A program made the position numbers and the translations under genes. Shown one piece after another: positions 1 to 64,000 of a DNA stretch of 64,000 bases; the stretch's first letter is position 1; each line of letters starts with the position of its first letter. Under the pieces are notes generated by a model, which did not search any database, was not told the origin of the DNA, and saw only the letters and a list, made by a program, of their open reading frames with translations. Source of the DNA: Membranipora membranacea (lineage: Eukaryota; Bryozoa; Gymnolaemata; Cheilostomatida; Membraniporidae); contig OU612067.1 in the NCBI GenBank assembly GCA_914767715.1, positions 9,674,001 through 9,738,000 on the forward strand. Reading direction: 5' to 3'.

Positions 1-5
1 CTTAC

Positions 6-3000
6 AGGTACATTAGGAGGTAGTAGCCCAGCGTTGCCTACAAGGCTGGCTGGTGTTAGTAGCTGTACATGATCAGGTAGTTCAGGTGTGTGTTCTCTCT
101 CTAATTCTGTAACTGTAGTCATCTGATCCATGGGTAACGGCCTGAATCAGGAGATATGAGATATCAACCAATGATTGTGATGATGACAAGCTATCAATTG
201 AATGGTTATAATCGCTTTGCCCATAAAAATAACACAGAGTAATATCCTTAATCTGTATTATTATTATGGGCAAAGCAATTTTGTACTTATTCATCACAAT
301 ATTGCTCAACCTATTTCCAAATATGACAGCATCTGCAATGAGATAACAAGGGATTTTCTTCTGAGCAATGACAGATTAGTTCCTATATGTGTCTTGGAGC
401 ATGTGTTTTAGCTTTCAATGTACTGATCAGAAGATATATGGAATATTTGTCATATATTTGGGTATAATGACCATCAGATTACAGCAGGTCGTGTCAAATT
501 CATACCCTATAGGAGTAAATGTTAGCCAGATTTAAGTTTAGCTAGTTTGGGAGGGACTTAATTTTAGCTAGCACTTAATTTTGGATAGCTGAGGTGGGAG
601 TCTATATAAAGTGTAGAGAGTGAGTGAACTTTAGCTAGCTTTAGAATGTGTGAAGTGGCGAATTTTTCCTCCTAGGATTACTTAACAAGGGTATCATCTG
701 ACATATTGAAATTTGGTTATTGAGGTCTAACTTGACACGCCCACCTTTTGAAAGCTGTATTCGTTGGTTCCTGTAACTTCGGCAACACTGCACTGATGCT
801 CTGAGGTGGTGGTTGTGGTTCGGAGGATGAAAGACTCGCTTTCTTAAACAAATCATCAATAGTTATAGATTGCTGTCTCTGGACTGGAAATAAAAGTGAT
901 AAAACTGACATTTTATAAGCTGTGTCAGGGATTGATTTTTAAAAATGATCACACAAGTAATATGACACAATGGAAAAATGTAAAATAATCTCCAAAATTA
1001 TGCTATTCAAGAAGCAATACATTTTTTGGCAATGGTGACAAAAAACCATCCTAAGCCTGATGACATTTCTGATGTTCAGCTATATAGATGAAAAAAAAGG
1101 CAGTAGGGGACAGTGCATGATAATGAAGTTCAGTACTTCAATGCGGGAATAGGGTTCAAACTATTCCGCCAGTGCATATAACTGTAGCACACTCACATTG
1201 GGGTGGCTGTGCGGTGTCTGGTTTTACGGGCTGAGGTTTAACCATCTCTGCTTTATGTGAAGGTCTTCCACTCATATCAGGAGGCTCAGATTTCTAGAAA
1301 TAAAAAACCAGTTTTGTAAATTATTTCTCAAAATTAGGGTCAACTGCAAAACCTCCGTCCAAGACAAATACTTTAAATCGAGTCTTGTCCTCTAGAAAGG
1401 GATCGGCTGAAGCAAATTGGGCTGATCTGATTTTATTCAAGGCCTATACATCGACAACTCCCGTCTTCCATAAAACAAAATTGAGCCTCATACCTGGACA
1501 GGATAGAAGCTTGACATTGGAGATGCAGACCAAAAGGATTACTATTGAACTCTCTCATTTACAAACCATACAATACCACTCAATTTCATCAGACATGGCA
1601 TGGCATAAGCCTCTGTAAAGTGCCAGCTTACAAAACAAAATACTAGCTCCAAAAAGAATGACATTAATTAAGTTAGTGAATAGCAGGATTACAGAATCTC
1701 CACATCATAATCATTTAAGTGTTGTAGTCAAAGTTTTAGAAGAAGTTTTAGAGAGTACTTTTCCACTGAACAAACAAACAAGCGAGGCATAATGATAATT
1801 AAGGTAGTAAAGTGACTTCTTGAGGTCAAACTTGGTATGTACAATTGACAGAAAAAAAGACGTACATTTGCTGTCAACAAATCATTAAGTTGAAAAATAA
1901 AAATGGGTTCATTACACCTTTTGTTTTAAGAAATTTAGAAAGAATATCCGTTTGACGAACGACTGTGTGCAAAACGACCGTAACTGTAGTTAGAAGTAGC
2001 GCCTTTTTCAAAAACTTTCAACACGTTGTGGACTGATTTTCTCCATTATGAGTTTTGGAAGGAATAAATTCAACAACTCTTATGTCAAATAAACTGAACA
2101 ACTGCAAAGTCATTCGAGTGACCAGACTGGTGACTGTTGCCCTATCATAAACCATCGACTATATTGTATGTAAAGTCATTATATTAGATATTTCTCATAG
2201 TTGCTATGGATATTCGGCATAATTTTTTTTTAAATGTGACTATTCACTCAAATAGATAACTCACCGTAACAAAATCAGTCTGCGCTTTAGTCAACAGTTT
2301 TAGTATGTCAGCTCCGGGAGCTGGTGCTGGTTTTACAGGCTCCTTGGCCATCTTCACAAGCCTGTCAAATTAATATAAACACTCTGTTTGTGAGAACTCA
2401 GAATTCTAAGGTCAACATTAGATAAAACAACTCACGTCATTACAGTCTTGTTACCCTGTGATAACCTGTGATAAACCTTGATGTAACTATGTCTACGGCC
2501 TGTATCCTAATGTGGCACAGGAGCATTTGACACTGGATGCCCTTCCTGACACTGTGATCTGTCGGGAATCGAACACAATACTTCTCAAATGAAAGACCCA
2601 TGCCCTGCCCATTGCACCACAGTAACTCCCTGATGTCACTATTTGATAGCTGAACTCAATCCACTCATGTACCCTTTGTAGGTATTGCAACATTACAGGG
2701 AAATATAAAACTGATCAAAAACAATTACAAGCACCCTGCTCTTGCTGTGGCCGTATCGGTGTGTGTGGTAATGGAGAGTGAATGCTGAACATATAACTGA
2801 CTAGACTCCCCAGACTATAGTTTCAGCTTTTGACAACCTTTCCCATAAAATGTGATCTTTCCCATTTCTGATTGACTTTGATGCTTTGTAGGATTTCCTG
2901 ATCGCAGCATCATTGAATATGAAAAATGAAGGCAAGTCAGCTACTTACCTCTGAAGTAGATCACTCATAGACTTACATTCCTTCTCCTCATAAAACCAAA

Positions 3001-4465
3001 CACCAAATATATCTGCAACAAAGTTAAAGCATGATGTTAGTAGATGAACCACATTGTCATAAAACATAATTCAAAATATACTGCACATGAATCTTGTCTC
3101 CTGTGCAGTATATGGAGATATAGATCAAAATTGATGTTTTGTTGTTTGACCAAGTACCAGTACCAACACCAGTTAGAACTGTGGAATCTTTTTTTTTTCA
3201 GATTTCATTTTACAGCTGAATGTTAATGCTCTGTTATTCTTACATGGGGGATTGCGATATAAGAGGAATGGCACTTTCAGCTGAAATTCTAATGTATCCA
3301 CTATGGGTTCTATGAAGTTCTTTGTTCCAAGTCTGTTTAGTATCATGAAGCCATGATAGGGCGGAGCAGACCTAAAAAACAGTAAAACATGAAGTACAGT
3401 TTGACACACTTGGCACAGATGGTTGCTTGTGACAGCACAGGAGAATATCATATGAGTCAATCAAAGAATCATGATAGAATACCGGCATCCCCATAAGGCT
3501 AACAAAGATAACACTGTTATATAACATAGATATACTGACCTCTCATACACAAAGCAGGTACCTTCAACGTCTGTTTTCTCCTAAAATCAGAAAAAGAGTG
3601 AACCAAATAGAACGTCAGCATGTTTCAGTTGACCATGAGCTAACAGACACCTTTATAAACAGGTTGGTGATGTCAAACTTAAGTATATTGCTAATGGTCA
3701 GTCAGGTTAAACATATCTACCAGGTCTAGTCAGCGGCGCACCTAGACCTAAAGCACCAATGTTAGCATGTCAACCGTTTCCTAGGGGTTGGTATATATCT
3801 GAGGTGTAACTGAATGAGCTTGTTTGAGGGTATTTGCGATCCCTCAAAGAGGGATACACTACTTAACATCTGATGAAGACAAAAATACAACAGCATCTGG
3901 AGTGCTGTATATATTATAAAGCCGTAGCGTCGGCCTACTTTGAGAAAATGAGTTGAATTGGTGAAATGTAATATTTACTAGGCCTATACCTACGACCTTC
4001 TATATAAAAAAATCACATTGGATGCTTTATCATAATGGGAAAAGCAGCTCCTTGAGCAAAGACAGTAGCAGATCAGTGGTAATATTGCAATTGCTACAGT
4101 AAATGGTAGGCAACAACTGCTGGAAGTATAGAACAACTAGTACATCCCAATAATACTGTTTGAAGAACCCAGTTGCTTCATGAGTAAGTAATTTAGTAAT
4201 GGATAGGTGGTATAGGAACATCAAGTAGTAAATATAATTGAACGAAATAGATGAGGCCACAGTGACTCCTTGGTGACTCACTGTGACTAATAAATTAAAT
4301 AAATAATAAATAAATTTATTTTGGTAAAAAAATACTACTCACCCACTCATTTGTGTCTGCTTTGAATGTGTATAGAGTGACATGCTTGGCATTAGCCTTG
4401 ATGCATTTTATAAAAGGATCAGTCTGCTGTAAGGTTGCTAAGTTGATTCGTTCTTCAGTTGCCAT
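6..4465 (-). CDS. DCP1: mRNA-decapping enzyme subunit DCP1 (C-terminus off window)
   Basis: Eight coding exons joined on the minus strand: 4465-4343, 3580-3540, 3371-3244, 3012-2949, 2361-2265, 1293-1197, 883-745, 141-6. All have AG/GT borders and matching phases, giving 275 residues. Residues 1 to about 120 form the DCP1 EVH1 domain: the start MATEERINLATLQQTDP, then PYHGFMILNRLGTKNFIEP, EFQLKVPFLLYRNP and VWFYEEKECKSM, in the family order. Downstream is the low-complexity linker with the leucine-rich helical motif ITIDDLFKKASL, which in DCP1 proteins contacts EDC3-type partners. DCP1 activates DCP2 in 5'-to-3' mRNA decay in P-bodies. The last exon seen ends in LLTPASLVGNAG and a consensus donor at the window edge, so the C-terminal trimerisation helix must lie beyond base 1. 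Start chosen at the first ATG in frame with the EVH1 domain. Confidence 0.95.
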
Positions 4466-5766
4466 ATCGAAACTTCTCAGTGGAATAAAAACTTTGATTT
4501 CAGTGAAAAATCTTTGGGATAATGAATAACCCATAAACTTCAAGTGGTGATGGTAGATTACTAGAGTCCTCAATGTTGTGCCAAAATTGTTTCAGAAACT
4601 GAAGCTCTATATCCGGTTGTCAGAATCCAGGTATGGTATTAAAAGTTATTGCCACATGATATGTTAGGGGGCAACTCCAATCTTGAGAAAAACAAGCTAA
4701 ATTTGAATAGTGAGTTATTGGAGCGCTGAAGGAAATCGGGTCTTCAAATAAAAAACTGCCATTATCACAATTAAAGCTGAGCGAGTGAGGCCTGTCTCGC
4801 TCCCAAATCACGTATCAAATTTGCATATTTAAAGACAAAATGATCGAGGATTTGCTAAGCTTAGTGATGGTGATAATCGGCGTTGTTTATTCTGTTTGAA
4901 AAACCCCCTGAATGGTTTCTCCTTTCATCAGCATCTAACAACCGTGTATTTGAGCAAGGAGTTGACTCTTCAGTTGATTTATGTGATCGCCGCACCCTCC
5001 CTGCTGCACCAGTGCTTGAACTACTCAATATTACAAAGGGGGTTACTGGGTCTCAGTGAAACATACTATGCATTAATGAACTTCCAATGTTGGGCCCTAG
5101 ATTCACCATACAATGACTTTGAAGTTCAACATCGTCCGAGTAAGGAGGGATCTTGATTTACCTGATGCAAGATGTGACTCAGTAAGAGCACTGGTCAGGT
5201 TGTATATGGTCTCCCCATTGCAGTGGGTGCTTGGTCAGGTTTACACCATACGACTTCGACAAGTTAAAAAATATTAGTGTCTTCACCTCTTAAGCAATCA
5301 GGCGGTTTTTTCTTGCCTTGTCCCAATTCTTTTATATGAGGAAGAAGATTTATTTGTATAGAACACTTCCACTGTTCCAGTGTCTTTATTCCAGTCAATT
5401 TGAAGAAACTCAAATAAGGGATGTGATACAAAAAGTTACTAGAATTAATTCACTTTGGATTAAAATGATTTCTAATCAGGCAATAAAAAAAATGCACATC
5501 AGTCGAAGTGAATACAATCCCATTTGTAAACATCAGTTGTGGACGGATTGAATGACTAAGAATCAGAAGGAGTTAAACCAGATGTCACTCATGAAAATAC
5601 TGGAGAGCAATTCCCAAATATGCATTATATCACTTCCTTCTGCATTTTCTGATATTTGGTGAATCTACTTGTCTGTCAAGTCATATTGGCCAATCAGAGT
5701 GTTTTGATGAATATTGGCCGATTAGAAGCGAGCTGATAAATTATTTCAACCAATCAGAAGAGATCA
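4466..5766. other. intergenic region between DCP1 and CFAP221
   Basis: About 1.3 kb with no convincing coding exon. It should hold the DCP1 promoter (right next to 4465) and the CFAP221 3' end. AATAAA-type poly(A) signals read on the minus strand occur near 5350 and 5384, about 400 bases after the CFAP221 stop. The open frames here show no domain signature and no splice-site pairing. Confidence 0.5.
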
Positions 5767-8700
5767 TCACTTGAAAATGAGATCATCTCTTGTTGTCTGA
5801 CTGTTCAGTTGAGAGATCTTAGAGTTAAATTTCTGGCCAAGTCTGTTAGAACGCTTTGATAGAAACTGATCGAGCTCTACTTCCCTCTGCTCTCGAGGTA
5901 TTGGTCCGCTAACAGAGACAGGAAGGTAGGTGTTCGGAAGCTTGTTACCATGTGGGAACGCCTCACTACAAAATGAATTAACAAAAAAGTTTGTCGACAC
6001 TGATCAATATCTTGCTCCTGGTTTTAATGTCACCGACACGTAACACAATATTTGTATGCCTACTACCACTTTGCCATCTTTATAGTAAATGCGTAAAGAT
6101 ACAATAATTAGTCAAATAATACGAGAAGAAGTATAGAATAGCTCAACTATGATATGGTAGCAGTCATACTTCACAAAACATCATTGTGCTCGGTCTGTAA
6201 AAAGGGTGCACAGTCAATAAGAAGGCCCGCATATCAGCTTCACCTTATCAGTCTTATGGTAGTCATAATTAGATTGTTCTTTGATGAAATTGCATACGCA
6301 TCCGGAGTTGCTCCTCTCAAGCAAGGGGATAGCTTACCGGTAAAAAGGGAGCGACTCAAAAAGAATGCAAAATAGATCAGACATGATCTAAATAATCATC
6401 GGCAGCCTTGGTGACGAATAAAATGTAAAGTCAACCATTCTGCAAGCTTTCTGAAGATGCATCTCCATAGTTTAAAATGTGTTTTGAAGGTAACTATACC
6501 TGTTGTCGGCGGTTATCACAGGTGGGTTAGACAGAGTATCAAACTGTACTCCAATCATTTCAGGTGTTAACTGTATACCCTCATCATCCTGACTGTCTGG
6601 TTCCCCACTGTAACACAAAAATTTACTCTGAAGTATGACTTGTAGTTGTCTTTTTAAGAAGGAGGTCACAACTCCAATTAACAACTTATTGCCCGTTTCT
6701 GAATCAGGTTATATTGTTTTAATGGAAGTCCTCCAAATCAGGAAAGAAATATATCGATGAACTGATCATTGCTGGTTTACTTTGTGTCAAGTTTCAAGGA
6801 TCCTACTGACGATAGAACGTTGTTAATCTTGGCTGATGGTCCAAACAATTACTAGAATAAAACTTCTACACTTACTACTCTAACATATCATCCTGTGCGA
6901 GCCCTATCTGTAGCTGTGGGACCTCCAGTGGCAGCATGTTATTACTGAAGGGGTCACTCCATCTTGGCACCCATACATTGGTCAAGGTCGGAGCATTGGC
7001 TAATGATGTTAGTCCTTGTGAAGGGAACTTCTTCCATGACATTGTGCCTTTGATTACATCCTACAAATACATAACCAGAGTGTGGAGGGTGAAATGTTGC
7101 CACCAGAACTGAAGACAAAATTTATTGTGATCGACTTGCCAGTGTCAAATATGATAAATTGAATCTAGAGGTTGTCTTTCTAGTAGGGTAGTAAGAACAA
7201 ACGTGATCTTAGAAAGTCGGGTTTGTGATCAAATCAACTGAAATATCCATTGATGTCTCTTATCCCTAGTCCGCAAGTGGTGTGATAGATAAAATGAATA
7301 TTACAGTTGAGTTACAGGCTAAAGTCCTCCCATGGGCACAAACTTAAGGATAATTTCATCATACAAAAAGATCAATGCAAGGCATCAATAACTTACCTCT
7401 CTATCTAAGAACTGTTTCTGAGTCTGTTTATGAGCTGATGTATCCATGCAGTGCACTATATATTTAGGCAGCGGGCACAGATGGTAGTCTGAGTCGACTT
7501 CAGCATAAGGAACAGGTGATTGAAAGACTTGTAGCCCAGGTGTTGCGTTCTGTAAACAAAATATCAATAGCCATTGTCAATTGAAAAGTGATGCATGAGT
7601 ATAAAATCAATGATGTGTCCAGGTTGGAGTGGGCCAGGGGCCAGTGGTCCAGGGCAATCAGTGGTTTATTTTCTAGTTATAGTCTATAGTTTGTACCTGC
7701 AATGGGCATGGTTTAGCTGATATGTACTGATTAAGAGATAGTTTTCATCACACGCCAAGGAAGGTGTGCATTTTGAACAAATTTCAATATCTTTTGACAA
7801 TGAGCTTTCATTTTTTATTTAATTTACTCCACAAGCTGAGTTGATTCACAAATTAAATTTAGCAATACATCCCAGGATTTATCCTAGGCAACTTTTGACT
7901 ACTACAAGTCCACTATCTTTCTCTATTGTTAGTTCCAAATTGTAAAATGCAAATCTGATGCTAGACAGACAGTAGTATACTCACAAATATATGAAGAGGC
8001 GGATACTCTATAGGACGGAACATGGCCTCAGGAGGTGAGAGTGAGGTAGTGGCTGATGTCACATCCTGTTCCTCTATCTCATGCTTCTCTATGTCCTCTA
8101 CTCGGAGCTCAGCTACCTCGAGCTTACCTCCACTTGCTATAAGACAATCAGAACATCTTAATCTGAGCATCTAGACTCTTACCCCCAACCCAATGGCCCA
8201 ACAATGGTAGGAAATAATTTGATACCAGCATCTCTGCTACATTGCCAGAAAGAAGACCAAAAGTGCCAATGAAAGCTCTTTGAACTGCTGTTAGGAAGAA
8301 ACAGAAGATTGGGCTGCCCCTAAAGAGGGACGCAAGGTGCCCTAAATCCTCATACTGAGAAGGTGATAAATCCTAGAAAACTAGAATGCATCCTAGAGGT
8401 GAGGTCATAAAATATCTGCTTAACTGGCTGAGTGGCAAGCTGCCAAAACTGAAACTAATCAGCCGTTGCCAGTGACACTTTGATCTTTAGCCCATTAGGC
8501 CGAGATGAGCTTAGTGGTTTCTGACATTGAATGAATAGGAAAGTTCAAAAATTTTGTTTACGACTTTTAAATATACTGTCTTAAAACTTACTGGTTTGTT
8601 TCTTTGAATCACCTTGTTGTTGCTGCTGCATCTTCTCATTTATTACTTCATTTCTGGTGGCTGCAGCTTCGTGAGGTTTCACTAGGTTCACAATCTCCTC

Positions 8701-11700
8701 CTGTTAACAGAGACATATAACTTGGTGACTAGCTGTCACATGGCAGGTTAATGGTATCCCATGATGCATTGTTATGGAATTTCCATTAATTATTTTTCAT
8801 TAATAAAACTACTGGAATACCCAATGTTATTGATTTTGACTAGATCTCCCTGGGAATGTCAAATTATTGCTGCATTGTGGGAATGTTTTTATGTTGCTCA
8901 ATTGAATTTTTTGTATCTCCTGTGCATGGGGGATAGCTGAACATCAGCAAAATTCAAGGAGATGTTGCTGTACTATATAACTACTGTAGCACCAGTGTGC
9001 CTCTCCAGCTGTATTATATTATTCAGTGTAGCTAGGTAATGTAACTCACCAGTGGTCCCTAGTTAGTATTAACATAAGAGATTGCATTTTTTGTTGCTAG
9101 GGCGATTAGCTAGACACTATCTGGATCAGCCATAAATTTGTGGTCATCATTGCCTACAGTTTCTAGTCTCGTCTTTTCCCTAATGAACTCACTATGACGT
9201 CATTGTTGATATTATTCACAACACTACACACAGGGCTATCTCAATCTCAATGCAGGCCATGAGTGTATAGATGAGTTCTGCATTGGAAGATTTCCAACTT
9301 TTATTATATCACATTGTTGTCGATGTTCATTCAAAGAAATGCATGCAACATGGCAATCAATTTTCAAATAGCTGCCCAGTCGAGACCAGCAACTGGACAA
9401 AACAATAATTAAATACAGGCGGAACTATGTATGTCAACATCAAGATAGTCACAATATATGCCCTATACTGTCTTGATATAGGAACTTAGCTTTGCAGATG
9501 ATAGCTCACCTCAGCACCAGTTCTTAGTTCTCTGGCTAAGACAGGCTCCACGTAATCATAACCCAGATGGATCTCGTGTTCATTATAGCCCAGGAGACGT
9601 GACTGTGCAGGTACTTGTAGATCAAAGAATGGAGTTTTAATCACCAGGTCTACTTCAGTCTCGTAAGTTACAACTTCATTTAGAGCATCAGGAGCGAGCT
9701 CGTCCTTCTTATTGGGCGGCACAAAGAATGGATACTTAGCGTGAGTCACTTTACTTGAAGCTAGAATGGGCCGCAGTTTCATGGTTGAAGACTCTGAGCC
9801 TTCCTCATCTTCCGGATCTGAAGAAGGAGAAAAATCAAGGTCTTAGTTTCAAAATCATACCTGTAGTATGGTTACCAAAAGGAGTACAGGCAATGAAAGA
9901 ACTTCGCTGTTGTTTGGATCAACTGTTTTTGGGAACGTTGGCAACTCATAGCTTGAGATATTGGCTGTAATTACAAAGTCATTCCTGACTATGAATCGGT
10001 GTCCCTATCAAACAAAGTCAAGGGCTCAGTGTAAAGGAACTCAAACTTCAAACAACCAAACACTGCATGTTCAAAAAAAGCCGGTTAAGAAAGCCATACA
10101 CAGTTATCAAAAACATCGGAATGAAGACTCCAAAAGCCCAAACTCTGTTACGATATTATGGCAGTGATGCTTAAAAATAACAAAGTCTCATCAGACCACT
10201 CAAAATCTTAACAGCATGAGACCATGTTTGTGGGACCATCACAGACTCATTCCACCCAGCAATAATGGCTGACCATGTTTTTTTTTAATATTTCACATTA
10301 TTCATGTTTCACCCTTAGCTTGCGTTCTACGGGAGTCTGAAACCTGAACCCATGCTGGTTTGAATGAATTCTTCTAGCTCTTTCTCAAAGACACGACAAG
10401 TCACCCTTCTATCAGTCATTTAGCAATGACTACCGATGTCTTTGAGGCCTTTATGAGGGGGTAATAGCAGCCACAGAGTCACCCTTGTACCGGTCAATTA
10501 GCAGTGACAACCTGTATATTTGATGACCTGATAAGGGAGTAATAGAAGCCAAAAGGTAATATAGTTTAATTTTGAAATAGCCATCAAAGTTTATGGCATG
10601 GTCTGTGATGATGGGAGGGAGAGAATAGCGTTAGTTGATATTAACCTATCACAGGCACACGTTTCACTCTTTTACCGCTCGCTCCCACATCCTCATCTCC
10701 AAACAACTCCTGCTTCTTATTCCAGTTCTTCAGGAATGTGTTCAGCATCTGCAGATTCTTTGTAGCCCTAATCCTCAGAATTATCTACGAAAAATATTAA
10801 AAACATGAAGGGAGTAATAGGATGGTATTAAAATTAATTATTAGATTAGGATCAATTATTTCACTAATATTAGCTGTTAACATATACTTTGATTTAAAAA
10901 AGCCCTAGAGTTATGTTCTTTATGTCAATGTGGAGACAACTTTTACAGTATCAAAAATGGGCCAGTAAGTAGATAAGTTTACTCATGTTGAACAAAATAG
11001 TATACAGTGTCTTCATATAAAGTTCTTGGTATAATATAACTCAGCAGTGTTACTGGTGATACATTGAGCCAACGATGTTAAAACACTATCTTTTATAAAT
11101 ATGGTGTATGTTTATGCATATCAAGACTTCATTATCGAAACGGTGGTATTTTTAATTTTTTCTATTTGTCTGACACATTCTTATATGATATGTATTGTCT
11201 TCTCAATGGATGTTTTGAACAGTTTTCAATAATAAAGTTCATATTATCATCATCACAACCATGATCTAGTGTTCTCTAGATCAAAGGTCATACTGACCTT
11301 TCTGGCAGCTTGTGTAAATCTGTCAGTAGCACTATGTCTGGTTGACCATGGATTATTAGAGTAGAGATCAAACTGTATTCCCTCCTCAGCCAGCTGTGAG
11401 CAGTCTCTTATTGTCCTCCTCCATACAGAATCTGTATCCTTTCTCTCCTTCTCATCAGATGGTGTAGGATCGCCCCTCAGCTCCTACTCAACGTATAACA
11501 AGACTACCATTATTAGCTTTGATGATACACTAGATAACATAACTGTTTGCAATATCTCCTAGAGCTGATCCAGTCATAAAGTAGGTTTGGAAAATATATG
11601 TTTTATAATAGATAATGTGTTCAGTTTTGAGCATATTAGTTTTATATCATCTCTAGAGTGGAAGTAGCCTCCTCTGTTATGTATATATCTGAAAATATGG

Positions 11701-14700
11701 CAATAATATCATATCGAATATTCATACTAAAATTTCTTTTCAAATGAACACAGCAAGCCAATCATGGAAACCAATATGAAAACCGTATCATACTTTCACC
11801 ATTTCCAAGTCGTCTAGAGTAAACAACGATTGAAAGGTGTCCCTTCGCTATAGTTCAGAAAGTTGAAATCAGTTTTACACTTTTTAAAATAGCATTTGCG
11901 GTCTTTGGTAACTCAAAACCCAAATGAGTAGTTATTGAATAGAATGTGATCATTCCCGATTCCGTTCATTCACTGCACTCATACCATGATCAGCACATTT
12001 GGAGCTTAAAACAGAGAACAGGATCATTTTACGCAAAATCAGACTGCTTTAGACACTTGAAATAGTTTAAAGCTAAAATGCTTAAACTTTGGTCAGTTTG
12101 CTTATAGAGGCATTCCAAACAAAGTGGAATGCCATTACAAGCAACTCTGGCAAACTTTAAGTTCACAACTAGACAAGCCTTTCTTGGCAAGCCTTGTTGC
12201 AAGGAGGGGTGTGTGGTTACTGCCCCCATAACAAGCTTGACAAGACAGTCTATAGCCAGACACAATTATAGATGAGGCCATTATTACCTGATAGAGAGCC
12301 CAGCAGTGCTGCCTCTCGCTGACTACTTTAGCTTTATCCTGTACAACCATCGGCTCATCTCCTAACTTAACCTGCCATCTCAACTGATTCTGTCTCTCTT
12401 CATATACATTCTTCCTCACTGCCTGCTCAAACCTATGAATAATAAAAGTGATATTGTAAATAATCATCAATTAAGTCTAAGACTCATTATTGAATTCTAA
12501 AATAGCTATGATGTCACACACAAGTTCAAGACACTACTCAAACCTATACATGACTCAACATCATAACCAAATAATATACCCATGTAACTCAACGAAATCA
12601 CCTGTTAAGTTTTAAAATGGTAAGATGTTTTTATTTTTCACCACTGGGGCACTGACAAAATAACATAGGCTACCACTGTGTGGTAATTAAAATGATATCG
12701 CGATAAGACCAGCTATGCTAGCTTTTTTTGGGTTGATTGAGGGAATATATCTACTCTCTAGCCAAAACAAAGCTTGTTTATGTGCTTTAATTTTATTACG
12801 AAACGAACCTGTTTTCTTTCATCTGCCGGCCGCTGACAGATTTCTCAGCCTCTATGAGCTCCTTGAGAGTGAGTTTACCTGGAGTCTGCATAAGTACTGT
12901 AGATACATGATGTACTGTTTCAATTTTCTCTGGGATTCTCAAACCCTCAATCTGATAAGTAAATTAACCCAGGTTAAAAATGTCATACGTGGTAATATTC
13001 CTGCTAAACACTAGCTAAACAAGAGGCTTATTATAAACCCTACGCAAAACGCACCCGAGCTACTCCCAAACAAAGCAAAAACCCATAGTAATAAACTATA
13101 GTGTTACATCATACTAAAAAATAGAAATTTAGTCAATTTCACAGTTACTGCAGCTATACATTATTTTAAGTATATGTAAAATAAAGCAATCCTTTTTTAT
13201 ATCTTAGGTCTAGCTTTCAAAACAAAGCTGAACACAATGTTTAGTTGGTTCAAACATGCTTTACCCGTCGCTCGACTTTGTCCGCCTAAAACATCAGTGG
13301 TTGTCTACAGTGCCAGGTTAGTAACAGTTATGATTGAGAGTTGTTTTAAGGCATATATGGTGCCAGTGAGTAGCTTGTGTCTGATCGCTTCACTGTAACT
13401 GGTACATAAAAAGCAGCAGCGTTGCTGTGATGTGATTGTTTAATCTTTGCAAGTAGAAAACCAGCATTTGGATTAAGGTACAAGTGAATGCAGTGCTATA
13501 TTTATTTCTGTCGCTTAATTGGCATAGCTTATTTACCATTTTCTTGGGTTTTACTGTGGGTTCATTTGGAAGATTTAAGGTAGTGTTCTTTCTTGAGGCA
13601 GCTTTCTTTTGTCGACTTCTTTCTAAAGGTGAGGCGACTCTTTTATTTTTAGCAGATGTTGACTCCATGGAGATCTCTTTTCTACAACAACGGAAAGTGG
13701 TTCTCTTTCAACAAAACTCATTGAGGCATGATATGACACGACAATTCTAAACTCGTATGAAGTTAATGACTTCAAACCTCAAGGAAACTGAGAAGAAACA
13801 CTATCTTATTAATAATCATTTTGTGATTTCTTCTGGGAGGGGATTAATTTTCCGCATTATATAACTTTGTCTATATCTGATGACTTCAACAATTTTGAGC
13901 AAAAGAGCTTGAATTTTATTCCAGGTATACTTGACATTTGTCTGGTAGGTATATACTTACACTGCATTGACCCCGGGCGCACAATAACCGGTTATCGTGC
14001 AGACGAGAGGTTTGAAGTTGAACTGAGACACATCTAACTGTAGCCTCATTGTGGAAGTACAATAACTTATAGGCTGATACTGTATGTGTATCATGGTGCT
14101 GCCATTTGCTGGAACTACACCTACAGAACACAGCGAAATCATGGTAAAGCTTCGGCAATGGTAAGTGACTTTGATCAAACTTCCAATGCCCATTCAGTTG
14201 ACATGTTATCATATTTCTCTGATAAATAGACCTTCTCGATATGTCACTAAAGTATTTTCCAAAAAGAAGGCAAAACTAAAAACCCATTTTGTAAACCCTT
14301 GATGATTTAATAATCATGTCAAAACCCGTAACGTTTAACCCGTAACGTTTTATCATGGATCGATTGAATGAATAGACAATTATTGGCTACTTCTGTCAGT
14401 AGTCAGGGCTGAATATGTCAGTGAAAATATTTGACAAATTAGCGGTATTCCGAAGCAGATCCAGGCTCAAAATAGAGTATGTGACTTATATTTACCTGTA
14501 AGAGGGGCGACTGTGAACGCTTTATCATCCTGTAGTTTTGTCAGCTTATACTCAAAATCCACAGGAAATTTACAACTCAGTGAAAATTTGTGGTTCCGCC
14601 TAAAACACAAAAATGTAATTTTTGTGTGTGTTTTGCGCAGAATATATAAACTTTTATTTGAGTTAATCATCACCTGCAGATGTTTTCCCTGATAGCGGTT

Positions 14701-16038
14701 CTGTTAATGATTGTTGAGCGTACAAACCTAACATTAAGGTCATCACATTAATGAGGCCTGACTTAGAATGCAATATGAATTAATTGAGATCATGATTGTT
14801 ATAGGGGGATTTATACTACAATCTTGATAAAAGTTGTTAAATACACAAAATTTCCTCACCTTTGTCCCAAAGCAGTCAGTGGAAACTTGAGCTGAGCTGG
14901 AAACTCTGAGGTATTCATTATAGGATAAGCATGGATAGGGATAATAAGATTGTCCTCCCCCTACAATATCAAACATACAACATAATCAGTACCATCTCAA
15001 CATCGTCATCCCGTGCTTGCTGATTGTTGATGGTGAAGTTTGTCTTTAGGAGTGTTAGAACAGTAAAACTTGTGTTGGACACCATATATTTCCCGTCATC
15101 AACAACATATCATACTGATGAGTGTGAAAAAGTAACAGCCGTGATATTTATAACTTATTATATACTATTATATATTATATACTTGGTATGACCATATATC
15201 TATAGCCTAAAGGAGTCTGTGTCTTTATATTTATGGGAAGATGTGAGAAAACACGACCAAGTGATGATCGAACAAGCTCTATTTATTTAATACTTACAGG
15301 GCAGTGTATCCGGATAGCATCATAGTAATATCGGTAGTCATCCGCAGTGAATTCTATTATACAGTTCATTGTCATACCAGGGACCAATCTTTCCCCTTTG
15401 GTATATTTTATGCTAAACTCTTTAGTCTGAGGAGGGATTATATGTATTCTGACCACCTCTCTAGCAACGTTACATAATGACACAACAACTTTTTGTGTCT
15501 TTCCAACCTCCATTCCTTCAAAGTGCACAATGGCTGGCGTTGCTTTGATTGCAGCATTCTGCTGAACTTTAGTGTAGATCTCTGCAACAGGAATGAAATA
15601 ATTGTGATAAAGATAAGGAGAACATTATAGGTAAAAGGAGTGTGAATGTCCACAATGGCTTCTTTCACTTTAAGAAATAGCAGATCATGCATTTGTGTGT
15701 TTCTGCATGGGTGAGTGTTTACAGGTTTATAAAGGGCCTCTCATCATCTATGTTGACATAATAGTGAGAGGCTATAGTTCACTACAATACTTATTAAATG
15801 TACTGAGACTATGAGATCAGGTGTGACTCAAAGCGTATTATGCTTTTACCTCACACAGAAATGTTATGTCTGCTTGCTCCTGAAGTTGTAATAAATGACT
15901 GGGTGAGCTCTAAAATAAGAGGGAAGTTTGTTACTTACTTGATCCTAAAATGTGGTTTGGTACCACTGCTTTAGTTGATGACTTGGGCTCGACAAACTGG
16001 AATGTCTCCACAAAAGGCAACGCTTTCGGGGTTGCCAT
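5767..16038 (-). CDS. CFAP221: cilia- and flagella-associated protein 221 (PCDP1), complete
   Basis: Seventeen coding exons on the minus strand: 16038-15939, 15581-15298, 14960-14860, 14599-14496, 14120-13961, 13681-13537, 12951-12809, 12432-12288, 11483-11298, 10784-10646, 9817-9510, 8700-8592, 8136-7985, 7549-7397, 7060-6876, 6607-6500, 5965-5767. They sum to 2721 nt (906 residues plus TGA) and every phase is compatible; the human protein is about 840 residues. Family hallmarks in order: VHFEGMEVGKT and HIIPPQTKEFSIKYTKGE (PapD/ASH-like fold), LIIPIHAYP, FTVAPLTGVVPANGS, RKNVYEERQNQLRWQVKLGD, FDLYSNNPWSTRHSATDRF, YHLCPLPKY, WVPRWSDPF and LTPEMIGVQFDTL. The product belongs to the C1d projection of the axonemal central pair, where the Chlamydomonas homologue FAP221 binds calmodulin and supports ciliary beating. 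It is divergent with MEIG1. I see no truncation or frameshift. Confidence 0.95.
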
Positions 16039-16149
16039 CTCAGTTATGGGGTCTGCTTGCAGTACAGAGAAATTGTGTATTTGCTGAAAATAGAATTGGT
16101 AATAGGTTTGTTCTAGCAAAATATTACATCTTCCTCCATATTGGATATA

Positions 16150-16268
16150 CTTCTCTATGGCAACATGGTCTCGCCAAGTACGAGATCAATTATGATGAAG
16201 GTCAAGGATAATTGGGGACCAATGAATGTGATTGGTATATTATGTGCAGCCAGACGTTGCTGAGCAAC
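16150..16268. promoter_or_regulatory. RFX X-box and CCAAT cluster upstream of CFAP221
   Basis: GTTGCTGAGCAAC at 16256-16268 is a perfect inverted repeat (GTTGCT, one spacer base, AGCAAC) matching the RYYNYY-N(1-3)-RRNRAC X-box consensus of RFX factors, the main regulators of ciliary genes. It lies about 220 bases upstream of the CFAP221 ATG. Three CCAAT/ATTGG boxes sit beside it (16211-16215, 16219-16223, 16231-16235), a common NF-Y companion. A weaker second site, TTCTCTATGGCAAC at 16151-16164, has one perfect half. The motifs are seen directly; regulation of CFAP221, and possibly MEIG1, is inferred. Confidence 0.7.
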
Positions 16269-17123
16269 TGACATGTAAACAGATTGAATTGACATTACAT
16301 ACTCAATGCTGCAACATTTTTGCCAATTGTAATGGTACATTGTGTTTGCTTTTGATTTATTTGGTCACTACACCGGTGGAGACTTAGTTTAGTAGCTATA
16401 TCTAACACACCACAGGTGAGAGTTACCATTGAACATACCTAACAATATGTAGGCATGTTTCAATCTATCTTTTTTTTGGTTATCATCATCCGTTATTTAT
16501 TATTGATTCATTGATTTGATTGAGTACAGTAACAAATGATAACATAGATATCAACCAATATCAATCCTGAGGCAAGTCTTGTTGGCATAGAATTTCATCA
16601 TCCATTTCTCAGCTGTAGGCTCCTGAATAACAGTGTTACTCTTTCAGTTATCATAAAGGCCTCTCTCACAACAGGTCAATCTCTTGTTTTCTATTTTTGA
16701 TCTTATTATTCATTGGATGTGGGCTTTAACTGACACTCTCACACTAGCCCACCCACCAATAAAGTTCAGAATGGACCTATGGAAATATTTATGTCAAACC
16801 TGATGTTCGGCTTTGTATTTGCTGCCTGTTTAAATAAAAAATGCTACAGGTAACAGATGAACACGTTACATCCATGCTAGATCGACTGGCTGTTTACCTG
16901 ACCAAGGTTCAAATCTTTAATCGGAACTTTTGAGCACTGTTATTAAATAGGTATCAATTAAGGTTGTAAGTATCGTAGTTAATTTCCTGTGTTTCATCAA
17001 AATTATACCCTTATTCCTACTTTTCACTACTCCATTTTACAGATCGAAATCCCCTTACATTAAACTTGAATAATCATTTTCCTTTTTGTTGTAGTATTAA
17101 CCTACACCTACTAATAGATAGTC

Positions 17124-17695
17124 ATGGCTGCTGCTCCAGTATCCAATCCTAATCTCACTAATCCCAAGTCTATGAAGAGAGCAAAAGCATGGTCAGATGA
17201 AGTGGAAGAGGTCTATAGATTTCAATTAGCTGGATACCGGGACCGACATGACTATGCTGCTAAAATGGGAGAGATCGGGGTGAGTGCTGGTCCACACAGG
17301 CGACCAAATTTTGTCGACTGTCCTTCGGAAGTTTACAAACATGACTTGGTATATGGTAATGTTTATGACGAAGTGTGATTGAGAGCTGTCTATATGCATA
17401 ACCCATCACGATCCAGCCTGAATTTTTTGTCCTGCCAAGGCCCGAGACTTTTACAATTAACACTACAGCTACTTTTTTGGAGCCTGCTTAAAAAAGCTGA
17501 TAATTTCATCCCTAAACAGCATCTTACTGGATATAAATCAATGAAACTTTTGTTTCTTCTTTTTAACAGATTGATTGGTGGCCCCATGGCTACGTAAAGA
17601 AACTGAAGCTAACAAACGGTTACTTCTATTACTACAACCGAGCTCGGGAATGTGCAGATAAGGATGTGATGAAATGCAAGATGTACGCCTACTAG
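17124..17695 (+). CDS. MEIG1: meiosis expressed gene 1 homologue
   Basis: Two exons, 17124-17279 and 17570-17695, joined in phase 0 (donor GGG|GTGAGT, acceptor TTTAACAG|ATT) encode 93 residues; the mammalian protein has about 88. Conserved core seen here: [20 protein letters not shown] in exon 1, then [11 protein letters not shown], a [16 protein letters not shown] segment and the C-terminal KMYAY in exon 2. MEIG1 binds PACRG and works in manchette/axoneme assembly during spermiogenesis. In lineages without mammalian spermatids a general ciliary or basal-body role is likely. It lies head-to-head with CFAP221, 1.1 kb apart. ATG at 17124 is the first in frame and follows a stop-rich leader. Confidence 0.95.
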
Positions 17696-18299
17696 ACACA
17701 TCGACATCACACAGCAATATCAATTCTAGACCTTAGATTTCCCAAGCAGTATATCTAAATTTCAAAGCCAAAAGTCAAAGCAGTTAACTCGAGCCTCATA
17801 TTTCCAAATTCATTGTACTCCATTCTACTCCTTAGCTTAGTTTGCAGTGATGAATAGTGTTCATGACAAATTCTAACACTGGTATGAAGTGTTTGACCTA
17901 ATAGCTTGCTTCTTTCTGATTGGAGAACCTAGTTTTAGCATAGGAATTGATCTTAGATGCATAATTCTGATCTCTAATTACGATCTAGGTGAAAATATTT
18001 AAAAGATCTGATAATTGCTCATAATGTGCTGACTTGCCATGTTTCATATTACAACAGGAAATGCTGACGTTTAGATTTATTCCCATTGGTCAGTCGAGGC
18101 TAGAATTGTTCATAGAGAAAATGATGAATGTTTTCCTATATTTTCTTTGGTGGTTTATAACTGCCAGTCACTTCAGCACAATAATAAGAAATGGTTGCTA
18201 TTTTTCTTTGGCTGAATTATTTTGTTGCAATGTTTAAGCTCATTGAGAGTTGTCTATAGTCTCCCCATTTTTTTTCTCTGGAACATTTCTGTAAATAAA
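17696..18299 (+). other. probable MEIG1 3' UTR
   Basis: No domain-bearing frame is present. An AATAAA at 18294-18299 is a plausible poly(A) signal for MEIG1, giving a 3' UTR of about 600 bases. Earlier cleavage cannot be excluded. Confidence 0.4.
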
Positions 18300-18356
18300 C
18301 CGAATACCCAAAATGAAAGCTGATATTTATGATTTAAGTACAACGGAAACTTGAAG

Positions 18357-18416
18357 CCTGGGCAGCCTTTCTGGGGGGGGGGACCACATCCACCAAGACA
18401 GCCTGCCCAGGTTAGT
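18357..18416. repeat. short GC-rich inverted repeat with G-run
   Basis: CCTGGGCAG and its complement CTGCCCAGG lie at the two ends of a ~60 base segment that also holds a run of nine or ten G. It can fold as a hairpin. It lies just past the presumed MEIG1 poly(A) signal; function unknown. Confidence 0.45.
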
Positions 18417-18781
18417 AAACTTGATCAACATTGAAAACATAACAAACTTCAAGCACAGATTCTTACTGACATGACTACTGATAAATGGTGACTGATAACC
18501 ATATAATACTCTAGTAAACAGCTCTATGACAATGCAGAACAATGTGGAACAACTGATTTCCATCTACTGTGTCGATTATTAGCTTGGTAGTTGTCTTACC
18601 ATAGAGAAAAAGAATGTAACTCTCTGGGCCTGATCTTCATATGATGCAATGTTATCCTTTATACTCTTACGGTCAGCCAAAAGCAGAGAGACATAATATT
18701 TGAAACTTATATTAATCAATATAACACAGTACTTTGCAAAATTGGAATTTTCAAATGCGTGCACACCAAGATTGCACACAG

Positions 18782-18847
18782 TGCAGAAGATATTCTTATC
18801 GTTGCTAGTCACTGAGGTGACTAGCAACGATAAGAATATCTTCTGCA
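18782..18847. repeat. perfect 31-bp-arm palindrome
   Basis: Bases 18782-18812 are the exact reverse complement of 18817-18847, separated by the loop TGAG. The arm begins TGCAGAAGATATTCTT. Pairing stops abruptly on both sides (G/A mismatch at 18781/18848). It lies between MEIG1 and the GPCR gene. It could be a foldback mobile fragment, a transcribed hairpin or an assembly artefact. Confidence 0.9.
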
Positions 18848-19185
18848 AACATATTTGTCTTCATGCTACTACACAGTACTGTTGAAAATTGCCTGATGAC
18901 TTTCAAGGATTGGGAAATGGGTCATCGGTGCTTTCTGCTACATCAAATTGATCAATTAATTTATCTGCTTGCATGATAACCCAAGGTATCACTAATGGAT
19001 GGATCGATGGGAAGTCGATAAGTTTAGATAGATACTAGAGGATAATTAATCTAGCAACGCCTCATCTTAGAGAAAGCAGCCCGTAGTTACACTTCTCACT
19101 TTAAATAATCCAGTGTGTAGTTTGGAAATAAGTTTTTGAATAATTGTTGAGAGAAAGCCGGCGCAGCAAGTCTTAAGACAATAAT

Positions 19186-22100
19186 ATGGTTAGACAACCA
19201 ATATTCATGGTGACTCAACTGTGCATCATAGATATTGAGTGTTATGATGTCATCGATAATTTATTCAACCTCGCTAAAAATGAAACTGAAAGTTCGACTG
19301 GAAACCTAACGATAGGAAGAGGTTTCGTGGAATATGACCTTTACACGGAAGACATATTGTTTACTGCATTCTGCTTGGCATCAATGGGCAGTGGTATAAT
19401 ACTCAATCTGCTAACAGTGTTTGTCCTTGTGCTGGGTAAGAAAAATAGCTCAGAAACTCGAGTTCAGCTCGTCAATCTAGCGATCGCAGACTGTCTGATT
19501 TCAGTGGTGGAACCGCTGATATATTACTACATGAGGTTCTTTATATCTGTGAACTTGCCACAATGTAAGTTTGCTGGTTTCGCTCAGTACTGTACACTGA
19601 CATTGAGTATGCTATGTAGTGCAGCTATCAGTATCGACCGATTCATGGCAGTTTACTTTCCGCTCAAAGTCCAACGATACAAAACACGGCATAAGATATG
19701 CACGGCTGTCGCTCTGTGGTTGATTTCCGTCGCAGTGGACTTTGGGACAGTTTATAACTGTAATCTCTGGGAGATACAAGACTCTGAAATGTGTTTCTGC
19801 ACACCTGTCATGTATGAACCACTGGGTATCCCAAATCAACACTTTATTAGATTTTCAAAGAATGCAATCCCGGCGTTTGTCATAATACTGCTGTACACTC
19901 TGATTGGCATTAGAATTGTTCAATGGAAGACGAAAGTCGGTACTGTTGGTATGCTGTCAACAGAGAAGCAACAGCAAGAACTACTCATGAAGAAAAAGGT
20001 GAGAAGCAAAATCTTCAATTTAAAATTCTAAACTTGGGTTGTATAAATGCATTAAAATCCATATGTTTACCAAGAAAGGGACGGTCACAGTACCCATAAA
20101 GTAACCATGTGTATGCACCGCTAACTCAAATTGGGGTCGACTTGAATGCTTGGGATTGAAATTGATAAACCCATGGCACATATCAAGTTATTATAATGTA
20201 GATTAAGATAATAAAATCTAAAGGTATGAATATATAGCTGAATTATTTGACAGCAACAATCACATGGTACAGATTTTTGTGAGCAGCTGACTTATCTCTG
20301 ATTTTCCTTCATTTTTAGATTCGGAGCACGATCAGTATTTTGTTTATAGACTCGATGGTAACATTGGTCACCTGGTTACCCTTCACCATCCACCTTACTG
20401 TAAGTACTCACTACGTTCTGCACACACCGATCAATTTTGCCGAGGAGCAGATACAAACCATAATCAACCTCTACAGAATCAAGGAGTTGACAGTTTCCTT
20501 ACTGCTGACAAACTGCTTCACGACACCAATCATCTACTTCTGTTTTAATAAACCATTCAGGGTAAGTCAGCACAAGACAGCATAAGTCTGCGCTATTCAG
20601 AGTTGGTCAGTGTTAATCAGTGTATGTTAGACAGCGTATGATAGCATTAGTCTATGTAAGTCAGTGCAAGTTAGGGTAAGTCAATATATGTCAGGGTATG
20701 TCAGCTAAAGACACTCTCTCTCTTGGTATGGCACAACATCCTGAGGTCATCAGTGTTTTCTGTTTCAGGTTCAGCCGATTATTTGCTGAAGTCTCTGTGG
20801 ATGATATTTCGAAAAATTCTTGAGATGAGGTCAACTTTTCGCAGATAATTGATTGTAGCTCATCAACACATTGAATTACATTTGCGAATTTTTGCAAGAA
20901 GCCTTCGGCAGTAAATAAAACATTTTATGTTAACAAATAAGATCATATTATAAAATAAAAAACTTGATTATTTGTTTAATAAAATAATCCTTAGCTATGT
21001 TGAATATTTGGTAACTTTTACCCTGGGACATTCTGAGTTGCAGGCCAGACATCATCTTTGCTTCCACTAACCTGCCAGTATCCTGAAAAATTGCACTGAC
21101 AATGACTTCCAGTATAATTTTAACAAAGGTGAAATATAAATACATCCCTGGAAACACTAAATGATGTGAGGGACGAAAAACGCACACTCCCGTAACTTTA
21201 ATATTAATTACAGGAGTGTAAGGTCCCGTCCGGAACACTTTTTGTGTTTGTTATATAAATTTCTAATTCAAATATTAATACTATATTTATCGCTTTGATT
21301 GGTTTGACACAAGGTAAATTTTGGTTCTATTTTGTGTAATGGTGTATACATGTGTAATGGTGTAATTATATAATGTGTAATGGTTAGCACTCTCAACGGC
21401 AGATCAGTCGATATAACCAAGGACTTACCTTTGCCTTGAACTGGAGCTTTATAATAATTACTTTATCAAACAAATTTCTACCTTGAATATTGCCACGCAA
21501 TATTAATAAGAGTTTTCACAATTGTCAAATTCTCTGACGGAAAGCTGCACGCTCTCTTCGGCCAGAATTCAATATGTATGTTTCTGAGTAATTCAATAAT
21601 CTCACCAAGTTCTTGATGTGGAATATACATTTATTTAATTATAATCATTCAAAAAAATTCAATCTAAGAAAATTGCACATAACACAACCTTCGTCAAGGC
21701 TGTTCCAAAAATGATCTCATGCCTAGTGTCTCTGCAGCTCTTTATATAGTCACAGCAATGAGGAGAGGGAGTTCATTGGTCACAGCAGGTATTGTTCCTA
21801 ATCCTAATAGGTCGCTTAGATGCCGACATTTTTGCAACATTTTCTTTGTTACCGCTTACAAAGGTCTTGCCATCTTTCTAGAGAGTTCTCGAACATTCCT
21901 ATTCAGGTGAAACTATTGTTACTCCTATGATAGAGATCTTTCAACATCCTAACTGTTTCGTTCTCCAGGTTTGCAGCATCGCTTGATCTTCTCACAGCAT
22001 TAAACCTTTTACATTCCAAAGTTGCATTATGTCTGTTGATATTTCTATTGTTTCCTCTCATCACTTGACGATGGGATGAATAACCATTAAAATGAAATGA

Positions 22101-22751
22101 AAATCTAAAGTCCAAATCAAATACTTGGATAACTAAAAATCTAAATTATGAAAATCTAAAATAATCTCATCAAATAAATTATAAAAGTAAAGTATTATCA
22201 GCTAAAAGTAGTAAAACATCATAATATAAAATTACATATTTATGTATTAGTTAACATGTACTTACAATGATCAATTAACAAGATGATGTTACTGCAAAGT
22301 GTCTAATGATAATGTTCGTGTATTTCAGGAAGATCTTTGGGCACTTATTAAAAGATGCCGATGTACCAAAAACAGGTTTCGTTCTCTCAAAACCAAATGT
22401 CGCTCTCTGACAAAAACCTGCCGCAGCACAATCAGAAAGAGATTTTCCACTAACAAAAAGGCTCCAGAAGTAACGGCTGCAGATAGCCCGTCTCCTCCAG
22501 ACTCCCCAATTCATAGCCTTAGGTCCACAGACTCGGAGGATAGTGTGTCACAGTCAGGTTCCTCAGAAGACAGCATATCACGAGTGAGCTCAGCAGCTGA
22601 CAACTTACAACAGGCGACCTCACCTGGTTACAGCCAATGCTTGACAAGCTTGCCATTTCATAGCCAATCACAGAGAAGCTCACAAATTCCCAGCCCATCT
22701 TTGTCTAGCTCACCAGTTCACTTCACAGCATATAACAGATCAACCCATTAA
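19186..22751 (+). CDS. orphan class-A (rhodopsin-like) GPCR, three coding exons
   Basis: Exons 19186-19998, 20319-20561 and 22329-22751 join in phase 0 throughout to give 492 residues. Seen: an N-terminus with NET and NLT glycosylation sequons; TM1 with GSGIILNLLTVFVLVL; TM2 with the classical LAIAD motif; Cys at the top of TM3 (NLPQCKFAG); IDRF in place of the usual DRY at the end of TM3; TM4 LWLISVAVDFG; a Cys-rich extracellular loop 2 (CNLWE, MCFCTP); TM5; TM6 with WLPF; and TM7 with TPIIYFCF in the NPxxY position. After NKPFR, exon 3 supplies a basic, Cys-bearing helix-8 region (EDLWALIKRCRC) and a ~130-residue Ser/Pro-rich tail with many potential phosphorylation sites. Ligand and subfamily are not recognisable. 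If exon 2 were read through its donor, a short tail ending VSQHKTA would result, so alternative tails are possible. Confidence 0.88.
20562..20705. repeat. degenerate tandem repeat related to GTCAGNGTAT
   Basis: The start of GPCR intron 2 is a run of imperfect ~10 base units such as GTAAGTCAGC, GTCAGTGTTA, GTATGTTAGA and GTCAGGGTAT. The donor GTAAGTCAGC has the same form as the first unit, so later units supply many pseudo-donors. Confidence 0.6.
20706..22328. other. remainder of GPCR intron 2
   Basis: About 1.6 kb of AT-rich sequence. Minus-strand frames at 20948-21238 and 21903-22115 have no recognisable domain. They could be worn transposable-element remnants, but I cannot support a family. 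Confidence 0.35.
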
Positions 22752-24272
22752 CTCAATCAGAACATATTATAAAAAAAATTGCTGTCTAGGGTCATGCAGG
22801 TTATGAAAATCTGCATTAGTGTACTATCATGATAACTGGACAGTTTGAGGCTTCCCAAATTGGGAATCCTGCAACACCTCTTCTAGATGTATTGTGCACA
22901 ATACTCTTTTTTTAATTTTTTTTTAAAACTCTTAGTTTTTTTTTAATTCATGACAAAGCGATGTTGAAAACATAAGAAAGAATTTCACCACATTAATCAA
23001 TCGGTCAAATATGCTTTTTACTGTGAGATTATTTTGTAAAATACATTGTAACAGTTTATATTAATATTGTTGTTTTATTCCCCCTTCTAGTCCACTCAGA
23101 AGTGAGATAAAGTCAAAAAAGAATATTCAGCAGTGATCTGCTTAGATGGAAGCCTAAGGAATAGTCTGTTTGTCAAAATTACCTTCATATATCGTGCCTG
23201 CCCCAATCATATATTGATAATCGATAAAAAGTGAGGGTCAGACTAATTATGATCCTAAAATGGCCAATTATCTCTATTATCAGAATGGCCTTGACCGTGT
23301 TCAAAAGATTATCTCTGGCCATACCTACCTGTATCACTAAAAGTTTGCCAAATTTAGAGAAGGACATAATATGCTGAGAGGAGAATCATAATCATAATAA
23401 CGAGAAAATCATGAATAGTAATTTGGACTATAATGGGAATACTCCGCTTCAAGGATCCGGAGCTGATCAGGTCATTGACCTCAAGCGGAGAGCTAATATA
23501 ACTGTGTTACAGAAGGAATACACCATAGCCTTAATGGACTAATATTTTCACTCTTATAATCTTCTGTGTGCACAAAACCAGGGGAGGTAAGTTACTCAAA
23601 GAACGGCCAAAAACCAGCACACCTAAATAAATCATAAATCAGAATATTTGTTGACTTTTTTCAATCTTCGAGTCCTATTCACTTGTCTTCGGGTACCTTT
23701 GTGGTGTGTTCCCATGTCCAACATTGCATTACATGTCATCGAAAATTGTCACTTATCGATCCATTATCGCTGACACAGGTTTTGATTTTGCTTACATATC
23801 ATTGCTCTCTGAGAAGCAGTTATATAGTTATTCTTTTGGCTGAGTTAACTTTCCAATAATATGCTTCAGCTTCGATTGGAACTTTTATTGCTCTATGGCC
23901 GATAAAAAGTCCAAAAGAAAAAGACAAAAGTTTGCTGCATTTCATTATTTTACTAACATAAAATTTAGCTACCCCTCTTGTGAGTCACACAATTTGTTAC
24001 CATTTGGGCGATAATGGAATTTGATGATTTGGAAATCTCAAAAATATTTTCAACTAGAGCTCTATGTAATATTGTTAAATACCTCAATTTTATAGCTATG
24101 GTGAATGTTTCAGCTGAAATTCAAACAAAAAGAAGTGGAAAGAAATATGATGCTGGTCTGATAAATGTAAAAAAACCAGTTATAGTATTATGACGGTAGT
24201 GCTTAGTGTGGCAAAAAGAGCAAATTGGAATGTGTGGCATTAAATCCTCTATATATATTACATATCATACTA
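22752..24272. other. convergent intergenic region
   Basis: Between the 3' ends of the GPCR (plus) and collagen/EGF (minus) genes. It is AT-rich with T-runs near 22906-22950. A small inverted repeat around 23446-23492 (CTCCGCTTCAAGG and CCTCAAGCGGAG) can form a hairpin. I see no coding exon. Confidence 0.45.
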
Positions 24273-27200
24273 TCAATACATTGTATCAACACCACTAAGA
24301 CGATTTGTAGAGTGGCGTTCCCCTGAAGCTTGTCGAGTCGGTCGGACGCTGGCTGTTTTCATTTGACTCCCTGTACTGCTTGAAAGACTTCCTGTCCGAC
24401 TTCCTCGAGATCCTGAAAACAATTAGAAATCAAATGATGTGTAATTGGCTTCCAAACATTTCATTTTAATATTAATGATAAGCTTCACAGCTCAGTCTAC
24501 CCTGATAGCTGCGTTCAAAGAGAATATTCAAACGGGTTCAAGTATAAAAGTAATGTATTATGTTTGAAGCACCAAATCTAGCTCCTGTCAGCTACATGTA
24601 TCACCTGTGATGATGTTTGAAATTTAAATCAATCCTCTTTTCCTATCTGGAGTCGTTTGGTTATATAATTCTCTAGAAGAGAAGCAGCAGGTCAGGCCTT
24701 TAACTTGGATAATTCTAATCGATTTAGTGAGGTAGGTTATTGCTGATTGTAGTTTTGCCAGTTGTGACCAAATTAGAGTCTATGTGGTATGTAACAAATT
24801 TTTGTAACTGAATAAACTTTCTATTGTGAGAAATTTAGAAGGCGGTTAGCTTTATTGACAGTCAATGATTTTAGTTTCATTTCACCAAAAAAAGGAGCTG
24901 AAAAGGGCGGTGATCTGATTGTGAGGTGTTGTTCCTCTATACCTCTAGAGTACTAATACTTTGTGTAGTGTGAATTTTTCTGCCTTTTACTCCTTGAGTA
25001 GTCTACAACTACAAAGTTTGGCTAAAAGGTTTGTGTAAAGCGTATCAATGTATGGGACGGAGTGAACCAACTACCCCATTGCATCACTGCAAACATTCAG
25101 AGGTATCTGCTGTTGAGAGAGTGATTTGTGATGTGATGATAAGAATTGAAATCAGTGAATCTGCCTCCAGGATCTGTGATGTGGTGCTAAATTCATACCT
25201 TTACAACACAGAACACCATAGCCCTATTGAAAAACTGAATGGCTTAGTGTTTGAATTCGAAATGGTTTGACATTGGGCCTATGATCACTGATTCGTCATG
25301 GCACATTTTGACAGGAATGTTGAGGCAGCTGTCCCTCTAGTCTTCTGACTATCTAGCAGTTCCCCTTATATCTATATGAAAGGGCTTGTCTGTTTTCATA
25401 TCACAAACTATTTTTTTAGCAAATTTTGAAAATTAATTATTGATTGTAGAGAGTCATAACCTCTCAGTTCTGGCATGAAGACCAACGCTTGCCTCTACTG
25501 TAAGAGTATATTACCTTGCTTGTATGATTTGCCCCTTGTACTGCCCTTCCCTTTCATAGTTCCTTTAGCTGATCTCGGAGGACGGACAATGTTGATATCT
25601 ATGGCAGCGGTACCAGCCAGCTGAGCGGCAGCCATATCCTCATCAGAGAAGTCTCCATCTCCTGTCTCCATTCCACCTGTAATCAGAGGGAAAGGTCACA
25701 GGTCAAAGGAAACAGGTCATATCACAGCTGATGGAGTAATGAATGCTGTATTCGCAAACACAAGATTAGTGGGGTCAAGCCAGTATGTACTATGTAGTAC
25801 CTGAATAAGAGAGCAGGAGATGTCCAGAGAAAAAATGATGCGGAAATTGAATAAAGTACTTTCTACTTCAATTTGCTTAGAACTAGATTAATATTGGGGT
25901 TCCATAGCCTCACACATGATCGAGTTGGTTAAACTTTACATAAGCTGTGATTTTTGTGTGTCAATAACCCTCTGAGCTCATGAGCGTAAGCAAGACACAG
26001 TCAGGATACAGCAAATTGCAGCATTACAAAATTTTCTGAGGTAGGTTGAATATCTTCAAAATCATGATGGTGATAAACACTGTACCATAATTCTGTAATT
26101 CAAATCGATCGCCCTCTTACTTCATGAAAAAGTCAGGCCTTGTTTATGATCTTCATCACACTAGCGTCTCATAACAATGAGGCCAAACTAATATTTTGAT
26201 AAAATCCTTTGTATTAATATCAGACAGTAACAATTTTAGAACCAATTTCCTATTGATTGACCTCTCTTTTGTTAAACTTAACTGGTGCACACGGTCTTTT
26301 ATACACAATCAATCTTCTAGCTTCTCTTACACATGAATTCATAGGCTACCTCTAACAGAGCATTGGGGCAAATTTTAGTTTAAATTGTTTGTCTGGTGGG
26401 TGGTCGTTGCTATAAATAAACACTACACATATTGGTTACATGTCCATTATCTATGAGCCCAAAATGGTATTAATTTAGAACCATAGAAGCTTTATAGTCA
26501 ATTGGTTCCAACGTCAACAAAAATCATAAGTCAAGTCCTAAGTCATTAGTTCTTAACCAGGCTCCAAGTAAAAAATGACAAATTCACCACACCACGTACC
26601 GTTGTTGAACGCCATGTTCTCGGCGATGCTCTTGCGGAGTTGTCTCGTTTTCTTCATCTGGTAGAAGACATAGATGAGATAGATGAATATTATGATGATG
26701 ATGAATGTGAGGACTCCGAGCCAGGCCAGCAGTATGATAATTATGGTGTTTGTGCCGAGATCTGCAGTCAGAGACTGAGCCAATGGAGCCTTAGGTGTTG
26801 TCGTTTCTGTAATGTGAAAATTATTATAAACATTACAAAAACATAGTCAACTATATCACTGAACCCAAGCGAGTGTGTTCATTACACGATAATGGTCAGT
26901 GTCTGATTAATCAGCGTCTAATTCAAAGCGTTGTTGCGCCAGTCAACAAAAAACAGGGAATAAATAGATAAAATAACAGGCAGCAGAAGGTCAACCATAA
27001 TGCTATCATGTCCCAGTCCCAAAACAAAAAAGTTATGTTCACTTGGGGTCGACACCAAGCATTCAGCCTATGGAAAGCCAGTATGAATTATAATCTTGAT
27101 TGGGATTGAAGATACGTGAAGGTCAATATAACCTAATATTATGACTATTTGCATTCTCCCTCCCACCCTCCCTGCTGCTAGTTGTACCTTTAGGGGACTA

Positions 27201-30200
27201 GTAGAGGAGTTATACTCTCATATAAACTGGAAAGACAACTCCTGTTTCTACACTTCACACCGTATACTTACGATCAGTGTTTGCCTGACTGGACACACAG
27301 CTGTATCCTTGATAATTATTCACACAATACATATCAGCATCAGTTCCACAGATATCAGTTGTCTGAGAGCATTCATCAGCATCTGCAATGTAATTATTTA
27401 AACTATCAGTACACCAGAAAATAATATAAGGATTCAATTCAAATCTCATTCGGACTGGGAACATAGGAGAGTACCGTATGTTCAATTTCATCAGGATAAC
27501 AAAATCGGTTTTCTATTCTTTGCCTTTGTCAAATATTGCCTACACCTAATTGATACTGCACATCTAAAGGCTAAAGTATCAGTTGCGATAGCCAATGTGA
27601 AGCAAAGTTTATGTTGGCAAAGTTACACTTTTTCCCCGCTCTGTTGGGTTGACACCATAGAGTTTATAATAACTCTATGGTTGACACACTCCATTGGAGG
27701 AAAACAGAGATGAACTATTGAGCAAGGCAGAGTGCAAATATCACAATACCAAATACGTCAAATGCACCGAGCGTTGAGATGCTTATCGATACACATGGTT
27801 TGGCTCATACTGCTGGGACAGGCCATGAATACATTGCTTTAGAAAAGGTCTCAAACAACGCTTGACTCATGGTGTCTAACTGAAGACCTGGGCAATGTGC
27901 ATTCAGTTCATGCACCAGTGTATATTTCATCTGAATATCAATCATAACTCACCTCTACACTGGTTGTTAGACATGATTACAAGTCCCTCTGGACATGAAC
28001 ACTCATAACTACCTTCAGTGTTAGTACATGTGCCTCCACAAACACCGACGTTTGCTGAACATTCATCAATGTCTACAGAAATATACACATTCAGCTAAAA
28101 TGATAAACTGAGATAAACGCCTAACCAATGATTGGTCTGTTTCACCGACCGGATTGCTGTCATACGGGGGCAGGAGCTTGCAGGGCTCTAGTTCTGTTAT
28201 GTCTAAAACGCAAGATTGGAGATGAGATCGTATCTTTGCAAAGACCAAAAGAGGTGATAAAATCGCTGACAATAACAATAGATTTACCTTTACAGTGAGT
28301 GGAGTTGAGGCGTTCATATCCAGCTTTACAGGCACACTGATATCCTGTAGCCAGATTTACACAGACTGATGTCACAGAATGGCAGTCATGAATAGATAGG
28401 GCACATTCATTTGTATCTGAAAATAAATGTTAAATATTTCAGTGACTTGTGCTCTTGGTATTGCTAGTTGTTCCCTTGAATGACCAAAACAGTCTGCACT
28501 TCATGTGGGACAAAGTCGATTAGATTTTCCAAACCACATTATCACAAGTCTAAAGATATCCCATAATGAAATTTTCTGGAGTTTCCATAGATTTGAATCA
28601 ATTATAACATTGATCCTGAGTACTCTTGGATCAAGTAAGTTCTCACTTGAGGGCCTTAGCCAGATTCTTGACTATAGCGATATCCTTCTGCTACCAGAAT
28701 TTCATGACCACAGAGAAATGCATTAAAAATTGAATACGATTAACGATTCTGCTCTATATTTATTCAGTATTTTCTTCACCTTGCTCTAGAAGTGTTTGTC
28801 CTGAAGGACCTGTTGGGCCCTTCTCACCCTTTTCTCCGATAGCTCCCTGAACTCCCTGAGAGCCTTGATCTCCAATTTCTCCCTTGTCACCGGCTACACC
28901 CTTTTCACCAACAGCTCCTCTTTCACCTGTACAAAGGGAACAACAGTGTTAATCTCAGCATTACTCCAATGTTTTCAGTTGATTAGAACTTCACTGCTGA
29001 ATAGAGCAATCAATTTTGTGAAAATCTCTCTCTCTCTCTTTTAAGTCATTGTTAATATTTACGAATAAGATTAACTTTTAATTTCACGGACCTCCAGAAC
29101 ACAAAGTAGAAAAATTGAATAGTCATAAAATATAAATGAATATGTTATTATAGCTTATGTATATGTTGTCTTTCTATGAATACGTGAATACTATGAATAC
29201 TATGAATACATCATAAACAAAAACAGTCAAACCTTATTTTCAGCGTTTTTTAATCATTTCCGTAAGTTCAGATCTTTCAAGGGCGGCCGGTTGATACATT
29301 AAAATAATCATAAGTAGTGTCTTAGATTTGATAATTTAAGTAGTCTGAGCTCTCCAGGCTCTTGCCCCCCCCCCGCACAACGGCCACCCGGCCTGCAAGC
29401 CACTTGAGCCTACGATGGCCGTGGCAAATACCATATATACTATATCATAATACAAAAACATTGCTGATCAATTGACCAATAAAACTTACCTGTTACTCCT
29501 TGTTCTCCTGGGATTCCAGCATCTCCCTCTGATCCAATTATACCCATGTCTCCTTCAACTCCAGGCAGACCTGTTATCCCCTCCAAACCTTGATCTCCTG
29601 GATAACCTATTAAGAATCAATCATGAATCATGAAAAATAATTAATTACTCTCTTCTAGAAAAATGATGGTGTTACCAAATTATCATTAGCAAACACTAGC
29701 AACATAGTTGATAAGACCAGAAGCCCCTCTTTGCGCAGAGCTTGTTGTGGAACTGAATATTCCTATTTTTAAACTGCTGGAACTCCGTTTCAATTTCATA
29801 TATGATTGGAATACTGCGTAAATAGAGGAAAATAAGTTTTATTCGCTATTGGGCTCAGCTGTTGTTACTGTTGGAACGCTTGACAACTTATGCAAGGTAG
29901 ATTGGATCAATGGATTAGTTTTAAAACTAGATCACAGAGATGCCCGGTGATTCGTGAACAAAATGCAAAACTTCAATCAAAATAACAGCTGATCTAGCAA
30001 CAGACCTGTAACTCCCATTAGACCAGTAACACCGCCAATGCCAGGCAGTCCAGAAACTCCAGGTGCGCCACTCACACCTTGTGTGCCATTATCTCCGCTT
30101 GGTCCTTGCAATCCAGGGATTCCAGCCAAGCCCTGGTCACCAATATCTCCATCTGGCCCCTGATCGCCGGGCAAGCCTGGTTCCCCCTGAAAGCAAAGTA

Positions 30201-31757
30201 TAGTAGATGAGTAGCTATAGATAAAACACAATGAATTGAGCTGATAGTTACTGATTAGATCAGGCCATTAAGATTAATTTTGTGTCATTTATTAGAGTAA
30301 TTTCACCTGTAATAAAGATTAGGCTAGATTAATACTATGCTGATAACCTTCCATAGATGAAACATATGACTAGAGAATTGAAACGTAGTAACAGGATCTT
30401 CACTAATATTTTCATGTTGGTATCATCTAAGTTAAATTAAGCCATGAACTCTCATTTGAGCATCTCATCTCAATCCTGTCTTGTCGGCAGTTGCCTGTAT
30501 CCATACTTGCCAACCTGTACGCATAAAGCGTTTGTAAACGCTTATTTGACACTAATTGAGTTTTAAACGCAAAACGCTAGTTGTACTCATTTATGGTTTT
30601 CCAAACGCCTGTTCATCTAATTAGGCAATCAAAAACGCATCTTTTATCTTTAGTGTTTACTTGGTTGTCATGGTTAAATAATAGAATAAAAATCTGGGTA
30701 TTGGCTGCAGAAAACCATGATGTTGATTTACAGTTGACTTTTTACCTGTCCAAGTTTTGCATGAGCCAAATTGCAACTTTTCTTCAATGAGACACAACAT
30801 AACTAGTAATCCATTGTAGAATATGGTGGTTCTGCCAACTTCAACTTTTCTTTAATCAGAGTAACAAAGTTGTCTACCTCCTTGTTGGGGTGAGATAACT
30901 CAGATCTCCTGCCCCAGTGTTTCAAGGGCAAACCAGGGAGGATGGGCAAACAGGGTTTCAAATAGCCTGTCTTGTCCAGACAGGCTAGGTTACAAACAAT
31001 TTCTCATTTATTATTAGCAGATTGCACCTCACAACGCAAAGGGAAAAAGACTAAAGTTGAGTGATCTGCACTCCTACGCTACTAAGGACTACTTACTGTG
31101 ATAATAGCATTTTTCGCGCGTAGCGCGAAAAATTTTTTGGGGCGTTTTCTGGTCATTTGAGGCACCCTGGAGTTTTGTACTCATTTTTAAGCATTTTGCA
31201 AATTTTTGTACTCATTTTGGAAAAATTAGGTTGACAAGTCTGCTGTATCTGATCTCTAGAGTTAATCTCATTCTGTAATTACCAGCTGGTTATTTATCAC
31301 TTAATCACTTTGCCTTTTGTTTTGTGGGACAGTTGAGATAGGCTAATTACCACTAATACTTTCAGTGGCCTGTTAATTTCTTAACAAAGGTGATTATATA
31401 AATACCTGTGCTCCCGGAAGACCAGGTGGAGCGATGCTCTGACTTCTCACGAGACATACTAACAGCGCAAGGCCCCATCCAACAGAGCTTATCTGTAATG
31501 AAAAAAGTAAATTTATAGTAGCGATGAGGCTGACAAAATATTACCAAGTAGCACAATTTTGCTAACGAGCACAGTACCACCATGTTCAGGCTGCTCTTCA
31601 CTATTTAGATATGTAGAGATTGTAAAAGAAAGCTTCATTGTGTAAAGTGTTCAATCTGAGAAAAGGAATCAACTTTCCAGCCCAAAATAAGGCAAATACT
31701 TTTACTAGATTGCAAAAGTAGGAGAGCTGTTTCTACTTAGCTTACCTGGTTCATCAT
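24273..31757 (-). CDS. membrane-anchored collagen/EGF protein, complete
   Basis: Eleven exons on the minus strand: 31757-31746, 31492-31406, 30186-30006, 29606-29490, 28926-28780, 28416-28288, 28072-27953, 27382-27272, 26806-26600, 25676-25515, 24412-24273. They sum to 1413 nt, 470 residues, and all phases match. Order: signal peptide (MMNQ plus [15 protein letters not shown]); 50 uninterrupted Gly-X-Y triplets from GLPGAQGEPG to GPSGQT; three EGF-like domains, one per exon, with calcium-binding-type starts DTNEC, DIDEC and DADEC; a short Thr/Pro linker; a transmembrane helix ([20 protein letters not shown]); then about 120 cytoplasmic residues with a basic juxtamembrane stretch (KKTRQLRK), an acidic patch and a Ser/Arg-rich end. 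From exon 3 on, introns are phase 1, the usual mode for EGF and collagen exon shuffling. The likely product is a trimeric type-I surface adhesion or receptor protein. I know of no named family with exactly this order, so no symbol is given. Confidence 0.9.
27846..27950. repeat. dispersed repeat, copy 1 (other at 49371)
   Basis: A ~45 base core with CAACGCTTGACTCATGG and CTGAAGACCTG recurs in the same orientation at 49371-49415. Weaker similarity continues for another ~50 bases (GCACCA, TGTAT). It lies in an intron of the collagen/EGF gene. Probably a piece of an interspersed element. Confidence 0.7.
30505..31239. mobile_element. candidate 735 bp terminal-inverted-repeat element in a collagen/EGF gene intron
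   Basis: ACTTGCCAACCT at 30505-30516 is repeated inverted with one mismatch as AGGTTGACAAGT at 31228-31239. Two internal hairpins fall inside: TAGCCTGTCT/AGACAGGCTA (30963-30987) and ATTTTTCGCGC-GTA-GCGCGAAAAAT (31109-31133). No ORF of note and no clear target duplication. A non-autonomous DNA element is the simplest reading, with moderate support. Confidence 0.45.
31109..31133. repeat. CGCGC palindrome, 11 bp arms
   Basis: ATTTTTCGCGC, spacer GTA, GCGCGAAAAAT: a perfect hairpin in AT-rich surroundings, inside the intron element described at 30505. Confidence 0.8.
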
Positions 31758-31981
31758 TTTCAACTGTAGCGTTAGAGAAATATAATCAACAGCTCATAAA
31801 CAAGTTGTAGACCTAGTCTTCTGATTTTTAATCAACACAGCAAATATCTTACACAACAATTACTAGATCGGACTACTAAGCAATAAGCAATACAGGTATT
31901 GATCGGGCCTTCACAGGTTATATTTACATAGTAGTCTATAAATGATAGCTGTGCAAGCTTTGGCCGCACCCAATACGGCTT

Positions 31982-32211
31982 TACAGGCCCGTAGTTCTAG
32001 AGGAGGCAGGGAGGGACTGCCTCCCCTATAAAGCTAAATACAGTAGCCTCAAAACGTTATAGTTGAATAATACATATCAGAAGCAACTCATCTGGGATTT
32101 CCATTTGCTTGTTATATGTCTTAAATTGCCCAGGGAGGAGCTTACCGGCGATACTTCTGATTCGCCTCAAACTTTTGCCTCCCCTACCATTTTTTCTAAA
32201 CTACGACCCTG
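31982..32211. mobile_element. MITE-like element, copy 1 (copy 2 at 61243)
   Basis: Starts ACAGGCCCGTAG with TCTAGAGGAGGCAGG and ends CCTCCCCTA...CTACGACCCT, giving inverted ends. The interior (CATATCAGAA, CTCAT.TGGGA, TTCCATTTGCT) matches 61243-61492 closely in the same order. 230 bp here, no coding capacity. Two independent copies in 64 kb support a mobile family. Confidence 0.75.
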
Positions 32212-33263
32212 TTTTAGCACTCAGAATATAAATATGCAGCCTATTCATAACTTGTATTATACTAGTTTCCCTTTTCTATTCTTCTTATTCAATGGCTACT
32301 TGAGCCGCTTGTGTTGTGTGAGCAGTGAATCGGATTGCATGAAACTATTCAGGCTTGTAGTCATTCTGTGTAAATGTGTGGGAAGATGATTAATTCATCA
32401 GTCTGGGTTGTTACAGACTCTGAAATTTATTAAAACTTAGTGCTGGGTTACTTACTGGTAGCGAGGAGTAACTGTTGCTTCGTACTGGTAATGGCACTCC
32501 ATATCCCGATGCGGTTGAAATGTGGTCGATAATGGAATGCAACAACCCGTAAACTTGCCAGAGTTTGAAAATTTAGAACAGTCTTTTCTAAAAGTGAAAA
32601 AAGAAATAGTTTAAGATGTTTGTTTTTAAAACTTTGATAGAAAAACAAGTGACGCTAAACAAATGCTTCTCCCCTCAACAAAACTGAGCATAATATGAAT
32701 AACTCCTGTATGTTTATGCAAGGAGTAACAGCGAAGTCCCCTGTTACTCCTTGGTTTATGATGATCTCGATATATGCAAATAGAAAAACAAAAACCAAAT
32801 TTACAAATACATGCCTCAAAATTAATAATTGTCTTTTGATTTAAAATTATCTCAAGAAGCTGATTTGATCTGATCGATGATTCCTAACTAGCTTGGAGTA
32901 ATGTCCAACCTGAAAAGTGCCTGGGACCCTCTTTATTATTTTCTAGAGTAGAGAGGCACAATTACGACCATCATGATATGGTATTCATTCATTTATGTCA
33001 TTTATTGAATCCATTCTGCAAAATTATACCAATTTGATTTATATTTTATTCATGTTCTTGTCATATCAATGAACTAGGTTTAGTTCATTGGTCATATCAT
33101 GGAAAACATAAGAAATGATGAATTGCTGCTGACAATAAATGTCATTTTAATATTATTAATTAATATTATTTAATAGATAGGAAGTATTAGTTGACAATAT
33201 CAGTGATAATGAGGTATAATATATTGATGATTTACCAATAGACATTATCTAATTGAAATGGGC
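32212..33263. other. upstream intergenic region of the collagen/EGF gene
   Basis: AT-rich sequence without a supported exon. It contains one CAAGGAGTAACAG hairpin (32719-32753). Confidence 0.4.
32719..32753. repeat. CAAGGAGTAA hairpin, member 1
   Basis: CAAGGAGTAACAG (32719-32731) and its perfect inverted copy CTGTTACTCCTTG (32741-32753). Related hairpins occur at 40018, 42868 and 43504. Confidence 0.85.
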
Positions 33264-33402
33264 AGGGTTAACCTAGACCAAGTTCGGTTCATTTGCCGGC
33301 ATTCAGAGTTACTTCCCCTCCACTAGTCACGCAGCGTGACCAGTGGAGGGGAGCAACCGGAATGCAGGCAAATTGGATTAAACTTGATCTAAGGTTAGCC
33401 CT
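33264..33402. mobile_element. 139 bp foldback element
   Basis: Nearly the whole segment is one imperfect palindrome, from AGGGTTAACCTAGACCAAG to its counterpart CTTGATCTAAGGTTAGCCCT, meeting at CCACTAGTCACGC/AGCGTGACCAGTGG. The right half resembles 59330-59373 (AATGCAAATTGGATT, AACTTGATCT), so it belongs to a dispersed foldback family. Confidence 0.75.
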
Positions 33403-33473
33403 AAAACGGGGATATCAGCAAAAGTATGGATACATACTACATAGGCGTAGCGCATGAAATAATCAGGCTACGC

Positions 33474-33488
33474 ACACACACACACACA
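33474..33488. repeat. short CA repeat, followed by a G-run
   Basis: Dinucleotide CA tract, then an uninterrupted run of G at about 33516-33528. Confidence 0.7.
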
Positions 33489-33542
33489 GTACAGCAGATA
33501 GCAATTCATGCACAGGGGGGGGGGGGGGCATTACAAAATAAA

Positions 33543-34537
33543 GTAGGGGAAGGCGGGGTACGTTGAGCCAGTTTTTACGTATTGGATTGTAACATGCAGT
33601 TGAATTGTGCCAGATTGACAAGAATTGGTACTGAAATTGGTCTTCATATCTTCCATCAACATGAGTGAGGTCAGAAACCTATTGAAGCAGGAAAAGAAAA
33701 TATTGCTGTTTCAAAAAAAATCGGGAAGCGGCTCAATGTGCCCCAAGCACGGGGCACGTTGAGCCAGGTCCGCATTTTGTATGGGGCACGTTGAGCCACT
33801 CTGTTATGGTCATCTCTTTGCTGGTCATAACATTTTAATTCATTGCAACCATGAGAAATATAGGAAAACAACCTAATTCATTGCAACAGCACATTTTTTT
33901 CACTCAATTGAACTATAAAATATAATTCACAACACAAAACAAATCTCTGAAACATTTGTTGTATAAAAAATCTTGCACCCGGCAAACTTGATGATAAGTG
34001 ATGGAAAAGTGAACTCAAGAGTAATTGCTAATTTCATTAAAGATACATCAATTCCAATGTTTTTGTTTTTGTGTACAAATACTTCATTTACACTTTCATC
34101 ATATAACATTCATATACTCCAGGGCATGGCTCAACGTGCCCCAACGGGCATGGATCAACGTGCCCCAACAGCCTGTTTTTCACTTTCAACTCGAGTTAAA
34201 CAAAATCTCTCCATCAGAGATAAGTTTAGATTATGTGAAATTGAGACTAAATATGATGTTATCACATAATAAAAGTTGCAATTCCTCAGTCACGCCTTTT
34301 TGGGAAAAGATGACATTTCCGTCGATTAGCGCAATATTTACTTTTTGCGCTAAAAACGATGAAAAACTAAATAATTATCTTCCCTTAGTAGCTATCTTTA
34401 CTTTTGTCTGCTCAAAAAGGGTGCCATTGAGCACATTACCTCTGATGGAGGGGAAAACTCAAAACATAAAATGGTATTTGAAAAAAGTGGGGTGGATCAA
34501 TGTGCCCCATGGCTCAACGTGCCCCGCCTTCCCCTAC
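33543..34537. mobile_element. 995 bp DNA element with 28 bp terminal inverted repeats and internal GGGGCACGTTGAGCCA repeats
   Basis: The ends 33543-33570 (starting GTAGGGGAAGGCGGGG) and 34510-34537 are inverted copies differing at one of 28 bases. The inner half of the repeat, GGGGCACGTTGAGCCA, recurs at 33751-33766 and 33783-33798 (plus) and, with 0-2 changes, at 33730-33744, 34127-34142, 34151-34166 and 34493-34508 (minus). Such arrays of subterminal repeats usually act as transposase binding sites. No transposase is encoded, so it is non-autonomous. No clear target duplication. Outside it, CATTACAAAATAAAG (ending at 33542) reappears inverted near 34828-34842, hinting at nesting in an older element. 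Confidence 0.85.
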
Positions 34538-35173
34538 AGTTGTGAAATACCCTTTACCAGTGGTTCCTACATATCGTAGCAGCGGGTGGATTGTGTATAC
34601 CCACAAATGAGTGTAGCAAAAGTAGAGAGCTGAGCCTAGAATACAGGCGCCCCAGCATGCAATCACATGAATCCAACATGCATTCAGACAAGCACACTTT
34701 GCCTGACATTGTACTCCTTTGTTCACCAAACAAAAGGCCTTTTGTTACACAACTCTCATAGGTGCATTGGGGCATGTCTCCCTGACATCGGCCCCCAGGG
34801 CCTATCCAACATACTACAGCATAGGTGTACTTTATTTTGTAATGGGGGGGTTGGTAGCCAATATAACATGCTGTAAAAATGTGATATCTGCCATGTGATT
34901 TGCACTATATTTGATAGACTGGGCTGCTGAGATAAGAAGCCATTAATCTATCAATCAACTGTAGATATATCTCTGTCAACAAGGAGTTTGGAAGCTTGTA
35001 AAGACAGGATAATTATGAAGATGCTTTCTCACAGAAAAACTGAAAGGAGACAACTCCTTTCTCTCAACGTAGTCTCAGCTCAAACGGACACAGGTAAAAT
35101 GTTGTTCAGAATACTTCAACTTCAAATTCGCTTGACAATAGCTGACACAGAGCCAAATTCAAATTTTATGGAA
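34538..35173. other. spacer without a supported gene
   Basis: Open frames here (e.g. 34988-35200) have no domain signature. Contains a G-run (34844-34850) and the inverted CATTACAAAATAAAG copy that faces the one before 33543. Confidence 0.35.
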
Positions 35174-35506
35174 GAGCTTGTTAGCCACATAGCAGGGTAG
35201 GTCGAGGCGCAGATTGCTAGTAGAGGCGTAGCTTGCTGCTCTTGTTTTATTGGCTACTTATTGTATACAAACATTGTGAAAGCAAATGGTTTTATCAGAA
35301 TTGTGTATATTATGATGTCTTATACTTACAAACACTCTTTATATGCTTATGATATATGTCTATGTAATAGCACATATAAATTCTGATATTGCCATTGACA
35401 TGTGCTCAGTTCTGTAGAAACATCCTATATTTTGCAACATGTGTACTACTAAAACATTTCCAACATTCCAGCTAGTGTTAGACTTTATTTCAGAAGAGCA
35501 GGAAAG
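35174..35506 (+). repeat. 333 bp repeat, left (uninterrupted) copy of an inverted pair
   Basis: Almost identical, in inverted orientation, to 39662-39459 plus 38809-38672. I count about three differences in the first 200 bases. It reads through the site that holds a 649 bp insertion in the right copy, so it preserves the empty site. A partial third copy lies at about 38628-38670. The pair brackets the Ulp1/PHD gene. A common ATTTTAT lies just outside each end (35163-35169, 39668-39674), a weak target-duplication candidate. Confidence 0.9.
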
Positions 35507-35852
35507 ACAAGGGACTACCTTCACAAATGACCACACAGTGAATTGCAACTGAAAACACCACTTAGTGAGCTGAATTTTGGTGGGTAGCTTATTATACATC
35601 CTAGCCTTATTCAAAACTGGTGTTTGGGGATGTCTAATATTCTTAACATTTTGCAGCCTCATTTCTTTTCATTTAAGCAGCGACAAGTGCTACCTTACTT
35701 GCATTTAATAATAAATCACAAAGCTCGATGGTGCTGTCACAAACAAGGAAGAAACCACTGCAGTTGAATGATGGGAACAAATACTGCAGATATATTCAAC
35801 TGAGAGTTCACATTTACCGTATTTGAAAATATGTTCTGTGTGTCTATTTTAG

Positions 35853-37999
35853 ATCCTTTTGACTTTAGCAAACACCGACTGCGCTTTGATAATTGTGGGA
35901 GAGCCTTAGTGAATGTGTCTTCTGCGATCATGCATTGTTTATATGGAAAAGATCATCATACTGCTCATAAGAGAAAGGAAAAACAAAGGCGATCGGTAAG
36001 CTTACTATCACGTTCAAATATTTACCATGCCTAACCAAGAGACTTGTCTACCCAGAAGTGTGCTACTCAGAAAAAAACTTCTCGGGAATATTTTTCAGTT
36101 TTGCAAGAGATTGGAATATGAATTGATACGATAATACTATCAGAGGTTCCTGACGATTTAATTCAACCATAGATTTGCATTAAACCTCTCGCACATCATG
36201 GCTGTGTAATTCCCCATTGATGTTTGCAAGTTGGTCGGCCCACTTATTTACTGAGTGATCAGCACCTACATATTTACTCACCGTGAAATAAAATTATTAA
36301 AAAACTTGCAATTTGATTTTGGATCCTTGATACCTATGCTGCATCACCTAGACATAATTGTGACTGGTTAGTTAACAAGCATCAATAGTAAATGAGCCGG
36401 AGAACAATTGTAGGAGATAATCTGTCATATCCATTATTAACAAACGCTGGTACTCCCCTTAGCCCATTACAATTCTCTGTTTACACTAAATTAGATTAAA
36501 ACATATACAGACGACATAACTATCATCAAATACCAGCCGACACCTGTATCATAGGATTAGTCAATAGTAATACAATGCAATAATTTACAGTTGAAAACTG
36601 GTAAAACTAGAAATAAAAACCAATCTTTCTACAATATGACTGCGTAAGATAAATTGAAGTCAACTTGGCATTTCAATATTATGTTATTTCAGATTGACAT
36701 GGATCAAGATCATCCAGTGGTCAAGAAAACTCGGATGAGTACTCAGAATACTAAAAAGCTTGGATGTCCTGCTGCAATCAAAATATCCCGCTGCGTCATT
36801 TTTCAAGGCTTTGTTGTGAGTATCCCTAATGATTAGTTTAGCTTTTTACTGTTTCTATGCTGTTGTAATGTTGAAAACCTCACTTGATCTTTGCAAACAA
36901 ACTAGACTTACTCACTGTATTGCTGTTGTAATGTTCCACAGAAATGACAACCTCAATATTGTACACCTCCAATGGAGTGAAAATTGTACGGGAATTGCAT
37001 TAAAATGTATGTACACATGTGTGTATGTTGTGAGAAACCCAGTTACATTATCTTTGTTTCGGTCAACTTTTTATTACCAATATCTCGTCTTACTGTAAAT
37101 TTTCGCGAACATGGCTTTTTTATCTGCATTTGACAATTGCAGCTCACCCAGAATAAGTCTAATAAACATCAGCGAGTGAAACTAGCTACAGATCTGAAAG
37201 CTACAAGGTCAGAAGATATATGTTATATAAGTTTTTAATACATTATTTCTTCTTCCTGTAGGCCTAGAGAAAACACCTGCGAGCAGGATCTATGTAAAGC
37301 TGCTGATGGTACAAAAACAAGGTAACAGCCATGACTGTGGCCTGCATGCTGTTGCTAACTTGGTCAAAGTTTTGTTTGGCGGAGACCCGCAGGAATCGAG
37401 CTACGACCAACTTTCAATGAGACAGCACCTACACGACTGTCTGGCTCAGGGTCGTTTTAGTGTATTTCCTAAAGTTGATGTTGCCATGCCTCGCTTTAGA
37501 AGAACAACCAAAGTAACATGGTATCGGGTATGTAGGATCATTAACACCACAAGCACTCCCTTTCGGTTTTCTCAAAAATGCCATATTTTAGATCTATAAA
37601 CCTTCAACAATAATATAATAAAAGTTACTAGTCCAATAAATATAAAAAAGTAGCTCACATTTGTGAATATTTTGGTAAAGATAACTTGAGCTAGACATTC
37701 TTCGATAAAAATTTGTACTTTAACCTATTATGAAAGAAAATGTATGAACAGTACATAGATGTTCAGTACATATATTATACTCATGCAAAATTTTATTTAT
37801 ATTCTAGGTCTACTGCACCTGCCGACTAACGTTTAATCGTTTTGGACAGGATACGGATGATATGATTGAGTGTGAGGAGTGCAAGGAATGGTTCCACAGG
37901 GGGTGCGTCCACATTCCCTGGACAGCCTTTGAGCCCCTCACAAACGAAGTGACCAACTTCAGGTGTAGAAGATGCCGGGGAGGGGCATTCTTGATTTAG
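35853..37999 (+). CDS. Ulp1-like (C48) protease / PHD-finger protein, possibly transposon-borne or decayed
   Basis: Supported exon segments: 35853-35995 (DPFDFSKHRLRFDNCGRAL, basic end), 36693-36815 (KKTRMSTQNTKKLGCPAAIK), 37143-37207 (LTQNKSNKHQRVKL), about 37262-37527 and 37808-37999. The fourth segment has GNSHDCGLHAVANL (Cys box of a Ulp1-type cysteine protease), then YDQLSMRQHLHDCL and GRFSVFP, a pattern found in many multicopy invertebrate Ulp1-like proteins. The last exon, joined in phase 0, is a C4HC3 PHD finger (CTCR, CEECKEWFHRGC, CRRC) ending at TAG. The small Cys-containing segment with KLGCPA resembles the N-terminal domain of such proteins. The catalytic His portion of the protease is not visible, and the third exon's phase (2) does not fit the open frame of the fourth (needs 1), so the gene may be broken or an exon missed. 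AATAAA at 38098. Confidence 0.6.
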
Positions 38000-38097
38000 T
38001 ATCAATACTTTTCTCTCTTTGCACCAATTTAATTATTAATTGACCACTTAATTCTTGTGCCTTAAATTTTTTAACACATTTGACTACTCAGGCAGTA

Positions 38098-38103
38098 AAT
38101 AAA
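38098..38103 (+). terminator. poly(A) signal after the PHD exon
   Basis: AATAAA about 100 bases after the TAG at 37997-37999. Confidence 0.5.
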
Positions 38104-38671
38104 TGTGGGTTGTAAATATGTGGTTTCCGTGCTGGCATGTTTAGAGTTATCAAAGTTATGGTTTTAACTCGTGTAATTTACTGAATTCTTTTAATATTTA
38201 GCTTCATAATTGTTACGAGGGTGAAACATCATGTCTTTTACTCTTTATTGTTGTATCAGCTTATCAATTACAAATAAATTTCTTTATCAACCTAAAGATA
38301 TTTGAATGTATACATAAATATTTATATTTATTATATTGTAAAATCATAGTCTGACCTCCTCAAAGTCAATGATGCCGGTGGTTAACAAACATATCATTGT
38401 TGTGTTCATGTTGAAGAGTAGTCAAGGCTTTCCAATTAATAGACCTTCTAAGGATGATTCATCTAGTGAGAGGAGACCAAGCACAACATGCATATTCCAG
38501 GTTTAGGCGTCCCAGGGTTTTGTAAGCCAGAATGAGAAAAATCCGTACCCTCCTGAGGTTTCTAAGAGGCGTTGACACATTATTCTAAGCTTTGCCACAA
38601 TACCTACAAAGAACAGCAGACAAGTTGTCAGAATTTATATGTGCCATTACATAGACATACATCATAAACAA

Positions 38672-39662
38672 CTTTCCTGCTCTTCTGAAATAAAGTCTAA
38701 CACTAGCTGGAATGTTGGAAATGTTCTAGTAGTACACATGTTGCAAAATATAGGATGTTTCTACAGAACTGAGCACATGTCAATGGCAATATCAGAATTT
38801 ATATGTGCTCACTGAATTAGATTCTTCTCTTAGAATGGAAATAGTATCAAAGCGTTATACGGTTACAGGGACCCATCTGACTGTTATCTGATTGGCTGTC
38901 CCTAGTAGCATGAATAATTAGCCTGAGAAATTGTCTTGTTTACAAAATTGCAAACAGTAATTATACCCCATACAGTCATTCTGCGCATGCTCAGCTCTGG
39001 GCATGAGCTGATCTCTGCAAAATTGGGCCTCGGAATTCCGAAGCCATCTGATTGGCTACCTGCTCTGGTGGCACACTCACAAATGTGTGCGGAATTGTTA
39101 GAAAGAGTTCTCTTCTATTGTCACTATTAGCCAAAGTTGACTGGCAATTTATGCAGGGGGTGTCCGATCTCCCCAGACCAAAATTTCAATTAGAACCCAG
39201 ACTAAACTCATTGTTCTTGCACATGCGCAAATTCAATTCACGCATGATACATACTTAGCCTTACGACATTCTCTTTGTGGTAATGATATCCTAGTTTATC
39301 AGTGATCTACATGCCCAGTCAGATCACGAGAGTCAGTATGCCATACAGTGTCGATGATTAGGGCATTTCTAGATTGCTACTAGGGACTGGCTATTTTTGC
39401 AAGCCCTTTGTTTTGCAAAAGAAAGCTAATGATGCTTTTCCAGATATGGAATTCAATGTATGTGCTATTACATAGACATATATCATAAGCATATAAAGAG
39501 TGTTTGTAAGTATAAGACATCATAATATACACGATTCTGATAAAACCATGTGCTTTCACAATGTTTGTATACAATAAGTAGCCAATAAAACAAGAGCAGC
39601 AAGCCACGCCTCTACTAGCAATCTGCGCCTCGACCTACCCTGCTATGTGGCTAACAAGCTCT
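38672..39662 (-). repeat. 333 bp repeat, right copy, split by an insertion
   Basis: 38672-38809 and 39459-39662 together are the inverted counterpart of 35174-35506. The split point is occupied by the 649 bp element at 38810-39458, and the 8 bases TATGTGCT occur on both sides. Confidence 0.9.
38810..39458. mobile_element. 649 bp hAT-like non-autonomous element with 8 bp target duplication
   Basis: Flanked by direct TATGTGCT at 38802-38809 and 39459-39466. Ends are inverted: CACTGAATT at the left and AATTCAATG at the right (8 of 9 pair). An 8 bp target duplication with CA/TG termini is the hallmark of the hAT superfamily. The homologous left copy of the host repeat has a single TATGTGCT (inverted, in AATAGCACATA near 35370), i.e. 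the pre-insertion sequence. No transposase ORF. Confidence 0.85.
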
Positions 39663-39900
39663 CCCTTATTTTATACTGCACATAAAAACAGTTAAGACCA
39701 CTAACTGTCACAGCAAGGAGTAACTTCTTTTACAGATAAATGCATAAAAAAGCCGTACACAATGTGCAACTATAAAATTCATTTGCTTTGTAGTAATAAC
39801 TGCAGACTCCCTGCAATTCTAGTCATGGTTGATTTGCATTGGACTGGCACATCACCATCTATCCTCATCTAATAAATATATCAATTCAATATGATCTATC

Positions 39901-39940
39901 CTCATTGCGCAGTTGGTAGAGCGCCTGGTTAGTGCCATGA
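39901..39940 (+). repeat. tRNA-like A-box fragment
   Basis: GCGCAGTTGGTAGAGCGCC looks like a tRNA D-arm/A-box, but no B-box (GGTTCGAATCC type) follows and no cloverleaf closes. Probably a truncated tRNA-derived retroposon head. Confidence 0.4.
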
Positions 39941-40017
39941 TGACAAAAGTCTCATCTTATGAGGCTATTTGTGGCCCTGATCTTATCTTATATGAATGAT
40001 ACATTTGATTGTGTGTT

Positions 40018-40050
40018 TGATCAAGGAGTAAAAGACTTTACTCTCCTTGG
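40018..40050. repeat. CAAGGAGTAA hairpin, member 2
   Basis: TTTGATCAAGGAGTAAA and its near-inverse TTTACTCTCCTTGG, abutting the large foldback that begins at 40051. Confidence 0.7.
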
Positions 40051-40231
40051 TTTGATCACAGACAGCAGGTCACTGACAGTTGATTTGATGAGTTGCAGCC
40101 TTGTGTGTGTGTGGTTTGTGTTTGTTGTGGTGAAGATGAGAAGTGACTTATCAGAGCAACGCATTTGGCGGGTACAGAAGCTGCGCAGCTGCGATAACTT
40201 GGTTCATGCACATCTTCACAACAAACACAAA

Positions 40232-40263
<32 letters not shown>

Positions 40264-40314
40264 GGCTGCAACTCATCAATCAACTGTCAGTGACCTGTTG
40301 TCTGTGGTTTGATA
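40051..40314. repeat. ~264 bp foldback with CA/TG tracts in its arms
   Basis: The left arm (CACAGACAGCAGGTCACTG, GAGTTGCAGCCTTGTGTG, GTTTGTGTTTGTTGTG) and the right arm are reverse complements apart from small indels. The CA repeat at about 40231-40262 is longer than its TG partner near 40103-40120. Frames across it are low-complexity and not genes. Confidence 0.8.
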
Positions 40315-40424
40315 GCAAACAGGCCTATCTATCTTTTCACAAACAGCCTGGCTCTGCTCCTAAGTCTGCCTAGCCCTGGGGTGTGGGTGTATTGTAATCT
40401 ATTAGTTTGTTTTTTATTGACAGG

Positions 40425-41149
40425 ATATAAAGATTCACAGGCGTTCATCACACTGGCTTACGCTGAGGCAAGGAAGCATATGACAAATGACATACAGTGG
40501 TACTCTGGATACCTTTGTCAGAAGAATTGCCGACACATACGGAGGGAGGAGAAAGACACATGTCAATGTACTGATGAGACGATGATCACAATAATCCGAA
40601 GAATGCATAAAATTGATCAAATGGTATGACAAATTACACAGCATAAACATAAATAAATATTTTGTATGTATTACAACAGGTTTGGTCCAACTTCAGGTCT
40701 CTCCCATTAGACTGGTATCACAGCTCCTTGTTAGAGAAGAGCAACTCCAAATGTAAAGCGCCAACCACTATGTTGTTGCAAATTGATGCTAATTTAGATT
40801 TTAAAATGTGTTTGTTCTAACAGAACAATGATTGTCCCTTGCTATGCATGGTAATCATAGGCATATGAAATCCTATCGGTAGTTGAAGCCGTATTCAATG
40901 TTACATCCTCGAAGTACTAAAGTTGAGTCCATGTGTTAAGTCGATAGATTGGGAGTCATGATGTCATTTTTGCATCTACATTGCATACCGTTTCTGATTG
41001 GTTTTGGTTGAGACATCTAATTTGTCATCGTATGATGTTTTTTCTCTGTGTTTTTAGGCTGCTTGTGTCAAACATCTTGTTGGTGGGACAACACAGAGGG
41101 TAGATTTTATGAAAGCAGCTGAGAAAAGAAAAAATCGAGGAACATGTTA
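40425..41149 (+). CDS. unrecognised two-exon coding fragment
   Basis: Exon 40425-40623 (acceptor TTGACAG, donor ATG|GTATGA) encodes about 66 residues rich in charged residues and Cys (YLCQKNCRHIRREEKDTCQC). It can splice to about 41059 (TTTTTAG|GCTGCTTGT), continuing AACVKHLVGGTTQRVDFMK to a TAG near 41147-41149. Codon composition and splice sites look real, but no family is recognised and no start exon was found. It may belong with the exon-like pieces at 41680-44430. Confidence 0.4.
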
Positions 41150-41875
41150 GAAGACGCGGACTTACAGAAAACATGACTAGGTAGCAGTGACATAAAAAGC
41201 TGTATGTTACTACATATTGTCGTAATTATAATGTTTATACTACTACCCAATATACTCCAGATTTGGACTGTGATCAACTTGGCATTGAATGTCTGAAAAC
41301 TCAAACAGTATGTTTTATCGGTAGCTTTGTTAATGACTTCTTGACAAGAATATTGAGAAAATAGAGTTGGCATAAGTTGCTAATATCTATTTTGGACACT
41401 ACAGTCAATGTTTGAATTTAAGCACAACATTAATTTGCGAAAGGCCTTCAAATATAACCAAATGACCGATAATGCTTTGACATAAATTTGGAATATGATG
41501 TGTTGATGGGTCTAAGCTGTCTCATTAAGTTTGGCGGGGAATAGAGACGTTCTCCCAATCCTGCAAAACTTGCCAAGGCAGGGTTGAGTCAGATTACTTG
41601 AATAGCCAGTGAAAGTCCTGCAAAAGCTAAGATTGTACATTATGACTAAGTATAACCTGTTGTTCTTGTTACCATCAGGTGGTGGCTGAGAGTACTGAGT
41701 GACGCTTCAAACTGTGTATGACTCGTCTCACCCTGATCTGGACGAGGGCTTCAACCTTGTTAGGATTGAGAGAGTGAGTACCTTTATCTGTATATCAGAA
41801 CTATGTCGTTGCAATACAAATTTTATGAGGGGCAACTTTTGAACTTCAAACTATCTAAATGTATTACTGGAGCAG

Positions 41876-42246
41876 TTAAACTACTGCTGCCACTCATGCA
41901 AATTTGTGCTCATTGAATTCTGCATAGCTCCAAGATACTTAATTGAGACTTAAATCTAATCACATAATTGTCACCTAATGAGCAAATAATTTGCACAAAT
42001 TGATCTTCAAAATCAGGACATGAAATCTACGCACCAGCTTATGACTGTACAGTTTGCACTAGTAAGACGGTAACTATGTCACCTGTTGCAGTAGATAATT
42101 AATATCATACCCTAATTTTGATGATCAGTTTGTGCAAATTATTTGCTCATTAGGTGACAATGCTGAGATTGCAGCCTCATTTTATTAGTTTTGAGCTATA
42201 CAGAATCTATAAGCACGCATTTGGCTGTGTGGCAGCAGTGGTTTAA
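41876..42246. mobile_element. 371 bp foldback element bounded by TTAA
   Basis: Begins TTAAACTACTGCTGCCAC (41876-41893) and ends with its inverse GTGGCAGCAGTGGTTTAA (42229-42246), 17 of 18 matching. A ~47 bp inner pair (41968-42014 with 42114-42160, containing CACCTAATGAGCAAATAATT) has two or three differences. TTAA at both ends is what piggyBac-type insertion leaves. No ORF. Confidence 0.8.
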
Positions 42247-42867
42247 GTTTGTTCAATCATTGTGAGCTGTTACATTGGTCTTGTAGGAAAATTGACTCAA
42301 TTGTCATCTTAGGCGCAATTGTTTTTACTTCCCAGTACATCAATAACTTAATGTATACGCAATGAGTTTGTGTAGATAGTTTATCATCCTACTTCACTGT
42401 TTCCATGTCTACATCCCAAACCTATATTCATTATATTCACCATCACAGTATCATTCATGCAAAACATTTAGATATAATTGGATCGGAAATCTTGAGGTAT
42501 ATATACATAGATTAATGCGTGAGGAAGTTTTTCCAATTTTACTCTTCTTGTTTTACTTGTCAGCTACCTCCAAACTTAACACACCTCGATGCTGATCAAG
42601 ATTGATAACAGTGACGATTCTGAAACTTGATAATATTGTTTGGAGTTCTCCTCTAGAAAAGCAGTGATCAGTTTCGGGGAGATCTGAATCCTAGCTGGTC
42701 TTTAACTCTTTAGCTGTGCGGGTTTTTATAGGTCCTGATCAGAAGAATCCTGATGGATGGCATAGATTTGACCAGTGAGTTCTAGATGGAAGCTGGACTT
42801 GCTTACACTGTGGATGAGCAGAGTATGAATTATGTTGTTGACACTGAGTACCATCACGTAAGTATAA

Positions 42868-42893
42868 CCAAGGAGTAACCTGTTACTCTTTGG
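42868..42893. repeat. CAAGGAGTAA hairpin, member 3
   Basis: ACCAAGGAGTAAC and GTTACTCTTTGGT, inverted with one mismatch, spacer CT. Confidence 0.75.
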
Positions 42894-43503
42894 TATAACT
42901 TACAAGGTTTAAAATCATATAGAACTAGATGGGATATAATATGTCATGTATCCAAATGGTAACCCAAGTAAGTCACTTTGTGTTCTTTATTTCATATGGT
43001 AACTCCAAGTTGATCTCTTATGCCAATCTATAAACCAAATCTGTCTTGTGGAGTTGTAATCAATAAGTTGAATAGGACAAACGGTGCCTTACTTTGGAGT
43101 TATCCACTCTCTGAACATATAGTTCAATGAGACCACAACTCTCATAAATTTACTCATTCGGACCAGTGGTTGCAGAATGCAGATAGATTATAAAATATAG
43201 TATAGATATGAAGGCTCTATAATATAGACTGACAAATTATGGAGCAGAGATCTCCGCTGTTAGCCTAGATATACCCTGTACTCAGTAAAAGTATGAAGTA
43301 TTAGTGAAAGGCAGCACATTAGATCAGCAAAGACTGAGTTCTGCTTATTAGAGGATGTATATACTCCAGGATGAAAATAAGATGCAAATAGGGAGATAAC
43401 TTTCACTACAGTGATATTATATATAATATATATATGTATTATCGTTGGATAAATGATACATAGTAGTACCTAAAGTGTAGATATGACTGTTAGTGCATTG
43501 TAG

Positions 43504-43522
43504 CAAGGAGTAAAACTCCTTG
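43504..43522. repeat. CAAGGAGTAA hairpin, member 4
   Basis: CAAGGAGT, spacer AAA, ACTCCTTG: perfect 8 bp arms. A lone half-copy, CAAGGAGTAAC, is at 39714-39724. Confidence 0.75.
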
Positions 43523-44579
43523 ATTGTAGCAATATTCCTTTTTAAAGACGCTATAAATAAAGCTATGTTTTGTCTTTTGCCGGTGTATACACTGAATTTC
43601 ACGGCTTTTTTGTCAGTAATAGTAATAAATCCATCCATCCTACTGCACTGCACTGTACTATAGGTATCATAGTGCCATTACACATATTCATTCTCAAACT
43701 TGGCTTTTGTTTGAAATGATTGTAGATGCAAATCTGTGAATCTGAGAGCTTTGTAGCAGAGGCAGACCATATAAGACCATTCTAAATCTGAAATCTCAAG
43801 ACTAGTGTCACCCACAAACGTTAAGAAGATGACGGTCTCTCACTCGAGCTCATTCTCAGCGACTCATGTTTTCATGTGTACTGCTAAGACCTTCATAGTA
43901 ACAGGTACATTTTACAGTCAAACATGCACAAGCTTGTCATACCAAGTGATAATTGTTCTCTTGACCACATCTCTGCAAGTCCCATACCTTCCCCTTTCCA
44001 CTATTTTGACTCTCAATGGTTTCAAACTTCATACCTAAAGTTTCAATGTAGAGGCCAGGCAGCATGAAGTTGCCCCCCCCCCCTCATATGTTGTTTTAGC
44101 TCGGTCACATCTCCTCACACTTGAGATTGTCCAGCTGCGATGATGTAGGGGAATCCCACCTGATTTTTAAGCTTGCACAAAGTAGAACATCAGGATTCTG
44201 CTGACCTACGAGACTATGCCTGTGATGCATGGTCAATGAGAAATGTTTGTACATTCTGACAATCAAATGCTACCCTGATTCATTCAATTAGTTATAATAT
44301 TGTTGTCTTGGTTATAAATAACATGAAGATTAGCATCAGCCTGATATATGATTTGATTGTAGGGAAAGGACATAACTTGAAGATTGAGGGAGATGATAAT
44401 ACTGTGAAAAACCTGAGGGGAGATAGACTTGCCAACGCTTGATATAGGCTAGTGTAATTGTCAAGAGCGCCTGGGGTCTAACCATCAACATTGCCCCACA
44501 GAATGGTAAGAATAATAGGTTGGAGATTGAGATTATACAAAGACCTTAAAGCATACGAAAAATATTGGTTGTGGGTTAA

Positions 44580-44790
44580 AAAATGTGGGTTAAAATCGCA
44601 AGTGTTGTCTCCGTCCGAGGACTGAGAAATATCAGTGCCTTAAGGGCGCGGCCGCAGGCAGGTCGGAGCACACCTGGGGCGTCATATGAGCCCAGTAGTC
44701 AGTAGACCGCAGCGGGATTCGAACCCAGGACCTCCAACGCTTGCTCGTTAAAGGGCAGGCGCTCTAACTAACTGAGCTACCTCCTACTCA
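44580..44790 (-). mobile_element. tRNA-derived SINE-like element
   Basis: On the minus strand an A-box-like GTAGCTCAGTTAGTTAGAGC (44780-44761) is followed at normal tRNA spacing by a B-box GGTTCGAATCC (44725-44715). The anticodon arm is distorted and the acceptor ends do not pair, so it is not a working tRNA. A GC-richer body continues to about 44580 (CGCCCCAGGTGTGC, CGGCCGCGCCC). The left end is uncertain. Confidence 0.65.
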
Positions 44791-46491
44791 GTAATCAGAG
44801 GTAGTTTCTCCGGCTTATGAGCCCAAAAACAGCTAAATGAGGCTATTAAAACTTGCTCGCAAAACTTCATAGTTTGGTATCGGGACACACTCATACTTTT
44901 TATGTCTTAGACTACAATATACATACCTGTATGTCCATCAAAATAAGTCGCCAGCAAATGTAGCTAGTACCATTACAAAGATTTTCCTAGGGCAACAAAA
45001 TAGTGAGCAACTGATGTTTGGTTGGTTTTACATTTATAGTTCTGTATATGAAAATTGTCACAATTTGACCAAATTCCTGATAACAAGTATTTATGCTGAA
45101 AAGACAACTTCAGAGCATCATAGCTCTGCTTCTAATAAACAGCAGTTGTTCACTTATTTTGAAACATTATGGCTGTAGTCGCAAAGCCTATGAATTTAAC
45201 CTCATCCTCTCTTGTTGTTTGATTCTTTATTTGTTGGAAAATATTTCCGCATTTATTGGAAGATTAATTTCCTGAGACAACTAAAAAATTATAGTTCTAG
45301 GAGAAGTACATGTGTTTTCATTCATTCTTTAGCCTACTCTTCAGATAATTGACAGGACATATAAACAACATTCTCACAATTAGATTTTGACCTGGGTGTG
45401 ACAGGAAGGTCAGGAATGTATAATCCTAGTTATTTTTGTCATGATCTCCCTGAAAATTCAACAGAATTGCATTGTGGGATACCAATGAATATTCCTGAGT
45501 CAATTGGTACCTTAACAATCCGAATTTCTATCTTTGTGCAGGAAGTTGATTGATGATTATCAGTTCTCAGTGATACTGAAGCAAGGAGGCATCTGTGCAC
45601 ATGGTGATATGGTAGCATTGGCATTTATAACTCCATCACAACATCAGAAATGGGAGGGGGGAGGATCACCTAAAAACTAGAACTATAAACTATTGTTCTA
45701 ACTTTTAATGGTTGATCTAGTTTGGTCAAGAGGCTTTGGTACCAACTGTTCACTTCAACCTCTGTTGTTTGACCTTCTTTCATGACAAATATGATTCAAT
45801 GGGCACACCCTACGTATATCTTTTTGCTAAACCATCTGCCTAAGATCAAACTATTCCAGTAGCTTATTTCATTATAATGGAGGAGGAGCAGTGCCACCAG
45901 CATTTCATTTTGTACTATTGCAAAGTTTGAGTCACTAAGGTTATGGTTTTATTTTGCAAATATATTTGTTGGTTTTTCTCCATGTGATAGGTCTGCATGT
46001 TTTGATGCAACTATAGAATCTAAAGCAAAGATCAATATCAGGTCTCATATTTGTTAACAGTATTTGTTGCCATTTTATACTACGGGATACACATGTGCAA
46101 TAATATGGGACTAAAATCACATTTGTTACCACCAAGATAAAAATACTGAGGGGGGTGCCCTTTCAATAAGACATGCTTTTTAAGGAAAATGACATATCTA
46201 AAAATTATCACTCAGGTTTTGCTGACCCAGTGGGTGAGCGATCAGATTTTGGCTGTTGCATTTTTCAATTGAAATACCCCCAAGAATGAGAAATATTATG
46301 ACTCATCTTGCTTCCCTGACGTACATCAACACATGTTACCATGCACTAGTAGCTACTACCAACAGAAGAATGGCACCACACTCACCAACGAAAATTATGC
46401 TTTCAGACCTGTTGTTCATGTTGCCCTTATTTATTATTGAAAATTGGGAAGTTTAGAAAACTCTGAAAGAGGTTCGGTAAGATAGGTGAAC
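44791..46491. other. intergenic, no supported gene
   Basis: AT-rich. Frames at 45093-45275 and 46256-46456 lack domain signatures. A patch at about 46235-46276 (GAGCGATCAGATTTTGGCTG) resembles 60556-60600, suggesting another dispersed element. Confidence 0.35.
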
Positions 46492-46914
46492 ATGAACATG
46501 CGCAACAGTGCTCTGAAGAATCTCAGCAACTTTTCAAATCTGCATTTGAAGGCCACGATTATGCTTTTTGCATATCTGTTAATGCGACTAGGAGAATCTG
46601 ATTGCCAACTTGGTTTGTATTGTTCATCTAATCAAAGCTTCTCAGAGGGTTTAATCCTGCTAAAGAAGCAATATGATAATGAGTCTCTCATATACATGTA
46701 TCATACCGCACCACTCCTTCATAACATGGCTGTGAATAGTTTGCATATGGATGATCCAGGAATGGCAATTTGGTTCCTCAGACAGTCTTTATCAATGTGG
46801 GAATACCTGGGTTGCAATGAGACCTTATATGCAGCCAACACTTTGTATCATCTTGGCAAAGCGAACAAGTTATTGTCCAATGTTATGTATTACAGTTTTG
46901 TTATTATCCTTTAG
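46492..46914 (+). pseudogene. TPR-repeat protein, 5' part, cut by an insertion
   Basis: ATG at 46492 opens a frame with helical repeat features: LHNMAVNSLHMDDPGMAIWF and LYAANTLYHLGKANKLLSN. It leaves the TPR pattern after SN (46881), continues as VMYYSFVIIL, then stops. Joining 46881 directly to 47202 would restore one continuous TPR (LGKANKLLSN followed by YQTSERMFLNALGIC). No AG acceptor exists at that junction, so this is not a normal intron. The coding part is related to kinesin-light-chain/nephrocystin-3-type TPR proteins. Confidence 0.6.
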
Positions 46915-47201
46915 TAGTTTCACTTTGTAAAGTGAAAGTCCTTTATGTTATCTATTACTTGATTGGTATTTCATTATTGTAAAGGCTCTTTTTATTGGCC
47001 TATTTTAATCATTCGTCTGCATCCTTTTTGTTAGTTGTATATAAGATGTTAAACAAAGAAGATGCTTTGTTTAATAAGTTAAGAATAAATAAACTTGTTA
47101 GCTTAGGGTTTTAAAGCTAGCACAATCAAATAGATGTCAAATCCATGTACAGCTCATCCAATAAATACAAGCCTGAAATCTAACCTGATATGTCAAACAA
47201 T
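46882..47201. mobile_element. ~320 bp insertion inside the TPR frame
   Basis: Interrupts the TPR codons between CAAT at 46878-46881 and CAAT at 47198-47201. Contains two tight hairpins, TTTCACTTTGTAAAGTGAAA and TTAAACAAAG-AAGATG-CTTTGTTTAA. Its length (not a multiple of three) and internal stops break the frame. Family unknown. Confidence 0.5.
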
Positions 47202-48275
47202 TATCAAACATCTGAACGGATGTTCCTAAACGCTTTGGGAATTTGCAAGAAACTTGATACACATGGTAACAAAATTCACCAGATTTTTCAGCATCTAGAT
47301 TGCAAGCATCTACTCTCAGCTGTCTCTGAATTATCGATCGGTGGGTGCACTGAGGAAATCTTGGCTAGTTACCTCTCTTTATGTTTGTGTTCTAGTGGTC
47401 ATCTTGAAGATACTGATCTTGCTATCAGCTGTGCACAGTTTGCTCTGGCAATGTTTAAAAAAATGCCAGAGACATCAACATTGTATCTGAACATAGCTAG
47501 AGTTATGGTGAATATAGGTGACATGGAGTTCTCCCTGAGAAAATATAAGGATGCCATGACATCCTACAAAGCAGCACTTCTCATGATGTTGAGAGAGCAA
47601 CATGGTCATGGTAATAAACTAGCTGACACAATCAAAAAACTGGCCAGCCTGTGTAAACAAGATGATGAAATAATCAAACAAGATGAGTCTCTTCTCCCTA
47701 ATTACCTAGGTATTATGAGAGTGTGTGGGGAGCTTCATCAGAAATCACTATCCTGTCACAACCCTGACCTTCACCAAAGGTGTATCACTAATATAGCACT
47801 GCACCTAACAGAGGTTGGGGAGGAGCTTTGCCGAAAGAAGAACTTTTGCTTGGCTCACAAAGTATATGAACAGGCCAATGAAATTCTGAACCATCAATCT
47901 GCAAGCTCACCAGAGTTGCAAACACTCTCTGCAGCTATCCTTCACAATCTTGGGGTCATATGCCATCGAGTTAACCAGTTGAAGACCTCTGAGGGTTTCC
48001 TTTTACAAGCTCTGTCACTGAAAAAGCTAATATCTGGCTGCCAAGAGTTGGATATCAGTATAGCTCTGACCCATAACATTCTCGGTAATCTATACCTTTC
48101 CACGTGTGAATACAAGAAGGCATTCCATCAGTATAAACAATCATCCTGTATCATCTCTTATGTTTTCCCAAAGAAAGCTTCCCATGTCTTAGTTCACGAG
48201 AAAGTGATAAAGGTCATATCAATATTAGTGGCAGATCCCATTGGCCCCTCTCGCTGTTGTTATCCTCTTATCTAA
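47190..48275 (+). CDS. TPR-repeat protein, main open frame (361 codons)
   Basis: One long exon of helical repeats: GHLEDTDLAISCAQFALAMF, IGDMEFSLRKYKDAMTSYKA, RKKNFCLAHKVYEQANEIL, ILHNLGVICHRVNQLKTSEG and ILGNLYLSTCEYKKAFHQYK follow the TPR spacing of small residues and Tyr/Leu/Ala. The fold serves protein-protein scaffolding; partners are unknown. The ATG at 47190 is inside the insertion, so the first residues (MSNN) are probably not original; the native frame seems to continue from 46492-46881. It may be a retrogene or the TPR end of a larger protein. Start and functionality are uncertain; the coding signal is strong. Confidence 0.75.
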   Translation: MSNNYQTSERMFLNALGICKKLDTHGNKIHQIFQHLDCKHLLSAVSELSIGGCTEEILASYLSLCLCSSGHLEDTDLAISCAQFALAMFKKMPETSTLYLNIARVMVNIGDMEFSLRKYKDAMTSYKAALLMMLREQHGHGNKLADTIKKLASLCKQDDEIIKQDESLLPNYLGIMRVCGELHQKSLSCHNPDLHQRCITNIALHLTEVGEELCRKKNFCLAHKVYEQANEILNHQSASSPELQTLSAAILHNLGVICHRVNQLKTSEGFLLQALSLKKLISGCQELDISIALTHNILGNLYLSTCEYKKAFHQYKQSSCIISYVFPKKASHVLVHEKVIKVISILVADPIGPSRCCYPLI

Positions 48276-49370
48276 GCTGTCGTTGAGTGGTTGGAAGTCA
48301 TCTGGGTGGCATGGTTACCACTTATGACTAAATGTGTTAGTAAAATCACGTACTCGTCCCAAACCCAGATGGTAGCATGATTCATTTTCAAACATTGCTG
48401 TTGGGTGGTGCCTCACTAGTTTCAGTCTTCTTAGGATTCATTGGTTCACCATTGCATGAGTTAGTTATTATGGTTATCGTAGTCCATCTTTATTGTCTGC
48501 TCATATTTTATTCTTCGAACGGTTAGAAAGCCCCTTCGTATATCCACTTTTAAAACTGCGTGACTAATTGGATGCATTGTGGATAATTTTTTTGCCTGTT
48601 TTCTCCTGTTCAATATTATATATTTATTTTTGATGACCTTGTACTCTGGCTGGCCGACTTGTTCCTGTTCGATGTATCTGCCAATTTCTGGCAAATGTTT
48701 CTGTTATTTATCTCAAAGAATCCGCACTATATTATGTCTTTGAATAACAGGACTATGGTCATCACTTTTGAATTGAACTGCTTTTCTATTGTGATTGTTT
48801 AACTGAGCATATTATTCTCTACACCAATTCTGAGTTATTTCTTCTGGAGATTTTTATTGGAATATTATGAACTTTATATTTATACTGATCAGATTGATGA
48901 ACCACTTTTGTTCATTATAGTCATTTTATTTGTGTACATAAGACTGAAGCCCTAATATTTTATCAACAATATACAATAATATAATGTCATATAATGTTTA
49001 AAATTTAAATGTGTATTCTATCAACTAAACTTTGATTGACTAAGCCCAGTTATGGTGTAGTATTGTCAACTGTTCCCGCCCGAAAATTACCCCGGGACAC
49101 CGAAGTCAACTTTCGCAGTGTGAACGGTTAACAATACTACAACAGTGGAACACATATCAGCTAGAATTTACTAAACATCAATCAGGTGGCTCAGGTTTTC
49201 CTTTTAGGTAGAGGAGTCATATATGTAGTAGATTTGTCATATGTGGAGAGTTTCTAGTGCCCTGTAACTACAAAAACGTTGCATACATGATGGAGGAAAT
49301 TGAAAATGCATTGTTAGAACACAACATTACATTCATTTTTCTAATCAAATTATATGTATATTATATGAGA
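48276..49370. other. intergenic, no supported gene
   Basis: AT-rich sequence after the TPR frame. The minus-strand frame 48461-48694 shows no domain. No AATAAA close to the TPR stop was noticed. Confidence 0.35.
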
Positions 49371-49460
49371 AGGCCTCGAAACAACGCTTGACTCATGGTT
49401 TTTAGCTGAAGACCTGTGTTGTGCAGTGGTACGCGCACCACTGTATGTTGTATATTCATA
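49371..49460. repeat. dispersed repeat, copy 2
   Basis: Matches 27846-27950 in the same orientation (CAACGCTTGACTCATGG, CTGAAGACCTG). It is followed by GATAAGATAAGATAG near 49468, a retroposon-tail-like microsatellite. Confidence 0.7.
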
Positions 49461-49942
49461 TCGGCATAGATAAGATAAGATAGCAGTTTATTGGTCAATC
49501 CTTCAAAGACAGTTTACAATTGTTTAAAAAAGCTCTGCGATTGTAATGTAATGACATATCATTTAAAACTTTGATACTGGAAGGTTTAAAACTACATAAA
49601 AAAATCTTTCGGTCTTAATTTTTGGCATCCTGTATGATTTCCTGCAAAAAGGGTAGCACCGATTCAGAAAATGTGTATCAAAATTGATAAAATTGTAAGC
49701 AGTATTTTCAATCCTACTACAAACTAAAGAGTTGGCATCAAAAAATTGAGAATTCTTAAAAAAAGGATGTAGCTGTTTCTCTCTATTACCCTGAGTGGCT
49801 GAATAATACCATCACTCAATATTATACAAAAATATGGGTAATATCAAAGTTTCTATAAAATCATGATTTTGTGACTTAGAGGGATTGAATTGCTTGAATA
49901 GCCTGTCTAATAGGTGGAGACAGTTGTAGAATTGGTATCATG

Positions 49943-50204
49943 ACTCCTTAAAAAAATGAACTTGAACTTTTTATTTTCCTATTCAATGCCCCTTTCGGGG
50001 CCAATGAGAATATGGTTACATTAGATATGATACATGATACATCTCATCTGATTAGCGCACCCTTGTACTATGTAAGGGTGGGCAAGCTAGGCCATTGATC
50101 GGAGAGCTCACCTCCTTCGGCAGAATGGGTAGCGACCGGGATTCGAACCTGCAACTCTCAGATTGAGAAGCTCGAATCCTAACCACTACGCCACCCTGCC
50201 TGCC
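49943..50204 (-). mobile_element. tRNA-derived SINE-like element
   Basis: Minus strand: head GGCAGGCAGGGTGGCG at 50204, A-box region TGGCGTAGTGGTTAGGATT (50193-50175), B-box GGTTCGAATC (50149-50140), then a body ending in an A-rich tail (CCCCGAAAGGGGC, then AAAATAAAAAGTTCAAG near 49950-49975). Typical order of a tRNA-headed SINE; differs in head and body from the one at 44580. Confidence 0.7.
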
Positions 50205-50209
50205 AATTT

Positions 50210-53200
50210 CTTGTGTTGGGTTAAACCGTAATTCAGAAGCTTAATCATATTGGGATTCAACCAAATATTTTTCTGAGTTATAACCTTTCAACTTGAGATT
50301 TGTGAAAACGCTGCAGCACCGAATCCTATAATCTACAGTTTTATACTAATAGGTTCAACCCACAGGTTGAGTTCAACTGTCAGTTTCTACCACAGAGGCT
50401 TTGAGACCTTGCAGTTAGAGTCGTTTTTTGCTCAATCTAAGGCAAATGTATGAGCAGCTTTGCCAGTGTCATATTTCAATGCCACAAAAAACACGCATGA
50501 ATTACTCTCACTCATGTTGAGACAATTTCGTCACTCTGCCTGGCTGTTGGCAGACTGTTTGGTTTATTGGGCCTCGACAGCTTCGTTGTAGTTTAAGCGC
50601 TCCCGCCACAATTTGTGCGATTAAACTAGCTATATTACAGTGTTTCCTACTGGACTAGTTTCCCTAGTTGTCTTTTCATTAACAATGTAAGGACAACTTA
50701 AGTGGTAAATAGCAATACATACACCAGAGGAAAAAATAAAATTAGTTTCAATTGATTCAGACACAAATAAAAACGCTGCAAAAACAGTTAATTTAAATCA
50801 ACTTGATAAAAATCGATGCTCAGTTGGTAGCTTCATTTGTACAGCACAATGAAACGCAAAGGCCGCCACAGACAAAGATACTAAATACAGCAGATAAAGC
50901 GATGGTGTATTCAATACAAAGGATTCTTTGAAAATGCTGTAAAAAAAGCTCGAAAACCTCCAAGATATACATACAAAGAATTTCTCAAAAATTTAAATAT
51001 GTGAAAAATCAAGTTATGAGTAACTTGTTGATCATTAATATGAGGGGACTTTTTATCTCACAAACGCTGATTACCCATAACTGTCACCAGTTCTGCTGTC
51101 ATCCTTATCTATAACTATTAACTAGTCTGAACAGATGTGTGAGTACAAAGCTTATCATACAAATTTCACTGATTTGTGAACTCAACAGCTCATCAAATCG
51201 TAAGGGGCATTTACACAGGAAGCTGGAGAGGGGAGCAGTTTTCGATATTATCGGCTTCTTCTGGTTTTGGATAGCAGGTGTTATTATACCGGAAAACTTT
51301 TGAAACTAGAAAAAGATAAGACAAGATAAGATTTTTTTGAAACTCTCGTAGAAACCATTGGATTTATAATGGAACAGTTTTAAATGAATAAAAGGAAAAA
51401 TGTAGTGTGACACAAAAAAACTAAATAGCATTTTTGACAAAAAGGCTGTTGGCGTACTTTGTGGTGTGGCACTTGGGTACAAAATCATTCTGACGGCATT
51501 GGTCAACATCCCATCGAATTACAGATACAGCTGTTGAAGGATTACCATTGTTGAACTGCATATTGTTAATACTTGAAGAAGCAGATTACCGAATTAAATT
51601 GGTGAGTCAGTCTATCAATCCATACATTTAATTTTATGGCCTTGCTGTTCATAAACCTCTGCTATGTATATTACTATTACCTATAAAGAAAAGCTGCGGG
51701 TGATTTACATGGAAAACAGCGGGAGAAAGTGATGTTAAGTTTTATTAAACTTGGATCAGCATTGTTCTGGTTTTCTCGGCATACATCTGGCTCACTCTGC
51801 CCACAGGATTGCCTTGTGACATTGTCTATCTCTGCAACAGACGCTGCCTTACATCAAGAAAGGCAACTCTAAGAGTTCAAGCTTAACAGATTGCAAAGTC
51901 AATGTTCCATTTAGACCCAAATATTACCAAATTATGGGTTATCATTGTTTAACCCCTTGATATTTATATGATAATAATGGTATTTTAAGTTGGCATTTTC
52001 TTTAATATGTGTAATGCTGGAGCATTATTTAACGTTAGAAGTTCACGCTAGTTAGTCTATGACTCAACAACAAATTCCCTTAGTACCATCAGAATCAAAT
52101 CGTACATAGTCTTGAAAACACAAGTATTATGATCATAATGATCAGCACAGTCCTGAGGCTGAGCCTGCTTCACTAGTGTGAAGTTAGGAGTGCATTACAT
52201 CTATTGCAGTGTTATTCTCTCTTAGGATCTTACATAAAAAATTTCAGACCCTAATACACAGTCATCCAAAAGGAAAAGGTGCTGATTTATGAAAATATAT
52301 ATACATCAAACATATTATTTACAATTCTTTGTAGTATAATTTCAAGCCTGTGACATATAGTAAACAATTAAATCACATTTGTTTTTGTCAATGGCATTAT
52401 GGGGGGAAGAAAAATTGATTTTCAACGGTAAAACTGTACAAACGGGGAGAACATTTCTAAAAAAAAGTCACGTCAATCCAACCCAAGTTTACACCTGGTT
52501 GCAAGAGGACGTAGCAGCAACAGAGTTGATGTCACCAGAGCTGAATTTTTATTGATGGAATAGCTTTTTGATTAGTTTTTTTGTTACAAATTGATAGCAA
52601 ACAGTATTTATTTCATCAAGGATAGGGATTCAGTGAAGACAGGACAGTGTTTTCTCTCTCAGGGAAGTTATATGATTCTCATTACGTTGTCACAACCTGC
52701 ACCCTTACAGTGGGATCACCACCACTTTGAAAAATTCTTCGTTAACTCGATTAAAATTTCGTTTTTCTGGATAATAACAATACCTTGAAATATACAAGCC
52801 AAATAAAACATAAAAAAGGTATGTTAACCTACCTAGAACAGATGTTCAGATTTACTCATAGGCAAGTCACTCAATAACACATGTTATACTGGCCGCTTGT
52901 GACCACGTGCCCACTGGGTCTGAGTTCTCTCTACCAACATATTATATCAATACTCAGAACAATCTCAGTCTCAATCAACCGTGTACCACCCGAAAAAGTC
53001 ACAAACATCCAAAGTCACACATAACCAGCTTAAAAAATTGGTAAGCTCAGGTGATCATGACCCTACCATTAAGTGTTATAATTATTATATATTAACTAGA
53101 GTTATATATATTAACATAGATTAATATTTATTTTAACATTGAGTTATATATTAACTCCATGGTCACATCCATGTCATACAAAATATTTGTTCCATCAGTA

Positions 53201-53988
53201 ATTATTAAAATTGTGCAGTTATCTTTGTGATGGATGTCAGTCATCTCTTCTCTGAATGTAAGCGCTAATACCAGTACCCTCCCGGTGCTTATAAAATGTA
53301 ACTGATTGCTAGCTTCTTCTGCACAGAGCAGAATACTTCTAATGATCCAGATTAAATTTTCTTTCTATTTTGCTTACAGACAACATGCAATTGTATTGTA
53401 CACCCCTAGTGCTTATGGCTAGTGACAGAGTAAACGCCGCAACGTCCAACCTACGAAAAGTAATGATAATATTTTATTCAAATGACTATTGGTCACTGAA
53501 CCAGTGTTCGTATATTTTATACTCTCTCTTCAAGCAGCTCTAACGTTGGTGTTGGTGTTTCAGTTGCTAAAATTACAACACAAAAATGGTGAAATTGCTT
53601 GATCTATTATTATTTTTCTACTCGAAAAAAAAGACTCTCGCAAATGTCAAATGTTGACACAGGACTGAACAATTTCCAATCTCTGATTTTGGCAAGACAT
53701 TCGTGGAAGTGCTTATTTGTGGTTTCTTTTTCGAAGGCAATAATTCCAATATTTATCCGTATTTTGAGCAACAGTTGATATCTTCCATAGTGTCATAGTA
53801 AAACCATGGACAAATTATTTTCAAGTTTGTCTATAATCTAAATCTAAAAACGATGAAAAATTATATGAAAGTTAATTTTCTTGAGATCATATACATCTTT
53901 ATCCGAATGGGCAATGTGTAATGCGGTAATGTGGCGTCCACAGCTTGCTTATCTATGGGTTAACCAAAATATTATCAAAAGTTGCTAC
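50210..53988. other. gene-poor AT-rich stretch
   Basis: No domain-bearing exon recognised on either strand. Some 3' exons of the CUB/sushi gene (minus) could lie here, because its last visible exon ends in an open phase-1 donor at 53989, but I could not identify them. Confidence 0.35.
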
Positions 53989-55850
53989 CTTTTTTTTGAC
54001 ACTCTGGGTAAGCAGACCATGTGTTATTGCTGAGACAGATTATCTGCTTCTCAGTGGACCTCGAGTACCCATCATCACATAAGAAGTCCACAGACTCTCC
54101 ATAATGGATTTGGGTTCTGTCAAGATGCAGTTTACCATTCGCTATGTTTATTATCTCATCTACTGTGCAAGTCACTGCAATAAAAAGGCGTTTTTTATGA
54201 AACATATGTGGATAAAGTTTTCTTTTCTGTTTTGATCATCATCTAGTTCCTATTGCTTCTTAGTCTCTACATATGCAGCCCAAATATGGAACATCATAAA
54301 GCGAAACAAATTTTGTGGGTAACCTTATCACAATTACCTGCCTGACTATAACCATATCTGACAAGGCTCCCTATTTGGTAGGGAGGCTCCCAGTTTGTAG
54401 GGGTTTAATCCACCCCTTCTTATCTCCCTTTTTCCTGCTTTTTTTCAGCTTCCTTCACCCCTTCACCCCTTCACCTCTTCACCCCTTAACCTCTTCACCC
54501 CTTCACCCCTTCATTTCGCTACCTCCACAGTATATATACCTATCTATTCGCATTACTATTACTGCTTGTATGCAGCTTTTCAATATCTTTTCCTGACCTA
54601 ACACTTTTGTTAGGGCTGTCTCTCCTAGTGTGGAAAAAGTACAACTATATCTTTTGAAAATCAGGTAAAATAGCGCAACTCTTAATATGAACGCTCAAGT
54701 TTTAGCTTAGAAATATCGGGGGCCGAGTTGCACCCAAACTACGGGACGCAGAGTGGTACTCCAGGTTGAGAGTTCATCCACGGAGACCTCCTAATCTGGG
54801 TCTGCCAACTATTGTCATGTATGACTATAACATGCTTGGTCTTTGGGTAGACTTCAACAAATACAACTGCACAATTACATACAGGGAGGGAACAGTTACA
54901 ATATTTCATATGGATTTTGTGAAAGGCACCAACCAATAACTACCTGGTATACATTCAACAGAGTTTGTCCAGTAAGCCATCCAACCATCCCACTTGCAGG
55001 TTATATTAGAAGTACCCTTCAGTTGGCATGATGTACTCTCCATATACCAGTACTGTACAGTTGAACCTGGCAGATATCGAGGTGATATATCAGTGTGATT
55101 AGCTCCTTCTATATCAGGTATATCGCCGCATCGTATCACTGACAGAAAAGTCAATGATTAACTATGAAAATGTGATGCTTTAAAGGCAATAATCGTAGGC
55201 GCATGAATGACACCTAAAATAAACCTGTAAAGTGAATTCGAATATAATTTCCAAACCTTCAGCGTTGAACAGTACCAACAATTCACCATCTGAATTCCGA
55301 AACTCGTGGTTTTTTGTAACAAAGGAATCTTTGAGAGTGTAACAAAAAACAGCCTGTTTAGTAAATATATGGACTAGAAAACATCTTTTCTGTATCATTT
55401 TTGTCACAATTTGATTTTGCTAATCTCATTTTATGAAAGTACTTTTTTTCTTATTGACTTGTAGTTCATGCTTCATATGATCGTATCACCTGCTACAAAT
55501 TTTAGCAGCAAAGTCAATAAATCATTGTACTTAAGTGCGAGACTTTCATAACGTAGAATTCTGCAGAAGAACAACAGCTCCCCCTCAAAGTCTGTTTGCA
55601 CAACCTTTACATCATTGTTCATACTTGAGTAAGTATATAGCTCATCACCACCTATGACTGTGTTTGGCTTTGGTGAGCTGCCAACAGCTTCAAACAGTAT
55701 TTTTGACAGGGGTGGTAGACCTGTCATTAAAATATTACAATATTCATGAGCCATGGAGCTTATAAATCCTGAGTAAGCTGATGGCACCGTCACCAGTCCG
55801 TCACCACATATAGCAAATAAAATATTTAGAAATGTTGAGAATAACGTCAT
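53989..55850 (-). CDS. secreted/surface CUB-like and sushi (CCP) protein, 3' end unresolved
   Basis: Three exons in matching phase: 55850-55490, 55138-54944, 54174-53989. Exon 1 starts with a signal peptide (MTLFSTFLNILFAIC) and continues into a CUB-like stretch (IGGDELYTYSSMNNDVKVV, FFCRILRYESLALKYNDLL), ending CAG|GTGATA in phase 1. Exons 2 and 3 are symmetric phase 1-1 modules of 65 and 62 residues, each one sushi domain: CGDIPDIEGANH...YLPGSTVQYWY...CQLKG...CKWDGWM...C, and CTVDEIINIANGKL...YGESVDFLCDDGY...CLSNNTW...C. Sushi domains serve complement-type binding and adhesion. Exon 3 ends in a donor, so more exons follow at lower coordinates. Initial-exon status of 55850 is likely but not certain. 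Confidence 0.7.
54459..54520. repeat. CTTCACCC minisatellite
   Basis: About seven imperfect copies of CTTCACCC (variants CTTCACCT, CTTAACCT) in the intron between the two sushi exons. It drives an artificial open frame on the plus strand. Confidence 0.85.
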
Positions 55851-56612
55851 GCCTCTGCTAGGATATTAACTTGCAAGCTAGTGTGTCGATGTTCTTGATT
55901 TCTCGCTCTAATTGTAACCTTTCCTTGTTAGGTGATTTTAAAAACCCCAATGGTCTCCAATATAGCATTTCATGATTTCAATTGAAATTGCTGGGTTCAA
56001 TGCCAATTAATTGAGGAGATGTCAAAAACTGGGAGCATCTGGCTCCTGCATCTCACAGCCTTTCAGTCATATTGACAGTCAGGATTGGCAGCGCAAGTTC
56101 CTACATACAATGAAATTATGAAAATAGATTAAAGAAACAAGTTAGCAAAATAAAAGGAGCAAATTAAAAGTTGAAGTACTGGGAGAGCATTGAAGTCCTA
56201 CAGACAGGAATACAAGCCATGGCGAAATTCACTAATACTGATCGGGAAAAGCTGATTTCAAGGCCTTACACTACGCTACACTTACACTTACACTAGACTA
56301 CGCAAATTGAGTTCAAAACCAAAATTGTTAATAATTGGATTGTCCTCTAAATTTATGAAGATTTAATTGGGTATTTATTTTATTTTGAGTAAAACTACAC
56401 TTTTTCAGCAGTGATAACTGATATAATTCCATGGACCGGTGGTCAGATACACAACATGACTATTTTGTGGGCAGCTGAAGAGTTACTGAACTGTTTGGAC
56501 GGGTTACAGGACAGCGCAATAACTTTTCAAGTGGCTGTCCATAACATCATTTTAAAGTGATGAGGTAAAGCGGGCCCTAGTACTGCAAAATTTGTGGTTG
56601 CAAATAATTTAC

Positions 56613-56972
56613 CTGAGGTGAAAAAGTCAACTGTAAAGCTACTAGCTGTGCTCAGTGAGTAAAATTCTGTCTGCTGGTAAGATGTTTGTTCAAGAAGAAT
56701 CATTCTATCATCTTTCTCCGAGCATCCGAAACTGGAATAGTTTACACCATTACTTGTGTAGAGTGGTCCATTTTGGCAGCTGCCATTTCCTTGGTTATCG
56801 GCCACAAGATCAGTAGCGACTATAAGCGCTGTATAATTCGCAGAGACTGTAGTGCTAAATCCAATTGAACAGTTACAGACGGGCTCAACTGCATTGCCAT
56901 TATGGACGATCCTTCCAAACTCAAGGATGTTGGTATGTAATCCTGTGAGCAAAGTTGAATAGTTGGAATGTC
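56613..56972 (-). CDS. CUB-like domain exon
   Basis: A symmetric phase 1-1 exon of exactly 120 codons with acceptor ATCACAG|GACATTCC and donor CCTCAG|GTAAAT. Seen: CNCSIGF, ANYTALIVATDLV, NGSCQNGPLYTSNGVNYSS, FGCSEKD and the CUB-style end SLSTASSFTVDFFTSG, with several N-glycosylation sequons. It may be an upstream module of the neighbouring CUB/sushi gene by alternative first exons, or part of a tandem relative. The next exon in matching phase and the start exon were not identified. Confidence 0.6.
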
Positions 56973-59900
56973 CTGTGATAAGATCTGATAAGAAAAGCTG
57001 ACAGTAAGATTGTATACAGATGTAGCATTACGAACTCCATGTTTCTGTAACCTCCGCCGGGGAATTCCAACACAATGTAGTCTCTTTCACCAAGGTCAGC
57101 CTACCCAGTAATCTAAAGTTCAACCCAGAACCCAGGTGATTGTTGTCAGCCCATTATTGTCTATGCTCTAAAAATTGGCAGCTGACTAGACATGATATAC
57201 TCGCTTGTCATCATAGCTTATAACTTGAAACCACAACATTTTTTCGATTTTTCAAAACCAATAATTTCTTGTTGCATCATTTTTAATGGCATTTTGATTG
57301 TTGATTACACACTCATTGTTTCCTGCCACATATTATTATAATTTTTTGTTTGGACTGCAGAAAAACAGTAATTGATAAAGCACTATAGGGGACCAGGTTT
57401 ATTGCTTATTTATGTGGAACCCTATTTTGAAATAGTTGACTGTGTAATGTAATCATGTAAAGGTGATGCAAGTGTTTACCTCACTGATGTAAAGACCTTG
57501 CGACCGATCACAATAGATTCTTGAGCAGCCTAAATGAAAATCCTTCTATAGCAAAAATTTGCTACGCAAAGCTTCCACTTCCACTTAATTTCAAAAAGTG
57601 TAGTATTGTTTTTTACATTGTTGACTGATCCAGTTGAAGTGTCAACATTTCATCAGGTTGATTGTAGCATATTGGAATGTGGTTGAATATGAAATGCTAA
57701 TACCATTAACAGGGTCAAAGTTTGAGCACTTACACATAGTTTCACTTATCAAAATTGACTCCGAAAGACCGAAGTTTCAGATTTTTGCGACCTGAGTTGT
57801 GAGCATAATATGTTCATAGCTAACCCTACTCAACTGCTAGGTCAACGGTCACTGGTTAAATTAATCAAAAACAAATAGCTCAGGTATGGCTTGTAATTTG
57901 GTAGCCAGAGCACTCTGCTCATGTGCCAACTGTTGAGGCATACGTTCGTCTCTGCAGGATAGGGCTTGAATTATTTCACCTAAACTGAGTACCTATTAAG
58001 TTGCTACATCGTTGCTACATTGGGGTTAACATGTCATAGATATGTGTACAATTGGTCGAACAACCCTGTGATAAAGGGGACCGTTTTCTTACCAGCACAC
58101 CACGTGGTACCAAATGTCAGTATATGTTGTAGCAATTCCTAGCTACAACTAGATTTTGCCCACTGGGGATTATGTTCTAGTAACCTTGTGCATGATAGTA
58201 GTGATCAATTGAATTGAATTGAGTTTATTTTGATTAAGATCTCAATCATAAGTATTGGGTATATAGTGCTAAACATAGTTGTAGTAGAAGGGTTGATTTC
58301 ATATTATCATTATTCATCATTATCATTAATGGCCCACAATGCATTTATTCATTTATTTATAGAGGTTTTCTTAGAAGTGTACAGATAGCAAAAATAATTC
58401 TATTATAGGTAACTTTTTGACCTCTGAAAACAGCAAAAAATCATATCAGCTTACTACCAAAGTTTAACACAGAGTCAATTATAATTAATAACATGTGACA
58501 TTACATACTGGTTATGAGTTCTGAGGTAAAAAAAGTATTGAAGAATAATAAGATCGGATAATAGTGTTGAAGTAGGGAGCTGATTAGCCGAAGGTTCACG
58601 GTTGGGAAAATAAGAAATATATGAAAGACTGCTAAAGATATAAATCTATGAGTTTACTGTATCATGTTCCTGTTAAATCAAAAGTGTGTTGTTTTTACTA
58701 TGCCATACCATCGCTCGCATTCTGTACCATCTGTCATGATGATTGAATGAATACAAATCAAATCAAATCAAATCAAAAGAGTTTTAGCTGATTTATGCTT
58801 AAGTGTATATTGGTGAAGTAAGTTTAAAAGGTATGATTTTCCAAATTTGTTCGGAATGAAGGTTTAATAATGGTGCAGTTGCTTTAAATATATAGCAGCG
58901 TGCAATGCTCTGCCTGAAAAAAACCAAGTTTCAAACTACATTGGCAGAAAAGATGGTGGCGAAAATTTCAAAATTGAAAATTCAATACCAGTAACAATCC
59001 TACATGAAACAAAAATACTCAACTCAATATCAAAATATTTGAATACACTTGGATGTTTGGTTAGATTGGAGTTAAGTTACATCGGTATAGATTTCTTAGT
59101 TAGAAGTTCACTCTGGGGCGTCACCACAATACTCTGATCTTGCAACACCTACACCACCAGAGCAAACAATCTTCTTCTAAAAATAGGGTGCATGTTTGCC
59201 ATGACATACTCAACATCTGGGGTAAACTTGAACTTCAAATTGACATGAGCCACCTAATTACTCTTCCCTCACCACATTGAACAAATTTGAATTAAACTGC
59301 AATTAGTATTGCTCTTCGGCATGTCAGTAGAGGGTAAGCAACTTCCAATGCAAATTGGATTGAAACTTGATCTATAAAAAAGCACCTATGAAAGTAAGAT
59401 TTGCAACATCAAAGCTGTTTTGTCAGCTAACCAGCGGCAATACAATCCCAAAACTGTCCCTCCTGGACTATCTTAAGCTGTGCGCTATGGGAATGGAGTT
59501 GACCCTTTCGGCTTTTGCTTGTGAGAGTGGCGAGTACTGGTGTGAGGTCATAGCTGGGTTTTCCGATCAAAATTGTTTGTTTATGAAACATTAGAGTGAA
59601 AACTAATTTTTCCACATTGAGTACTCGCAATTGTCTGTCTGCACTGAAGTAAGGTAGTACAATTTTAACTAATGGCAGCTGCTTGGTGTATGCGATTGTT
59701 TTGCAATAATTCTTGCGAAACACAAGCTATTGTGAGGTATTGAGAGTTTATTTCAACACATCAACATTATTACATTCTAACGAATGTTAATCATAGAAAT
59801 GTGACCAAAAAGTCTCAACCAATTTTCTCTTCTTTAGCTGTCAGCCCAGACCTCATAATTATTTTAGTAACACCTTGTGCAGTTACCGCACATAATTGAA

Positions 59901-61242
59901 TAATGCTCAAGTCCCACACCCGACATGTGTGTTTAAACTCTATCCTCCTTGTGCACTAAATTTGATATATCACCATCTGATTGTGTACACACAAGTTACA
60001 TCACTCGATGTTTTTTTGTACACTTTGTATCTTTAATATTACCATTACCATATCCATATATTCTCTGTGAAGTGTGGGGCTATTGATTATGGTGTTATTT
60101 CTATTTGATTCATGGCACTAAGAGGTGGTAAATATCTACAATAGTGTGCCCTGACATATTGTGTCTCAGATTCCTCCCTACCTACACTATAAACATCAAA
60201 GGAAGCAAGTGTAGGTGGCTACAATTACTCATCATACTCTCAACTCCCACTCTGAAAGAACGGTGAGGTAACAAATTATAGGCAATGATTCCATCTGTCC
60301 AATCGTATGGTATTTTAGGTAGATTGGGCAAGGATTTGGTAAGAGGTTTTTTTCAAATTTCTTGATGGTTTTCAGCTAGGCAGGGGGTTTTCCAATTAGT
60401 ACGAGCAATGCTTTACTAAAGCAAGATACCACTTCCACATCGCTCAGTTAGACAAAATCGCTCCCGAATCGCTCACTCAGAATGTATATAGTTCCATCAA
60501 TGACTGAGCGATTTGAAAGCAAGAGCCTAGCAGGTATTGCTCACTCGCTCAGAGAACGATCAGATTGTGATTTTGGCTGTATCTAATTAAAAAGACCCCC
60601 CCCCCCCCCGGTCAAATAAAAACGCCTGCAGAACTGATGTATCGCAGTAGGCTGGCACTTTTTGGGCCTTTGAACGGATGTACCAGCATTCTTCATTAAC
60701 ATCACATTATTTTGCCAGTCCTCCGCTAGCGGCTTATTGAGAGTGGAATGACGTGTTAACAAGTTTCACATTTTTGTATGTGATCCGGACGGATGTACCA
60801 GCACAACACAACAACATTTTTACAAGATTATTTTTACAAGTACACAACTTATGGTAGAATGCAATGACGTAATTTATCATTAGATTTAAAAGCTATTTAA
60901 GGCAATTTTTGATATCTCAGTCAATCAATCTGTAAGAAGATCGCTAAGAAGAACGCTGTGAACCATTGGAGCTAGCTGTAAGGAATCAGTGAAATTAACA
61001 TAACGTAAGTAAATGGAGGCAAACATTTAGGTTAGATATCACCAACTGTTTTTATAAAATGCTTACCACAACAATTAGGTGTCATGCTTTTCACTATCCG
61101 TCAAAGCTTTGTTCAAATGTTCGCGTTGTCACGTAGCCTTATCTGAATGGCCCCCTTTTTTTCTACCGCAAAGAAAAACATCAAACATGGGTTTGACGAG
61201 CTGAGGCTACGCTTTCAGGGTTCCTTGCTTCTTACAATCCCC
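56973..61242. other. repeat-rich region without a supported gene
   Basis: Contains GAATTGAATTGA near 58210 and an ATCAA tandem run at about 58755-58780 (both look like retroposon tails), a relative of the 33264 foldback at 59330-59373, a duplicated ACGGATGTACCAGCA (near 60674 and 60786), and a C-run at 60596-60608. Frames such as 59367-59594 carry no domain. Confidence 0.4.
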
Positions 61243-61492
61243 TACAGGCCCGTAGGTCTAGGGGAGGCAGGGACGCTCATGAGAATGGCCTAAAAATGCT
61301 ATAATCGAATATTCCATATCAGAATCAGCTCATTTGGGACTTCCATTTGCTATTCATCACATTAAAATATTTTGGAGGCTGGTGATTAACCCCAGACTCC
61401 ACATGAGGGGCTTGCAATATCCAACCTGGGGCCCCTTCACACTCTCGAAGTTTTTGCACCTCCCCTAAAATTTTTTCATAACTACAGCCCTG
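61243..61492. mobile_element. MITE-like element, copy 2
   Basis: Same order as 31982-32211: ACAGGCCCGTAGGTCTAGGG at the start, CATATCAGAATCAGCTCAT inside, and CACCTCCCCTA...CTACAGCCCT at the end. 250 bp, about 20 bp longer than copy 1 because of a central insertion. Confidence 0.75.
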
Positions 61493-61556
61493 CTCCAGCA
61501 GCTTTGGTTCATCTGCATTAAAAGCTTGAGGATAATTTCTTGTTACTTAGTTGTAG

Positions 61557-61790
61557 ATGATGATATCTCTTACTAAAGTAATGGCGGTTGTGTTGGTTTG
61601 TGCTGGAATCATCATTGATGTGGTGAACAGCCAAGGTTTCTCATGGCATGACTTTGTTGAACATAGTCTACACCCCTCTGGATAACATTACAACGTCAGA
61701 AACTTACTTCAACTTCACTGTAGGTGGAACCTCAGGGATCACCTACTATTTTGTCTTACATGTTGTAAAATAATCATATTCTACGTTCCT
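61557..61790 (+). pseudogene. decayed secreted-protein ORF
   Basis: ATG at 61557 starts a clear signal peptide (MMISLTKVMAVVLVCAGII, then DVVNSQGFSWHDF) but stops at 61685. In the +1 frame, coding-like sequence resumes just before that stop (MTLLNIVYTPLDNITTSETY, then FNFTVGGTSGITYYF) and runs to a TAA near 61771. The frame shift around 61645-61665 could be a one-base lesion, a sequencing error or an overlooked intron. Family unknown. Confidence 0.4.
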
Positions 61791-64000
61791 GCTGCTTCGA
61801 TTGAGATCAGGACCAAAATCTCATAAAAACTGTGATGTTTTGACCTTCCTATTATCTTTTGCCTTTTATAATACACTATTTATTTGGAAGACTTTTATAA
61901 TTTGTTTTCATGACAATAAGCTGTCTTGGAATCTAAGACAAAATTAAGTTTATTTTAGTTATTTTTAATTTTCATTCGTATCAGAAAAGCTCCCAATGAT
62001 GCATTGCCAAAAACGACAATAAAATAAATTAAACTGATGAGGATATATCGGGAATTGGTCAAACAGCTTGGAACCAGTTGAATATATATTTTAGAAATGG
62101 TAAAGTGATTAAGCAGGATTATAGAATAGAACAGAGTAATGATTGTCTCTCTTATGATATATCAGGTTGTGCAGAGAAGGCCTGCACTCATTGATATGAA
62201 TTCATGGATTAGTGGTAAAAAAAGTGCAGTACGGCTTTTTGTGGAGAAATTTCATCATTATATAATTATGTGGTAGTAATTGGATCTAGCTAAAAATCTA
62301 GCAGCGTTAACGCTATGCATTGGCTGATGTCCCAATAACGATCCTCAAAACTCAGGCTAGCTATTTGACAAATGTTTGCAAGGGGTTGGCTGTAGCATTA
62401 CTGAACTTTTGGACCAATTAACGATGAGAAATTGTTTCCAGCAATCATACATAAATTGCCATATGGTCAGATATGTTCCCCTAATCCATGAATATATATC
62501 AGTGCCTGCACTGGTGCGTTGTACTCAAATCACTTTTACCTTCATATGACCTGCATCACACACACACTTGATTGATATGCATAGTTTTTGATTAACAATG
62601 GCTACTTTGATTGAAAAGAAGCTACACATCATCACTCCTCCAAAGATGTTTTACATTTATGGTATGTTTCGGTGTCAATGTGATTCGGAGTGTCCTCACA
62701 AAAATAGAAAATACAACTACATCCTCTTTCTAGGCTGGCAGATGGCACAATCGGTTGGCCTGCTTGCTATTCAGTGCCATGCAACCAAAGTTGTTAACTG
62801 GTTATCTTCATCACATTGTCACAAACAGTTACCAAAGCGACTCAGGAAAACAAATACACAACTATCTGGTCTCAGCTCGCCATGAGTGGGCAATGGGACA
62901 TTTGTAATGGTCTTACTTCCCAAGTGATCTAAATTCAAAATTGGAAGATTTCAATTTACAGCGGTGCTTCACTGCATTGCGGTGTTTCGATGGTGCAAAG
63001 CACCCAAGCGATCCACCTGGGGATCGGGGCGGTGTGAGCCCCCCAACGGGGACCGGAATAAAGCTCCGGCCGCTGATGCTCTCAGAGCGTTTCTAGCCAC
63101 TCGGAAGGGCTAAAAACGCATATTTGATCCCAAATAGTTTCATGTTTGTACTTTGTATTAAAATATCAAACTGAGGTGAAATACACTTTGAACATCAACC
63201 ATCTACACATGGGCCCCTGGGACCTACAAGCCCTTACTTTGCCAATGTCCAGTATCAGCCACCCCATTTGACAATAAAAGTCTGAATTTTAATACAACAA
63301 TAAATTTGTTAACATTATTAAATAGCTCAATTCCATTTAATATTGTGTGCAAAGACCTTACCAGTAAATTGCGATAGGGCTGTTTTCTCTCAAATCCAAT
63401 GGGAAATAGTGAGAATTACAAAAAGTGGGAAGTGGGAAGAAGTGGGTGTGGAAATCTGGAGGATCCCACCTAAATAGGGAGACTTAGCAAGTATGGTAAT
63501 GGTATGGATGGAAGTCTTATAATTATTGAGAATGAACCTGCCAATCCTATGGGGAAGACCAAACTACATAATCAGGAATACATGAATTCGTAATTATGAT
63601 TGAAATACTTTCTCTTTCGCTTTGATGAGTCTATAGAGCATCAATCTTTAACTTACAAATTAGTTATTTTTATATTATTCTATGATCATGGTTCATGTAT
63701 TTTAAAAAAAGACATTGATATGCATTAGTCATTAGTTGAATTAGTTAGATAGTATATGAATTTCTCATAAAATCATGCTAGAAAATTATTCAAAATATAT
63801 TAAAGAAAAGTAAAAAATAATATAATTAATGCTGTGCCTTAGAAATATGTTGAGGTCTAAATTTAAACTAATATTTAGCATGATATGAATATATTTATTG
63901 GCAAAGGCCAAAAAGTTGTTATCAATTGATAATTGTCTATCAACAGACTGGTAAACTTGGTTTTGTGGCGATGTAAGCAGGTGAAGGGCAGCCTCTAATA
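61791..64000. other. right-edge region without a supported gene
   Basis: AT-rich. The frame 62598-62885 is open for 95 codons but lacks any recognised domain. A GC-rich island at about 62990-63120 (GATCCACCTGGGGATCGG, CCGGCCGCTGATGC) stands out from its surroundings and may be a retroposon body. Confidence 0.35.

Follow-up and report, generated by a model that had tools for sequence, protein, structure and literature searches.

Positions 35170-39665 of the window (the whole stretch of 64,000 nucleotides of Membranipora membranacea DNA analyzed here) are, with a probability of about 0.93, an internally deleted, non-autonomous Mutator-like DNA transposon (MULE), descended from an autonomous element of the order ALS2CR8-MULE-SWIM-linker-Ulp1-PHD. 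The window copy has kept both ends needed for movement and has lost the middle of the transposase gene; its family is new, although mobile elements of this kind are known. A preceding reading of the letters alone (the sequence-only reading) had proposed a Mutator-type element with long terminal inverted repeats and a Ulp1 protease, and this proposal is supported by convergent arms, by perfect target-site duplications at 18 of 22 other loci and by a MULE-SWIM-Ulp1-PHD paralogue on contig C11. The family offers a clear case of an animal MULE, with an internal deletion series within one family, one deleted form in at least 12 places and, in the same assembly, a near-complete related gene that reveals which parts were lost. 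Annotation of the Ulp1/PHD gene between the arms as a host protease should be avoided.

Terminal inverted repeats and target site

The left terminal inverted repeat (35170-35506, forward strand) measures 337 bp and begins GGAAGAGCTTGTTAGCC. The right one lies on the reverse strand and is divided into an inner part (38672-38809) and an outer part (39459-39665); the left arm, read from 35170 to 35506, pairs with 39665-39459 followed by 38809-38672. With a 649-bp insert and one copy of an 8-bp duplication excluded, each arm is 337 bp long and the two differ at five positions (98.5% identity). The inverted arms of about 98% identity that had been perceived from the letters are thus real, and their bounds are now those given here. 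Long terminal inverted repeats, typically of more than 100 bp, are one of the marks by which MULEs are recognized, and the present arms exceed that length. A 43-bp partial arm repeat (38628-38670, reverse strand) lies just interior to the right arm and is present in many other copies, too.

The element, which is 3,839 bp long (35170-39665) without the later MITE, is flanked by a 9-bp target-site duplication, AAATTTTAT on the left (35161-35169) and TTATTTTAT on the right (39666-39674), the two copies of which match at only 7 of 9 positions; among pairs of positions drawn at random from 30-45 kb, 0.2% reach 7/9 or better. The duplication ATTTTAT put forward by the sequence-only reading is present, yet as seven matches of this 9-bp duplication.

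The right arm is split by a MITE that inserted later, a separate event that had not been foreseen. This nested MITE (38810-39458, 649 bp, with the ends CACTGAATT / AATTCAATG) lies within an 8-bp duplication, TATGTGCT (38802-38809 and 39459-39466), the second copy of which is also the beginning of the outer part of the arm. Its family is very abundant, with 2256 candidate places in the assembly; 40 were scored, and many of these matched across all 649 bases. Judging by duplication length and ends, the MITE is probably hAT-like. One of the other loci (L023) holds a shorter relative of it inside its own duplication, GATGCAGC.

Remnant gene

All five exons of the remnant gene lie on the forward strand. 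Exon E1 (35853-35995), placed by splice-site inspection, encodes the start of an ALS2CR8-type domain (profile positions 24-50), a match that is weak alone (0.0034, below the cut-off). Exon E2 (36693-36815) carries the KLGCPA segment (ALS2CR8 profile positions 53-87; Pfam 3.2e-6, 27.7 bits, slightly below the cut-off of 28.9). Exon E3 is a remnant (37143-37224), truncated by an internal deletion according to the comparison with loci L019 and L030; an end at 37207, suggested by a splice model, was ruled out by the comparison with L019, in which the exon is seen to be cut at 37224. The deletion junction (37224|37225) is common to 11 other loci. Exon E4 (37262-37527) encodes the C-terminal part of the Ulp1 (C48) domain with NSHDCG, the part bearing His and Asp being absent, and scores only 0.032 as Peptidase_C48 (profile positions 157-192 of 217). 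Exon E5 (37808-37999) encodes a PHD finger (Pfam 2.8e-8, above the cut-off) and the stop codon. The KLGCPA segment, the C48-type DCG box and the PHD finger pointed out by the sequence-only reading are all present; its view of one gene between the arms holds for the gene content but not for an intact gene, the middle being missing and exon 3 cut. No transposase (MULE) domain was found with Pfam in any of the six frames of the window interior, and the element is classified as non-autonomous for this reason, since a MULE DDE domain is needed only in autonomous members.

Copies in the assembly and insertion sites

The assembly surveyed comprises 339 Mb in 18 contigs. The arm search yielded 195 candidate places, the best 40 of which were scored; all 40 were full-length matches at 97-100% identity, which excludes a chance origin of the arms, and every one belongs to the window or to one of the 26 loci that were read around such matches. 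A 27th other locus, on contig C6, was located via exon E4. In all 27 other loci the arm is accompanied by interior sequence of the window element, and exon E4 is whole or partial in 17 and absent in 10 (these loci are the best arm or exon matches and so no random sample of the termini in the assembly). The ends of the family read GGRAGAGC, and a 28-nt terminus pattern occurs 112 times in the assembly (reversed control: 0). Among the 100 of these termini that were listed, there are 36 convergent pairs within 20 kb and 28 single termini; 10 of the 36 listed pairs span 972-1222 bp and 11 span 3641-3847 bp. The sequence-only reading had suggested a search of the genome for further units with both arms, and for arms on their own. 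Convergent arm pairs surround the same interior at many places, and in the loci read the arms accompany the interior, an outcome in favor of the element.

Regarding the 22 other loci with both outer ends, perfect 9-bp target-site duplications were found in 16, perfect 8-bp ones in two (L014 and L019), 7/9 matches in two (L031 and the locus on C6) and no duplication in two (L010 and L027). Locus L030 was omitted from this count for a second arm without its terminal bases, and L024, L032, L033 and L034 for one missing or cut end. Target-site duplications of 8-10 bp, another mark of MULEs, are thus found in the family, in perfect form at 9 or 8 bp in 18 of the 22.

A 15.6-kb terminus pair on contig C4 was considered as one element and rejected, as L033, which lies inside it, has a left arm of its own. 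Within L033 (4993-7991), 3 kb between the arms contain no Pfam domain above the cut-off and are perhaps another nested insertion. Part of one arm (positions 175-337) is tandemly repeated in L010, L014 and L025. Some termini have the variant sequence GGAAGAAC; they pair over distances of about 1.0-1.2 kb and, from their end positions, resemble a subfamily of short MITEs belonging to this element.

Internal deletions and spread of the deleted form

Compared with the window at 37224|37225, L019 has 1.1 kb of extra sequence, which holds the end of the ALS2CR8 domain (profile positions 161-233, 1.1e-8). What L030 retains is the linker plus the beginning of Ulp1, including NGNHWV and VAYFDS, which we take, from a reading of the motifs, to be the expected catalytic His and Asp. 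The linker-Ulp1 stretch of L030 is complete at only one place in the assembly, and the exon with the ALS2CR8 end has eight places with an identity of at least 79%, six of which belong to loci that were read.

The deletion junction of the window, traced by a 30-mer with up to 3 substitutions, is present in 11 other loci read, i.e. in 12 with the window. Seven of the 11 have perfect, mutually different 9-bp duplications, one has 7/9, two have none and one has a cut end. These data indicate that the deleted form itself moved or was copied to new sites, most likely by means of a transposase made elsewhere. The mean pairwise difference is 0.9% in the 10 of these 12 loci that were compared, versus 1.7% over all 20 aligned units.

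In the surviving exons, the 11 junction-sharing loci show 21 non-synonymous and 5 synonymous distinct variants relative to the window, at a neutral expectation under equal rates of 3.5-4.0 non-synonymous per synonymous variant (short or gapped exons were dropped). Over all copies (23 units compared with the window) the counts are 39 and 13, a little below the neutral ratio. Exon E4 is free of stop codons in 14 of 14 full-length copies. Variants in the exons of the deleted form look neutral, with no sign of constraint at the level of sequence. It appears a most improbable proposition that the deleted form still expresses its ALS2CR8 start and its Ulp1/PHD end and that these, by repressing the autonomous element or giving it SUMO-related help, account for the multiplication of the form.

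The paralogue on C11 and the search for an autonomous source

The near-complete paralogue on contig C11 (L044 joined to L050) contains, in this order, the ALS2CR8 end (Pfam 5.6e-8), a ZSWIM1-3 RNaseH-like domain (1e-15) with MULE (4.8e-12), SWIM (3.2e-5), Peptidase_C48 (4.6e-4; 20.5 bits versus a cut-off of 20.7) and PHD (7.1e-6); the linker lies between SWIM and Ulp1. The pieces of the window family are collinear with this MULE gene from the ALS2CR8 end to PHD, with protein identities of 56% in the ALS2CR8 end, 55% over 22 residues in the linker, 41% and 49% in the N- and C-terminal parts of Ulp1, respectively, and 46% in PHD. The 7.7 kb of the paralogue that were read showed no arms and do not reach its first ALS2CR8 exons. 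The ALS2CR8-type DNA-binding domain, which defines the vertebrate factor CARF, is here linked to a transposase gene; a literature search among open-licence papers found none that joins ALS2CR8 to MULE.

The assembly contains 32 MULE-domain matches, none of them within any copy read, and only one (C10:14433853) lies less than 50 kb from one of the 100 listed termini. An autonomous copy with these arms, i.e. the family's own transposase source, was not found in the assembly. In public assemblies, a protein (P0007) has the linker and the Ulp1 part in one open frame with 97-98% identity to L030, which indicates that a less damaged relative exists elsewhere. A long-protein search with exon E4 gave 12 candidates, none at E 0.001, and a short search gave three matches, two of them at 96-97%; scans of viral and genome contigs revealed no relative. 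A diverged sister family was encountered at C5:19307769-19308023 (L038/L039), with an exon E4 that is 85% identical and pieces of the same gene; no arms were matched there.

The ancestor would have been autonomous, with a single gene that joined a DNA-binding domain of ALS2CR8 type to a DDE transposase (MULE), a zinc finger (SWIM), a linker, the Ulp1 protease and the PHD finger. A MULE transposase from another copy would have bound the long arms, excised the element and placed it in a new site with a stagger of 9 bp. The internal deletions may have arisen where gaps left by excision were repaired imprecisely, and what remains of the gene presumably yields no working transposase or protease.

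Alternative explanations

The sequence-only reading had also considered a gene caught between two MITEs, here a host Ulp1/PHD gene lying by chance between two independent insertions. Seen from a single locus, the arms alone do resemble MITEs, and end positions (10 of the 36 listed pairs) suggest that a short form exists, about 1.0-1.2 kb long and closely related in its ends; across the loci read, nevertheless, these arms enclose the same gene pieces, and one duplication surrounds the whole unit, perfectly so in 18 of 22 loci, which leaves chance bracketing with next to no probability. Gene fragments free of transposase between MULE-type arms also have the appearance of a Pack-MULE, that is, a MULE that has picked up pieces of some other gene of the host (CARF-like or Ulp1/PHD). 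No separate host gene is indicated, however: the retained pieces are collinear with the one C11 gene that itself holds a transposase domain, and the parts of this one gene that are kept vary from copy to copy, which is explained better by losses within the gene of the element itself than by capture and renders a Pack-MULE highly improbable.

Two other groups of elements share features with the family. Ginger1 is also able to carry Ulp1 and PHD, as in Ginger1-9_HM, and its arms reach 270 bp (PMC2836005). A Ginger1 derivative is extremely unlikely, as Ginger1 has 4-bp CCGG or CCGT duplications and begins with TGTNR (PMC2836005), versus 9 bp and GGRAGAGC here, and as the collinear C11 paralogue has a MULE domain. 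Membership in Rehavkus, a MULE-like group with a PHD finger in the transposase and 9-bp duplications, agrees with the PHD finger, the duplication length and the arms (26-400 bp) in the table of PMC6446971. Against it stand the minisatellite before the 3' arm described for Rehavkus (PMC6446971), no tandem array being found at 35000-39800 of the window copy, and the domain of the C11 paralogue, which scores as MULE; we regard Rehavkus as very unlikely and retain the deleted MULE as the explanation.

Known relatives

Animal MULEs have been termed poorly known, and some reports of chordate MULEs, that on lancelet included, have been questioned (PMC6446971). The defining traits of ordinary MULE families are long arms, duplications of 8-10 bp and derivatives with deletions (PMC5225508, PMC6446971). 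The presence of Ulp1 in hydra and lancelet Mutator elements has already been published, as has that of Ulp1 together with PHD in Ginger1 and Mutator transposases (PMC2836005), so the label 'undescribed' given by the sequence-only reading applies to the family but not to its kind. The hydra and lancelet Mutator (MuDR) elements (Repbase entries cited in PMC2836005) resemble the window family in having Ulp1 in the Mutator transposase gene, with PHD aligned beside Ulp1 (legend of Fig. 1e), and differ in that the window family is without the transposase part; the likeness is one of description. With Ginger1, the likeness is in Ulp1 and PHD at the transposase end of Ginger1-9_HM (PMC2836005), the difference in target duplication and end sequence. 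The non-autonomous derivatives of Muta1 from Aedes aegypti (PMC5225508) have, as here, arms of more than 100 bp, 8-9 bp duplications and many deletion derivatives with variable interiors, whereas the subterminal tandem repeats of Muta1 were not found here at 35000-39800 and the term Ulp1 has 0 occurrences in the text of PMC5225508. Among plant MULEs, those with extra arms, tandem or partial (PMC3310237), are comparable to the tandem part-arms of L010, L014 and L025 and to the 43-bp partial repeat, but differ in their plant hosts and in an interior that is unrelated as far as known.

Other features of the window

Two nested inverted repeats around a CA-rich core make up a foldback at 40057-40306 (29-nt arms, complementary at 97-100%), and the stretch 41876-42246, about 370 bp long, folds back imperfectly and may be another MITE. 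An animal origin fits the presence, in the window, of introns, of cilia-related Ig domains and of a rhodopsin-type receptor (7tm_1, 2.9e-19).
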